Shown here piece after piece: positions 1 to 64,000 of a stretch of DNA of 64,000 nt. The stretch is from Bacteroidales bacterium (lineage in GTDB: Bacteria; Bacteroidota; Bacteroidia; Bacteroidales; Muribaculaceae). A program made the position numbers and the translations under genes. Every line of letters starts with the position of its first letter. Within the stretch, counting starts at the first letter, position 1. The notes beneath the pieces were generated by a model. That model did no database searches, was not told the origin of the DNA, and was given only the letters and a program-made list of their open reading frames with translations. The stretch is from positions 164,026 to 228,025 of the forward strand of contig JAAVGM010000011.1 in the NCBI GenBank assembly GCA_014800245.1, written 5' to 3'.

Positions 1-103
1 TTGATAATATAAATGAGTAATCAAATATTTATACTCAAAAATCCCCTGTACCTTGAATTAATTTATAGATTAGGAAAATGTACGTACGCCATATGGTTTG
101 ATG

Positions 104-344
104 ACGCGAGATTTGAGCAAATAGAACGGTTTTTTTAATTTCATATATAATTTCTTGTTTGGATTAAAGAGCAGATAAGACCTTTCGGTCTTGGGGAAGT
201 ACGGCAGGATTTTCATTCGTCGGGATCTTGCTCAAATCTGCACTGACCGACAGGTCAGAACTATCTGCTCTAATGTATTATTTAATAAATTTTATTGCAT
301 TTTTCAATAAAAAAATCCCCGTTCTATCTGCTCAAATCCCGCGT
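104..344. repeat. Nested inverted-repeat element, non-coding
   Basis: Left arm ACGCGAGATTTGAGCAAATAGAACGG (104-129) matches the reverse complement of 319-344 (ACGCGGGATTTGAGCAGATAGAACGG) at 24/26. Inside are GAGCAGATA (169-177)/TATCTGCTC (262-270) and hairpins AAGACC-TTTC-GGTCTT (177-192) and CTGACC-GACA-GGTCAG (243-258). Confidence 0.75.
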
Positions 345-611
345 GCTAAAAAGCAACGCTTTGATCTCGCGTACGGATTTTTTCTTAATCCACCCTATGC
401 CATAAAATACTCGTCTCAGCTCTGCGATCTCCATGCCAAGGCATGTCAATCTCTGTGAAATAAATATTATCTCAGCCTCTGTGACTCGGTGTTCCTCTGT
501 GTGAGGTAAAAAGATTTAAAGGATAAGCAGCTACTTAAAATATATTTTGAGGAATTATAAGGATATTCATTTATTTTTATTAACTTCAACCTCCAAAACT
601 ATCCAGACATC

Positions 612-2918
612 ATGGCGACAACAAACTATAACCCGGAATTCGACTATCTCGACCCGACTCTTTCCGAAGAGCCGGAGACCGCATATGAAATCAATCGCGA
701 CCTCAACCTTGCACATCGTATTATAGAAGAAACAGCTGCAAACCTCTTCCTTACAGGAAAGGCAGGAACAGGAAAAACCACTTTCCTGCGCCATCTCCGC
801 AATTCGTCGCCAAAGAGAATGATTGTGCTCGCCCCAACCGGCGTGGCAGCCATAAATGCCGAGGGCGCCACAATCCATTCCTTCTTCCAGCTCCCCTTCT
901 CCCCTTTCATCCCCGGGAAAGGCTTCTTGGAGAAGGATGGCAGAAGATATAGTTTCAGCAAGGATAAAAGGAGAATAATCGCTTCGTTAGATCTGCTGGT
1001 GATAGATGAAATCTCAATGGTGCGCCCCGACACTCTGGATGCCATCGATTCAGTGCTCCGGCGATATCGCAACCCGGCGCTCCCCTTCGGCGGAGTGCAG
1101 CTCCTCCTCATCGGCGACCTCCGCCAATTAGCACCCGTGTTGAGAGACAACGAAAGAGAGATGCTCTCACCCTATTACGCTTCGGAATATTTTTTTGAGA
1201 GCATGGCCTTGCGCCAAAGCGGATTCGTCACCATCGAGCTTTCCACAGTCTATCGACAAAGCGACCGTAATTTCATCGACATCCTTAATGCCGTGCGCGA
1301 CGGCAATGTCACTCCCCAAATCCTCGACAAACTAAATTCGCGCTATATCCCGAATTTCATGCCGCAGGATTCGCAGGGATTCATACGCCTCACCACCCAT
1401 AACCGAATGGCCGACGATATCAATTATCGCCGATTGGCCGCCCTTCCCTCAGAAGAAATGCAATATTCTGCCGTTGTCAACGGCAATTTTCCGGAATTCT
1501 CTTATCCTGCAGATTCTCTGTTGCGCCTGAAAGTGGGCGCTCAGGTGATGTTTGTAAAGAACGATTCAGGATCAGACCGACGCTATTATAACGGCATGTT
1601 GGGAGAAGTGACCGCCATGACGGAGGATAAGGTGATTGTGCGCCCGGCCGACGGATCGGCTCCTATCACTGTCTGCTATGCGGAATGGGAAAACACAAAA
1701 TATGTAATCAATGAAGAATCAAAGGAGATCGAACTTGTAAGAGAAGGGACCTTCTCTCAGCTTCCTCTACGCCTGGCATGGGCCATCACAATCCATAAGA
1801 GCCAGGGATTGACTTTCGACCGCGCTATCATTGATGCCGGCTATTCTTTTGCCCCCGGTCAGACTTATGTGGCTCTGAGCCGATGCCGTTCGCTTGAAGG
1901 ATTGGTGTTGGGACAAAGGATACCTCCTTCGGCTGTAATCACGGATTATACGGTCAATTCTTTTATCGAGGCTTCATCCTGTACTCGTCCCGATGCCGAC
2001 ACAATCGATAACATGAGAGCCGAATATACCCGTCATTCACTTGCCGAGCTCTTTGATTTCAGAAGCATCCGGGTGGCTTTCGAAGACTATCACAGAGCTT
2101 TGAAGGAATATGTATTCCCTCTCTTTCCCGAACACTATCCGGCGTTTCAGGAAGTGTCGGAAATCATGGCTCGTGAGATTGATCAGGTGGGAGCGAAATT
2201 CATTGTGCTCTATGCATCTGTGCCCATCCTTCCGGATGCTCTTGATTCGCATCCTGAATTTCTTGAAAAAGTGATGAATGGGTGCCGTTATTTCCTTTCT
2301 CATTTAAAGAGAGTGATGGAGGTGACAGATGGAGTGAACGTAAAACTTGATAATACAGCTTATGTCAACCGGCTCAACAATGCTTACGAGGCTGTGAGCT
2401 TTCAATTGAAAGTGAAATACCATGTCCTTTCCCGTATGGCTGAAATCCCGTTCTCTCCGGGTGAATATCTCAATGCTAAAGCGGAGGGTGTGCTTAAAGC
2501 CACGGATGGAAAGATTAATAATGTGGTGAAGAAAAACACACCACGCAGGGCAAACGCTCCGAAAGCTGATAAGGAGGACTCCTCGCAAAATAAAGAGAAA
2601 TCCGCTAAGAAACCTAAGGGGTATTCAAAGCGGATATCTTTCAATATGTTCAATGAAGGGAAAAGCATTGAGGAGATTGCCTTGGAGCGAGGTCTTGCGG
2701 AGACAACCATTGCAGGTCATCTTGCCGAATTTGCCGCCTCCGGCGAACTTGACATCACTTCCGTGGTTTCGCCCATTTCGCTACGCCTCATTGAGGATGC
2801 GTTCGGATCCACCTCTTCACCCGGAGAGGTGAAGGATATGCTTTCCGGGAAAGTGAAAGGATATGAGATATCTCTTTACTATTATGCTGTGGTGAGATCC
2901 AAGCCTGCAAGCGACTGA
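612..2918 (+). CDS. PIF1-like AAA family helicase with C-terminal HTH-like extension
   Basis: Walker A GKAGTGKTTFL, Walker B LLVIDEISMV, GDLRQLAPV, and C-terminal AITIHKSQGLTFDRAIID / YVALSRCRSLEGL helicase motifs. Confidence 0.9.
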   Translation: MATTNYNPEFDYLDPTLSEEPETAYEINRDLNLAHRIIEETAANLFLTGKAGTGKTTFLRHLRNSSPKRMIVLAPTGVAAINAEGATIHSFFQLPFSPFIPGKGFLEKDGRRYSFSKDKRRIIASLDLLVIDEISMVRPDTLDAIDSVLRRYRNPALPFGGVQLLLIGDLRQLAPVLRDNEREMLSPYYASEYFFESMALRQSGFVTIELSTVYRQSDRNFIDILNAVRDGNVTPQILDKLNSRYIPNFMPQDSQGFIRLTTHNRMADDINYRRLAALPSEEMQYSAVVNGNFPEFSYPADSLLRLKVGAQVMFVKNDSGSDRRYYNGMLGEVTAMTEDKVIVRPADGSAPITVCYAEWENTKYVINEESKEIELVREGTFSQLPLRLAWAITIHKSQGLTFDRAIIDAGYSFAPGQTYVALSRCRSLEGLVLGQRIPPSAVITDYTVNSFIEASSCTRPDADTIDNMRAEYTRHSLAELFDFRSIRVAFEDYHRALKEYVFPLFPEHYPAFQEVSEIMAREIDQVGAKFIVLYASVPILPDALDSHPEFLEKVMNGCRYFLSHLKRVMEVTDGVNVKLDNTAYVNRLNNAYEAVSFQLKVKYHVLSRMAEIPFSPGEYLNAKAEGVLKATDGKINNVVKKNTPRRANAPKADKEDSSQNKEKSAKKPKGYSKRISFNMFNEGKSIEEIALERGLAETTIAGHLAEFAASGELDITSVVSPISLRLIEDAFGSTSSPGEVKDMLSGKVKGYEISLYYYAVVRSKPASD

Positions 2919-2938
2919 CTACTCCCCTCTATGGCTTA

Positions 2939-3364
2939 TCAGAACAATGGGAGAGTGGATGTGGAATCTATATATTTCCTCTGGAAATCTGCATCCGACA
3001 TGCAAAGCATCAGTATTCCCTGAATAAGCGTGATTATCCCCCACGCTCCGCAAGTGACCAAGGAGAGAAGGATTGTGATGAAACCGGCGGCAGTCTTTCC
3101 GAGCACAAAATACTGCACACCTAATGTGCCAACCAAAATAGCGAGGATTCCGCACAATGTTTTCTTTGAACTGAGCTCGCTCTGTCCGCCCATGGCGGCG
3201 CCTCTCATCTGAAGATGCTGCATGAGCTCTGGATAGGTATAGAGAGGTGCCCATGCCCCTCCATCTTTGCTCACGGGAGTATTGGCATTAACAGGATAGG
3301 CCATCATCTGCTGCTCGTTCATTGGGCCGATATTCTGCCCGTTTAGATTGATATAATACTGCAT
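2939..3364 (-). CDS. GYF_2 + TM2 domain membrane protein
   Basis: N-terminal MQYYINLNGQNIGPMNEQQM (GYF_2-like) followed by a TM2-like double hairpin (KKTLCGILAILVGTLGVQYFVLGKTAAGFI). Confidence 0.75.
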   Translation of the reverse strand: MQYYINLNGQNIGPMNEQQMMAYPVNANTPVSKDGGAWAPLYTYPELMQHLQMRGAAMGGQSELSSKKTLCGILAILVGTLGVQYFVLGKTAAGFITILLSLVTCGAWGIITLIQGILMLCMSDADFQRKYIDSTSTLPLF

Positions 3365-3492
3365 AGATTTATAAATTTTAACCCTAAAAGGGTATTTTTT
3401 TGAATCTAATTTTACAAAATTTTGTATTTCAGCCTCAAAGTTAGTAAATTTGGAGAAAAATTGCTAACTTTACGGATAAAATATGCTATTCC

Positions 3493-6183
3493 ATGTCTGA
3501 CATCGACGAAACCATCAACGAACAAAATAACCAGAATCTATCTCCGACCGAGAAGAAAACAGTGCTTTCAGGAATGTTCCGTTCCTGGTATCTTGAATAT
3601 GCAAGCTATGTGATTCTCGAACGCGCTGTCCCCAATATCGACGACGGCCTGAAACCTGTGCAGCGACGAATCCTGCATTCGATGCGCACGATTGATGACG
3701 GTCATTTCAATAAGGTTGCAAACATCGTGGGCAATACTATGCAATATCATCCCCACGGTGATGCCTCCATTGGCGATGCGCTTGTGCAGCTCGGACAGAA
3801 GGAGCTTCTGATCGACACACAGGGTAACTGGGGAAATATTCTCACAGGTGATGAAGCCGCCGCCCCCCGTTATATCGAAGGGCGTCTCTCTGAATTTGCC
3901 ATCGAAACTGCTTTCTCTCCGAAAATCACTGAATGGACTCCCTCTTACGATGGACGCAAGAATGAGCCCGTGGCTCTTCCTATGAAATTTCCTCTCCTCC
4001 TTGCTCAAGGAGTGGAGGGTATTGCTGTGGGTCTGTCGTCAAAAATCCTCCCCCACAATTTCAACGAAATCATTGATGCGGCGATCGATTATCTCCACGA
4101 TCGCCCTTTCAAGCTCCTCCCCGATTTTCAGACCGGTGGTCTGCTTGATGTGTCTAAATATAACGACGGTGGACGTGGCGGATCTGTGAAAGTGAGAGCG
4201 AAAATCGAGAAAATCGACAATAAGACCCTCGCCATCACCGAACTCCCATACGGAAAGACCACCACTACCCTTATCCCTTCGATTCTTTCGGCTGTGGAGA
4301 AAGGCAAAATCAAGATAAAAAGTGTAGAAGACAACACTTCTGCTACTGCTGAAATTCTCGTGAATCTCGCTCCTCAGACTTCCAGCGATAAGGCGATTGA
4401 TGCCCTTTACGCTTTCACTGATTGCGAAATCAGCATTTCGCCAAATTGCTGCGTGATTCGCGATAAAAAACCTGAATTCCTTACTGTCAGCGATCTCCTC
4501 CGATATTCGGTGGACCATACTCAGGAGATGCTTCGCCAAGAACTCGACATTAAACTTGGAGAGACGCGCGAACAGCAACTTTCTCTTTCTCTCGAAAAGA
4601 TTTTCATTGAGGAGCGAATGTATAAGGATGAGAAGATCGAGGGTGCGCCCGATATGGAATCGGCTATCGCACGGCTCGACACCCTGTTCGATCCTTTCAA
4701 ACCCTCATTCTTCCGCCCCCTCACAGAGGAGGATCTGATCCATCTTTGGGAAATCAAGATGGGACGTATCCTTAAATTCAACTCCGAGAAAGCGGATCAG
4801 AAGATTGCCCGCCTGGATGAGGAGATTGAAAAAATAGAATACGATCTTGAACATATAGTGGAATTCACCGAGAAATGGTATCTTCATCTTAAGGAGAAAT
4901 ATGGCGCACGGTTCCCTCGTCGCACAGTGATTCGCGGTTTCGATTCTATCGAAGCGGCGAAAGTGGCTGAGGCCAACAAGAGATTCTACCACGACGAAGA
5001 GGGAGGATTCATCGGAACAGGGCTGAAAGATAAGAAATTCCTCTTTACCTGCTCCGACATAGATGATATTCTCGTGATCTATCGCAATGGCAAATATAAG
5101 ATTGTGCGCGTGCAGGATAAGCTCTTTGTGGATAAGAACGTGATCCATATCGGAATCTTCAAAAAGGGAGACAAGCGCACCATCTATAATGTGATATATC
5201 TAAATGGCAAGGGGGGCAGCTCATATATGAAGCGATTCTATATCACCGGACTCACCCGCGAAAAGGAATATGATATCACAAAGGGATTGCCCGGATCCAA
5301 GATACTTTGGCTCACATGCAATCCCAACGGAGAGGCCGAGACAGTGCGCGTCCTTCTTAAGGACGAACCGGATGAATCCGGTCGCCGACCACGCAACCGC
5401 CGTCTATCCATCAATTTCTCCGACCTTGCTGTGAAAGGGAAGGAATCGCTCGGAAACCTTGTCACTAAATATAAGATTGAAAGCAAGGGGATCACCCTGG
5501 AGAAGAAGGGTGCCAGCACATTGGGTGGACGTGAAGTTTGGTTCGACCGTGATGTCTTGCGCCTCAACTATGACGGACGCGGCGAAAGCCTCGGTATCTT
5601 CCATGGCGAAGACCTTGTGCTCATCATCACTAAAACTGGAGAATATTTCACCTCCTCCTTTGCCGATTCCAACCATTATGAAGACAATATCCTGAAGATT
5701 GAAAAATTCGATCCTCGCAAAATCTGGACTCTTGTGCTCAATGATGCCTCTTTAGGTTATCCCTATATCAAGCGTTTCGCTTTCGAACCGTCGCCGAAGC
5801 CGCAACGCTTTGTCGGATCGGATGAGCAATCGTCTGTTATCCTTCTCACCGACACCCCCTATCCGCGCCTGAAAGTGGAATTCGGAGGGGCTGACTCTGT
5901 GCGTCCGGATCTTGAAATTGAAGCCGATGAATTTATCGGTGTAAAGAGTTTCAAGGCTAAGGGCAAACGAGTTTCCACCTATACTATCGCCACTGTCGAG
6001 GAATTAGAGCCTACAAAAGTGCCGGAAGAGAAGGAAGAAGTCGTGGAGGCTGCCCCCTATGTAGAAGAATCGGATAATTCTGATAGCTCCGACAATTCCG
6101 ATAACTCCGATAATCCTGACAGCTCTCTCAGCCCTGAAAATTCGGATGATCAAGAGCCCACATTATTCAGTTTCAATGATTAA
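3493..6183 (+). CDS. DNA gyrase/topoisomerase IV subunit A
   Basis: SYVILERAVPNIDDGLKPVQRRILHSM, YHPHGDASIGDALVQLGQ and APRYIEGRLSEFA are GyrA/ParC signatures; the C-terminus is acidic and SDN-rich. Confidence 0.93.
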   Translation: MSDIDETINEQNNQNLSPTEKKTVLSGMFRSWYLEYASYVILERAVPNIDDGLKPVQRRILHSMRTIDDGHFNKVANIVGNTMQYHPHGDASIGDALVQLGQKELLIDTQGNWGNILTGDEAAAPRYIEGRLSEFAIETAFSPKITEWTPSYDGRKNEPVALPMKFPLLLAQGVEGIAVGLSSKILPHNFNEIIDAAIDYLHDRPFKLLPDFQTGGLLDVSKYNDGGRGGSVKVRAKIEKIDNKTLAITELPYGKTTTTLIPSILSAVEKGKIKIKSVEDNTSATAEILVNLAPQTSSDKAIDALYAFTDCEISISPNCCVIRDKKPEFLTVSDLLRYSVDHTQEMLRQELDIKLGETREQQLSLSLEKIFIEERMYKDEKIEGAPDMESAIARLDTLFDPFKPSFFRPLTEEDLIHLWEIKMGRILKFNSEKADQKIARLDEEIEKIEYDLEHIVEFTEKWYLHLKEKYGARFPRRTVIRGFDSIEAAKVAEANKRFYHDEEGGFIGTGLKDKKFLFTCSDIDDILVIYRNGKYKIVRVQDKLFVDKNVIHIGIFKKGDKRTIYNVIYLNGKGGSSYMKRFYITGLTREKEYDITKGLPGSKILWLTCNPNGEAETVRVLLKDEPDESGRRPRNRRLSINFSDLAVKGKESLGNLVTKYKIESKGITLEKKGASTLGGREVWFDRDVLRLNYDGRGESLGIFHGEDLVLIITKTGEYFTSSFADSNHYEDNILKIEKFDPRKIWTLVLNDASLGYPYIKRFAFEPSPKPQRFVGSDEQSSVILLTDTPYPRLKVEFGGADSVRPDLEIEADEFIGVKSFKAKGKRVSTYTIATVEELEPTKVPEEKEEVVEAAPYVEESDNSDSSDNSDNSDNPDSSLSPENSDDQEPTLFSFND

Positions 6184-7021
6184 GATAAAAAAACTAACTC
6201 CTCTTCCTCTTCTCCTTTCCATCCTGAGCCTTATCCTCGCTTTGCCGGGGAAGGCTCAGGATTCCTTGCCGCGTCCGGTGACATCTATATATCGCCTTGA
6301 GATGGGAGGGGCTAATGCAAGATCCACATATCTCTCCCCTCTCCGTTATTCCGGTTCCTTCTTCGGAGCTGCAGGAGAATGGACTAAGGCATTCCGGAAG
6401 AATCCGGATCATCTGGTGATGACTTTTGCAGGGGAAATGAACTTCCGAAACATGCTTAATCCTCCACATTCGGCTCGTATGCTCGGGCTCGATGCTCGTT
6501 TCAATTGGGGGATGGCTTACCGTTGGCGTCTCCCTTACAATCTTCAACTAATGGCCGGAGGGATGCTGGATATCGACGGCGGCGCACTCTATCTCACCCG
6601 AAACGGGAATAATCCCGTGACGGTGCTCGCTTCCGCAGGGATAGATCTGGATGTTTCGCTGTCATATCATTTCAATATCGGCAAACTCCCCATTCTTATT
6701 TCGGATAGAATCCAACTCCCGACACTGGGGGCTTTCTTCTGCCCTCAATATGGAGAGACATATTATGAAATATATCTCGGAAACTACAACGGCCTGGCCC
6801 ATTGCGGATGGTGGGGCAATAACTTTGGCATCGGAAATATGCTCTCCGTAAAGCTCGATTTCGGACGCACCGCCATGGAGATCGGCTATCGCTATGATTA
6901 TCGTTCTTTCTTTGCTAATAATCTCGTGACACGCACGGCTCTGAATTCCTTCGTGATAGGCGTAATCCCCCAAGGCTTAGGGCTCAAGAAAAAAGCCAAA
7001 GCCAATTATTCCCTCTATTAA
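6176..7021 (+). CDS. DUF3316-like secreted/outer-membrane protein
   Basis: Signal peptide, beta-rich sequence (RPVTSIYRLEMGGANARSTYLSPLRYSG). Start chosen at ATG 6176, overlapping the upstream stop by 8 nt; the ORF track starts at 6146. Confidence 0.6.
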   Translation: MIKIKKLTPLPLLLSILSLILALPGKAQDSLPRPVTSIYRLEMGGANARSTYLSPLRYSGSFFGAAGEWTKAFRKNPDHLVMTFAGEMNFRNMLNPPHSARMLGLDARFNWGMAYRWRLPYNLQLMAGGMLDIDGGALYLTRNGNNPVTVLASAGIDLDVSLSYHFNIGKLPILISDRIQLPTLGAFFCPQYGETYYEIYLGNYNGLAHCGWWGNNFGIGNMLSVKLDFGRTAMEIGYRYDYRSFFANNLVTRTALNSFVIGVIPQGLGLKKKAKANYSLY

Positions 7022-7079
7022 TACCGTGTTGAGGGCGGAAGCCCGAAATTAAGAAGCCCGAAATAAAAACTGAATCATA

Positions 7080-8135
7080 ATGAAATCAAGATATTTTTCT
7101 CCCATTATTTTATTCTCCATTGTAATCTGCGCCCTGCTCTCCTCCTGTCATGATGTGCCGGATTATAAGGACGACCCTTATGGCAATTTCGACGCCCTCG
7201 CCGATATTGTGGCCGATCGATATTGCTATTTTGAAGAGAAAGGGATCGATTGGAAAGCGGTCTGTGAGAAGCATCGCGAGAAAGTTACGCCCGAAACGGG
7301 GCAAGTGGAGCTCTTCAAGATAATGTCTGATCTCCTCGACGAACTCCAAGACGGTCATGTGAATCTATCATCCCGGTTTTCTACCAGCTATTATCGTAAA
7401 TGGTGGAGCGATTATCCGCAGAATTTCAATCTCCGCACCCTCCAGCAATATTACCTTGATTTTGATTATATGTCGGTGTCGGGAATAAGCTATAAGATGC
7501 TTCCTGATTCCATTGGCTATATATATTGCCCGTCATTCTCGAATCAGATAAGCGAAACGAGCCTGGATTATATTTTTGCCGTGCTTTATGGAGTGGAACA
7601 AGCAAAGGGGATGATTATTGATATCCGCAACAATGGAGGAGGGATGCTCACAAATATTGAAACTCTTGTAGGACGATTCATTGATGAGGAGATTAGCGGA
7701 GGATACATTCGCCACAAAACCGGTCCGGGTTCCAATGATTTCTCTGATCCATATGAAATCAGATATAAGCCGGCTTCTGCAGATCATATCCGCTATCTTG
7801 GTCCGATAATCGTGCTGACCAACCGCTCCTGCTATTCGGCTGCTAATAATTTTGTGGCAGTGATGAAATCTCTCCCGAATGTAAGGATATGCGGTGCGCG
7901 TACCGGCGGCGGTGGCGGACTGCCCTTCTCCTCCGAACTTCCTAACGGATGGGGAATACGATTCTCGGCATGTCCGATCACAGATGCCGACGACCGCCCC
8001 ACGGAATTCGGCATCGACCCGTCGCCCGGTTATGAAGTGGATTGCACGGAAGAGGAACTTGCCAAAGGGAAGGATGCAATCCTTGATTTCGCTATCGAAG
8101 TATATCGGAAAGCCTTTGAGGAGACGGAAAAATAA
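7080..8135 (+). CDS. S41 family peptidase lipoprotein
   Basis: Lipobox-like LLSSCHD, ELQDGHVNL, IDIRNNGGG and LTNRSCYSAANNFV as in C-terminal processing peptidases. Confidence 0.85.
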   Translation: MKSRYFSPIILFSIVICALLSSCHDVPDYKDDPYGNFDALADIVADRYCYFEEKGIDWKAVCEKHREKVTPETGQVELFKIMSDLLDELQDGHVNLSSRFSTSYYRKWWSDYPQNFNLRTLQQYYLDFDYMSVSGISYKMLPDSIGYIYCPSFSNQISETSLDYIFAVLYGVEQAKGMIIDIRNNGGGMLTNIETLVGRFIDEEISGGYIRHKTGPGSNDFSDPYEIRYKPASADHIRYLGPIIVLTNRSCYSAANNFVAVMKSLPNVRICGARTGGGGGLPFSSELPNGWGIRFSACPITDADDRPTEFGIDPSPGYEVDCTEEELAKGKDAILDFAIEVYRKAFEETEK

Positions 8136-8183
8136 GGACTCCGATTTGTCAGCCGAACCCAAATTTGTCAGTCGGACTCCGAC

Positions 8184-8798
8184 CTAAATGTAGGTTTCAA
8201 GAGCTGTAAATTCTCCGTTGGGATTTATGATGAGGCCGGTGGAAAGCGCTGAGACAAGCGCCGTCTGCCCGGCTTTGATAAGGAGCTGTTCGCCACGCGA
8301 TGTGAGCCATGCCTCCCCCTCCAAAGCTATTATCACCACAAAGGTATCCTTCTCGATATAATCGCGCATCAATTCGCGGTCGAGACAAAGGATATTAGTG
8401 GTGAAATGAGGGGAACGGACCACATTCACCGGTATATCGGGGATAGCATCATACACCACCGCATCATCCCCTTTCTCCAATCCTATCGCATCCTGAATCC
8501 TGAATGTGGAATCGGGCAAAATCTCAACAGACGCAAGAAATACATCAGAACCTTCATTATCATTAAAGCTAAGCTCAATCACATCTCCTTGCTGAGAGAC
8601 AGTCAACGGGAAAAAATTCCCAAATCGAGAAAAAGTGCGTGCCCCCACAAGTTCACCCTCATATTTGGAGATAAGTTCTCCCATTGAGAGTCCACGGTCA
8701 GGACCGGCATCAACCACAGATTCCATACCGGACACACCCGAAATCTCTATTCTTCTTCCATTTTCCTCTTTAATCGGCGAAAAAGTCCACATAAACAA
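8184..8798 (-). CDS. Mannose-6-phosphate isomerase-like protein lacking the catalytic core
   Basis: EISGVSG...SMGELISKYEGELVGARTFSRFGNFFPL matches the ManA N-terminal part; SPHFTTNIL...DTFVVIIALEGEAWLTSRGEQLLIKAGQTALVSA matches the ManA C-terminal cupin; the segment between is missing. Confidence 0.65.
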   Translation of the reverse strand: MFMWTFSPIKEENGRRIEISGVSGMESVVDAGPDRGLSMGELISKYEGELVGARTFSRFGNFFPLTVSQQGDVIELSFNDNEGSDVFLASVEILPDSTFRIQDAIGLEKGDDAVVYDAIPDIPVNVVRSPHFTTNILCLDRELMRDYIEKDTFVVIIALEGEAWLTSRGEQLLIKAGQTALVSALSTGLIINPNGEFTALETYI

Positions 8799-8908
8799 TC
8801 AGCTTTTAAAATAAGTTAATTCCCTGTATCTTAAAATCCATTTTCCATAGATTTTGTTTTATCTCAATAAAGAAATTTATAAAAGAATTTATAAAAACAC
8901 ACAAAATT

Positions 8909-9154
8909 ATGTCAGATATTTTAAACACAGAAGAACGCCGCGAACTTCCTGATAGCGTTTACGGACTCCCCGAAAGAAGAGAATATCCCATGCCCGATGC
9001 AGCGCATGTAAGAGCGGCAGAAGCCTATTTCCGTTATTGTCCTGAAGATCTTAAGCCGAAATTGGCGCGGGCAATCCTCCGTTTCGCCAATGAATACGGG
9101 GTGGATGTGAAGAGTCCCACGGTGCTTCAATATGCAGAAATGCCGGAAGATTAA
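8909..9154 (+). CDS. Small conserved-looking hypothetical protein (81 aa)
   Basis: Complete ORF in an intergenic context with RRELPDSVYGLPERREYPMPDAAHVRAAEAYFRYC; resembles the LPDSxFALPxxRxYPIxDxxHAR motif I associate with DUF6582/phage-type proteins. Confidence 0.6.
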   Translation: MSDILNTEERRELPDSVYGLPERREYPMPDAAHVRAAEAYFRYCPEDLKPKLARAILRFANEYGVDVKSPTVLQYAEMPED

Positions 9155-9197
9155 CACTAAATTATCATTTTCTCTTGACAACGCGCATAAAATTTAT

Positions 9198-9205
9198 TAT
9201 ATTTG
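9198..9205 (+). promoter_or_regulatory. Putative Bacteroidota -7 box (TATATTTG) upstream of aspS
   Basis: Exact TAnnTTTG match about 90 nt upstream of the aspS start. Confidence 0.5.
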
Positions 9206-9293
9206 CACGTTAATCCACAGACACAAGGCTTTTTTTAAGGTCTTATGCCTGCGGCTTTTGCTATAAAATCCAAGGTAATTATCTAACATAGAA

Positions 9294-11054
9294 ATGTATA
9301 GAGACAAAACTTGCGGCGAACTGCGCATCTCCGATGCCGGTCAGAAAGCCACCCTCGCCGGCTGGGTACAGAAAACCCGCAAAATGGGAGGCATGACATT
9401 TGTCGATATCCGTGACCGTTATGGCATCACACAGGCTGTTTTCAATAATGAAATCAACCGCGAACTGACCGACAAGGCCAACGCCTTGGGGCGTGAATTT
9501 GTGGTTCGCGTTTCCGGAACAGTGGCTGAACGTTCATCTAAGAATCCGAATATCCCCACCGGCGATATCGAGCTTATTGCTGATTCTCTTGAAGTGCTCA
9601 ACACCAGCGAGATTCCCCCCTTCACTATTGAAGACAACACTGATGGTGGCGATGATCTCAGAATGAAATTCCGTTATATCGACCTCCGTCGTCCATGCGT
9701 CCGCAAGAACCTTGAACTCCGTCATAAGATGGCTTTTGAGATTCGTCGCTATCTCGATTCTGAGGGATTCCTCGAAATCGAGACTCCGATTCTTGTGAAA
9801 TCCACTCCGGAGGGCGCGCGCGACTTCGTGGTTCCTTCTCGTATGAACCCCGGTGAATTCTACGCTCTCCCCCAGAGCCCGCAGATATTCAAGCAGCTTC
9901 TCATGGTGAGCGGCTACGACCGTTATTTCCAGATTGCAAAATGCTTCCGCGATGAAGACCTTCGCGCCGACCGTCAGCCTGAGTTCACTCAGATCGACTG
10001 CGAGATGAGCTTTGTGGAGCAAGAAGATGTGATTGAAACTTTTGAGGGTCTTGTGAAACATATCTTCAAATATGTGAAGCATATCGATTTCAACGAGCCT
10101 TTCCCCCGTATCACATGGGCAGACGCTATGCGCCTTTATGGCTCCGACAAACCAGATATCCGCTTCGGAATGGAGTTTGTTGAGCTCAATGATGTGGCGA
10201 AAGGTCATGGTTTCTCAGTAGTCGATGATGCTGAGCTCACTGTCGGAATCGTTGCTCCCGGCTGCGCTTCCTGGAGCCGCAAGCAGATTGACGAGCTCAC
10301 AGAATATGTGAAGCGTCCGCAGGTGGGTGCAAAAGGTCTTATCTGGGTTAAATTTGAGCAGGATGGATCTATAAAGAGCAGCGTAGGCAAATTCTTCACT
10401 CCCGAGCAGCTTCAGAAATGGGGCGAGAAAGCCGGCGCAAACCCCGGCGACCTTCTCCTTGTGATGACCGGCGACACTATGAAGGTGCGCAAGCAGCTTT
10501 GCGAGTTGCGTCTTGAGATGGGCAATCGGCTCGGTCTTCGCGACAAGAATGTATTCGCACCTCTCTGGGTGATCGATTTCCCTCTTTTCGAATGGGACGA
10601 TGAGACTCAGCGATTCTACGCCATGCACCACCCCTTCACTGCGCCTAACCCCAATGATATCCCGATGCTTGACACTGATCCCGGAAAGGTTCGTGCCACA
10701 GCATATGATATCGTGGTGAATGGCACAGAGCTTGGCGGCGGTTCGATCCGTATCCATAACTCCGAGCTTCAGGATAAGATGTTCAAGCTTCTCGGTTTCA
10801 CTCCCGAGCGTGCCCATGAGCAGTTTGGCTTCCTGATGAATGCATTCAAGTATGGTGCGCCCCCTCATGGCGGTTTGGCTCTCGGTTTCGACCGTTTCGT
10901 TTCTATCCTCGCCGGTCTTGACACAATCCGCGATGTGATCGCTTTCCCGAAAAACAATTCCGGCCGCGACACCATGAACGAATCGCCATCTCCCATTGCT
11001 CAAGAGCAGCTTGATGAGCTCTATCTTGATGTAAGACCTATCGACAAAAAATAA
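9294..11054 (+). CDS. aspS: Aspartate--tRNA ligase
   Basis: [29 protein letters not shown], class II motifs [18 protein letters not shown] and [10 protein letters not shown]. Confidence 0.97.
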
Positions 11055-11058
11055 AAGA

Positions 11059-11844
11059 ATGACAAAAGTCAGGGATATATCTAACGCAATAGAAAATTTC
11101 GCTCCGATCCGCCTGCAGGAAGACTATGACAATGCCGGTCTGCAGGTGGGCGATCCTGATATGGAGGTGTCGGCCGTGCTGCTTTGCCTTGATGTCACTG
11201 AAGAGATTCTTCAGGAGGCTATCGAGAGAAGCTGCAATATGATTATCTCGCATCATCCCTTGATTTTCCGCGGATTGAAGAATGTTACAGGCAAAGATCC
11301 CATTCAGCGTATTGTGATTGAAGCACTCCGCAATAATGTGGCTATCTATTCCGCCCATACCAACCTTGATTCCGCCAGAGAGGGAGTGAGCCATGAAATC
11401 GGCAATATCCTCAATCTCTCGGATATGAAGGTTCTTGACCCCAAGCCGGACGATCCTTCAGTAGGGATTGGTGTGATCGGCGATATGAAGCCCACTCCGA
11501 AACTTGAATTTCTGCGCCGCTTGAAGGAGAAATTCAATGTCAAGGCTCTCAAATATTCGGCTCACAGCCCGAAGTTGGTTATTAAGCGCCCCGCCGTTTG
11601 TGGAGGCTCAGGTGCTTTCCTGATAAAGAAAGCCATTGAGGAGGGTGCGGATGCAATCGTGACCGGGGATGTAAAATATCACGACTTCACATCCTTCGGA
11701 GACGATATTCTTATTGCAGATATCGGACATTATGAAAGCGAACTCTGTTCGAGCAAGATTTTTTCACGCATAATAAGAGATAGATTCCCGGAAATGGTGG
11801 TCTATTTTGCGGAAAAAGAATCAAACCCGATAGCTTTCCTCTAA
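11059..11844 (+). CDS. Nif3-like dinuclear metal center hexameric protein
   Basis: ISHHPLIFRGLKNVTG, YSAHTNLDSAREGVSHEIG and TGDVKYHDF...IADIGHYESE are Nif3/YbgI signatures. Confidence 0.93.
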   Translation: MTKVRDISNAIENFAPIRLQEDYDNAGLQVGDPDMEVSAVLLCLDVTEEILQEAIERSCNMIISHHPLIFRGLKNVTGKDPIQRIVIEALRNNVAIYSAHTNLDSAREGVSHEIGNILNLSDMKVLDPKPDDPSVGIGVIGDMKPTPKLEFLRRLKEKFNVKALKYSAHSPKLVIKRPAVCGGSGAFLIKKAIEEGADAIVTGDVKYHDFTSFGDDILIADIGHYESELCSSKIFSRIIRDRFPEMVVYFAEKESNPIAFL

Positions 11845-11889
11845 TGCGATCCCATTTAAATTAGTAAAAATAAAATAGATCATAATTTT

Positions 11890-12693
11890 ATGGCAGAAAA
11901 AAAACAAGAGAAAGAACGCAGCGTAGAGGAGCGTCTCAAGGCTCTCTACGAACTCCAGACTTTGCTCTCGAAAATCGACCATATCAAGATTCTTCGCGGC
12001 GAGCTCCCTAATGAGGTGAAAGACCGTGAGGATGAGATTGTTCGTTACCAGACACGTATCCAGAAGCATAAGGATGAGATCGAAGACCTCAAGGCTCTCG
12101 TGAATGTGAAGACAGGCGAAATCGAAGACCGCCGTCAAAAGATCGCCAAGTATGAGGAGCAGATCAACAACGTGCGCAATAACCGTGAGTTTGCTTTCCT
12201 TGAGAAAGAGAAGGAGTTTGAGACTCTTGAAATCGAACTTGCTGAGAAGCATATCCGCGAGGCTAAGGCCAAGCAGGAAGCTAAGCTCCGCGAGATTGAG
12301 CACGACAAGGAGGAGCTTTCAGACAATGAGCATATCCTCGAACAGAAGAAAAAGGAACTTGATGAGATCGTGAATGAGACTCGCCAGGAAGAGGAGGCTA
12401 TCCGCGCCCAGGCTAAGGCTCTCGAACCTCTCATCGACGACTATACTCTTGCCGCTTTCAAGCGTATCCGCAAGAATGCACGCAATGGCCTTGGCATCGT
12501 TACTATTCAGCGTAAGGCGTGTGGCGGCTGCTTCAATAAGATTCCGCCCCAGCGTCAGCTTGAAATCAAGATGCATAAGAAAGTGATCGTTTGCGAATAT
12601 TGCGGTCGCATCATGATCGACGGCGCTCTTGTGGGGATAGCCGAGCCCGAACCGGAAGCTCCGGCACCCAAGAGAGGCAGAAGCAAAGCTTGA
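11890..12693 (+). CDS. Coiled-coil zinc-ribbon protein (DUF164/C4-type)
   Basis: Long coiled coil then CGGCFNKIPPQRQLEI...VIVCEYCGRIM zinc ribbon. Confidence 0.88.
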   Translation: MAEKKQEKERSVEERLKALYELQTLLSKIDHIKILRGELPNEVKDREDEIVRYQTRIQKHKDEIEDLKALVNVKTGEIEDRRQKIAKYEEQINNVRNNREFAFLEKEKEFETLEIELAEKHIREAKAKQEAKLREIEHDKEELSDNEHILEQKKKELDEIVNETRQEEEAIRAQAKALEPLIDDYTLAAFKRIRKNARNGLGIVTIQRKACGGCFNKIPPQRQLEIKMHKKVIVCEYCGRIMIDGALVGIAEPEPEAPAPKRGRSKA

Positions 12694-12734
12694 CAACAAC
12701 AGAATTTTTTAGATAGTATAATTTCAAAAATCCG

Positions 12735-12770
12735 AAAAAAGGGAGGTCGCCGTGAGGCGCTCTCCCTTTT
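12735..12770 (+). terminator. Rho-independent terminator
   Basis: AAAAAAGGGAGGTCGCCGTGAGGCGCTCTCCCTTTT hairpin with T tract after the zinc-ribbon gene. Confidence 0.75.
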
Positions 12771-12826
12771 GTTTATTATAGCTCAACTTTTATGATAGCT
12801 TTCTCTCTTGATTGGATTTGAATGTG

Positions 12827-13426
12827 TCAGGGTATCTGCAGATACCTGTGAAGTTGCACAGAGAGTGTCCATCTCGGATCGGCAAGCACACGCTTCACTG
12901 TGCGCAGACGATTAGCGGCAAATTCAGCGGCATCTTCCACATAGCAAGGCTGAAGATACATCAGAGTCGTTTCATCCACACAGGGAAGTTGAAAATAACG
13001 CTCCAAATCTTGTCCTAAATCCACCACCTTCAATTCATCAGCATGGCGGGCAGCCACCAAAGCTCTTCCTGCTCCCTCCATATCACATTTGGGAGAAACT
13101 GTGACCCAATCCACCGATTCCGGAACCGGACGGGTGCCATTGGTCTCGATGGCTATCTTCTTCCCGGTGGCTCTCTTTAGAAGACTCACAAAATCTTCAT
13201 CAATCCAAAGAGTGGGCTCGCCGCCGGTGAGCACAATCCATTCCGCGGGATAGAGATTCACCGCACGGATTATAGCTTCATCCTCCATGAAGACACCCTC
13301 CTCATGCTTCGTGTCGCAGAACGCACAAGCAAGATTACACCCTGAAAAACGCACGAAGACACTCGGGCATCCCGAATGTCTCCCCTCCCCTTGCAGGGAA
13401 TAAAAAATTTCGCAAACTTTCTTCAT
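12827..13426 (-). CDS. queE: 7-carboxy-7-deazaguanine synthase
   Basis: EIFYSLQGEGRHSGCPSVFVRFSGCNLACAFCDTKH radical SAM signature; VLTGGEPTL. Confidence 0.93.
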   Translation of the reverse strand: MKKVCEIFYSLQGEGRHSGCPSVFVRFSGCNLACAFCDTKHEEGVFMEDEAIIRAVNLYPAEWIVLTGGEPTLWIDEDFVSLLKRATGKKIAIETNGTRPVPESVDWVTVSPKCDMEGAGRALVAARHADELKVVDLGQDLERYFQLPCVDETTLMYLQPCYVEDAAEFAANRLRTVKRVLADPRWTLSVQLHRYLQIP

Positions 13427-13428
13427 CG

Positions 13429-13761
13429 TCAGTCTTTCTCATAGATTGCCACATTCCCTTCGCTCTCCTGCACCTCACAGCGCCAACAATTCTCTACGGT
13501 ATCCACCACCCATCGGGCGATATTCTCTGCCGTAGGATTGAAGGGAAGCACTTCATTGATCACCTTATGGTCGAGGAGATCCATTATCTGACGCTTGATA
13601 GTGGTGAAATCTGCCACCATCCCGTCAGCATTCAATTCGCGCGACCGACATTCCACCGTGATGATCCAGTTATGTCCATGCAACTGCGTGCATTTGCTCT
13701 CATAGCTGAGTTCGAGGCGATGAGCCGCGCTTATTTCAAGTCGTTTTCTAACGTAATACAT
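13429..13761 (-). CDS. queD: 6-carboxytetrahydropterin synthase
   Basis: ISAAHRLELSYESKCTQLHGHNW and DFTTIKRQIMDLLDHKVIN; PTAENIARW. Confidence 0.93.
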   Translation of the reverse strand: MYYVRKRLEISAAHRLELSYESKCTQLHGHNWIITVECRSRELNADGMVADFTTIKRQIMDLLDHKVINEVLPFNPTAENIARWVVDTVENCWRCEVQESEGNVAIYEKD

Positions 13762-13843
13762 CTTTCTCTCTTTATCCTTCCTTTATAACATTTTAGTGGA
13801 TGGAGACTTAATACATTATCTCCTTTACCCGATATTCAGGAGG

Positions 13844-14512
13844 CTATTTCTCATATTCCGTCGGGTCGTCGATTCCTGCCTCCTGCATGGCTTCGCGACG
13901 CTCAACGCATGTGCCGCACACGCCACAATGTTTCTTGCCACCCTTATAACATGAATATGTGAGGGAATAATCCACCCCCAACTCTTTCCCTATCTTGGCA
14001 ATATCCCCCTTGGTGATATGGGTGAAGGGAGCGATGATATCCACCCCTTCATATGTTCCCTCTTTCATTGCAAGGCTCATTGCATCAATGAATCCGCTGC
14101 GGCAGTCGGGATAGATGGCATGGTCGCCTCCATGATTGGCTATCATCACATGGCGAAGATCGCGAGATTCGGCAAGACCGCATGCCACTGAGAGCATTAT
14201 CCCGTTGCGGAAAGGCACCACCGTAGATTTCATATTCTCATCTGCATAATGACCTTCCGGAATTTCCTCAGCACCCGATAGCAAAGAACTTCTGAAATAA
14301 CGACCCATAAAATCGAGAGGTATCACCAAATGTTCAATCCCGAGCAATTCGCATTGCTTTTGAGCGCATTCTATCTCGCGCGCATTATGATTGGAGCCGT
14401 AGTCAAATGAAACGGCAAGTGCAATTCTCCCCCTCTCCTGATGAAGAAGAGTCACGGAATCCATTCCTCCTGATAATACTATAATTGAATCTTTTTCCAT
14501 CTCTATCGTCAT
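13844..14512 (-). CDS. queC: 7-cyano-7-deazaguanine synthase
   Basis: [17 protein letters not shown]-loop and zinc cysteines [21 protein letters not shown]. Confidence 0.95.
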
Positions 14513-14985
14513 TTAGAAGTCATTTCTGAAAACATAGCTTCGCGACGTCTTTGCGCAAGCTCCTGATGATCGGCATCCCCATAGTTGGCAAAGGGATAGA
14601 TGCTGATCCCTCCGCGAGGCATGAATATCCCTTTCACTTCAAGATAGCGGGGATCCATGAGCTTCACAAGGTCCTTCATTATTATATTCACGCAATCCTC
14701 GTGGAAATCGCCATGATTGCGAAAGCTGAAAAGATAGAGTTTCAAGCTTTTGCTCTCCACCATCTTCTCGCGAGGGATATAGCTGATATAGATATGCCCG
14801 AAATCGGGTTGACCTGTTTTAGGGCAAAGGGTGGTGAATTCCGGACAATTGAACGTCACTACATACTCATTTTCGGGATGCTTGTTATCGAATGTTTCAA
14901 GCACCTCGGGGGCATAATCGCTTCTATATTCTGTGCCTGCGTTTCCAAGCAAAGTTACGCCGGCAAGTTCCTTTTCTGTTCTCAT
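14509..14985 (-). CDS. queF: preQ1 synthase (NADPH-dependent 7-cyano-7-deazaguanine reductase)
   Basis: [55 protein letters not shown]. Confidence 0.95.
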
Positions 14986-15241
14986 ATCACAAAATTACAA
15001 AATTTAAACGATATCTCAAAAAGCGATATAAGGCTCCAAAATTTAAATATGTTAAATTTGATATTTTTTAGCTTTAAATTGTTGGTATTTTCCCTTTTAT
15101 ATCAAACTTTGGTTTTAACGTATGTTAAATGTATATTTTATCAAAACTTTTCACATTCAATATGGTTTTATTGTTAGAAAAGAAAGAAGATAGATTTTTG
15201 TTCATTAAGTTTTAGTTAGCATAAGAGTCATTCACGCTAAC

Positions 15242-15276
15242 AAAAAAGCGACCGCTCGGGAGAGTGGCCGCTTTTT
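15242..15276 (-). terminator. Terminator downstream of lptF/G-like gene
   Basis: AAAAAAGCGACCGCTCGGGAGAGTGGCCGCTTTTT hairpin flanked by A/T tracts. Confidence 0.65.
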
Positions 15277-15324
15277 GTATCTATTTTACTCAACTTTCAC
15301 TTTGAGAAAGCTGAGAGTAATAAC

Positions 15325-17280
15325 CTATTCCCTCATCAGCGTAAGCTCTGCATCGGATGTTTTCACGATCGTGGACATATCCTCGCGAAGACGGCGGAAA
15401 TAGATAAGGCTGAGAAGATATACCGGCACTCCCACCGGGAAGAACCAGCAGAGCGTTCTCTTCAGCCATACCTTCGACACCGGACGATAAATCCATAATC
15501 TCTTCACCACCGGATAGGCATTGAGCCTATCAACCACCTTTATATTCCGGCTGTCGTGGAGATATTCAACCACTCTGTCCGCTTGACCCCCTATCCGCAT
15601 TATATCACGCACGGGGAAACCTTTATTCCAATATGCCATATATCCCATCGGACTTTTGTTATGACGCAGCCATACCGTGGCCTCCGCACCTAACACCGCC
15701 ACCATTCCGCGAGCCTTCCTATAATCCACATCATTTATGATCACCTCCTTCACAGGCACATGGCGCGTCTCTTTGATGCCGAATATCTTCTTCATTATAT
15801 TCACATAAAGATCTTTATTGAACACCGAAGAGTCGTTCATCGCCTTGATTGTAACATATATTCCTAATGGAAGCAGGATGGCCGTGGAGATCCACATACC
15901 TATCCAGACATTTATATGTCCATCACGTGCCATCTTATATCCGGTGTTGTCGATGATATAATACACAAGGAAAAGAAGCACGGAGATCACAAGAGGAGTG
16001 CCGAGTCCACCTTTTCGGATTATGGCTCCCAATGGCGCACCGATGAAGAAGAAGATCAGACAAGCCACCGAAAGAGTGAATTTCTTTATCAACTCTATCT
16101 CATGGCGACGGATAGTCTTCGTTTCATCACGCATCATCTGAGCCCTAAATTGATTCTCCCCTTTTCGCGTCTCGTTGTTATTTCTTGCCATCCTTATCAG
16201 ATCGCCCTGCTCCACGGGCGTAAGAGCAGAGATAAGAGAATCTACATTAAGCGGAACTATATCAGCCCGGGATTCTTTCTCTTTAGGAGTATCCTTTTCT
16301 GTATTCTCCGGTCCGGCATAGCCCGTCTGCGGGTGTAATCCTCCTACTCCGGAGGGATAATTAGACCTTCCGGAAAGGATGATAGGGAAAGCGGTCTGCT
16401 GCAAGTCCATGGCATATCCACGCCCTATCGAATCGACTCTCACTGTAAGAGAATCAATGGTGGCTTGCAATTCGGTGATATTTTTTCCTACATATTGATT
16501 CCTCATTCCTCCCTCATCAAGACGATTGAAGTTGGCATCAAACGGAATCAGCACCTCCTTATCCAAAAAGGATTCCCGACGGAAAGGGACATTTCTGTCA
16601 AGAGCCCTTTGCTCGCGTAAATTCTCAAACTGCTCCCCTTTGAACAGATGAAGATACAGGAAGCGGGAATCTTTAGTGAAAGCGAGACGTGCGGAATCGG
16701 AAAGGAGGATTGTGGCATTGTCCCCCCCCTTGCTCACATCATATATCATCACATCATAGAGCATCCCCGTGTCGCGGTTCTTATGTTTCACATAGAGGTT
16801 GTAGCCGGGAATCTGGTCGTAGAACACACCTTCGGGAATCTCCACCTCCGGACTCTTCTGCTTCATAGAGAAGAGGAGGGTCCACATCTTCACCTGTGCC
16901 TTTGGCAAAACATCGTTCTGAAAAAAGAAACCGCCAATCGCTATGGCCGACACAAGGATAATGAGAGGCTGCATCACCCTCAGCAGCGACACTCCCGACG
17001 CCTTGATAGCCGTCAGCTCCGATTTCTCTCCCAAATTTCCGAATGTCATCAAGCTTGCCAAAAGGATGGCAAGAGGCAAAGCCATGGGCACCATGCTCAC
17101 GGCAGCATAGAAGAATAATTCTCCCAACACATCAAACGACAATCCCTTTCCTACGAGATCATCAATATATTTCCATAGAAACTGCATCAGCACGATGAAG
17201 AGCACGATGAAAAACGTCATCGCGAACAAAGGCAAGAAGCTCTTCAGCACGAACCAATCCAGTCGTTTTATTATGCGCAT
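15325..17280 (-). CDS. LptF/LptG family (YjgP/YjgQ) permease with C-terminal extension
   Basis: [95 protein letters not shown]. Confidence 0.92.
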
Positions 17281-17377
17281 CTCTGTCTTATATCGTTTCT
17301 ATCTGCAAAATTAGCGATTTTTATGTTAATTCTAATATTTATTTCGCTCCTTTCTCTCCCTTTACAAAGATTTTTGT

Positions 17378-17385
17378 TATCTTTG
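17378..17385 (+). promoter_or_regulatory. Putative -7 box (TATCTTTG) upstream of pta
   Basis: Exact TAnnTTTG match about 110 nt before the pta start. Confidence 0.5.
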
Positions 17386-17495
17386 CATCATCTCGGGCAA
17401 GGCAAGAGCCAAGCCCCCGGTATATGACCCGGCTTACAGGACAAAAGTTCTGCAAACCTTCTTCAAACCGTAAAAAACACAAAAATTATAGAAAG

Positions 17496-18509
17496 ATGAC
17501 ACTTTTTGAAAGACTTACCAAGAAAGCTCAGGAACATCCCCAAAGGCTGGTGCTCCCGGAATCTCTCGAACCGCGCACTCTTCAGGCTGCCGACAGAGTG
17601 CTCGCCCTTAATGTTGCCGAAGTGATTTTTGTAGGCGATCGCCAGAAAATCCTCGACAAAGCTTTTGAATTGGGGCTTCCCAACATTGAGAAGGCCACTG
17701 TGCTTAATAATGAGGATATCACCGTGACCGAACCTTATGCCGAGCTCTTCTGCGAACTCCGCAAAAGCAAGGGGATGACTCTCGATGAGGCTCGTGAGAT
17801 CGTTCGCAATCCTCTCTATCTTGGATGTCTGCTTATAAAGAAAGGCGACGCCGACGCTATGGTGGCCGGTGCCCTCAGCCCCACATCGCATGTGCTTCGC
17901 GCTGCTTTCCAGGTTTTGAAAACAAAGCCCGGAATCTCTGTAGTGAGCGGTGCATTCATCATGCTTCTCCCCGAAAGCTGTCCTTTCGGCGAGGATCACA
18001 TGCTTGTTTTCGCGGATTGCGCTGTTGTGCCTGATCCCACTGCTGAGGAGTTGGCTCAGATTGCGATCGCCACAGCAAAGACCACCAAGGATATCGCCGG
18101 TCTTGACCCTGTTGTTGCAATGTGCAGTTTCTCCACAAAGGGAAGCGCAACGCATCCTCGCGTGGATAAGGTGATCGAAGCCACCAAGCTCGCCCATGAG
18201 ATGGATCCCTCTCTCAAGATCGACGGCGAACTCCAGAGCGATGCAGCTATCGTTCCGGCTGTAGGAAACATGAAAGCTCCCGGATCGCCTGTGGCAGGCC
18301 ACGCCAACACGCTCGTGTTCCCCTCTCTTGAAGTGGGCAATATCGCCTACAAGCTTGTGCAGCGTCTCGCAGGCGCAGGTGCTGTAGGTCCGATCCTCCA
18401 GGGTCTCGCAGCTCCGGTCAACGACCTTTCTCGCGGTGCTACCGTGGATGATATCGTCAATACAATCATCGTGACCTGCAACCAGGCCATCGGCGACAAA
18501 AATCTTTAA
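17496..18509 (+). CDS. pta: Phosphate acetyltransferase
   Basis: [72 protein letters not shown]. Start chosen at internal ATG ([11 protein letters not shown]); the ORF track starts at 17424. Confidence 0.95.
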
Positions 18510-18527
18510 TTTCTTCTATTCTGAGTT

Positions 18528-19724
18528 ATGAAAATATTAGTTTTAAACTGCGGAAGCAGCAGCGTTAAATATAAACTCATCGATTCCTCCACTAAGGAGG
18601 TGCTTGCCGAGGGCGGCGTAGAGAAGATCGGTCTTGAAGACTCTTTCCTCAAATTCAAACGCCCCGACGGCTCGAAAGAGACTATCACCGTTTCAATGCC
18701 CGACCATAAGGAGGCTATCAAACAGATCTCAAAGGTGCTCACCGACCCTAAAGAGGGTGTGATAAAGAGCTTCGACGAGATTGAGGCTGTGGGTCATCGT
18801 GTGGTGCATGGAATGGAATATTTCAATAAATCCGTGCTCATCACTCCTGAAGTGGTGGAGCGCGTGAAGGAGTGCTATCCTGTGGCGCCTCTCCACAACC
18901 CCGCCAACATTACAGGGATCGAGGCTGTAACTGAGCTTATGCCTAATACTCCCCAGGTGGCTGTATTCGACACTGCTTTCCATCAGACAATGCCTGCAAA
19001 GGCCTATATGTATGCCCTCCCTTATGAGGATTATGAGAAATATGGAGTGCGCCGCTATGGTTTCCACGGAACAAGCCATCGCTACGTATCGGCTCGTGTA
19101 TGCGAATTTCTCGGTGTTCCTTACGACAAGCAGCGCATCATCACTTGCCACATCGGCAATGGCGGTTCGGTCACTGCTATCAAGGATGGCAAATCAGTTG
19201 ACACTTCAATGGGACTCACTCCTACAGAGGGTCTGATGATGGGTACTCGCGTGGGCGACGTTGACCCGGGTGCTCTTGTATATCTCATGGAGCGTCTCAA
19301 TCTTGATGCAGAAGGCCTGCTGAAGCTTATCAACAAGCAGAGCGGTGTGCTCGGCGTATCAGGAATCTCCAACGATATGCGCGACATCGAAGCCGCTATC
19401 GAAAAAGGCGATGAGCGTGCAAAACTCGCACTCGATATGTATGAATACCGTCTCCTTAAATATATAGGAGCATATACTGCTGTTCTCGGAGGAGTGGATA
19501 TCATCGTCTTCACCGGCGGCGTAGGCGAAAACCAGCCCCAGACTCGTGAACGTATCTGCAAGCAGCTTGCTTATCTCGGTGTCACTTTCAATGCCGAAGC
19601 TAATAAGAGCCGTGGCGAGGAAGTGGTGATTTCAGGCGAGGATTCAAAGGTGAAGGTGGTGGTAATCCCGACCGATGAAGAGCTTATGATCGCTCAAGAC
19701 ACAGCAGCTATCGTAGGAAAATAA
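18528..19724 (+). CDS. ackA: Acetate kinase
   Basis: MKILVLNCGSSSVKYKLID, VVHGMEYFNKSVLI, HIGNGGSVTAIKDGKSVDTSMGLTPTEGLMMGTRVGDVDPG. Confidence 0.97.
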   Translation: MKILVLNCGSSSVKYKLIDSSTKEVLAEGGVEKIGLEDSFLKFKRPDGSKETITVSMPDHKEAIKQISKVLTDPKEGVIKSFDEIEAVGHRVVHGMEYFNKSVLITPEVVERVKECYPVAPLHNPANITGIEAVTELMPNTPQVAVFDTAFHQTMPAKAYMYALPYEDYEKYGVRRYGFHGTSHRYVSARVCEFLGVPYDKQRIITCHIGNGGSVTAIKDGKSVDTSMGLTPTEGLMMGTRVGDVDPGALVYLMERLNLDAEGLLKLINKQSGVLGVSGISNDMRDIEAAIEKGDERAKLALDMYEYRLLKYIGAYTAVLGGVDIIVFTGGVGENQPQTRERICKQLAYLGVTFNAEANKSRGEEVVISGEDSKVKVVVIPTDEELMIAQDTAAIVGK

Positions 19725-19804
19725 CCTATATCTAATACCTTATATATTTCAACCGAAGCCTATTAGGCTAAAGTTATTTTTAACACAACTAAATTTTTAT
19801 TATT

Positions 19805-22171
19805 GTGGTGAAACGACTTAAAATCAGAGACCTGACGCTGCGCGACGGCCAGCAGTCACTTTTCGCGACTCGTATGAAACAGGAGAATGTCGATAAGCTT
19901 CTCCCGCTTTACCGCGATGCAAAGTTCTATATCATGGAAGTATGGGGCGGTGCCGTTCCCGACTCTGTGATGCGTTATCTCGGCGAAAGCCCGTGGGACC
20001 GCCTCCGTGCTTGTTCCAAGGCTATGAAAGGGATATCTCTCCTTTCTGCGCTTTCAAGAGGCCGTAACCTCTTCGGTTATGTTCCCTACCCCGACAGCGT
20101 TCTCGAAGGCTTCTATAAGAAGGCCATCGAAAATGGTCTGAACGTGATGCGTATCTTCGATGCCCTCAATGATATCAACAATATCAAGGGCTCCATCCGT
20201 ATGATCAACGAACTTGGCGGAATCGCAGACACAGCCGTATGCTACACTGTTGACCCCAAAGGCACTCCCGACGAGGAGAAGATCTTCACCGATGAATATT
20301 TCGTGGAGAAAGCCGTAGAAATGGAGGGTTTGGGAGCGAAGATGATCACCCTCAAGGATATGGCCGGACTCGTGAGCCCCTCTCGTATCTATTCTCTGAT
20401 GCCTAAGCTTAAGGCTGCGGTGAAAGTTCCTATCGATTTCCATACACATTGCACTCCCGGTTATGGTCTTGCAGCTGTGCTGACTGCCATTATTCAGGGC
20501 GTGGATATTGTGGATACCAATATATGGTGGTTTGGTGGCGGCTCCGCTGCTCCTTCCATCGAACTTATTGACATCTTCTGCCGTCGTCTCGGCGTAGAAG
20601 TGGATGCCGATATGGAGGCTGTGGCTAAGATTCGCCATGAGCTTAAGGATGCCCGCAAGGCTCTTGCTGATTTCGACCTCAACAAGGATAAATGGCCGCG
20701 CGATTTCGACGAAGCTCTTGCAGAGATGCCAAAGGAGATCGATGCAGAGTTTGATCGCGCCATCGAGGCTGCTAAGGAAAACCGCGAGGATGATCTTCTG
20801 GATGCTTGCCATAAGATTGAGGCTTACTTCGGTCTGCCCAAGCCTAATGAGCTCGTGAAGAATGCTGAGGTGCCGGGTGGTATGTATTCCAATATGGTGG
20901 CCAACCTCCGCGCTCTTGGTGCTGAGGATGTGCTTGAAGAGGCTATGGCCCTCATCCCGAAAGTGCGTCGCGACGCAGGTCTTGTGCCTCTCGTCACTCC
21001 GACAAGCCAGATCGTAGGTTCTCAGGCTGTGAATCTTGCTATGGATCGTCGTGCAGGTAAGCCCGATTATACAAATAAGAACAATCAGTTCATCTCTTTG
21101 GTGAAGGGCGAGTATGGCACAACCCCTGTGCCTGTTGATCCCAAGTTCCGCGAGCAGATCACAGGCAGCGCTGAGGAGAAACCTTACGACGTAAGTTCTT
21201 ACAAACGCCCCGCTAATCCCGAGCTTGATAAGTTTGGGGGCGTGAAGTTGGCTCAGAATGAAGAGGAATTCCTTCTTCTCGAACTTCTTCCGGCTGTGGC
21301 TAAGACCTACCTCACCAACATCCGCAAGAAAGAGTTTGAGGCTAATGCAGCCAATGCTCCCAAAGCAGCCGAGACTTCAAAGGGAGCCGCAGCGGCCGTA
21401 ACCGGCGATGTATTCTGCGCTCCGATGGGCGGAACTGTAATGGAGATCCGCGTTAAGGCCGGCGACACTGTTAAGCCCGGCGACGTGGTCTTGGTTTATG
21501 AGGCAATGAAGATGGAAAACGACCTCGCTTGCGACAAGGGCGGCGTGGTTAAGCAGGTTCTCGTAGGGGAAGGCGATGTAATGGGTACAGGTCAGCCTCT
21601 CATCGAGTTTGTTGGTGAAGGCGCAGCTCCTGCAGCCGAGGCTCCCGAGGTGGAAGGAAATGGCGAAGTGATGGTTGCTCCTATGGGTGGAACTGTTCTT
21701 GAAATCAAAGTCAACCCCGGAGATGAGGTTAAGGTCGGCGACACTCTGCTTGTTTATGAAGCAATGAAGATGGAGAATAATCTCATGAGCGACCGTGCCG
21801 GACGCATCGCGAAGGTGCTTATCGGCGAGGGGGATGTGATGGCCACTGACCAGCCAATCTTCGAATTCGGCAATGCTGTGGCTTCTGCAAAACCCGCTCC
21901 TAAGCCTGCAGCTCCCAAGCCCGTGGCTGCTCCCAAGCCTGCAGCTCCTGTGGCTGATGCTCCCAAGAAGGATGCATCTGCTGTGAAACCGGTTGATATC
22001 AACCGTTGCTATGCAGGTGTAGAGGGCGGAACATCCGGCAAGACTGTTCTCCCCAACAAAGATATGGGTCGCGACAATGCTCCCACTCTCCGTTTGGCTG
22101 AGGGCACAACTCTTGAGATCAACGTCAACCCCGACGGCGGCATCAATATCCGCATCACTACCGGAAAATAA
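19805..22171 (+). CDS. Oxaloacetate decarboxylase alpha/pyruvate carboxylase B-type subunit with two tandem biotinyl domains
   Basis: RDLTLRDGQQSLFATRM carboxyltransferase domain; two YEAMKMEN biotin sites; proline/alanine linker and extra C-terminal domain. GTG start. Confidence 0.9.
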   Translation: MVKRLKIRDLTLRDGQQSLFATRMKQENVDKLLPLYRDAKFYIMEVWGGAVPDSVMRYLGESPWDRLRACSKAMKGISLLSALSRGRNLFGYVPYPDSVLEGFYKKAIENGLNVMRIFDALNDINNIKGSIRMINELGGIADTAVCYTVDPKGTPDEEKIFTDEYFVEKAVEMEGLGAKMITLKDMAGLVSPSRIYSLMPKLKAAVKVPIDFHTHCTPGYGLAAVLTAIIQGVDIVDTNIWWFGGGSAAPSIELIDIFCRRLGVEVDADMEAVAKIRHELKDARKALADFDLNKDKWPRDFDEALAEMPKEIDAEFDRAIEAAKENREDDLLDACHKIEAYFGLPKPNELVKNAEVPGGMYSNMVANLRALGAEDVLEEAMALIPKVRRDAGLVPLVTPTSQIVGSQAVNLAMDRRAGKPDYTNKNNQFISLVKGEYGTTPVPVDPKFREQITGSAEEKPYDVSSYKRPANPELDKFGGVKLAQNEEEFLLLELLPAVAKTYLTNIRKKEFEANAANAPKAAETSKGAAAAVTGDVFCAPMGGTVMEIRVKAGDTVKPGDVVLVYEAMKMENDLACDKGGVVKQVLVGEGDVMGTGQPLIEFVGEGAAPAAEAPEVEGNGEVMVAPMGGTVLEIKVNPGDEVKVGDTLLVYEAMKMENNLMSDRAGRIAKVLIGEGDVMATDQPIFEFGNAVASAKPAPKPAAPKPVAAPKPAAPVADAPKKDASAVKPVDINRCYAGVEGGTSGKTVLPNKDMGRDNAPTLRLAEGTTLEINVNPDGGINIRITTGK

Positions 22172-22203
22172 TTCTTATAATTCTTAAAAGAATATAGCTT
22201 TTG

Positions 22204-22236
22204 CTCCCCGCGGCTCAATCAGTCGCGGGGAGTTTT
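22204..22236 (+). terminator. Rho-independent terminator
   Basis: CTCCCCGCG-N11-CGCGGGGAG followed by TTTT. Confidence 0.85.
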
Positions 22237-22400
22237 ATATTTATTATTTGCACGATATAATAATATTGATTAATTTTACAATCAATTTAATAATTAAACT
22301 TTCGCAAAACTCAAGTTTAATGCTATAGGTTAGGAAAGTTAAAAGTAATTAGGAAGGTGATAAGTAATAGGACAATCAATATAGAACTTATAAACATAAT

Positions 22401-22472
22401 ACCCATAATCTTATGACCCTATAACCTTATAACCTTATAACCCTATAACCTCATAACCCTATAACCTTATAA
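22401..22472 (+). repeat. Octanucleotide tandem repeat CCYTATAA (7 clean units plus 2 decayed)
   Basis: 22417-22472: CCCTATAA CCTTATAA CCTTATAA CCCTATAA CCTCATAA CCCTATAA CCTTATAA, preceded by ACCCATAA and TCTTATGA in the same register. Confidence 0.95.
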
Positions 22473-22483
22473 ACTTAAATAAG

Positions 22484-23350
22484 ATGACAAATATGCTGGC
22501 TTATATAACTTGGAACGCAGACCCAATCCTATTCTCATTGGGACCACTCTCCGTGAGATGGTACGGACTCGCTTTCGCTGTTGGCTTCACTTTGGGATAT
22601 TCTATCGTGGCTAAGATGTTCAAACATGAGGGTGCTCCCGAAAACTGGCTCGGCATCCTCCTCGGTTATCTTGTGATAGGCACAATCGTAGGTGCCCGTC
22701 TCGGTCACGTTTTCTTTTACGAATGGGGCTATTATTCCCAACATCCAATGGATATCTTCAAGATTTGGGAAGGCGGACTCGCCAGTCATGGAGGAACCAT
22801 TGCACTCATATTCGCACTCTTCCTCTTCTCTTGGTGCGTCACCAAGAAGCCCGCATCCTGGGTGTTTGACAAAGTGGTGATTCCAATTGCTCTCGTAGGA
22901 GGCTTGATACGTCTCGGCAACTTGATGAACAGTGAGATATATGGAGGTCCGACATCGCTCCCCTGGGGTTTCATCTTCGTCAGAAATGGAGAGACTATTC
23001 CTGCCCACCCCACACAGATATATGAGGCATTATGCTATTTCGCCCTCTTCGGATTGTTGATGTGGATGTATTGGAAAAAGAATGCGGAAGAACGACCCTG
23101 GCTCATCACGGGCGTATTCTTCATCGGAATATTCCTTCCTCGATTCCTCATTGAATATGTGAAGAATGTGCAGGTAAGCTCCGAATATGAGATGATTGCA
23201 AAATACGGAATAAATATGGGCCAGCTTCTGAGCATCCCCTTTATTCTTCTCGGCGTCATTTTAGTGGTATGGGCTCTGACCCATCCGAGAGTGAAATTCT
23301 CCTTCCCCAATAAATTCGCCGAAGAATTAACGCCGGCAAAGAAGAGATAG
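22484..23350 (+). CDS. lgt: Prolipoprotein diacylglyceryl transferase
   Basis: RWYGLAFAVGFTLGY, GARLGHVFFYEWGYY, GGLASHGGTIALI, RLGNLMNSEIYG. Confidence 0.96.
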   Translation: MTNMLAYITWNADPILFSLGPLSVRWYGLAFAVGFTLGYSIVAKMFKHEGAPENWLGILLGYLVIGTIVGARLGHVFFYEWGYYSQHPMDIFKIWEGGLASHGGTIALIFALFLFSWCVTKKPASWVFDKVVIPIALVGGLIRLGNLMNSEIYGGPTSLPWGFIFVRNGETIPAHPTQIYEALCYFALFGLLMWMYWKKNAEERPWLITGVFFIGIFLPRFLIEYVKNVQVSSEYEMIAKYGINMGQLLSIPFILLGVILVVWALTHPRVKFSFPNKFAEELTPAKKR

Positions 23351-23406
23351 GTATCTCATAATCCTTACTCTCCTTAATCCCCCTATAACCTCATAATAAC
23401 AAGACA

Positions 23407-24042
23407 ATGAAACAATATTATATCATATCCAATGGTGTCCAGCTCGGACCCTACACAAAGGAAGAGCTTGGCTTGCAGAATCTGACACCCTCCACACCCG
23501 TTTGGCGAGAGGGTCTTAGCGAATGGGTCGAGGCTTCCACCCTTCCGGAACTTGCAGAGGTATTGCAGAGTGCATCTGTAAATCCTTCTTACGAGAATCC
23601 GCAGAAAGGTCAATATCCCGATTTCAATAATACTCCCAATCCGCAGCCTCCCTACGGGCAGCCGCAGCAACCATATGGGCAACCAACTTATGGTCAGCCG
23701 CAGCAACCTTACGGCCAGCCGGGGCAGAATCCTTACGGCCAACCTCCCTATGGCTACAATCCCTTCCCTGTGCCACATACCAATTGGATGCCGTGGGCTA
23801 TTATTACGACTATTATTTCCGGTTGCACCACATGCATCGGACTCATACTCGGCATAATATCCATCGTTTATGCATCGAAGGCCAATTCATTATATGCCTC
23901 AGGATTGCAAGCAGAGGGAGATGCCGCTAATAGCACAGCCCGAACTCTGACTATAATAAATATAGTGCTTTTGATTATCGGAATAATCGGTAACATAGCT
24001 TATTTCGCATTCATCGGAGGAGCTACCCTTCCCTATCTTTAA
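23407..24042 (+). CDS. GYF_2 + DUF4190-like membrane protein with PYGQP repeats
   Basis: MKQYYIISNGVQLGPYTKEELG (GYF_2), YGQPQQPYGQPTYGQPQQPYGQ repeats, two TM helices. Confidence 0.75.
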   Translation: MKQYYIISNGVQLGPYTKEELGLQNLTPSTPVWREGLSEWVEASTLPELAEVLQSASVNPSYENPQKGQYPDFNNTPNPQPPYGQPQQPYGQPTYGQPQQPYGQPGQNPYGQPPYGYNPFPVPHTNWMPWAIITTIISGCTTCIGLILGIISIVYASKANSLYASGLQAEGDAANSTARTLTIINIVLLIIGIIGNIAYFAFIGGATLPYL

Positions 24043-24048
24043 TAATAG

Positions 24049-24669
24049 ATGAAATACTTTGCCATGATTGACGGCGAACGCCGTGGACCGTTCACTCTTG
24101 AGGAATTGCATTCCGCCGGGGTGACACCCGACACATACGTATGGTGCAAGGGGATGGATGATTGGAAGAAAGCGGAGGATGTGGCAGATATATGCCGTTT
24201 CTATCGCCAACGTATCTTCAATCTTATGCACCCTTCGGCTGCGTCGGCAGAACAAAGCAATCCTACCGACAAACAAAATGCTGATTCGGATGAAGATCCA
24301 TATGCCGACTTTCCGATCTCGTTCCGGCGCTATGCCCGTCAGGCAGGTGCTGATCCTGAGATAAGGGAAGTGGAACCGGATTATAATCATCGGCCCACAT
24401 CGTTGATTCCTCTTTCAGTCATACTGTTGGTGTTATGCTGTCCGATCACAGGTTTTGTGGCTCTCTACTATGCCATCATGAGCCGAAAGGCATGGAATGA
24501 GGCTCATCGCAGCAACCAGGATCATAATAAAGAGATTTATACCGACAGCGAGCGACAAGCTTTTTCGCGCCAAGCACATGAATATGCAAGGTTGGCAAGA
24601 ATGTGGTGTGGCATCACATTCTTCTTCGGATTTTTCGCAGGAGCAATTCTAAGCAAGTTCTTGTTGTAA
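24049..24669 (+). CDS. GYF_2 + CD225/dispanin-like membrane protein
   Basis: MKYFAMIDGERRGPFTLEELHSAGVTPDTYVWCKGMDDWKKA (GYF_2); two TM segments with CCPITGFVALYYAIMSRKAW. Confidence 0.7.
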   Translation: MKYFAMIDGERRGPFTLEELHSAGVTPDTYVWCKGMDDWKKAEDVADICRFYRQRIFNLMHPSAASAEQSNPTDKQNADSDEDPYADFPISFRRYARQAGADPEIREVEPDYNHRPTSLIPLSVILLVLCCPITGFVALYYAIMSRKAWNEAHRSNQDHNKEIYTDSERQAFSRQAHEYARLARMWCGITFFFGFFAGAILSKFLL

Positions 24670-24681
24670 AATAGCGGTCTG

Positions 24682-25545
24682 CTACTTGGTAGTGGATTGT
24701 GAGAGTGTCTGTATCTGTTGTTCGGTGAGGCCGGTGGCAAGCATGATGTCACCATTTGAGAAACCATTGTCTTTCATTCTCATCGCCACATCCAATTTCC
24801 CTTTCTCTATTCCTTCCTCCATAGCATATTCCAGCTCAGATTCGCGTTCCATCTCCTTCATAATGGAGCTTTGGTATTCTACTATATCCTCCGCGCCCAT
24901 CGATGCAATCTCGGACGCATTGAACATCTCTTTATATTCGCCGGATTTGTACGGCTTGGACTCCTTATTCAAATTTTCCATATTCTTAACCAGATAAAGT
25001 ATTCTTTCAAGTTCTGTCTTACACTCATCCCAATTCCTGCTGACCTGATTCAAAGAAAGGAAGTATATCTTGATATCTTCCGTCAATACTACATTCGTTT
25101 CCCTCTCCATCAGCACCACTTCATTGACAATCCGTTTCTCAAACGGCTTCATGTCAAAGTCTGTAATGACGATCAGATATACCGGATCGAATTTATAGTT
25201 GGATCCTTTTACACCTTGACGGAATATGCAGGCGGATACGTAGAACACCATCCTGTTGCCGAATAGCTTGGCTGGCTTTCGCTGCATCTCCACTACAAAA
25301 TGATTGCCTTCTTTTGTGGTGCAGTATGCATCGTAGTAGCTTCGCTTCCCTGAAGCAGTCATGGGGAGTACCTCCTTATCCTGAAAAGTTACATCCGTGA
25401 CCACCATTTTCCCTTCAAAAAGCGCATTAAGGAACTTCTTAAGCACCTCTGCGTTTTCGGGAGTAGAGAAAGCACGCTTGAATCCCCAGTCAGAGCGAAG
25501 CTTTATAAAGGTTCTTTTAAGAAGGTCATCAACTGTAGTTTTCAT
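24682..25545 (-). CDS. Rpn family / PD-(D/E)XK nuclease family transposase-like protein
   Basis: FIKLRSDWGFKRAFSTPENAEVLKKFLNALF, YYDAYCTTKEGNHFVVEMQR, C-terminal KDNGFSNGDIMLATGLTEQQIQTL. Confidence 0.85.
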   Translation of the reverse strand: MKTTVDDLLKRTFIKLRSDWGFKRAFSTPENAEVLKKFLNALFEGKMVVTDVTFQDKEVLPMTASGKRSYYDAYCTTKEGNHFVVEMQRKPAKLFGNRMVFYVSACIFRQGVKGSNYKFDPVYLIVITDFDMKPFEKRIVNEVVLMERETNVVLTEDIKIYFLSLNQVSRNWDECKTELERILYLVKNMENLNKESKPYKSGEYKEMFNASEIASMGAEDIVEYQSSIMKEMERESELEYAMEEGIEKGKLDVAMRMKDNGFSNGDIMLATGLTEQQIQTLSQSTTK

Positions 25546-25656
25546 TCCGATATGATTTTAGTCTTCTAAATTAACAAAAAATATCCATAAATGAAACAAC
25601 CATAAGATTTTTAAGTAAAAATTGCTTCAAGTATTGTTTAATTTGAATATTTTATA

Positions 25657-25664
25657 TACCTTTG
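25657..25664 (+). promoter_or_regulatory. Putative -7 box (TACCTTTG) upstream of tRNA-Gly
   Basis: TAnnTTTG match 10 nt before the tRNA 5' end, with a TTG 20 nt upstream. Confidence 0.55.
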
Positions 25665-25674
25665 CATTCGAAAT

Positions 25675-25750
25675 GCGGTAATAGCTCAGTTGGTAGAGCA
25701 TCAGCTTCCCAAGCTGAGGGTCGCGAGTTCGAGCCTCGTTTACCGCTCCA
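25675..25750 (+). tRNA. tRNA-Gly (CCC anticodon)
   Basis: Acceptor GCGGTAA/TTACCGC, anticodon stem TCAGC-TTCCCAA-GCTGA, T-arm GCGAG-TTCGAGC-CTCGT, encoded CCA end. Confidence 0.95.
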
Positions 25751-25754
25751 TCTT

Positions 25755-25786
25755 AAAGTCGCAGCTAATTCAGCCGCGACTTTTTA
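25755..25786 (+). terminator. Terminator after tRNA-Gly
   Basis: AAAGTCGC-N13-GCGACTTT followed by TT. Confidence 0.75.
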
Positions 25787-25795
25787 ATTTTATCT

Positions 25796-26122
25796 ATGAA
25801 AATAATTCGCAATAGAATCCTGCCATTCGGGAAAAAGTATTATGCCATAAATCTCTTCGGAATCCTTTTTGCCAAAGGACCTTGCGGAGCCATAACCATA
25901 AACCATGAACGCATCCATACCGCCCAAATGAAAGAACTTCTTTTCATCCCCTTCTACATCTTTTATATCCTGGAATGGCTTATCCGTCTTCTACAATATC
26001 GCAATTCATTCACTGCCTACCGCAACATCTCTTTTGAGCGAGAAGCCTATGCCAACGAGTCAAATCCCGATTATCTCTCTAAAAGGAAGCCATACTCATT
26101 CCTCCGCTATATTCACATTTGA
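25796..26122 (+). CDS. Small membrane protein with HExxH motif
   Basis: ITINHERIHTAQMKELLFIPFYIFYILEWLIRLL...ISFEREAYANESNPDYL; HERIH at 25904-25918 next to a hydrophobic helix. Confidence 0.75.
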   Translation: MKIIRNRILPFGKKYYAINLFGILFAKGPCGAITINHERIHTAQMKELLFIPFYIFYILEWLIRLLQYRNSFTAYRNISFEREAYANESNPDYLSKRKPYSFLRYIHI

Positions 26123-26153
26123 CATAATCCGCTATATTCACATTTGATATAAT
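26104..26153 (+). repeat. 25-bp tandem duplication spanning a stop codon
   Basis: CCGCTATATTCACATTTGACATAAT (26104-26128) and CCGCTATATTCACATTTGATATAAT (26129-26153), one mismatch. Confidence 0.95.
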
Positions 26154-26328
26154 AAGCTTTAATAAAGCCTAAAAATTACACCACGCCTTTGCAAATATCG
26201 TGATTTTTAGTTTATTTTGCAGTAGCGAATACTCTAATAAGTCCGATTATTCCAATAATAGCGATTATTTAATCAGTTCAGATTATTCTGATAATCAAAG
26301 AAAACAGACCTTAATTAGAAAGCCTGAC

Positions 26329-27081
26329 ATGAGCCTACGAAAACTCTGGAATGAAAAGAAAAAGGATATCCCGGCAGTGTTACTGTTTCTGGGAGTGTCC
26401 GCTGTGCTCGTGCTCACCTCTTTCTATACCTACCACAACTATATGAATTCCGCCCCATACGTTGATTTCGAACGTTATCCGATTCGAGGAATCGACGTGT
26501 CGCGCCATAACGGAATGATGAATCTTGATGCGGCCGCCGCCGACGGCATAGAATTCATTTTCCTAAAGGCAAGCGAAGGGGAATCCTTTCGCGATGAAAA
26601 CTTCCATATCAATTATGAGAAAGCAGGCCATGCAGGTCTGAAAAGAGGGGCCTACCATTTCTTCCGTTTCGATAAAGATGGGATCACCCAAGGTCAAAAT
26701 TTCTTGAAAGCCATAGAGAAAAAGAAACTTGAATTAGGAGTGGTGATAGATGTCGAAGAATTCGGAAACGCAAAGAATGTGCCCCGAGATTCCATCATGA
26801 TGCGCCTCGAAGATATGGTGGATTATCTCAATCTGCGAGGATATAGAGTGATGTTCTATACCAATAGAGACGGCTACGAATCCTATCTAATGGACCAATA
26901 CGCCGGTCTACCCCTATGGATATGCCATTTCTCCTCCACCCCTTTCGACGCCGACTGGACCTTCTGGCAGTTTGACCATCATGCAAAAGTGAAGGGGATT
27001 CCGGGGGAAGTAGATATGAATGTTTTTGTCGGTTCACGAAAAGACTGGGAGGAGCATCTGAAAATTTCTTCAGCCAATTAA
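26329..27081 (+). CDS. GH25 family lysozyme, membrane anchored
   Basis: IRGIDVSRHNGMMNLDAAAADGIEFIFLKASEGESFRDENF, GAYHFFRF, VVIDVEE. Start chosen at MSLRKLW; the ORF track starts at 26200. Confidence 0.9.
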   Translation: MSLRKLWNEKKKDIPAVLLFLGVSAVLVLTSFYTYHNYMNSAPYVDFERYPIRGIDVSRHNGMMNLDAAAADGIEFIFLKASEGESFRDENFHINYEKAGHAGLKRGAYHFFRFDKDGITQGQNFLKAIEKKKLELGVVIDVEEFGNAKNVPRDSIMMRLEDMVDYLNLRGYRVMFYTNRDGYESYLMDQYAGLPLWICHFSSTPFDADWTFWQFDHHAKVKGIPGEVDMNVFVGSRKDWEEHLKISSAN

Positions 27082-27177
27082 GGCTCCATCCACTAAACAT
27101 TGATTATCCAACAACTGATTAACACACAATATCAACCCTATCGACAACGTTAATATATAAGGAAAAATCCCCTTTAA

Positions 27178-27229
27178 GCAAATTGCACACAGCGTATAAG
27201 CAAATTGTGCATTGAGTTGACGCAAATTG
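27178..27229 (+). repeat. Three GCAAATTG boxes at 22-bp spacing
   Basis: GCAAATTG at 27178, 27200 and 27222. Confidence 0.85.
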
Positions 27230-27258
27230 CAGAATAGGACTAAACAACTGAATTTCAC

Positions 27259-30200
27259 GTGAAAAATATACTACGACTTTTTTTCCTGCCGATTGTTTTG
27301 TTAGCGGCATTTATATATTCTCCCTCCTTGATGGCCCTTCCGCAGGGCTTCTTCGCTGAAAATTCCGTATTGGCAGAAGGGAAATGGGTGAGAATTGAAT
27401 CCAACTCCACAGGGATGCAACTCATTCCGGCCGCTTCGTTGCGTGCAATGGGTTTCACGGATATCAACAAGGTGAACGTATATGGAGGCGGTGGAAGAAT
27501 GCTCCCCGAAGCCCTCAATGAGAAAATCACCGACGATCTCCCTCTCCTCCCATGTGTCAGAACCGACAAGGGGATCATATTCTTTTCCACAGATGTAAAT
27601 TCATGGAAGAGCGCATCGGATGTGCCCTATTCTCACACCATCAACCCTTACGATACAAAAAGCTACTATTTCCTTTCCGATCGAAGCGTGGAGAAAGGTA
27701 AGGAGATGCCTCGCGTGGAAGCTCCATATTCAGGCGCACAAGCCATGACCACCTTTGTGGAACGTTTGGTGCATGAATCTGAATTGGCGGGTCCCGGCGA
27801 ATCGGGGCGCACCATCTTCGGCGAGGATTTCCGCACCACTCGCAACCGATCTTTCCCCTTCACGCTGACCGGAAGCGTCTCCGATTATGCCACAGTGAAA
27901 GTGAAATTCGGCGCTAAATCATCCACCCAGTCCTCTTTGCTTATCTCCGCCAACGGCTCGCGGCTCCCCTCCACAAGTGATGACAATATTCGTGCTATCA
28001 CCGGAAGTTCCGAGATTATACGAGTGGCTAACACCATAAAGGAGGTGAAAAATCCCGGCACAAGTCTTAATATCGGGATTGAATATTCATCCACCGGACA
28101 GGTGCAATTTGCTCGCCTTGAATATATCGAGGTGTTCTACGACCGCGAACTGAAATTGCAGAACGGATCTCTATATTTCTATAATGCCGATCCTGATGAA
28201 GAAGCAGCGGCTATCGACGGATGCAGCTCAGATACCCGCATCTGGGATGTGACTGATCCCACTCGTCCGAAAGAGATGGCGTTCAATCTTTCCGGATCGG
28301 TGGCTACAATCTCTCTATCGGGCGAGTATCAGGAGTTTATAGCTTTTGATCCGCAGAAAATCACATCTGCCGCGCCGGTATGGAAAGCTATTCCCAATCA
28401 GAACCTCCACGCTTTGGAGACTCCCGATATGGTGATCATCTCCTACGACACATATATGGATGGCGCAAAAAGAATCGCCGCCCTTCATGAGCAACACGAT
28501 GGAATGAAGGTGCATGTGCTCCGACCGGAGGATATATACAATGAATTTTCCGACGGATCTGCTGATGTATCGGCTTTCCGCAAACTCTTGAAGATGTGGC
28601 ACGACCGTGGAGGCGAACGCAATATCCGTTATTGCCTGCTCATGGGGCGTCCGCATTTCGACAATCGTGTCCTCACCAATGAAGCCAAGGCTATGGGCTA
28701 TCGTCCGATGCCTATTTGGGAGGAGCCGAATGTCTTTACCGATGCGGGATCATATTCCACCGATTGCTACATTGCCATGCTCGATGATTGCAACGAAGGA
28801 TTCAATATGGCTTCGGCAAAGATGCAGGTGGCTGTGGGGCGTATCCCCGTTAAGACGGCGGATGAAGCCAATGATGTTGCAGCGAAAATCGAGAAATATG
28901 TGCTTCAGCCTGATTACGGTGCATGGAGAAATAAGATGCTGATTGTGGCTGATGATATCGATGATTCTTCGATGGCCGACGCTAAGCCTTCAGGAATGAC
29001 CACTTTCTTCGATCAGAGCCAGAGCATATATAATATCCTCAAAGGGAGCAAGGAGGGGAAAAGATACCTCTTCGAGCGTATATATCTCGATGCCCACAAA
29101 CTCGAAACCACGAGTCTCGGTCTTCGTTACCCCACTGCTCAGGCCAAGCTCCTATCCAATTTCAACGACGGAGTGGCTTTCGCCAACTATCTCGGACATG
29201 CAAGCGAAACAAGCTGGACTGTGGAGCGCATCCTCACAATGGATGATATCCGCGCGATGAACAACCGCAACCTCCCCTTCCTTTTCGGCGGAACTTGCGA
29301 GTTTGCGCATTGGGATGGAGCCACTATCACCGGAGGCGAACTGATGGTTCTTAATCCTTCGGGAGGCGTGATAGCAATGGTGATGCCCAGCCGAACCGTA
29401 TATATCACACAGAATTACTATCTCAACCGCGCTATGGCTCCTTATCTTCTCAAGGAAAATGAATTGGGAGAACGCCCCCGATTAGGCGATTTCTACCGTA
29501 GAGGGATGAACGACCTGTCTGACAGCAACAAACTCCGATATTGCCTTATCGGCGACCCGTCTATCACATTCCCTCAGCCCGTGAATGTGGTGGAGATTGA
29601 GTCGATTGCAGGCAAAGAGATAAATGATGACAATGACGATTTTCCCGAACTCCCGGCTCTTGGCAAAGCGGAAGTGAAGGGAAGGATTGTAAAGCCCGAT
29701 GGTCAGCTTGATGCGGAATTCAACGGATCGCTTGAGCTTATCCTTTTCGATGCGGAGAAGGTGGTGGATACCTCTTCTCTCGGAAAAGGACTCGAACGAA
29801 TGTATAACGACCGCGCCACTCGCCTTACCACGACTTCTGTGAAAGTGGAAAACGGACTTTGGTCGGCACGTCTGATGCTCCCCGCCGAGATTGAAAACAA
29901 CTATTCGCCTGCAATGATTACAGCCTATGCATGGAATAGCAGCACCGGCGAAGAAGCACATGGCATGACCGAGAATCTTTATGTATATGGCTACGATGAT
30001 AATGCCGAGCCCGACACAAAGGCTCCTGTCATAGAGACGCTTTATCTCAATAGCCCGTCGTTTACCAACGGCGCGGTGGTCAATATGAATCCTATCGTAT
30101 TTGCCACTTTCTCGGATGAATCGGGCATCAATGTTTCGGATGCCGGAATTGGTCATCAGATGATCATCACAATTGATGGAAAGAACCATTATACGGATGT

Positions 30201-30678
30201 GAACAGCTATTTCATCTCCGATCCCGAACGAGAGGGAGCAGGATCCATCTGCTATCCTTTGGAGGGTATCGAACCGGGCAAGCATACGCTGACCCTTACC
30301 GTATGGGACAATGCCAACAATTCCGCCACAGCATCTATTGAATTTAATGTAGGTGCAGCTTTGGATCCGGTGATCACCGATCTCTCCACCAATGTAAACC
30401 CTGCATCGACAAGCGTGGTGTTTAATGTTACAATCGACCGTCCGAACAGCAACGTCGAATGCCTCATTGAGGTGTTTGATCTGATGGGACGCACAGTTTG
30501 GCAGTCGGAAAGGAGTGTCACTACCGATATGAACAGCTCGCTTTCCGCTTCCTGGAATCTTTGCGATGGAAGCGGAGTGAGAGTGCCGAGAGGAATCTAC
30601 CTATATCGTGCCACTGTACGCACCCCGGAAGGAACCTACTCTTCGCAGAGCCGTAAACTTGCTGTGACTGCGCAATAA
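27259..30678 (+). CDS. porU: Type IX secretion system sortase PorU (C25 peptidase)
   Basis: C25 His/Cys motifs NYLGHASETSW and GTCEFAHWD; FlgD-like C-terminal Ig (VFDLMGRTVWQSE...RGIYLYRATV). GTG start. Confidence 0.85.
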   Translation: MKNILRLFFLPIVLLAAFIYSPSLMALPQGFFAENSVLAEGKWVRIESNSTGMQLIPAASLRAMGFTDINKVNVYGGGGRMLPEALNEKITDDLPLLPCVRTDKGIIFFSTDVNSWKSASDVPYSHTINPYDTKSYYFLSDRSVEKGKEMPRVEAPYSGAQAMTTFVERLVHESELAGPGESGRTIFGEDFRTTRNRSFPFTLTGSVSDYATVKVKFGAKSSTQSSLLISANGSRLPSTSDDNIRAITGSSEIIRVANTIKEVKNPGTSLNIGIEYSSTGQVQFARLEYIEVFYDRELKLQNGSLYFYNADPDEEAAAIDGCSSDTRIWDVTDPTRPKEMAFNLSGSVATISLSGEYQEFIAFDPQKITSAAPVWKAIPNQNLHALETPDMVIISYDTYMDGAKRIAALHEQHDGMKVHVLRPEDIYNEFSDGSADVSAFRKLLKMWHDRGGERNIRYCLLMGRPHFDNRVLTNEAKAMGYRPMPIWEEPNVFTDAGSYSTDCYIAMLDDCNEGFNMASAKMQVAVGRIPVKTADEANDVAAKIEKYVLQPDYGAWRNKMLIVADDIDDSSMADAKPSGMTTFFDQSQSIYNILKGSKEGKRYLFERIYLDAHKLETTSLGLRYPTAQAKLLSNFNDGVAFANYLGHASETSWTVERILTMDDIRAMNNRNLPFLFGGTCEFAHWDGATITGGELMVLNPSGGVIAMVMPSRTVYITQNYYLNRAMAPYLLKENELGERPRLGDFYRRGMNDLSDSNKLRYCLIGDPSITFPQPVNVVEIESIAGKEINDDNDDFPELPALGKAEVKGRIVKPDGQLDAEFNGSLELILFDAEKVVDTSSLGKGLERMYNDRATRLTTTSVKVENGLWSARLMLPAEIENNYSPAMITAYAWNSSTGEEAHGMTENLYVYGYDDNAEPDTKAPVIETLYLNSPSFTNGAVVNMNPIVFATFSDESGINVSDAGIGHQMIITIDGKNHYTDVNSYFISDPEREGAGSICYPLEGIEPGKHTLTLTVWDNANNSATASIEFNVGAALDPVITDLSTNVNPASTSVVFNVTIDRPNSNVECLIEVFDLMGRTVWQSERSVTTDMNSSLSASWNLCDGSGVRVPRGIYLYRATVRTPEGTYSSQSRKLAVTAQ

Positions 30679-30723
30679 AATGCAGTCGCGGCAATATGTT
30701 TAGCAATAAATGTATTTGCCAAA

Positions 30724-31365
30724 ATGAATCAAATCAATAATATAATCCTTCCCGAGCCTACGCTCCGCCGTCTCCCTTGGTATCTGGCCTATGTAGAGAC
30801 GCTTCAGAAGAATGATGTGGAATTTGTGTCATCCACTCAGATTTCACGAGCTTTGAGCGTGGATGCCTCTCAGATTGCCAAAGACCTCTCTTTCCTGAAT
30901 ATCCGAGGAAAGACTCGTATAGGCTATGAGGTGGCGGCTCTGGCAGAAGGGCTGTCGGAATTCCTTGGATTCTCACAATGCCATAGGGCTTACATGATAG
31001 GATGCGGATCCCTGGGAGAAGCATTGATACGCGATTCAGGCCTGTCGAAATATGGACTCGAAATTGTGGCCGGATTTGATGTCAATCCTCAGGTGGTGTC
31101 GCGCACCGACCTTGGAGTGCCGATATATCATATCGACCGCATATATGAGATAATGGAAGAGAATCCCGCCTCAATCGGGATTCTTGCCGTCCCCTCGGAA
31201 ATGGCGCAGGAATCAGCCGATATTGCTATCGGGGCAGGAGTGAAGGCGATATGGAATTTCACTCCTTATCGTGTGAAGGTGGCAGAAGGGATTGTGATGG
31301 CCAATACATCCATATATGCCCATCTCGCTTTGATTTTCAACCGACTTAATTCAATGGAAAGATGA
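30724..31365 (+). CDS. rex: Redox-sensing transcriptional repressor Rex
   Basis: LPWYLAYVETLQKNDVEFVSSTQISRALSVDASQIAKDLSFL, Rossmann motif GCGSLGEAL, IWNFTPYRV. Confidence 0.93.
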   Translation: MNQINNIILPEPTLRRLPWYLAYVETLQKNDVEFVSSTQISRALSVDASQIAKDLSFLNIRGKTRIGYEVAALAEGLSEFLGFSQCHRAYMIGCGSLGEALIRDSGLSKYGLEIVAGFDVNPQVVSRTDLGVPIYHIDRIYEIMEENPASIGILAVPSEMAQESADIAIGAGVKAIWNFTPYRVKVAEGIVMANTSIYAHLALIFNRLNSMER

Positions 31366-31997
31366 AAATATTAGCTTTTCTACCCAATAAATCCAACCTC
31401 TCTCTACCCAATAATTCATCTTCTCTCTCCTATCTCTCCTCTATCCCCTCTCCTGTTTCTTCTCTTGCTCCTATCCTCTCCTTTCCTGATTCGGCAATTG
31501 TGAAGAATGGGAATCCAATCTTTCTGCCGGATTTTGATTCACGTTTCATCGGCAGCTTCTTCCTTGCTGTCAAGATATCACGTTTGGGCAAATCGATAGC
31601 CGAACGTTTCGCTTCGAGATATTATTCCGAGGTTGCACCGGCAATGAACATCGTGGCTAAGGGGGTGCTTGATTCCCTTTCAGCCAACGGACTTCCTTGG
31701 ACAGCCGCCACAGGTTTCGACCGAAGCTTAGCTGTAGGAAATTTCATAGATTATCCCCTCCTGTCGGCGATAGGAGAATTAAATGTTGTCTCCTCAGACG
31801 GGAATCATGACACATTAACAGTTCCTTCCCCTGAAGTAATTGCAAAGGCTATTCATATGGCGAGCCGATATAATTCTCTTAAGATGGGTGATCTCATCCT
31901 CATCCCTCTCTCTAAGGATTCTATCGATCTAAAGATCGACTCTATGATCGCTATATCCGTAGGAGATGATACTTTACTAAAAATACCTGTCAAGTGA
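31362..31997 (+). CDS. Fumarylacetoacetate hydrolase-fold protein, likely inactive
   Basis: PDSAIVKNGNPIFLPDF, ISRLGKSIAERFASRYYSEV, GLPWTAATGFDRSLAVGNFI and SLKMGDLILI resemble FAH family proteins; the ExE and D metal ligands are not conserved. Confidence 0.65.
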   Translation: MKILAFLPNKSNLSLPNNSSSLSYLSSIPSPVSSLAPILSFPDSAIVKNGNPIFLPDFDSRFIGSFFLAVKISRLGKSIAERFASRYYSEVAPAMNIVAKGVLDSLSANGLPWTAATGFDRSLAVGNFIDYPLLSAIGELNVVSSDGNHDTLTVPSPEVIAKAIHMASRYNSLKMGDLILIPLSKDSIDLKIDSMIAISVGDDTLLKIPVK

Positions 31998-32044
31998 GCT
32001 TAACACACTCTCTCCTATTATAAAAGTCTCCCCTATATAAAATA

Positions 32045-35000
32045 ATGAAAACGAATCTTTTCAAAATATCTCTCATAGCAATCGTGTGCGGATGGTGGGC
32101 GTCATTCTTTCATGCAGAGGCATCCGAACTTTACCCGTTCAAATACTCTTCAATCCTCTCTTCAGGAGATTGGGTGAAAGTGCGCACGTCCGAATCCGGA
32201 ATATATGAAATCACTTATGACGAACTCATCGGGATGGGATTCAAGAATCCGCAGAATGTCGGTGTGTTCGGGAAAGGCGGAACTGCCCTCCCTATAAATT
32301 TCACCGATGGGAAAGCTCCTTTGATCACGGATGATCTTGCACCCGTTGCGACATGGCATCATAACAACCGGATATATTTCTATGCCTGCGCCACAGAGGA
32401 GATAGCCTTTAATCCCTCCTCCTCGCTTTTCGAGCGCCGGAGCCGCAACATCTATTCGCTCGACGGAGCTTATTTCCTTTCCGAATCTCCGGAAGCCATG
32501 ATGATTTCCATGAATGATAAACCTTTAGGTAACTCCTCCTCATATTATCTTGGATTTGATTATGCTTATCATGAAGAGGATATTTTTCATAACACCACCA
32601 AGACAGGTCAACTCTTCTGGGGAGAGAATCTGCTGACCGATTCCTACAGCTGGCAGCTCTCGCTCCCTCTTATCGACAATAATGCCAAGGCTCGTCTAGA
32701 ATGTCGTGTTTTTGCCGCCGACAAGAGTTCCGGAATATTTCAATATGGTGTGAGACAAGCCACATCGGGAAATATATCATTTAATGTGCGCCACCCCGAA
32801 CCGGGATCGGGAAGCAAGTCGAATCCGGAATTCATGCATATGGCTAATTCCATTTCATCTCTATCCATTCCCGGAACCGAGGCGGAAGTATATGCAAAGA
32901 TCAGCAATGCCAAAGGGGATTTTATCAATCTGGATTATTGGATTCTTACATATGGGAAAATAGTCCCTGATTTCTCACTCTCAAATCAGCCTCAGGAACG
33001 ATTCACTGTGGTCAGAAAAGGGACACGCCCCGGAGTCATTCCGGTTGAGTCTGACAAAGAGATCGTGGCGTTTGATGTGACCAATCCTGCTGCAGTGGGT
33101 TTATTGGCAAAGGAATCGGAGGGAAAAGAAATCAATTTCTATTTTGACCCCTCCAAATCTTATCGAAACCTTATCTTCTGCGATCTTTCACGCAGTCAGA
33201 AAAAGGTGTCGGGATTCAAGAAAATTGATAATTCCGATCTCCATTTCATGGCCTCTCATGGAGCGGATTTCCTTATAATTACCGTTCCAAAATTCATGGA
33301 TTTTGCCACTCGTCTTGCTGATCTTCATCGCAAATATGATGGGATTAATGTGCTGGTGGTCTCCACAGAGGATGTGTATAATGAATTTTCAGGAGGGATA
33401 CCCGACCCTATGGCTTATCGCGCCATGATGAAAGCCACCTACGAAGGGTCGCAAGAAAGATTGAAGAATCTCCTCCTGGTCGGACCCGAATATGGGAATT
33501 TCCGAAATGTTCTCTCCGGCAACGATCCTGAAAATTATATCATCGCTTTTCAGGATAATAAGGTAAGTGCCGATACGGATGCCGCTCACGCAATGGATTT
33601 CATGGGATTCGCCGACGATTATATTTTCACTAATCTCCAGAACAATACGATGCATGTCGGCGTCGGGATTCTCCCTTTCTCTTCCTTGGAAGAGAGCGAG
33701 ATGTATCTGAGGAAAGCCGAGCGCTATCTTGCCGATACTGATAAGGCAGCCATTGTGAATGAGGCTTTGTCGATTGGTGGATCGGGCGACAACCACACCC
33801 ACGATGCCCAAAGCGTTTCGCTAAAGGAATTTTGGGATGCTTATAATCCCGACCTACAGGTGAATGCTGTAGTGGCTATCGATGCATATGGCAAAAAGAA
33901 TTCTACTGAAAAAATATTTTCCGATCTCAGATATGGGAAATTGCTCACTGCCTATTGCGGACATGGATCCTCTTTGGGTCTTAACAATCCGATCACCATT
34001 CGCACAACCGATGTACTGAGGATACAAAACTCAAAACCGGGTTTCATGATAATCTGTGCCTGCGATATCTCCCACCCCGACCGAGCCATGAGCGGACTCG
34101 GAGAACGTATCGTCACCTCCACCGAGAATGGGATGGTAGGGTCTATTCTTGCGTCGAGGACAGTGTGGTCGGGACAGAACTTCGAACTTGCAAAGTTGAT
34201 CTCTTCCTCTCTTTTCGTTGATCCCGCAGGGGCAAAGACCACGGGGAGTGGGTCGCAAGTCGCATATTATCGTGAAGAGACTCCTACAATCGGAGAGGTG
34301 TTTGCAAGAGCCAAGACAATTTCAAATTATTCCAATTCATTGGCTTATATGTATATCGGAGATCCTGCTCTAAGGATTCCCGTGCCTCTGCGAAGAATCC
34401 AGGGGAAAACCTCTCTAAGCGGAAAGGGGTATCCGAGACAGACAATAAAAGTGTCGGGAACGATAGGTGTCCGCGACTCTATTCACCTCAGTGATACCAT
34501 CCACATTGGCGAATATATCTTGGATAAGGACACTCGCTATAATGGAAAGATTGTTGCCAAACTTATGGCACCCAAGAGAGTGGAAAAATCCAAGGATCTT
34601 GTCTCAGGAGCTTCTAATAATACAAAGGAGTTGTATGTAACATATCTCGACGATCGATTGTCTGAATTTTCTGCGGAAGTGAAGAATGGCGCATTCGATT
34701 TTTCCATCACTCTCCCTGAGGATGCCGACATATATGCCGGCGAATCTCTCCAGTTGATGCTGAGTGCGTATGATCCGTCGAGACAATTAGCCTCTGCCGG
34801 ATATCTATTGATCCCTATTGGAGAAGGGATAAGCGGAGTCGGCACCGACAACTCCACACCGACACTAAATGCAATCATCAGCTACAAGACACCGGTCATA
34901 ACAATCAAGGTGGGCGATAACAATTCTCTTGGAGCAGCTTGCTTGAGAGCGGAGATTGATGGCAAACCTGTCAGGGCTTTCCTTCGCGACGCGGATGCTG

Positions 35001-35422
35001 ATTCCAAGAATCTCGAATTTGCAATCTTCACGGATAATATTGAAAAGGGGCCTCACACTCTTTCGCTTTGCGCCTCCGATGCTGTAGGGAATAAGGCGGA
35101 GGAAGAGATTGAGTTTGAGAAAGCTGACTTTTCGGCTCCTCTCTCCCTTATTCCGGAGTATAAGGCCGCCGCAGATGAATTATCATTCTCTATCGAAGGA
35201 GAGGATGCCGAATCGCTTCTCATAATAATTGAGAATGAGAATCACGACCTTGTGATTCAATCGCCGGTGAAAGGGAATAGTTATCTTTGGAATTGTTCGG
35301 ATTCCTCATCGAAGAGGGTGAAGCCGGGTCTTTATCGTGCGAAAGTTATATCTTCAAATGATATTTCCACGCCCCTCTTCTCAGAATGGGTGAACTTTGC
35401 TATATTGGAAATCCCCAATTAG
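32045..35422 (+). CDS. Second PorU-like C25 family peptidase
   Basis: Same layout as 27259-30678: SGDWVKVRTSESGIYEITYDELIGMGF; C25 motifs TAYCGHGSSLGL and IICACDISHPD. Confidence 0.8.
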   Translation: MKTNLFKISLIAIVCGWWASFFHAEASELYPFKYSSILSSGDWVKVRTSESGIYEITYDELIGMGFKNPQNVGVFGKGGTALPINFTDGKAPLITDDLAPVATWHHNNRIYFYACATEEIAFNPSSSLFERRSRNIYSLDGAYFLSESPEAMMISMNDKPLGNSSSYYLGFDYAYHEEDIFHNTTKTGQLFWGENLLTDSYSWQLSLPLIDNNAKARLECRVFAADKSSGIFQYGVRQATSGNISFNVRHPEPGSGSKSNPEFMHMANSISSLSIPGTEAEVYAKISNAKGDFINLDYWILTYGKIVPDFSLSNQPQERFTVVRKGTRPGVIPVESDKEIVAFDVTNPAAVGLLAKESEGKEINFYFDPSKSYRNLIFCDLSRSQKKVSGFKKIDNSDLHFMASHGADFLIITVPKFMDFATRLADLHRKYDGINVLVVSTEDVYNEFSGGIPDPMAYRAMMKATYEGSQERLKNLLLVGPEYGNFRNVLSGNDPENYIIAFQDNKVSADTDAAHAMDFMGFADDYIFTNLQNNTMHVGVGILPFSSLEESEMYLRKAERYLADTDKAAIVNEALSIGGSGDNHTHDAQSVSLKEFWDAYNPDLQVNAVVAIDAYGKKNSTEKIFSDLRYGKLLTAYCGHGSSLGLNNPITIRTTDVLRIQNSKPGFMIICACDISHPDRAMSGLGERIVTSTENGMVGSILASRTVWSGQNFELAKLISSSLFVDPAGAKTTGSGSQVAYYREETPTIGEVFARAKTISNYSNSLAYMYIGDPALRIPVPLRRIQGKTSLSGKGYPRQTIKVSGTIGVRDSIHLSDTIHIGEYILDKDTRYNGKIVAKLMAPKRVEKSKDLVSGASNNTKELYVTYLDDRLSEFSAEVKNGAFDFSITLPEDADIYAGESLQLMLSAYDPSRQLASAGYLLIPIGEGISGVGTDNSTPTLNAIISYKTPVITIKVGDNNSLGAACLRAEIDGKPVRAFLRDADADSKNLEFAIFTDNIEKGPHTLSLCASDAVGNKAEEEIEFEKADFSAPLSLIPEYKAAADELSFSIEGEDAESLLIIIENENHDLVIQSPVKGNSYLWNCSDSSSKRVKPGLYRAKVISSNDISTPLFSEWVNFAILEIPN

Positions 35423-35445
35423 AAAATGAATTAAATCCCCATCTC

Positions 35446-35501
35446 TATCTTTCTGCGCCCGTTTCTGCTCATTCAAGATCAGGAACGGGCGCAGAAAGAT
35501 A
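35446..35501 (+). terminator. Long hairpin / putative terminator
   Basis: TATCTTTCTGCGCCCGTT (35446-35463) pairs perfectly with AACGGGCGCAGAAAGATA (35484-35501). Confidence 0.7.
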
Positions 35502-35530
35502 TTAGGGAATTTTTGAGATAATCATAATAT

Positions 35531-35672
35531 TTTTATTTGTTACGATTAATAAAATTAAAAATATTCGATTTTTATTTGTTACGATTAATAAAAAAGACAT
35601 TTACATAGATTTTATTTGTTACGATTAATAAAATTCGTTTTATAGCAATTTTATTTGTTATGATTAATAAAA
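35531..35672 (+). repeat. Four-copy array of 24-bp repeat TTTTATTTGTTACGATTAATAAAA
   Basis: Copies at 35531-35554, 35570-35593, 35610-35633 and 35649-35672 (last has C to T); 39-40 bp period; each has 7-bp terminal inverted arms TTTTATT/AATAAAA. Confidence 0.97.
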
Positions 35673-35677
35673 TTCCT

Positions 35678-35685
35678 TATTTTTG
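35678..35685 (+). promoter_or_regulatory. Putative promoter -7 box TATTTTTG, with TTTG at 35654-35657 as -33
   Basis: TAnnTTTG match; 20-nt spacer from a TTTG inside repeat copy 4. Confidence 0.6.
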
Positions 35686-35699
35686 TGGATAAAAAAGAC

Positions 35700-36908
35700 A
35701 TGGAGATAAAAGACCGCTCAACATATACCAATCATATTCTAAAATATATAGATAAGGGTATTATGATTGCCTTGACCGGACAGCGAAGGGTCGGCAAAAG
35801 TTTTATATTAGCTCAATTGGCTGATATTATAGCTATAAAGAATCCCGAAGCCAATATAATCTATATTAATAAGGAGAAGAGCAAATATAGCGAGATACGT
35901 GATTATAACGATCTTTCTAAATATGTGGAGGAACGATTATCACCCGATAAGCACAATTATCTTCTTATCGACGAGGTACAGGATATAGAAGGATTTGAAC
36001 ATACCCTACGAAGTCTAAATGCCGATGAGGAATGTCAGATCATTGTCACCGGAAGCAATGCAAAAATGCTCTCTTCTGAATTATCCACCTATCTTGCCGG
36101 ACGTTACGTGGATATACACATCAATAGCTTATCTTACAGAGAATTTCTTCAATTTCATAATCTTGAAGATTCGCAAGAAAGTTTAGAAAGTTATCTCTCG
36201 GTCGGAGGATTACCTCATCTCTATAGGTTAGGTCTTGACAATGAAGATATGATATGGGAATATCTTCAAAATATATATAACACTATAGTGCTCAAAGATG
36301 TGGTTCAACGCGAGAATCTCCGAAATGTCACTTTGTTTGAAAACCTTATGAAGTTTTTGAGTGATAATGCCGGACAACTTGTTTCAGCCACTTCATTATC
36401 TAAATATCTTAAGGCGCAAAAGGTTGAACTCACGCCTCTGACGGCCATTAACTACATAAAGTCGGCGTCTAATGCCTATATCGTGAATAAAGTTCCACGC
36501 TATGATATCCATGGTAAGAAACTTCTTGAGAGTAATGATAAATATTACTTTGAAGATCTTGGACTCCGTAATCTCTTGGTTGGTAGCGACCGCACTAAGG
36601 ATATTGAGAAAGTGATGGAGAATGCTGTTTATTTACATCTTAAACAATTGGGTTATAAGTTATCGGTGGGTACTTTGCCCAACGGAGAGATAGATTTCGT
36701 GGCTGAAAAGAATGGAAAAGTAGTTTATTATCAGGTAACATATCTTTTGACCGACCAAGCCACCATCGATCGCGAATTTGGTAATCTTGCCAAGATCGAG
36801 GATAACTATCCAAAATTTGTTATTTCGATGGATCCTTTATCCCGCCCCAAGGATTATGAGGGGATAACGCAACTATCGTTGCGTCAATTTCTGATGACAG
36901 AAAAGTAA
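35700..36908 (+). CDS. ATP-binding protein, AAA + DUF4143
   Basis: GQRRVGKSFILAQL Walker A, YLLIDEVQDI Walker B, TGSNAKMLSSELSTYLAGRYVDIHINSLSYREFL, C-terminal nuclease-like fold region (GEIDFVAEKNGKVVYYQVTY). ATG 35700 preferred over GTG 35685 because of the promoter position. Confidence 0.9.
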   Translation: MEIKDRSTYTNHILKYIDKGIMIALTGQRRVGKSFILAQLADIIAIKNPEANIIYINKEKSKYSEIRDYNDLSKYVEERLSPDKHNYLLIDEVQDIEGFEHTLRSLNADEECQIIVTGSNAKMLSSELSTYLAGRYVDIHINSLSYREFLQFHNLEDSQESLESYLSVGGLPHLYRLGLDNEDMIWEYLQNIYNTIVLKDVVQRENLRNVTLFENLMKFLSDNAGQLVSATSLSKYLKAQKVELTPLTAINYIKSASNAYIVNKVPRYDIHGKKLLESNDKYYFEDLGLRNLLVGSDRTKDIEKVMENAVYLHLKQLGYKLSVGTLPNGEIDFVAEKNGKVVYYQVTYLLTDQATIDREFGNLAKIEDNYPKFVISMDPLSRPKDYEGITQLSLRQFLMTEK

Positions 36909-36977
36909 AGAACGAGAGACATACAGATCCTACGCAATATTTCCGACTTTTTTAAGTTATGAATATATGCGGTTTTA

Positions 36978-37011
36978 TCGACTGAACCATAATGATTCAG
37001 TCGAATTTTTT
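36978..37011 (+). terminator. Rho-independent terminator
   Basis: TCGACTGAA-N9-TTCAGTCGA then ATTTTTT. Confidence 0.85.
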
Positions 37012-37027
37012 AAACAGCCATTAGATT

Positions 37028-38248
37028 ATGATGAAACGCAATCTTTTTATATTCTTCTCTCTTGCTCTAATTCTTGTTTCATTTTCCGCTCATGCTGATA
37101 ATGAAATCAAGGATAATGAATTCAACCCTGTAAATACAGGTGTGACCACCCTATCGATCGCTCCCGATGCGCGAGGAAGCTCAATGGGTAACCTTGGAGC
37201 CGCCACCGACCCGGATATGAACAGCCAGTTCTGGAACCCCTCCAAATACGCTTTCGGTTATTCCACCGGAGGTCTGTCGCTATCCTACACCCCTTGGTTA
37301 CGTAAGATCGTAAACGATATCTTTCTTGCCAACCTTGCAGGATATTGGAAACTCGGAAGCGGAGACAATCAGGCTCTGAGTGCGTCGCTTCGTTATTTCT
37401 CTCTTGGAGAGGTGACATCGGGAGGTTCTGAAGATGGAACAGCTGCAATGACCATCAACCCCTATGAGTTTGCAATCGACCTTGGCTATTCAAGAAAATT
37501 GTCGGAGAAATTCTCCATGGGTGTTGTGCTTCGTTATATCCTTTCCGACCTTTCATACAACAACACATACACCGGCGAAAGCAACACTGCCGCTTCGGCA
37601 TTCTCCGTTGACCTTTCCGGTTATTATGTCACCTATCCCATGGTAGGCCGCAATGAATGTCAGTTCTCATGGGGTTTCGACATCTCGAATATCGGTACGA
37701 AAGTGAGCTACGACCATGGCGCCAACAATGCCTTCCTCCCCACCAACTTCCGTTTGGGAGCCAACTTCATGTTCCCACTTGCCGACTACAATACCCTTTC
37801 GTTTGGTCTTGATCTTAACAAACTCCTTGTGCCCACCAAACCACGCGCAAAGGATTATGAGATGGAGACTGCCGAAGGACAGGCTGAATATCAGGAAGCA
37901 CTCGATAAATGGAACGACATGTCGCCTATCACGGGTATATTCAAGAGTTTTTCGGATGCTCCCGGCGGATTCGGCGAGGAGCTGAAGGAGATCAACCTTT
38001 CATTAGGTGCGGAATATGCATACAATCAGCAGTTCTTTGCTCGCTTGGGTTATAACTATGAGCATCCTTCAAAGGGTGGTCGATCTTACTTCGCCTTCGG
38101 TGCAGGATTCTCTCTGAATGTGGTTCAGCTCGATGCGTCATATATGCTCGCCACAGCCCAGAGCTCACCGCTCGACCAGACTCTGCGTTTCACACTCACA
38201 TTCGATATGGACGGTCTGCGCGACCTCTTAGGCAAGCGAGGAAGATAA
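37028..38248 (+). CDS. porV: Type IX secretion system outer membrane protein PorV
   Basis: [37 protein letters not shown], FadL-like beta barrel; near porU. Confidence 0.88.
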
Positions 38249-38250
38249 AA

Positions 38251-38727
38251 ATGTATAGAATAGGACAAGGATACGACGTGCATCGCCTTGTGGAGGGTCG
38301 CGAATTGTGGCTCTGCGGCGAGAAGATTGATTTTGAGTTGGGTCTGCTCGGACATAGTGATGCGGATGTGGCAATTCATGCTCTATGCGATGCGATATTA
38401 GGCGCACTCGCTCTCGGAGATATCGGCAAACACTTTCCCGACTCCGATCCCCGTTATAAAGGGATCGACAGCAAGAAGCTCCTTTATCACGTATGCCGCT
38501 TGATGCGCGAGAAAGGATATGAATTAGGGAATTGCGATCTTACAATTTGTGCCGAGCGCCCCAAACTTCGTCCTCATATAGACACTATGCGCCAGACACT
38601 TGCAGAAGTTATCAACACCTCTGTTGATAACATTTCAGTCAAAGCCACCACCACCGAGCGTCTTGGCTTCACCGGACGCATGGAGGGGATATCAGCCTAT
38701 GCCGTGGCGCTTCTAAGAAAATCCTGA
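38251..38727 (+). CDS. ispF: 2-C-methyl-D-erythritol 2,4-cyclodiphosphate synthase
   Basis: [71 protein letters not shown]. Confidence 0.97.
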
Positions 38728-38742
38728 TACGATCAGCTGTCA

Positions 38743-39294
38743 ATGACCGACTTGCTTTTTCATCTTGCAGTAATAATCGCACTCGCTGCTGGAACCATCC
38801 GTGGATTCCGGCAGCGTCTCACATCTCAAGTGCCAAGCTGCATAGGCGTGGCTTTCGGAATTTTATGTTCCTATATCTTCCGTTTTCCGGCAGAAGAATT
38901 GGTCAGTTCGTTTCTTAAGGCGGAAGTGAAAGGTGTGGATGGGGAGTTTGTATTGAGCAATCTTTCCTGCACACTAATCTTCATCCTGGCCTATACCCTG
39001 TTTTATCTCTGCACCTACATCCTAAAATTCTTTTTCCGCATGATAGAGACCGGGATGCTGGATAATATCTGCGGTGCGCTTTTCGGGGCATTCCGTGGAG
39101 CTCTATTCGTTTCAATGGCCTTAAATATATGGCTGTCGGTGTTGCCGGAATCCCGCCTTCTGAAATATGCCATGCATGATGACGGTGATATTGTGCATGA
39201 AGTGATGCTCCTCTCCCCTTTCATGTTGGGAAGCGAAAGCGTAGATGAACTTGCCCATAAAGTGCAGCTCGAACAAGCAAAGATGATCTCCTAA
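38743..39294 (+). CDS. CvpA family membrane protein
   Basis: Four-TM protein with GTIRGFRQRL and GALFGAFRGALFVSMAL. Confidence 0.8.
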   Translation: MTDLLFHLAVIIALAAGTIRGFRQRLTSQVPSCIGVAFGILCSYIFRFPAEELVSSFLKAEVKGVDGEFVLSNLSCTLIFILAYTLFYLCTYILKFFFRMIETGMLDNICGALFGAFRGALFVSMALNIWLSVLPESRLLKYAMHDDGDIVHEVMLLSPFMLGSESVDELAHKVQLEQAKMIS

Positions 39295-39447
39295 AAGATA
39301 TTAGGCTCCATCCAATAAAATTGGGCTTCATACTACAAAATACCTCCCTTATTTGTTTATAATTAGTAAAATTATAAGTAATTTTGCATATATGTGCGCT
39401 AATATTAGTGCAGGAAATTACGAAAAATACTAAGTTTTAGACAAGAT

Positions 39448-40206
39448 ATGTTAAAAGTCAGCGACTTACACGCAGAAATAAATGGTAAGGAGATTCTTAA
39501 GGGAATCAATCTTGAAGTGAAACCGGGCGAGGTGCATGCCATCATGGGTCCGAATGGCTCGGGCAAATCCACATTATCCATGGTGCTTGCCGGAAATCCG
39601 GCTTATACCCCTACATCCGGATCTGCTGAATTTTATGGCAAGGATCTTTTGGCTATGCCTCCCGAAGTGAGGAGCCATGAGGGTCTTTTCCTCGGATTCC
39701 AGTATCCTGTGGAGATTCCCGGAGTGTCGATGGTGAATTTCATGCGTGCGGCAGTGAATGCAAAAAGAGCTTACTTCAATGAGCCCCCTATGACAGCCAC
39801 CGAATTTCTCAAAATGATGAGAGAGAAGCGTGCCGTTGTCGAACTCGATAATAAACTCGCTTCCCGTTCAGTCAACGAAGGTTTCTCCGGCGGTGAAAAG
39901 AAACGCAATGAGATTTTCCAGATGGCCGTGCTCGAACCTAAATTGTCAATTCTCGATGAGACCGACTCCGGATTGGATATCGATGCCTTGAGAATTGTGG
40001 CCGAGGGTGTCAATAAATTGAAAACCGAAAACAATGCCACCATCGTCATCACCCACTATCAGCGCCTTCTCGATTATATCAAACCGGATTTCGTGCATAT
40101 CCTTTATAAAGGGAAGATCGTGATGACCGGCGGACCCGAGCTTGCCCTCGATCTTGAGGAGAGAGGCTACGACTGGATTAAGGAACAGGTGGATAAGGAG
40201 GGCTGA
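39448..40206 (+). CDS. sufC: Fe-S cluster assembly ATPase SufC
   Basis: [53 protein letters not shown]. Confidence 0.96.
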
Positions 40207-40210
40207 TCGT

Positions 40211-41566
40211 ATGAGCGCACTTAAACAATATATCGATCTCTTCCGCGACCATCGCGATATCATCGACTCGCATAGCGCACCGGCCATCAATGCCTTGCGC
40301 CGGCGTGCGTTTGATGCACTCGATGGCGTGGAGCTCCCTAAGCCGGGAGCCGATAATTATGAGAACACCGATCTGGAGACAATGCTGTCTCCGGATTACG
40401 GCTTGAATATTGCAAGGCTGAATATAGATGTGAATCCGGCAGCCACCTTCCATTGCGATGTACCCAGAATATCATCCCACCCCTTCATAGTAATCAATGA
40501 CAGCTATGTGGAGAATCCTCGTACCTACGAAGGGCTCCCCGAGGGTGTTGAAGTTGGTTCGCTGAAGGAGTTTGCATTAAAAGACCCTGCCACCTTTGCC
40601 CATTTCTATGGCAAGGAGGCGGATATGGCGAATCCTATGGTGGCTCTCAACACTCTGCTTGCTCAGGATGGTTTCTATCTTCGTGTAAAGAAGGGTGTTC
40701 GGATTGAAAAGCCCTTGCAATTGGTGAATATCCTGCAGAATGGCATGCCTCTGATGGCTGTGCGCCGTCTGCTTGTGATTATAGAAGACAATGCCTCCGC
40801 CAAACTCCTTGTATGCGACCATACACAGAATCCGGATCTTGAATTCCTTTCGCTCGAAACAGTGGAGATTTTCGTTGGAGAGAATGCTGAATTCGATTTC
40901 TACAACCTGGAGGAATCCACAGTGAAGACTCAACGCATATCCACACTCTATCTCGCTCAAAAGCGCGACAGCCGCGTGGTGATCGATGGCATCACTCTCT
41001 ATAACGGCACCACCCGCAATGAATATTATTGTCGCTTCGAGGGAGAGAATGCCTCTCTCCGCCTTTTGGGAATGGGTATTGAGGATGAATGCCGCAAGGT
41101 TTCGACATATTCCCGAATCGATCATGCCGTGCCTCGCTGCCATTCTGATGAGCTCTTTAAATTCTCTATAGATGAGGAGGCAAGAGGAGCCTTCACAGGA
41201 AGAATATATGTGGCAGAGGGAGCTGTGAAAACCGAAGCCTATCAGAGCAACCGCAACCTTGTGGGGAGCGACACTGCAAGAATGGAGAGCAAACCCGAAT
41301 TGGAGATCTATAACGATGATGTAAAATGTTCGCATGGTTCGGCAATAGGTCAGCTTGATCCTCTCCAGATGTTCTATATGCGCACCCGTGGGATTGACGA
41401 ACCGACTGCCCTCCTCCTCCTAAAACAGGCGTTTATGGCTGATATCATCGATGGCGTCAGGGTCGAGGCTTTGCGCGATCGTCTTCACCTCCTCGTGGAG
41501 CGCCGTTTTGCCGGAGCTGTATCAGCCTGCGCATCGTGTGCCGGCTGCAATAAATTACCAGAATAA
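40211..41566 (+). CDS. sufD: Fe-S cluster assembly protein SufD
   Basis: YQSNRNLVGSDTARMESKPELEIYNDDVKCSHGSAIGQLDPLQMFYMRTRGI. Start chosen at MSALKQYID; the ORF track starts at 40142. Confidence 0.94.
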   Translation: MSALKQYIDLFRDHRDIIDSHSAPAINALRRRAFDALDGVELPKPGADNYENTDLETMLSPDYGLNIARLNIDVNPAATFHCDVPRISSHPFIVINDSYVENPRTYEGLPEGVEVGSLKEFALKDPATFAHFYGKEADMANPMVALNTLLAQDGFYLRVKKGVRIEKPLQLVNILQNGMPLMAVRRLLVIIEDNASAKLLVCDHTQNPDLEFLSLETVEIFVGENAEFDFYNLEESTVKTQRISTLYLAQKRDSRVVIDGITLYNGTTRNEYYCRFEGENASLRLLGMGIEDECRKVSTYSRIDHAVPRCHSDELFKFSIDEEARGAFTGRIYVAEGAVKTEAYQSNRNLVGSDTARMESKPELEIYNDDVKCSHGSAIGQLDPLQMFYMRTRGIDEPTALLLLKQAFMADIIDGVRVEALRDRLHLLVERRFAGAVSACASCAGCNKLPE

Positions 41567-42792
41567 TGTCATTATCAGATAAAGATATATTGAAAATAAG
41601 AGATGAGTTCCCGATTCTTTCACGAAAAGTGGGAGAACGGGATCTCGTCTATCTCGACAATACCGCCACTTCGCTCACTCCTCGCCGGGTGGTGAGCGAG
41701 ATTGAATTCCTATATGCCAACAGCAAGGCTAATGTGCATCGAGGCGTGCATACTCTTTCCCAGGAAGCCACCGACCGCCAGGAACATACTCGCCGCCGTG
41801 TGCAGGGATGGATTAATGCAGATAGCTTTGAGGAGATAATCTTCACACGCGGCACAACAGAGGCCATCAACCTTGTGGCATCCTCTTTCGGCGACCGTTT
41901 CAAGGATGGGGATGAGATTATACTCACCGTAATGGAGCATCACGCCAATATTGTGCCTTGGCAGCTTCTTCAGCGCCATAAGGATATAAAGATTCGCGTG
42001 GTGGATATCAACGACCGTGGCGAACTTGACCTTGACCAATATCGATCTCTATTCAATGAACATACGGTTTTTGCATCATTCACACATATCAGCAATGTGT
42101 TGGGGACAGTGAATCCCGTAAAGGAGATGACTGAAATTGCCCATTCTCATGGGGTGCCTGTCTTGGTGGATGGAGCGCAGGCTTCGCCTCATCTTCGCCC
42201 GGATATGAAGGATATAGGATGTGATTTCTATGTCTTCTCTTCCCATAAGATGTATGGACCGACCGGGGTAGGCGTTTTATATGGTCGCAAGGAGTTATTG
42301 GAATCCATGCCCCCCTATCAGGGAGGTGGAGAGATGATTAAGCATGTATCTTTCGAACATACCACCTTTGCCGATCTACCCTTTAAATTCGAAGCAGGAA
42401 CCCCTGATTTCATCGACATAGCGGCTTTTTCCAAAGCTATAGATTTCATTGAGGAGACAGGGATAGGGAATATCAGAGATCATGAGGAGAAGCTACTCGA
42501 CTATGCCACCAAAAGACTCCTTGAAATTCCGGGGATAAAGGTATATGGAAATGCTCCGCATAAGGCGGCTGTGCTCTCTTTCAATATCGGAGAGGCTCAC
42601 AATTATGATGTGGGATTCCTTTTGGATAAGATGGGTGTGGCTGTCCGTACAGGTCATCACTGCGCCCAACCTCTTATGGAACGTCTTGGCATTCCCGGCA
42701 CGGTCAGAGCATCCTTTGCTGTGTATAACACCTTTGAGGAGGCCGATAAACTCATCGAGGCCTTAAAACGAATAGCCCCGATGCTGCTTTAA
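41566..42792 (+). CDS. sufS: Cysteine desulfurase SufS
   Basis: YLDNTATSLTPRRV, ANVHRGVHTLSQEAT, FSSHKMYGPTGVGVLYGRKELLE, VAVRTGHHCAQPLMERLG. Confidence 0.96.
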   Translation: MSLSDKDILKIRDEFPILSRKVGERDLVYLDNTATSLTPRRVVSEIEFLYANSKANVHRGVHTLSQEATDRQEHTRRRVQGWINADSFEEIIFTRGTTEAINLVASSFGDRFKDGDEIILTVMEHHANIVPWQLLQRHKDIKIRVVDINDRGELDLDQYRSLFNEHTVFASFTHISNVLGTVNPVKEMTEIAHSHGVPVLVDGAQASPHLRPDMKDIGCDFYVFSSHKMYGPTGVGVLYGRKELLESMPPYQGGGEMIKHVSFEHTTFADLPFKFEAGTPDFIDIAAFSKAIDFIEETGIGNIRDHEEKLLDYATKRLLEIPGIKVYGNAPHKAAVLSFNIGEAHNYDVGFLLDKMGVAVRTGHHCAQPLMERLGIPGTVRASFAVYNTFEEADKLIEALKRIAPMLL

Positions 42793-42801
42793 TCGGATTC
42801 C

Positions 42802-43464
42802 CTATTTCTTCTTATCTGAAGCGGAGAGGTCTTCTGAATTTTCAGAGCCATCATATTTAAGCACAGGGAGCGACCAATCGAAGAGGAGCACGCAGAAGCG
42901 AAGACCGATCACTGTGACGCCACAGGCCGCCTGCTGAAACACTGTGGAGCCTCCAAACAGATCTATCAGCCAATAGACCACTCCTCCGGCGAGACACGCC
43001 GTGGCATATATATCTTTGCGGAAGAAGAGCGGTTCTTCGTTGATGAGGATATCTCTGACCACACCGCCAAACGAACCGGTGATCGTACCCATCACTATCG
43101 CCCCCCACATAGGATAGCCCGAGGCAAGAGTCTTCTGAATACCGATCACTACAAACAGCGCCAAACCTATGGCGTCGAATATGAAAAGCAAGCGGTTATG
43201 GCTAACCAATACTTTTCGGAAGATTATAACGGTGAGAAGAGAGATCCCTGTAACAGCAAGATAGACCGGGGTCTGCAACCAGAAAACAGGGATATCCAAA
43301 AGAAGATCTCGGAGGGTTCCGCCTCCGATGGCTGTGACCAAACCGATGGTATATGCTCCGAAAAGATCAAAATGCTTCACGGCTGCGAGACGGATACCGC
43401 TTATCGCAAAAGCTATCGTTCCAACAATCTCTATGATGAAGAGAAAGAGTGTATCTATGTTCAT
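42802..43464 (-). CDS. Trimeric intracellular cation (TRIC) channel family protein
   Basis: EIVGTIAFAISGIRLAAVKHFDLFGAYTIGLVTAIGGGTLRDLLLD and its repeat GAIVMGTITGSFGGVVRDIL. Confidence 0.9.
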   Translation of the reverse strand: MNIDTLFLFIIEIVGTIAFAISGIRLAAVKHFDLFGAYTIGLVTAIGGGTLRDLLLDIPVFWLQTPVYLAVTGISLLTVIIFRKVLVSHNRLLFIFDAIGLALFVVIGIQKTLASGYPMWGAIVMGTITGSFGGVVRDILINEEPLFFRKDIYATACLAGGVVYWLIDLFGGSTVFQQAACGVTVIGLRFCVLLFDWSLPVLKYDGSENSEDLSASDKKK

Positions 43465-43471
43465 TCTGTAA

Positions 43472-43538
43472 ATATTAAAAAACGGTGCAAAATTAGTGAA
43501 ATACTTTAAATCTCACAATTTTTGCACCGTTTTTAATA
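43472..43538 (-). terminator. Hairpin terminator downstream of ahpF
   Basis: ATATTAAAAAACGGTGCAAAA pairs with TTTTTGCACCGTTTTTAATAT. Confidence 0.75.
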
Positions 43539-43580
43539 TCTTTATTCCCTCCTCGTTAAGGGAATCGGATAGAACTTGTT

Positions 43581-45155
43581 TTAGAGGTTTCCTCTCATCT
43601 TATCATCCACAGCCGTGAGCGCAGCCTTTGCGCCCTCTCCCATAGCAATCACAATCTGCTTATAGGGCACATCCGTGACATCGCCGGCAGCATAAACGCC
43701 CTTCACTGATGTGCGGCAGAAGGAGTCTGTCTCAATCTCCTTGCGACTGTTGAGCGCCACCTCTCCTTCAAACACCTGCGTGTTCGGAGTCAAGCCTATC
43801 TGCACGAATACACCGGCAACAGGATATTCTTTTGTTTCTCCCGAGGTTCTGTCTTTAGCAACAACAGCAGTGACATTTCGTCCGTCTCCCTTAACCTCCG
43901 TCAAGGCCGTGGATAAATGGATATCAACATTATCGAATGTGGCCAATTTTTTCTGAAGAACCTCATCCGCTTTCAATGTATCCATAAATTCAAAGAGATC
44001 CACATGTGTGGCAATTCCAGCAAGATCAATGGCTGCTTCTACGCCTGAATTGCCGCCTCCGACTACAGCCACTCGTTTCCCTCTATAGAAAGGTCCGTCG
44101 CAATGGGTGCAGAAAGCCACTCCTTTACCTAAATAGTCTGCTTCACCCTCAACATTCAGTTTTCTCCATGAAGCACCTGTGGCAATCACCACTTGCGGAG
44201 CTTCGAAAGTCTCTCCGCTGTCGGCAACAAGTTTCTTAACCTCTCCTCGGAGATCGGCTGAAACAATGCGTCGATTATCAAAAATCCCTATCTCATATGC
44301 ATCCAAGTGTTTGCGAAGATCGGAAGCAAGGGCTGTTCCGGTGGTGACAGGCACAGAGATGAGATTCTCTATCTCCGATGTATCTTTCACCTGTCCCCCT
44401 ATTCTTCCGGCCACAACTCCCACCTTCATCCCCTTTCGTGCAAGATAAATGGCTGCGGCTGCCCCGGCAGGACCGCCCCCCGCAATAACGACGTCAAAAC
44501 CTAAAGGAGTGTTATCCGCTACACCATTATCAAGGGAGGTGCCGAAGGAAGTTTCAAGTTTACCGACAAGTTCGCCCAAAGTGGCCTGTCCGACATTCAG
44601 CAGTTCGCCGTTGGCATAGACCGTAGGAACTCCATTGATGTTATAATCCTTCACCATCTGTTGGGCTGCCCCTCCGTCGATCACCTTATTGCTTATCCCC
44701 GGATTAAGCAATGTAATCACATTAAGGGCTTGCACCACATCCGGACAGATTGAACATGTAAGCGAAACGAAGGTCATGATCTCCACCGGACCATTGATTG
44801 CCTCTATCCTTTTCTGCATTGCCTCATCAGGAAGATTCTTCCCCTGACCGGCTGCATTCAACACGGCAAGGATCAAAGAGGAAAACTCATGTCCGCCGGG
44901 AACTCCAACAAACTCAATGCCTGTTGGCACTCCATCCTTCCATATTGAAAGCACGGGAGCATTCTCCTCTGTGGGGAAATCTTCCACCTTTACTGAAAAG
45001 GAGGGTGAGGAGGAAGCGAAGTCAGTGGCAAACTCCTCCATCTCTTTCCTGTTGCTATCTTCCGGACTCCCTTGCACAAGGAGGAGAATTGATGTGTCGA
45101 GATCGGAGAATATATTTTTAAGCTGGTCAATGATATCTTTATCAAGATGTGCCAT
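43581..45155 (-). CDS. ahpF: Alkyl hydroperoxide reductase subunit F
   Basis: N-terminal thioredoxin-like domain (SLTCSICPDVVQAL), FAD domain (IAGGGPAGAAAAIYLARKG), redox CxxC (FCTHCDGPFY). Start MAHLDKD chosen; the ORF track starts at 45188. Confidence 0.95.
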   Translation of the reverse strand: MAHLDKDIIDQLKNIFSDLDTSILLLVQGSPEDSNRKEMEEFATDFASSSPSFSVKVEDFPTEENAPVLSIWKDGVPTGIEFVGVPGGHEFSSLILAVLNAAGQGKNLPDEAMQKRIEAINGPVEIMTFVSLTCSICPDVVQALNVITLLNPGISNKVIDGGAAQQMVKDYNINGVPTVYANGELLNVGQATLGELVGKLETSFGTSLDNGVADNTPLGFDVVIAGGGPAGAAAAIYLARKGMKVGVVAGRIGGQVKDTSEIENLISVPVTTGTALASDLRKHLDAYEIGIFDNRRIVSADLRGEVKKLVADSGETFEAPQVVIATGASWRKLNVEGEADYLGKGVAFCTHCDGPFYRGKRVAVVGGGNSGVEAAIDLAGIATHVDLFEFMDTLKADEVLQKKLATFDNVDIHLSTALTEVKGDGRNVTAVVAKDRTSGETKEYPVAGVFVQIGLTPNTQVFEGEVALNSRKEIETDSFCRTSVKGVYAAGDVTDVPYKQIVIAMGEGAKAALTAVDDKMRGNL

Positions 45156-45176
45156 ATGGTATCTATTTTTATAAAA

Positions 45177-45207
45177 ACGAGGTCGCAAGACACGCTCACG
45201 ACCTCGT
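45177..45207 (-). terminator. Intra-operonic hairpin/attenuator between ahpC and ahpF
   Basis: ACGAGGTCG (45177-45185) pairs with CGACCTCGT (45199-45207); minus strand continues with a T tract (TTTTTAT). Confidence 0.7.
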
Positions 45208-45255
45208 CGGGTTAATACTCATTCTTTACTATGCAATTATGCTAAACAATGCTTT

Positions 45256-45822
45256 TTAGATCTTTCCTACAAGGTCGATTGAAGGTTTGAGGGTTGCAGC
45301 GCCCTCTTTCCATTTAGCGGGACAAACCTCGCCGGGGTGAGATGCCACAAATTGAGCGGCCTCCACTTTGCGAAGAAGTTCGTCGGCATTTCGACCTATG
45401 CTGTTATCCTGAATCTCAACAAGCTTGATGAGACCTTCAGGATCGGAAACGAATGTGCCTCGATATGCCACGCCTTCCTCTTCATCCATCACGCCGAATG
45501 CACGGGCCAAAAGACCCTTGTTATCGGCAAGCATCGGATATTGAATCTTCTTGATGCTGTCGGAAGCATCGTGCCATGCCTTATGCACAAACTGAGTGTC
45601 GCAGCTTACGGAGTAAACCTCCACACCCATTGATTTAAGTTTATCATATTTCTCTGCGAGATCCACAAGCTCGGTGGGGCATACGAAAGTGAAGTCGGCA
45701 GGATAGAAGAAGAACACTGCCCATTTGCCGAGGACATCCTTATCTGTCACTGTCTTGAACTCTCCGTTATGATATGCCTGAACCTTAAACTCAGGGATAC
45801 GTGTGTTTACAATAGTATTCAT
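45256..45822 (-). CDS. ahpC: Peroxiredoxin (alkyl hydroperoxide reductase subunit C)
   Basis: FFYPADFTFVCPTELVDLAEKYDKLKSMGVEVYSVSCDTQFVHKAWHD; HPGEVCPAKWKEG. Confidence 0.97.
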   Translation of the reverse strand: MNTIVNTRIPEFKVQAYHNGEFKTVTDKDVLGKWAVFFFYPADFTFVCPTELVDLAEKYDKLKSMGVEVYSVSCDTQFVHKAWHDASDSIKKIQYPMLADNKGLLARAFGVMDEEEGVAYRGTFVSDPEGLIKLVEIQDNSIGRNADELLRKVEAAQFVASHPGEVCPAKWKEGAATLKPSIDLVGKI

Positions 45823-45950
45823 TTCAATTATTCTTTTTATTTTAAATTATCTATTTCTTTTTGTTATACCCTTAAAACGCACCTTTAATCCCAAAGGTTG
45901 ACTCCTTTCAGATTCTTTAACCTTATCGAAGAAATAGCTAAAATATATAA

Positions 45951-45996
45951 AAAATATTGCTGCCTGATAAAAGATTTTATCGGACAGCAATATTTA
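45951..45996 (-). terminator. Hairpin downstream of LRR protein gene
   Basis: AAATATTGCTGCCTGATAAAA pairs with TTTTATCGGACAGCAATATTT with two mismatches. Confidence 0.65.
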
Positions 45997-46019
45997 TAAA
46001 GGTTTTTCTCTATTCAAGC

Positions 46020-49000
46020 TTACTTGACAAGCACTTTTGAAGTCTTACCATTCTGACGACGGATATAGATACCGGATTCCGGATTAACTACACGAACACC
46101 CGATAGATCGTAGTATTCTACATCACCCTCAGCAGCCGCATCTACACCAACTTCATCCACACCTGCCATTCTTATATCCAGAAGATAAGTGTATTGATAG
46201 AGGTCAGGGAAAAGCGGGTTGATCATTACGCACATAACATCGTCAAGTGTTTTCTTGAAAGTGGTGACACCATCTTCAATCTCATACTCCTCACCTTCGA
46301 TGAGTTCTTCACCCTGAAGATCACCAAGCTCGTCAAACCAAGGAGAATTAACGAACCAGCGGAACTCAGTTGCTACACCCATACGTTCTGCCTGCGCACT
46401 AAGATCTACAATATGACCTTCCTTAACATCCGGATTCAAAGGAAGCTGATCTGAATAGCCGTATATATACCAGGAATCCTTCGGGAAGGGAAGTGTAGCG
46501 ATAGTGAAGTTGTTATACTGCAGGCTCAACACTCTCAACGCAGGATTATTATCAAGATCTATTGTTGTGAGCTTATTGTTGGTGATTCCAAGCTGAGCAA
46601 GAGCAGGAAGCTTGCTGAGATCAATGCTTTCAAGTTCATTGCTGTTCAAGCCAAGATCCCAAAGTCTGGCATTATCCAATTTCACTTCCTTAAGCTTATT
46701 GTCAGTCGCATAAAGAGCCTGGAGATTGTTATGACCGGCTACATCAAGAGTCTCAAGGTTGTTGCCTGAGAAATTGACCATCTCAAGGTTAGGATAAATA
46801 GTGTTGATATCTATCTGCTTTGTCAAGCCATTTCCAACTAGTCGGAACTCCTTAAGTGCAGGGCAAACAGGAAGCTTGAAATCTACAGTAGAAAGATTAC
46901 TGTTATCCCAAGCGAAGAGAGTGAGTTGTTTCATCTTAGATGCATCAAGAGCAGAAACTTTCACTCCATTGAAGCTGAATACAGTCACATTGTCATTGTC
47001 ATCATAAGAGTAGCACTTAACATTTGCACCTGCAGTTGTATTTATGTCATACGCAGTGAACGTGTTCTGAAGAACATACTGTTCAAGGTTGCCGTCATCT
47101 TTCCAGTCAATATAAACCGTCGTTCCATTGGTCTTGCCGGCAAGCGACATGGCAGCTGTGGCATTTTCTGTTGTAGTGAATGTAGCAAACACATTGGTCG
47201 GCATCTCAGCTGCAAGCACATTGGTGGTCATGTAAGCATCCTTGCCCTCAAAAGCGGGGAATGCAGGATGAGTCATAGTACAATACACCTCACCAACAGA
47301 AGTATCGAGGAATTTGAAACGGCCATTCTCATTCATGATCTGTGCATCTGTCAGAACCTTATCACCTTCAACTGTGCGCCATACAAATGAAGTGGTCTGA
47401 CCCTTTGAATCCGTATAGAGATATTTTGTGAGGTTGATGCTCGGAGCCTTTGAGGGAACCTCTACCTTATTCTGGGGAGCATATACATAATTGTCATAGC
47501 AGCCGGCTGCCGGAAGAGCAGCGAAAGGCATATCATTGTAAGAAAGATCAAAGTTCTCAAGAAGCACGTAAGGAGGTATCAAAATATTTGACAAATGATT
47601 GCCTGCGAGGTCAAGCACTGTCAATGCCTCAAGGTCGTTCATATCAAACTCCTGAATATTGTTGTTTGAAAGATAAAGTTCCTTGAGATCAAAATAGTTT
47701 GTATCATCAAAGCCTGTGAGCTGGTTATTGCTCAAATCAATCTTAAGAGCTGCACGTGCGTCGCCGCCGGCGAAAGAAGTGATTCTATTGTTCTTTGCTG
47801 AAATTTCCCTCAACCATACCTTCTCGAAACGACCGTTGCCGGCTACAAGGCTGAGATAGGTCAGATTATTATTGTCCAGGTTTAGATATGTGAGCATATT
47901 ATTCCATGACAAATCAATCTCAGAAAGCTGACATCCATTTATTGCCAACTCCTTGAGCTGACCGGCCTGAGAGAAGTCGGTCTCAGAGATGCGTCCTCGG
48001 CTAACACCGAACGCAGTGAGATATTCGCCTTCCGGCAGATAGATGATGGTCTGATCACCCTCGCGTCTTCCTGTCACGTTGGCAGTTGCAGGAAGTTCGG
48101 AAGATGTAGCCGTAAATTCCTTCAAGGTGCCCTTGCCGAAATCTACATAGAAAGTTATAGGATTTTCAGGAGTTGCATTAGCAAGACCAACACTCATCTC
48201 AACCGTTGTAGCCGCAGAACTGAAACCGACACTCACTGCGGGTGAGGGTTGTCCGAAGTCGGCAGCAGTCTTTACTTTAAAACGAGTTGTATTCAACGAC
48301 CCTTCTGTGAACAAGGTATTATAGAATGCAACATATACGCTGTCAGTCAACGCCTTATTCAAAGTAATCTTGCCATTGTCATAGCTATAATAGTCGCCAG
48401 GAACCTCATTCACCTCAAGAGGATTCCGGGGATTATAGTAAATAAGCTTGCCGACAGTCTCAGTGTTAGGACGTAACACTCTTGAAGAAAGGTCGATCAC
48501 ATCTCCCTCCTTGTAACTGAGCTCTACAGGCATATCATTCTGGCCGTAGCGATACTCATAGAAACGCGGATCCGGAAGAGTGGCGTAGTCCATGTTGTTG
48601 AAGCTCACATCAAGATTGATAAGCTGGTCATTATTATCCAGATTAATCTCTGTCATCTTATTATGACCTGCATAAAGATCCACAAGCAAAGGATTCTTTG
48701 ACACATCAAGATTAGAGATATTATTTCCCGAACAGAACAACGTTGTAAGTGCCGGGTTATGTGTGAGGTCGAGGTTGGAGATCTTCACATCAGTGAAAAC
48801 TGTTCCTCCATTCGTGCAATAAAATTGCTGAAGCTTGGGATTATGACTCAAATCAACAGAACCAACTCGTGTTTCAGAGATATTCAGAATCAATAGTTCT
48901 GGATTCTTGGATACATCAATTGAGCTTACAGCAGTTGCATCCACAGAAAGTCGCACCAGATGCGGGCATTTGGTCGGGTCGATATGAGTAAGCGAATGTG

Positions 49001-49634
49001 TGCTGTAAGCACCGAATGACATCAAGTTTGGATATGTTGTGATATCAAAGTCAGGATCTATATTATCAATCATATTCAGCTCCAGGATAGTAAGTTCGGG
49101 CTTATCTTCTCCCACTACAAGAGGAGTTACATCAAAAGGATTGGCCTGAAGATATAGAGCCTGGAGTTTCTTCATATGGCTCACATCAAGGCTCTTCAAG
49201 AGATTGTATCCAAGGTCGAGCACCTGAAGATTTGTGAGCTCAGGGAAGGATATCTCATCAATATAGCAGCCCTGACCATCAAACACATCTATCAGACTTG
49301 CATCACCATAGATTTTCACTATTCCTTCAGGAGAAGCGGAACAAGTGAAGTAAGTTCCTTTAAGAGCACCGGACTCTTCATCAAAATAAGCCTGCTTCAC
49401 TTCCTCCTCCACGGGTCCATAGCCATAATCAACTTCAATGTAGGTGTCCTTAGAGGCTCCCAACATGATAGTGAACACCGAACCTGCATTAGTCTGGTTA
49501 AGGATATCCGTGTGGAATGTGATAATAGGCTCTTCACCTGCCTTCACAGCATGAGTCGGAATCAACCCTGCGAATACCATCGCAACGGCTGCCACTAAGC
49601 GCATCACAAAATTTGCGGACATTAGTTTTTTCAT
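46020..49634 (-). CDS. Secreted leucine-rich repeat protein, three-module, with C-terminal T9SS-like sorting domain
   Basis: Signal peptide, many LxxLxLxxNxL-type repeats, C-terminus YYDLSGVRVVNPESGIYIRRQNGKTSKVLVK. Confidence 0.8.
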   Translation of the reverse strand: MKKLMSANFVMRLVAAVAMVFAGLIPTHAVKAGEEPIITFHTDILNQTNAGSVFTIMLGASKDTYIEVDYGYGPVEEEVKQAYFDEESGALKGTYFTCSASPEGIVKIYGDASLIDVFDGQGCYIDEISFPELTNLQVLDLGYNLLKSLDVSHMKKLQALYLQANPFDVTPLVVGEDKPELTILELNMIDNIDPDFDITTYPNLMSFGAYSTHSLTHIDPTKCPHLVRLSVDATAVSSIDVSKNPELLILNISETRVGSVDLSHNPKLQQFYCTNGGTVFTDVKISNLDLTHNPALTTLFCSGNNISNLDVSKNPLLVDLYAGHNKMTEINLDNNDQLINLDVSFNNMDYATLPDPRFYEYRYGQNDMPVELSYKEGDVIDLSSRVLRPNTETVGKLIYYNPRNPLEVNEVPGDYYSYDNGKITLNKALTDSVYVAFYNTLFTEGSLNTTRFKVKTAADFGQPSPAVSVGFSSAATTVEMSVGLANATPENPITFYVDFGKGTLKEFTATSSELPATANVTGRREGDQTIIYLPEGEYLTAFGVSRGRISETDFSQAGQLKELAINGCQLSEIDLSWNNMLTYLNLDNNNLTYLSLVAGNGRFEKVWLREISAKNNRITSFAGGDARAALKIDLSNNQLTGFDDTNYFDLKELYLSNNNIQEFDMNDLEALTVLDLAGNHLSNILIPPYVLLENFDLSYNDMPFAALPAAGCYDNYVYAPQNKVEVPSKAPSINLTKYLYTDSKGQTTSFVWRTVEGDKVLTDAQIMNENGRFKFLDTSVGEVYCTMTHPAFPAFEGKDAYMTTNVLAAEMPTNVFATFTTTENATAAMSLAGKTNGTTVYIDWKDDGNLEQYVLQNTFTAYDINTTAGANVKCYSYDDNDNVTVFSFNGVKVSALDASKMKQLTLFAWDNSNLSTVDFKLPVCPALKEFRLVGNGLTKQIDINTIYPNLEMVNFSGNNLETLDVAGHNNLQALYATDNKLKEVKLDNARLWDLGLNSNELESIDLSKLPALAQLGITNNKLTTIDLDNNPALRVLSLQYNNFTIATLPFPKDSWYIYGYSDQLPLNPDVKEGHIVDLSAQAERMGVATEFRWFVNSPWFDELGDLQGEELIEGEEYEIEDGVTTFKKTLDDVMCVMINPLFPDLYQYTYLLDIRMAGVDEVGVDAAAEGDVEYYDLSGVRVVNPESGIYIRRQNGKTSKVLVK

Positions 49635-49648
49635 CTCAGATTATTAAT

Positions 49649-51985
49649 TTAGTTAATGGATAGTTTAATTGAACCGTTATTTACTTTCACAACATACACT
49701 CCGGAAACCAAAGCGGATGTATCAATTGAAATCTCGTTGCCATTGGCTGATGCGTCGAGCACACATGCTCCTGACACATTATAGACTTTAGCCGATACTG
49801 AAGATGCACCCGGAACAAGGATATCGTAAATTGAACCATTTCGACGAACTTCAAGGCGCTGTGAACCATCGGCTGCAATTTCGCTTACACCGCTTACTCC
49901 TTTCAACACCTCTTTAAGAGCTGCGTATGCGTCAAGCTTACCAGCACCCCACTGCAATGGATTGCCGGAATTTGTCACTGATTCATCCTTGACGGCGGTG
50001 CGCATGATGATATCGCGGGCCTCGGCTGCCTTAAGCGTGGGATCAGCTTCAAGAAGCACAGCGATAGTTCCTGCCACTACAGGCGAGGACATCGAAGTTC
50101 CTATGCTTTGATGGAAATCATTATTTCGTCCATTTTCAACTGCGCGTGCCTGTATATCGGCATCTGACATGCCTGCAAGATCAATATAATATTTATTGCT
50201 TGAGCTTATGATAGAAGCGCCCGGAGCTGTAATATGAGGAAGCTCTCTCCCATCTACGAGCTTACCGAAAGACGAGAAAGGACAGATCTGATTCATCGGA
50301 ATCACATCATCCCAATAACCATATACACCGCTATCAAGACTTGCCCAATAATTACGGGTGGTGTATGCCCCAACTACAATCGGATTCTTTCCACAAGACA
50401 GATCACTGATTGTTCCGTCAAAACCACCATCCGTGTATCCATTCACTCCATTTCCTGAGAAATATACCCAAGTTCCGTCACCGTAAATATCGATGCGTTG
50501 ACCATCCTTACCGGTAACTTGGAAAGAGATTGCGTAATTGCCATTGGCATTATTGGAAGGGTTATCCCAGCATGTAAAATCAATCACAGTGTAGTAACGA
50601 CCTGAATCAGCATCAAGCATCCCGGCAAGCCCTATATATCCTTCGAAATACTTACCAAAGGTGGGATCTACTTTATCAGCGGTGTCTCCCTGCCAATCTG
50701 AGGAGGATACCCAGTATTGAGATACTCCTTCTCCGGTTGCAGAAGGCGATAAGGGGAAACGGGTGGCTACTGTGCCACGCTGCTTATTGAACACCTGCGC
50801 CTGAATCTCAAAAGGCTCGTCTGTGTCGGAATAGACATACACCTGACCTGAACGAGGATTGAGGTATGTGGAGTAGCCGTCGCTGAGCTGAGGCATCATG
50901 GATGTAAGGAAAGTGCCCACCTGATTATCATCGGCTGTCAAAGTCTTGTTGATAGCTATAGGCTGATCTCCTTCATTACCTGCCGACATGCAGACAATGC
51001 AATTCACCTGATCATCGGCTACAATAGCATCGATATACTGACAAAGAGGCGAGGAGCCATCGTGAGAACCGATATTTGAGCCGAGCGAAAGATTAATCAC
51101 CGCAGGCTGATTCACCTCCCATGCATAATCAAGAATGCTCTCACAACCAAGCGATACAAAATAGTCGGTGAGATTACCGCCGTCTGCGGCAGCCGCTACA
51201 ATGTCGGCATCGTATGCGATTCCATAATATGGATTGTCAACTTCAACTACTTTTCCTGTACGGAAATCCACTGCCTCGCCAGCCTTCACCTTGCCACGAT
51301 AGTTACCGGCCATGATACCGGTGGTGTGAGTGGCGTGATAGCTCTGATCGTCGTCAGTGTCAAGACGCTCGAATTTATCTCCTGTGATATTTGCAACCTC
51401 TACAGTCTGCGCACCGTTTGCCGACTGTCCATAACGATATATATTAAGCTGCTTGAAGCGTGTCACTCCATTTTCATCAAGGAAGTTTACATGGCTCGGA
51501 TCAAAACCGCCGTCAACTACACCCGCAATCACCCCCTTTCCGCTAAAGGCCCGTGGAAGGCCTTCTCCGGCATGGATTTTATCTACGCCTATAGCCTGAC
51601 GAGTTCTATCCATTTTCTGAGAAACCGGAGACTCTGTACGAATAGAGACAACGCAGTCGAGAGCTTCTACATTTTCAAGATTTGAAAGAGAAAATTCGCC
51701 AAGTGCGATTGTGCCGCGAAGCGACTGAACATTCACACCTGCCGCTTCGAGATCAGCAGCCTTTGTGCCTTCTTTCACTGTGATAAACGCACGGATAGTT
51801 TCATCCTCGGCAGAGCGAGTGCGCACCTGCTTCATGATCTTAGCCTCTCCTTTAGGGGTTTTCACCATCTCTATAGGAGCCTTTTTACTCCTTAGTCGGG
51901 CACGGCTACCAAGATCTGTCTTGGTGGCGGCCACGGCTCCTAATGCCACAGTGGCATAAAGGGAATATACCAAATATCTTTTCAT
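49649..51985 (-). CDS. S8 family subtilisin-like serine peptidase with T9SS C-terminal domain
   Basis: VIAGVVDGGFDPSHVNF (Asp), SYHATHTTGIMAG (His), HQSIGTSMSSPVVAGTIAVLLE (Ser); C-terminus SAKVYNVSGACVLDA...LVSGVYVVKVNNGSIKLSIN. Confidence 0.9.
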   Translation of the reverse strand: MKRYLVYSLYATVALGAVAATKTDLGSRARLRSKKAPIEMVKTPKGEAKIMKQVRTRSAEDETIRAFITVKEGTKAADLEAAGVNVQSLRGTIALGEFSLSNLENVEALDCVVSIRTESPVSQKMDRTRQAIGVDKIHAGEGLPRAFSGKGVIAGVVDGGFDPSHVNFLDENGVTRFKQLNIYRYGQSANGAQTVEVANITGDKFERLDTDDDQSYHATHTTGIMAGNYRGKVKAGEAVDFRTGKVVEVDNPYYGIAYDADIVAAAADGGNLTDYFVSLGCESILDYAWEVNQPAVINLSLGSNIGSHDGSSPLCQYIDAIVADDQVNCIVCMSAGNEGDQPIAINKTLTADDNQVGTFLTSMMPQLSDGYSTYLNPRSGQVYVYSDTDEPFEIQAQVFNKQRGTVATRFPLSPSATGEGVSQYWVSSSDWQGDTADKVDPTFGKYFEGYIGLAGMLDADSGRYYTVIDFTCWDNPSNNANGNYAISFQVTGKDGQRIDIYGDGTWVYFSGNGVNGYTDGGFDGTISDLSCGKNPIVVGAYTTRNYWASLDSGVYGYWDDVIPMNQICPFSSFGKLVDGRELPHITAPGASIISSSNKYYIDLAGMSDADIQARAVENGRNNDFHQSIGTSMSSPVVAGTIAVLLEADPTLKAAEARDIIMRTAVKDESVTNSGNPLQWGAGKLDAYAALKEVLKGVSGVSEIAADGSQRLEVRRNGSIYDILVPGASSVSAKVYNVSGACVLDASANGNEISIDTSALVSGVYVVKVNNGSIKLSIN

Positions 51986-52052
51986 CGTTGAATGATTGTC
52001 AGATTTATTTGAATGATTATAAACTGAGTATAATGGTCTTAGTTATGAGTTC

Positions 52053-52084
52053 GGGATTGGAATAAAAACGAATATTCCAATCCC
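52053..52084 (-). terminator. Hairpin downstream of 52124-54115
   Basis: GGGATTGGAATA pairs with TATTCCAATCCC. Confidence 0.65.
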
Positions 52085-52123
52085 AAACTTTGCTTTATAG
52101 TTCTTTATTTCAGGAATCAAGCC

Positions 52124-54115
52124 TTATTTCACAACCACCTTCTTGCCACCTGCTACATAAATTCCGGCAGGAAGCGCTTTAAGATCGTCGTTTGTTGCGT
52201 TGCGCTTAACAACAACACCCTGGATAGAGAAGATGTCGAATACACTGTCAGCACCAACGAAGCTGTCGGCAATACCGCTTGAGAGATCTGTGGTGATGAT
52301 AATATTCTTCTCTTTCTCTTCCGGTCCAACTACGATTGAATATACACCATTCTCATCAGGATTCACTACCTTATCGCCATCCTTTACAAGGAATTCAACT
52401 CCAGCTGCGCGAGCGGCCGCTGCAACAGTCTTGACATGAATCTGTGTACCTTTGTAGGATAAAGTAGGACGGCCTGTGGTATGATCAAACTTAGTGACAT
52501 GATCGTGATAAACCTCCACTGCATCCTTTACTTCATCATCCACAGTGTATGAAAGCTTAACCGGTGTCGGTTCACCCAAGAAATATTTTATCACCGCTCC
52601 ATCTGCGAGAGATTCAGTGGCCTCACATCTATAGCTATTTACAATAGGCATATTATTCACCATATAGTAAGTCGAACCTTCTGTAGAATATGCCGAGAAA
52701 GTGAAGGGAAGATCCTCATCAGAGAATTTAATGAAGTTATAACCTTTTTCAAGGCGATTCTGTGTGTAGTCAACATAGCTCAAGCTTACGCTGCCGTCAT
52801 ACCATTCTGCATCCTCATCAACATATACAACTGCTGTTTTAGTGCGGTTTGCATTGAGATCTGTTACATTCACTTCAATCGTGCAATCTCCTTCCACTGT
52901 ATATGAGCTGTTGTAGAAATATTCGGGAGCCACACCATCAACCAAAATGCCATCAACTCTCCAACCGTTATTGGCTTTAAACTTAATCGTTTTGTTACCG
53001 CTACCAACTTCAATCACATCTCCTGATTTGCTGAAGTCGTAGGCACTGCCCTCAGTATATCCATTAATTAGCTTCACTATCTGGAAAGCCTCCGGGTTTT
53101 CTGTGTTAATAGTAACATTGAATACTTGCTCCTTATCGGCAGAGAAAACAAAATTATATTCTGCAGCGACATCCGGATTGCCATTCTCTAAGAGCATGCT
53201 TTGGGTGTCACCATAAACACTTGCTTTTTCTGCTCCATTAAGAGCACAATATACAGTTTCATATCCATCCTTATTCAGGTAGATATAAAGATAATAGCCG
53301 GCCTCTACTTGATAATCTCCTGCCTGCCATGCCTCGCGATCAATTGTCTGATAATTATATTCTACATGATCAATGATTGCATCAGGAACGCCGTCAAATG
53401 CAAAATTAAGTTTGGCGTATGTTTTAGGTTTGTCAGTATATACTCTCACTTTATCACCATCTTGAGGTGCATACTCGAAATTGCCATAATTTCCGGAGAG
53501 TTCTTCTGTATAACCGTCTGCATAAGTCACTTCCACTTTCCAAAGCTGATCGGGTGTGGAATAGTTATTACTCCCTATCTGATACTTGGCTCCTCCGTTA
53601 AACTCAATTGTCGTCTCTTCAGTCGAGAGAGTAATTGATGTATAGGTCTGAGTATTTCGCATATAGGCCGCATCCACTTTATCACCAATACCTACCACTG
53701 TGAAAGTCCCACCTTTTGAAGCAGTAACAACCAATATATCACCGGCGCTGTGAGATGACATATAACTCCAAATATAGCCATCTGGTCTTGGGCTCACAGA
53801 ATTAGAATAATGCGGATTTGTTTTCTGAGCTGTCTCATTTACCATGCTCACAAGACCATACCCGCCATCCGTATTCGGACGGATCTGGAACTGAGATGAG
53901 TTATCGTAGGGCAACTGTACCTCACCATAGGCATCGGGCTTATATGTGCCGGTTTCTACGGTATTATAATTTTCGTCGTACTGTGTTGTTACGACATAGC
54001 CACTATCCTCCGGAGAGAACACTATAGTGAGGAATTGGTCTTCCTCGGCGCTGGCGTGGAAGGTTGCTCCCATTGCCATCACCATCATAAAAAGTAGTGA
54101 GTAGATTTTTCTCAT
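52124..54115 (-). CDS. Secreted protein of unknown function with T9SS-like C-terminal sorting signal
   Basis: Signal peptide MRKIYSLLFMMVMAMGATFHASAE; C-terminus VFDIFSIQGVVVKRNATNDDLKALPAGIYVAGGKKVVVK. Confidence 0.7.
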   Translation of the reverse strand: MRKIYSLLFMMVMAMGATFHASAEEDQFLTIVFSPEDSGYVVTTQYDENYNTVETGTYKPDAYGEVQLPYDNSSQFQIRPNTDGGYGLVSMVNETAQKTNPHYSNSVSPRPDGYIWSYMSSHSAGDILVVTASKGGTFTVVGIGDKVDAAYMRNTQTYTSITLSTEETTIEFNGGAKYQIGSNNYSTPDQLWKVEVTYADGYTEELSGNYGNFEYAPQDGDKVRVYTDKPKTYAKLNFAFDGVPDAIIDHVEYNYQTIDREAWQAGDYQVEAGYYLYIYLNKDGYETVYCALNGAEKASVYGDTQSMLLENGNPDVAAEYNFVFSADKEQVFNVTINTENPEAFQIVKLINGYTEGSAYDFSKSGDVIEVGSGNKTIKFKANNGWRVDGILVDGVAPEYFYNSSYTVEGDCTIEVNVTDLNANRTKTAVVYVDEDAEWYDGSVSLSYVDYTQNRLEKGYNFIKFSDEDLPFTFSAYSTEGSTYYMVNNMPIVNSYRCEATESLADGAVIKYFLGEPTPVKLSYTVDDEVKDAVEVYHDHVTKFDHTTGRPTLSYKGTQIHVKTVAAAARAAGVEFLVKDGDKVVNPDENGVYSIVVGPEEKEKNIIITTDLSSGIADSFVGADSVFDIFSIQGVVVKRNATNDDLKALPAGIYVAGGKKVVVK

Positions 54116-54417
54116 AATGTTAAAAATTCATTGTTAAATGTTATGTATTTTTGTTTAGCTATTTACTACCTTAATCAAAATATTCCTTGCATTTTGAAGA
54201 ATGCAAAAATATATTTTCATATTTTTCCTGAAAGAAGAATTTAATATAAAATGACCTTTCGATAAAAAATGTATATTTATACTTTATTTTTTTTAATTAA
54301 ATACAAGATATATACAACAGTCTGTCAATTCATATTTTTGAGCACAAAATAACATAAAATTAAAATAACAACCAAACATTTTGTATATAAATTTATATTT
54401 TTTATGCAATATATTTA

Positions 54418-54450
54418 TATAAAAAAGAGTCCGACATCTCGCCGGACTCT
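54418..54450 (-). terminator. Terminator downstream of secA
   Basis: AAGAGTCCG (54424-54432) pairs with CGGACTCTT (54442-54450); T tract on the minus strand. Confidence 0.8.
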
Positions 54451-54484
54451 TCAAGTTGAGTTAAAGGTATATGATTTTTATTTC

Positions 54485-57400
54485 TTATTCCATATTGCGA
54501 CCATGGCAGTTTTTGTATTTCTTGCCAGATCCGCAAGGACACGGATCATTTCTGCCAATCTTCGGGTCTGCTTTCATAGGCTGCGAATTCTCAGCAGGAC
54601 GGTTTGTCGCACTCTGCATTGCCTTACGCTGTTCCGACTCGCCGGGATATGTGTCGCGGGTGGTGCTATAGTTTGCGTATGCATTATGAGATGAAGCTGT
54701 GCTGCTGAAACCCTGACGGATCTGCCCCTGAGGCTGCGAATTGCGACGTTCAGCCTGTGCTCTCTCAAACGCTTCGCGGTTGGCCTGCTGCTTCTCCTCC
54801 TCCAGACGGCGACGCTCAGCCTCCATGCGTTTGTTCTCCTCATAATCAGGAACGGCAAGCTTGCCACGCATAAGAGTCGATACCGACTTCGCATTCATCT
54901 CCTGCACCATTTTCTTCCAAAGCTCGAAAGCCTCAATCTTATAGATCACGAGCGGATCTTTCTGCTCATATGATGCATTCTGCACTGAGCGGCGAAGCTC
55001 ATCCATCTCGCGGAGCTGCTCCTGCCATGCGGCGTCGATAGAGGAAAGAAGAACAGCTTTCTCCCATGCCTTGACAATGGGCTTACAACCCTTGTCGTAG
55101 CTTTCCTTGATATCGGCACGGATATTGAACATACGGCGACCATCTGTGACAGGAACTCCGATCGGACCTGTTGCACCTCGCTCCTCAACAAATTCCTTGA
55201 CATAAGGAGCGATCCCTTCAGCCATCTTCTCTTCGCGACGTGTGAGCTGGTGCATTGCAGCCTCTGTAAGACGTTCTGCTATCTGAGCAGAGTCGAGCTT
55301 GGGATATTCCTCTTCAGTGAAGGGGAGCTCGAGTGCAAGGACACGATTCACCTCATTATTGAAATCGGCATAGCCTTCATATACACCATTTGCCAAAGAT
55401 GTGCACACCTCGCTGATCATATTGGCGATATCCGCTCCGATACGCTCACCCTTCAAGGCATTCTGACGACGGCCATACACACCCTTTCTCTGGGCATTCA
55501 TGATATCATCATATTCCACAAGACGCTTACGGATACCGAAGTTGTTCTCCTCTACCCTCTTCTGTGCATTCTCGATAGATTTGGTGACCATGCTGTTTTC
55601 AAGCATCTCTCCCTCCTTGAAGCCCATGCGGTCGAGCATCTTGACCACGCGGTCGTTGGCGAAGAGTCGCATCACAGTATCCTCGAACGACACGAAGAAG
55701 ACCGAACTACCCGGGTCGCCCTGACGACCGGCACGTCCGCGGAGCTGACGGTCAACACGGCGAGACTCATGGCGCTCCGTACCGATGATTGCCAATCCGC
55801 CGGCATCCTTCACTTCCTGCGGAAGCTTGATATCCGTACCACGACCGGCCATGTTGGTGGCGATTGTTACAGTGCCTTTCTTTCCGGCCTGAGCCACGAT
55901 ATCGGCCTCTTTCTGGTGGAGCTTGGCATTGAGCACCTGATGATCGATCTTGCGGAGCTTAAGCATCTTTGAAAGAAGCTCAGAGATCTCCACCGACGTT
56001 GTACCGACAAGGACAGGACGCCCTGCATTGACCATATCCTCTACCTCCTGAATCACGGCGGCATATTTCTCTTTCTTGGTGCGATACACACGGTCGTTCA
56101 TATCGTCGCGGATCACGGGACGGTTGGTCGGAATCTCGATCACATCAAGCTTATAGATATCATAGAACTCTCCGGCCTCTGTCATAGCCGTACCGGTCAT
56201 ACCGGCGAGCTTGCGATACATACGGAAGTAGTTCTGGAGAGTGATTGTAGCGTAAGTCTGGGTTGCAGCTTCAACTTTCACACCCTCTTTTGCCTCGATT
56301 GCCTGATGAAGACCATCAGAGTAGCGGCGACCTTCCATGATACGGCCGGTCTGTTCATCCACAATCTTGATCTTATTATCATCGATCACATATTCGATAT
56401 CCTTATCGAAGAGTGTATATGCCTTTAGAAGCTGGTTGACAGTATGGACACGCTCTGCCTTCACTGCATAGTTCTGGAGGAGCTGATCTTTCTTCTCCTG
56501 CTTCTGATCGGCTGTGAGGTCTTCATTCTCCACTTCAGAGAGCTGGGCTGCAATGTCGGGGAGGATAAAGAAGTCGGGATCCTGGTTATAGCCTGTAAGC
56601 ACCTCGATACCTTTGTCAGTGAGCTCGATTGAATGGTTCTTCTCATCAATCACGAAGTAGAGGGGCTCGACAGCTTTGGGCATCTCGCGGTTATTATCCT
56701 GCATATATTTAGCCTCAACCTTGAGCATAAGCTGCTTTATACCATCCTCACTGAGGTAGCGGATTAGAGGATTATGCTTGGGGAGCGCCTTATATACACG
56801 GAAGAGCGCAAGACCTCCCTCTTCGAGTTCGCCTTTGCCGATTTTGTCTTTGGCTTCGAGAAGAAGGCTCTGTGCCAACTTGCGTTGTGCGTTGACAAGC
56901 TTCTCCACATTTGGTTTGAACTCGTTGAACATCTGATCGTCCCCCTTAGGAACGGGACCGGATATGATGAGCGGCGTACGGGCGTCATCGATAAGCACCG
57001 AGTCAACCTCATCGACGATGGCATAATAATGCTCGTCGCGCTGCACGAGGTCTTCGGTCTGAGTAGCCATATTGTCGCGAAGGTAGTCGAAACCGAATTC
57101 GTTGTTCGTTCCGAATGTGATATCCGAACGATAAGCTTTGCGACGCTGCGGAGAGTTGGGTTCTGTCTTGTCGATGCAGTCAACGGTGAGTCCGTGGAAC
57201 TGATAGAGCGGGCCCATCCATTCGGAGTCGCGTTTTGCAAGATAATCGTTGACAGTCACCACGTGAACGCCTTCGCCTGTGAGTGCATTGAGGAATACGG
57301 GGAGAGTAGCCACAAGGGTCTTACCCTCACCGGTGGCCATCTCAGCGATGCTGTTGGTCACCTTCCCTTTGTTCATGATGCCGTGAAGCACCATTCCGCC

Positions 57401-57934
57401 GATAAGCTGCACATCGTAGTGGCACATATCCCATTTCATAAGGTTGCCGCCGGCAAGCCATTCAGTCTTATATATGGCTTTGTCTCCGTCGATTGTCACG
57501 AAGTCTTTCCCTTCGGCTGCAAGTTCGCGGTCGGCCTGGGTGGCAGTCACCTCGATAGTGTCGTTGTCTTTGAAACGACGGGCAGTCTCCTTGATAATTG
57601 CAAACACCTCCGGAAGAGCTGCATCAAGATCGCGGGCATATTCATCGAACATCTCTTCGCGAAGATCGTCGATCTTTTTCCAATACGGATCGCGTTTGTC
57701 GTAGTCGAGGGTCTCGATCTCAGCGCGGATTTCAGCCATCTGATCTTTATAACCCTGAGCTTTGCCACGAATATCGCTGCGGATCTTGTCGATGCGTCCG
57801 CGAAGTTCATCGTGGCTTATATCCTTAATCTGCTCTGAGATAGGATTGATTTCATTGTGGAGTCGGTCCCAGAGCGGTTTTACGGCGCGCTCTGACTGGT
57901 CGCCGAAAATTTTCTTGAATAATTTAGATATCAT
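54485..57934 (-). CDS. secA: Preprotein translocase subunit SecA
   Basis: [50 protein letters not shown]-terminal zinc motif [19 protein letters not shown]. Confidence 0.97.
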
Positions 57935-58023
57935 TGGGTTTTTCTTTTTTCTTTTCCCGTTTAAGGGGATTTTTGGATAAGGTAATAATTCGTTTCGCCC
58001 CCGGAAGGTTGTGTATTCACAGC

Positions 58024-59604
58024 TTATTTTTTCAGGGGTAATGGTTTATGTGAGCTTCCATTCGGGCTCCTTATCCTTAAAATACCCGCCACTGTCGGCG
58101 CAAGCGCCGTGGCATCCACCGCAGTGGAAATAGTCTGCGGCTCTATACCCGGAGCGAGGATGAAAGAGGGGGTCAACACCGCCGTCTCTCTCACAGGATG
58201 GGAGATGGATGGGTATTCGAGATCATCCACCACCGTCCACCCGGGATTGAATGTTACTATTATATCTCCTCCTGTCTTGGGATCGATCGAAAGCCTCAGA
58301 CACTCCTCATAGGGAGTGGAGGGCGACAGGATATCATTAAGCGTATATACATCCGACACGCCGCTCATCTTCGCCAAGAACGACTGAGCGTCGGCCACTA
58401 CCTCCTTGACATCAAGGTTTTTCTCCTCAAGCACCTTATGGTCGAAATAGATATGACCATCCTTGAATGCCTCGACGTATCCGGCATTCCCATGGCGCGC
58501 GGAAAGATAGGAATTGATGAGCGACTGGGCGCGTTTCATCGAGAATTCCCCTCCGGGCACACGATATTTGCGGTCGTCGATCACCGCGTCATCGTAATAT
58601 CCCGTGGAGCTCACCCACACCATCGCGTTGGATGCCCCGACATAATGGTCGATTGCATCGAAAAGTCGGCCAAGCTCTTTGTCGAGGCGAAGATAGGAGT
58701 CGGTGAGTTCGGCGCGATAGTCGCCGTCTTTTACATCTTTGAAAGGGGCAAGCGTATAGCCGAGATTGAGCATATCCACGGCTGTGCCGACATTCCCCAT
58801 ATTCATATCCTTGATGCATTCTATAGCCACATCCGTCACTTCCCGATTGCCTAACGGGGAATTGGCGAAACGGATATAGACATTGCGGTCGCTCTTCGGG
58901 AATGTGTGCTTGAAAGGCACTGTCTTCTGGCGCGGGATGCCGGGCATCTTATCGAGCGAAATAGAGGGCTTCCATTGCATCGTGTCGATGCGCGACGCCA
59001 AGGAAGATGAATAGTTTCTCGCGCTTATCTGCCCCGGCATAGGCTTATACCATGTGGTGGTGGCCCAGTTGCCGCTGGTATTATTGATCCATAGCGCACC
59101 GGTGCCGGCATGACCTGCCATAATCATCGATTGCTGTGGATCGGCGGAGAGAGCATATATCTGACCCAGGCCGTTGCCGTCGATCGCTATCTCGTCGGAG
59201 ATAGTGGATAGACGCAGACGTTCGGGGGAATATGAGTCGTTGGTGAAATTGCCGAGTGTCTTTGAATCGGCAAGAGCGGGAGTGAGAGTCTTGCTTTCGG
59301 AATTATAGACCAATGCCGACGGAACGCCTGTCTTTGAAGGGTAGGCTCCGGTGTAGAGCATGGCTGTGGCGCTCGCTGCGTCAAGGTCGGAAACCTTGAA
59401 ATCTACATCGCGCATATACACTCCATCTTTCATGAGCTTGCGGAAGCCGCGCTCGCCAAAGTAGTTCTGGAGGTATTCGATATAGTCGGTGCGCATCTGA
59501 TCCACCACAATGCCGACCACAAGCTTCGGACGCCCCGGCACAGTCTGCGCCAAGACGTTGAGCGTAACAAGCCCCACCAGAACCGATGTTACCAACTTTT
59601 TCAT
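58024..59604 (-). CDS. Alkaline phosphatase family (PafA-like) protein, likely inactive
   Basis: [76 protein letters not shown]; several catalytic residues replaced. Confidence 0.75.
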
Positions 59605-60953
59605 TTAACTTTTTTTCTTTTATTTGTTTGCGAATTTGATCGCGATCCCTCTCTTCTTGAGAATCGGAGATGCGGACCTTTATTATTTAACGCAGTTTCT
59701 CCCTTTTTATTGAACTGATAATAATCCGGGGCTAAAACAGCGAATGCCACTGCCAGGATAATGCTTATCCCCATCAACGGGAAGAAGGCGGGATTAGCGC
59801 TCTGTCGCTGCGCCTGCCATACAATGAGAAGACACCCTAAAGAGATGATGTTGTAATATGCAATTATGTATGACAATACTCGCGCCCTCCTGCTCCAGAT
59901 GCTGATTGCAAAGATAAGCTGGAAGGGATTGAGCCATAGCAGCAGCACATTGGGGTCTGTGGCTTCATGCTTGGATATGAATACAAGGAATGCCACAAGA
60001 GATCCGGCAAGTCCGGTCAAGCCGAACCATATGGAATATATGGTCTTGATTATATCTTTGCGCACCCACATCCAAATTACAAATCCTGAGGCTATCGCAA
60101 ACAGCAACCACCCTATTGCCACGGGAGTGAGATACCAAGGTGTGGCCGGGAGCACGGCTGAATATGTTCCTTCGTAAAGCACACGCGATTGTCTCACTAA
60201 TGGTCGGCCGTCGGCAAAATGTGCCCCTTCGGCCTTGTCGGCCATCTCTATAGGGACAAACATCTCCTCTTTCCCCGTGATCGGAATGTCGATTCCGGAA
60301 CCCAAGGCGATATCAATTCCAAACTGATACCACGGATAGTTCTGATGATAATGACGCATCTCCTTGCGGAATGTGCCGTATTTCACATTGTCGGGATAGA
60401 CCACCGGCGCACCTGCCACGGAGTCGATACGGTCGAGAATGCGTGTGGCACAATTATCTCGGACATAATTGTAGCGATAGGTTCGGTTTTCGGGTCGCCC
60501 CTCTTCACGAAGCATCGCCACAAGCTGCGCGGTCTCCTCCGGGGTGAGGTTCAGATCCTGCTCTATCACCTTTCGCCCGGATTCGATATATTCCGGAAGA
60601 AACCATTCAAAAGGATAGCCGGCAAGAAGATAGTCGGTCTCCCCTTTCACAAACCTATATACAAAATTAGGCTCGTTGAAATTGAAGACGCCATAGTTCC
60701 ATACGGTATCTACGGGGATTCCGTCGGAGATTCCTCTCACGCGGAGCGCCTCGTGTCCGCAAAGTTCATACACTTCGGAGCCGGGCCAGCAAGTGATAAG
60801 ACTTACAACAACGGAATCCCGCTTCTCCTGCCCCATCATCCGGAGGGGGCAGAGAAGCAGGATTGCGATGAGTGTAAACAGATATTTTATCGCTTGTTTT
60901 TTCAATGGATCAATATTCGCAGTTTTTGGGATAGCGGGGGAAGGGAATGACAT
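59601..60953 (-). CDS. DUF4105-like membrane protein
   Basis: [44 protein letters not shown], multiple C-terminal TM helices. A TTG start near 60905 is also plausible. Confidence 0.75.
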
Positions 60954-62307
60954 CGCGAATGTTCTGCATTCCTGTCACGAAAAGCACCAGGCGTTCGAAG
61001 CCAAGACCGAAGCCGCTGTGAGGAACTGTTCCGAACTTACGGGTGTCGAGGTACCAATCCATCCCTTCGAGTCCCTGCTCTTCCATTCGCTTGGATAGCT
61101 TTTCATAGCTTTCCTCACGCTCCGAGCCTCCGATGATCTCGCCAATCTTGGGGAAGAGCACATCCATTGCACGGACTGTCTTTCCGTCGTCGTTGAGCTT
61201 CATATAGAAAGCTTTGATCTCCTTGGGATAGTCGGTGAGGATCACCGGACGCTTGAAATGCTCCTCCACAAGATAACGCTCATGCTCTGAAGCAAGATCC
61301 ACACCCCAATATACGGGGAATTCGAATTTCTTGCCGCTCTCCTCGAGAATCTTGATACCCTCTGTGTAGGGAAGACGTACGAAGTCGTTCTCAACTACAA
61401 ATTTCAGACGCTCAACAAGATCCTTGTCGAAATGCTCCTGAAGGAAGAGGATATCATCCTTGCAGTTTTCAAGCGCATAGTTGATGCAATATTTGATGAA
61501 TTCCTCAGCAATATCCATATTTTCACGGATATCTGCAAATGCCACCTCCGGCTCAATCATCCAGAATTCGGAAAGATGACGGGGAGTATTGGAGTTCTCG
61601 GCGCGGAATGTCGGACCGAAAGTATAGATAGCTCCCAATGAAGTGGCGCCAAGCTCACCCTCAAGCTGACCGGAAACGGTCAGGGCTGCCTGCTTCCCGA
61701 AGAAATCCTCTGAATAATCCACCTTTCCCTCCTCATTGCGAGGGAGATCTTCGAGCGGAAGGGTTGTCACCTGGAACATAGCGCCCGCACCTTCACAGTC
61801 GGATGCTGTAATGAGAGGGGTATGGAAATAATAGAAACCCTTCTCGGTAAAGAACTTATGGATTGCATAGGCAAGAGCCGCACGGACGCGGAACACTGCG
61901 CCGAATGTGTTTGTGCGCGGACGCAAGTGAGCGATGTCGCGAAGGAATTCGAGAGAATGACCCTTCTTCTGGAGAGGGTATTCCTCCGGATTGGCTGTGC
62001 CATAGATTTCAAGGCTCTCAGCCTGGATCTCTACAGTCTGCCCTTTTCCTTGCGATTCCACGAGCTGACCCTGCACATGGATGCTGGAGCCGGTGGTGAT
62101 CGGTTTCAAATCCTCGTCGCTGAATTTAGCGAGGTCGAACACAATCTGAAGGTTATTTATGGTAGAGCCGTCGTTAAGGGCCACAAACTGTACATACTTG
62201 TTACCACGGCGGGATCTTACCCAACCTTTCACATCCACCTCTTTCCCTACATAGGGAGCGGGATCCTTAAGGAGTTCGGAGATGCGAACACGACGTAAAT
62301 CTTTCAT
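60910..62307 (-). CDS. asnS: Asparagine--tRNA ligase
   Basis: [87 protein letters not shown]. Confidence 0.97.
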
Positions 62308-62373
62308 TTCTTATTTTATTTGGAATGCCGGGAAGGGTTGCTTCCCGGCATAATTAATTAGTTGTTTTTCTGA

Positions 62374-63879
62374 TTATTCAAAGTTTCCCATACGGAGATA
62401 GTTCACCTCGTCCTGTGTGAGGTAACGCCAGCGTCCGCGGGGAAGGTTCTTCTTGGTGAGTCCTGCGAAATAAACGCGGTCGAGCTTTGTCACTCTATAT
62501 CCGAGGCTCTCGAAGATGCGGCGCACGATACGGTTTCTACCGCTGTGGATCTCGATGCCGGCCTGGTTGCGGTCGGTCTCGGATACATAGCTGATGGCAT
62601 CTGCGTGGATCTCTCCGTCTTCAAGCTCGATGCCGTCGGCGATTCGCTGCATATCTTCTTCAGCGATGTCGCGGTCGGTCCATACATGATAGATTTTCTT
62701 CTTCACATATTTAGGATGAGTGAGCTTGGATGCGAGGTCGCCGTCGTTGGTGAGGAGAAGCACACCGGTGGTATTGCGGTCGAGACGCCCTACAGGGTAG
62801 ATGCGCTCGCGGCAAGCGTTCTTCACGATGTCGAGCACTGTGGTGCGTCCGTTGGGATCATCGCTTGTGGTGACGCAATCCTTGGGCTTGTTGAGGAGCA
62901 CATAGCATTTGCGCTCGGGTGTAACCACCTTCTCATCGAATTCCACTACATCGTCGCGTGAAATCTTTGTTCCGAGTTCGGTAACTACCTCTCCGTTCAC
63001 CTTCACCTTTCCGCCTGTGATATATTCATCGGCCTCTCTACGTGAGCAGATGCCGGCATTAGCCATATATTTGTTGAGACGGATCTGTTCGTTGGGATCG
63101 ATATCCTCAAGAACGTAATCTATCTGCTTCGGACGGGGAGTAAACTTCATGCCGCCCTGATTGCGGTTGTTATTACGGTTGTAGCCGCCCTGGTTGTTGC
63201 GGTTGTTATAGCCGCCCTGACGGTTATTGTTGTAGCCACCCTGACGGTTGTTGTTGTAGCCACCCTGACGGTTATTGTTGTAGCCACCCTGACGGTTGTT
63301 GTTGTAACCACCCTGACGGTTATTGTTGTAGCCACCCTGACGGTTGTTGTTGTAGCCGCCCTGACGGTTCTGTGTGTAGCCGCCTTCCTGCTGGGTGTGC
63401 TGAGTGTAGCCACCCTCCTGTGCATTCTGGTTGTAGCCCTGCTGGCGATTCTGATTGTAGCCGCGGTTTTGATTGTAACCCTGCTGACGGTTCTGATTAT
63501 AACCGCCCTGGTTATTATTACGGTTGTAGCCACCCTGCTGACGGTTCTGATTATAACCGCCCTGGTTATTATTACGGTTGTAGCCGCCCTGCTGACGGTT
63601 CTGGCCATATCCGTTCTGGTTGCGGTTGTAGCCGCCCTGCTGACCATATCCGCCCTGACGGTTCTGGTTGTAGCCGCCACGGTTCTGGTTATAGCCATAA
63701 TTTCTTTGCTGGTAATTACTATGACCCTGTTCGCCTGAGGCGTCGGTTGAATTATTACGAGTAGAGTCCGAAGGATAGTTCACCTTCTCATAACGAGATT
63801 CGTTTTCCCCGGTATCTGATGAAACATTCATGCCTGCGTTACTAATGCGAGGTCTTTTTGGTTTTTTGATTTCTTCCAT
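62374..63879 (-). CDS. RsuA/RluB-family pseudouridine synthase with long N-terminal Q/G/Y/N/R repeat domain
   Basis: RLNKYMANAGICSRREADEYITGGKVKVNG (S4), VYPVGRLDRNTTGVLLLTNDGDLASKLTHPKY (catalytic Asp); start MEEIKKPKRP chosen, the ORF track starts at 63906. Confidence 0.92.
   Translation of the reverse strand: MEEIKKPKRPRISNAGMNVSSDTGENESRYEKVNYPSDSTRNNSTDASGEQGHSNYQQRNYGYNQNRGGYNQNRQGGYGQQGGYNRNQNGYGQNRQQGGYNRNNNQGGYNQNRQQGGYNRNNNQGGYNQNRQQGYNQNRGYNQNRQQGYNQNAQEGGYTQHTQQEGGYTQNRQGGYNNNRQGGYNNNRQGGYNNNRQGGYNNNRQGGYNNNRQGGYNNNRQGGYNNRNNQGGYNRNNNRNQGGMKFTPRPKQIDYVLEDIDPNEQIRLNKYMANAGICSRREADEYITGGKVKVNGEVVTELGTKISRDDVVEFDEKVVTPERKCYVLLNKPKDCVTTSDDPNGRTTVLDIVKNACRERIYPVGRLDRNTTGVLLLTNDGDLASKLTHPKYVKKKIYHVWTDRDIAEEDMQRIADGIELEDGEIHADAISYVSETDRNQAGIEIHSGRNRIVRRIFESLGYRVTKLDRVYFAGLTKKNLPRGRWRYLTQDEVNYLRMGNFE
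63207..63370 (-). repeat. 24-bp coding tandem repeat (QGGYNNNR)
   Basis: Successive units of GGTTNTTGTTGTAGCCACCCTGAC on the + strand, seven QGGYNN repeats in the protein. Confidence 0.9.
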
Positions 63880-64000
63880 CTTAGTCTTGATTTCGCACCT
63901 GAGCATCTCTGCCTTGTGCCGGTTTAATTCAGTTTTTCAGTTAATTGATACTTTTTTCACTCCAGTTTTTCTATAGGTATGTTTCCATTTAACGCTATTT

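Follow-up and report, generated by a model that had tools for sequence, protein, structure and literature searches.

The gene for a 402-residue AAA_14-DUF4143 ATPase (35700-36908) is directly preceded by four copies of a 24-bp near-palindrome, and this arrangement raises the question of what reads the repeats. (Positions refer to the window, the whole 64,000-nucleotide stretch of Bacteroidales DNA that was analysed; the array, its promoter and the ATPase gene lie on the forward strand.) Operator copy 1, TTTTATTTGTTACGATTAATAAAA, occupies 35531-35554, and copies 2 (35570-35593), 3 (35610-35633) and 4 (TTATGATT, 35649-35672) follow at a pitch of 39, 40 and 39 bp. Copies 1-3 are identical and copy 4 differs by one T for C. 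The ends of each operator form a 7-bp inverted pair, TTTTATT...AATAAAA, and the 15- to 16-bp spacers are unrelated in sequence. The positions given for these repeats in an earlier, sequence-only reading of the locus are correct, and in dinucleotide-shuffled sequence the expected number of matches, with as many as 3 mismatches allowed, is 0.00. The genome of origin (2.15 Mb, 70% complete) contains, besides the four copies, one weak extra match with 3 mismatches. A CRISPR-like reading of the repeats is rejected in view of the 15- to 16-bp spacers and of operators that are palindromic and promoter-locked.

Bacteroidota promoters have a -33 TTTG element and a -7 consensus. Operator 4 spans a -33 TTTG (35654-35657), which is followed after 20 nt by the -7 box TATTTTTG (35678-35685), with the ATG at 35700 downstream; both elements stand where the sequence-only reading had put them. 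(GTG 35685 is an alternative upstream start, but orthologue alignment favours ATG 35700.) The -7 box conforms to a family-wide TAnnTTTG, in fixed phase to the palindromes: the centre of operator 4 lies 17.5 bp before it, the family mode being 16.5. Around the ATG, where a second operator of this promoter would be expected, none is recognisable.

This geometry is a property of the family. Orthologues were drawn from a protein search of the order that ignored repeats, so that loci found through their repeats are a small part of the set. Of 95 orthologue upstream regions, 65 have their best self-repeat spacing at 39-41 bp, as against 8 of 103 control upstreams, and mean lag-40 autocorrelation is 0.088 +/- 0.007 as against -0.009 in controls. 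Repeat sequence varies between orthologues; the geometry is kept. When 84 promoters are aligned solely on the TAnnTTTG box, blind to repeats, the two best palindrome centres fall at -16.5 and +23.5 from the box, a distance of 40 bp, the box itself falling in the intervening spacer. In 107 held-out promoters -16.5 is again best and +23.5 is tied second. The operators accordingly overlap their own promoter at fixed geometry; among orthologues of less than 43% identity this phasing is weak or absent.

Linkage to DUF4143 genes in other genomes had been set as a test capable of refuting the proposal, and the proposal survives it. The exact 22-mer has one match among GTDB species genomes, where two full copies and a degenerate third lie 5' of a 91% identical DUF4143 gene, and allowing 1 mismatch across 297 genomes of the family adds 10 further genomes. 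In 7 of these 11 repeat-found loci other than the window an orthologue, 72-91% identical and intact or cut by the contig end, lies directly downstream, and those seven loci are at unrelated genomic places. In two more of the 11 (L008 and L010) the operators stand beside a DUF4143 C-terminal remnant. These two (L008, 1400-1550; L010, 1340-1570) are decayed copies that look as if the 5' and middle parts of the gene had been deleted. At another of the 11 (L017, 1501-1562), two opposed operators 39 bp apart have a distant DUF4143 homologue on one side and a PhoH-like gene, with its ATG at 45 bp, on the other; they are possibly a relic or a captured promoter. The last of the 11 has one imperfect operator (L016, 1501-1522), just 5' of a cytochrome bd-type oxidase ORF, which is either a chance match or an orphan site.

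The ATPase matches Pfam AAA_14 with 111.3 bits (cut-off 27) and DUF4143 with 63 bits (cut-off 28.1). The AAA_14 domain comprises residues 22-150 (35763-36149), with Walker A GQRRVGKS and Walker B DE at 91-92; Walker residues are invariant among orthologues. A winged helix-turn-helix (wHTH) is predicted at residues 210-284 (36327-36551) from secondary structure and covariation, with helices 210-222, 230-239 and 246-262 and strands 274-278 and 281-284, in a part of the model where pLDDT is below about 60. Only secondary structure is taken from the AlphaFold model, because its mean pLDDT is 51 with 2 sequences and 62 with 5. Foldseek matches of this model to RFC, DnaA, Orc1/Cdc6 and MuB, all at TM ~0.3, were set aside as generic AAA+ similarity rather than specific relationship, and a profile search of the PDB yields a P-loop match to DnaA alone. 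The DUF4143 match, residues 199-346 (36294-36737), includes a PD-(D/E)XK-like core, E307-D332-Q345. E307, D332, Q345, E359 and K372 are invariant in 166 orthologues, in which the E-x-K active-site motif is absent (mostly Q345-x-A/S/T, the K being replaced), and this makes cleavage by the ATPase uncertain. The invariant K372 and E359 could stand in for the missing motif.

An indication of what reads the operators comes from covariation of half-site bases with the 402 protein columns, examined in 67 non-redundant loci (set A) and a held-out 35 (set B) that are non-redundant also with respect to A. Residue 247 ranks first of 402 for base 6 in set A, in set B and in the two combined, with a combined Z of 11.8 against a permutation maximum of 7.0; of seven pairs named from set A, this one alone ranked first in set B. 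Asn247 goes with A at base 6 (0.91 and 0.90) and Gln247 with G (0.65 and 0.88), while Lys247 occurs mostly with A and Pro247 mostly with T. A stricter null lets operator bases evolve along a tree built without residues 221-280 (the wHTH). Under it residue 247 is still top for base 6 (z 8.1) and for base 4 (z 4.5), 248 is top for base 5 and 231 for base 10, 244 is second for base 6, and for base 8 residue 231 comes third and 235 fifth. On the tree, Asn247 is paired with A in 40 of 40 cases and Gln247 with G in 28 of 33, and the exchange between Gln and non-Gln at 247 takes at least 6 parsimony changes. The operator, then, covaries with the protein's own DNA-binding domain. The covarying residues fall in helix 2 (230-239) and at the start of helix 3 (246-262) of the predicted helix-helix-turn-helix-wing unit, a region of low model confidence. 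Covariation with bases 4-6 points to TPLTAINYIKSA (residues 245-256, including 247 and 248; 36432-36467) as the probable recognition helix. Not all of the signal is in the wHTH: under the tree-based null the leading column is 134, in the AAA domain, for base 8 and 286 for base 7, both outside the helices. Protein and operator similarity show no significant association in a sliding-window Mantel test. A contrast of closest pairs does not single out residue 247; that test is weak because most swaps at 247 (e.g. among N, K and L) keep base A.

Divergence of the operators follows that of the proteins. Operator similarity is 18.3 of 20 at 95% protein identity or more and then falls through 16.2, 14.7, 13.2, 10.9 and 9.9 to 9.6 below 45%, which is background. 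Same-subfamily pairs that share one genome (31 pairs) all have at most 55% protein identity, and their operators are at the background of 9.6. No neighbour gene is conserved across 76 loci, which leaves the ATPase as the sole linked candidate binder. (One large neighbour cluster, comprising 32 loci, reads as an antisense frame of the ATPase gene itself and was discarded.) That the ATPase binds its own repeats, as had been suggested from the window alone, gains support from DUF4143 linkage, from operators phased to the -7 box and from wHTH covariation.

Very probably, then, the array constitutes cognate operators of the downstream ATPase, which would repress its own gene through mutually insulated sites. 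The wHTH would bind each ~24-bp palindrome, probably as a dimer with one recognition helix per arm, and sites every ~40 bp would allow several dimers to line up; assembly on the phased sites might be cooperative and perhaps ATP-dependent. One operator lies over the -33/-7 spacer and the next, in most family members, would lie over the transcript start, so that occupancy should block RNA polymerase, amounting to negative autoregulation. Engagement of the AAA+ or nuclease-like domain with some other ligand, or with DNA, might lift the repression. Since operators and recognition helix diverge together, co-resident paralogues would not cross-regulate. Array and gene also move as one cassette.

The surroundings of the gene bear on this last point. 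The ATPase gene sits between porU (32045-35422, a C25 peptidase with a Peptidase_C25 Pfam match) and porV (37028-38248). Four close relatives (L249-L252) have no ATPase gene in front of porV, and the window's array and gene are therefore an insertion. One highly similar copy neighbours fumarase in a Bacteroidales MAG (L006), and another lies at a different place in a further genome (G273, L015). The DNA of the window resembles these two copies from within the operators (35574 and 35605) as far as the stop codon (36906), which implies that array and ORF travel together, and nothing else with them. On sequence comparison, then, array plus ORF is a movable unit. Inspection found no target-site motif at empty sites, no terminal inverted repeats or target-site duplication at empty sites or unlinked insertions, and no repeat copy at the 3' border of the unit. 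Upstream, a strong hairpin, TCTTTCTGCGCCCGTTTCTG...CAGGAACGGGCGCAGAAAGA, follows porU (35450-35500) and is perhaps its terminator; in the closest relative inspected (L249) the porU-porV gap has no such hairpin. Further upstream are ORF 27259-30678, presumably a large T9SS/C25-type peptidase-like protein nearly in tandem with 32045-35422, and, between these two peptidase-like ORFs, ORF 30724-31365, which we take to be a Rex-like regulator.

Orthologue-specific operators also count against the rival that the array serves a different protein, a host or trans-acting regulator for which the ATPase gene is only a target: were a host regulator shared, the operator sequence would be shared too, but it differs among orthologues and tracks both ATPase identity and the recognition helix, and no linked gene is conserved in the 76 loci. 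The arrays do resemble ordinary operators, and some defence genes are known to have wHTH regulators, such as the WYL-domain regulators described as co-localising with defence systems (PMC9122601). A separate regulator is nonetheless unlikely. The mobility of the unit invites a different reading, in which the repeats are the recognition ends of a mobile or homing element, cut or pasted by the nuclease-like domain. Array and ORF are exactly the unit that moves between sites, one of its borders is marked by the repeats, and the fold is PD-(D/E)XK-like; against this, the 3' repeat copy, the terminal inverted repeats and a target-site motif in empty sites are all missing, the 166 orthologues have another residue, mostly A/S/T, in place of the catalytic K of E-x-K, and the array has a position fixed relative to the promoter, making such an element highly improbable.

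The sequence-only reading had also offered an iteron array. The AAA+/wHTH protein would then be an Orc1/Cdc6- or DnaA-like initiator, and the repeats the origin or partition site of a selfish replicon. An AAA+ protein with a wHTH and phased sites by its gene does recall Orc1/Cdc6, DnaA and Orc1/Cdc6 are among the weak profile and fold matches, and homologues occur on plasmids. This interpretation is not supported and is very improbable, in view of sites locked to the -7 box and often overlapping the start, of a chromosomal gene at porU-porV with no other replication gene there and no conserved neighbour, and of invariant residues in the PD-(D/E)XK-like domain.

The preferred reading, self-binding and self-repression, nevertheless has analogues, which are matters of resemblance and not of membership. 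Archaeal Orc1/Cdc6 initiators are AAA+ ATPases whose C-terminal-side wHTH binds repeats beside their own gene, at the origin. The window ATPase shares the AAA+ domain, the (predicted) C-terminal-side wHTH and the repeats beside its own gene; unlike those of Orc1/Cdc6, repeats of the window type are promoter-phased and hypervariable, the protein has a PD-(D/E)XK-like domain, and no replication function is seen. In toxin-antitoxin operons, and with restriction-modification controller proteins, the operon's own DNA-binding product silences a defence or selfish gene from palindromic operators that overlap the promoter. Promoter-overlapping palindromic operators and a diverging specificity that insulates copies are common to these systems and to the window ATPase, for which repression is the presumed outcome, whereas in the latter regulator, ATPase and nuclease-like parts are in one protein and array pitches are 40, 33, 32 or 23 bp. 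Plasmid iterons are likewise direct repeats in helical phase beside the gene of the protein that binds them, which for the window array may be the ATPase; in contrast, this array is promoter-locked and chromosomal, with no evidence of an origin.

By profile, the ATPase is a member of PADLOC PDC-S01 (DUF4143, AAA_14; COG1373-type ATPases): profile PDLC04787 matches residues 2-400 with E 1.3e-141. PDC-S01 as presented in PMC12988326 is an AAA ATPase joined to PD-(D/E)XK, and the window protein has the same plan. That paper ranks it fourth in frequency among the defence systems and candidates of prokaryotes, validation being pending for most such candidates; a rumen survey (PMC13356809) reports it as the most frequent single defence locus, with 10,358 occurrences. 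Both sources, in the parts consulted, treat it as an abundant, unvalidated single-gene defence candidate, and the text of PMC12988326 mentions neither promoter, operator nor HTH. A literature search found no account of DUF4143 operators or of how PDC-S01 works. Putative self-reading operators in PDC-S01 are new relative to these two papers. Defence is a candidate role of the ATPase only, by way of its PDC-S01 membership. Evidence that such proteins recognise particular DNA at their promoters, together with the specificity residues and bases and the insulation of co-resident copies, would turn a little-explained DUF4143 domain into a testable regulatory switch, and could provide a first concrete handle on the function of common suspected anti-virus ATPases as well as a sequence-only route to the cognate DNA site of many family members.

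Arrays of other kinds precede other DUF4143 genes. The remaining full-length DUF4143 genes of the window's own genome have 33-bp arrays (L027, L028) or long palindromes (L025, L026). Across 41 Bacteroidales genomes, 89 upstream regions of DUF4143 genes from other subfamilies, with these four among them, were compared: direct repeats are significant in 48, and either repeats or a palindrome occur in 60, with spacings clustering at 32 (16), 33 (14) and 23 bp (9). Array spacing looks subfamily-specific when judged by eye from protein N-termini. Direct-repeat arrays of 33 bp (e.g. TATAGGAAAAGTGTATATTT), belonging to a separate subfamily, are seen at L332, L363 and L334 as well as at L027 and L028; 23-bp arrays accompany DUF4143 proteins of a 'GAVLIEGPKWCGKT'-like N-terminal type (L298, L299, L348, L351, L354, L357, L359, L366 and L369).

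Homologues with 39-40 bp repeats occur on plasmids of Ruminococcus albus, Ilyobacter, Peptoclostridium and Lachnospira eligens (weakly in the last). Relatives in several phyla share the layout, with a different DNA 'address' for nearly every family member. It is possible, and is put forward tentatively, that every DUF4143/PDC-S01 member, in bacteria and archaea alike, is a stand-alone AAA+ protein assembling on its own phased operator array, with a private, fast-evolving address, many copies coexisting in one genome as insulated self-monitoring switches; the promoter array might then serve as brake and sensor at once and be released when DNA invades or a phage takes over. Phage-labelled records holding homologues number 19, at less than 60% identity, and scans of viral contigs yield 3 relatives only. 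Five different small plasmids of Bacteroides sp. CACC 737 each carry a 48-52% identical relative, some matched in two pieces, and one Bacteroidales genome of 2.6 Mb (G299) has 29 DUF4143 matches.
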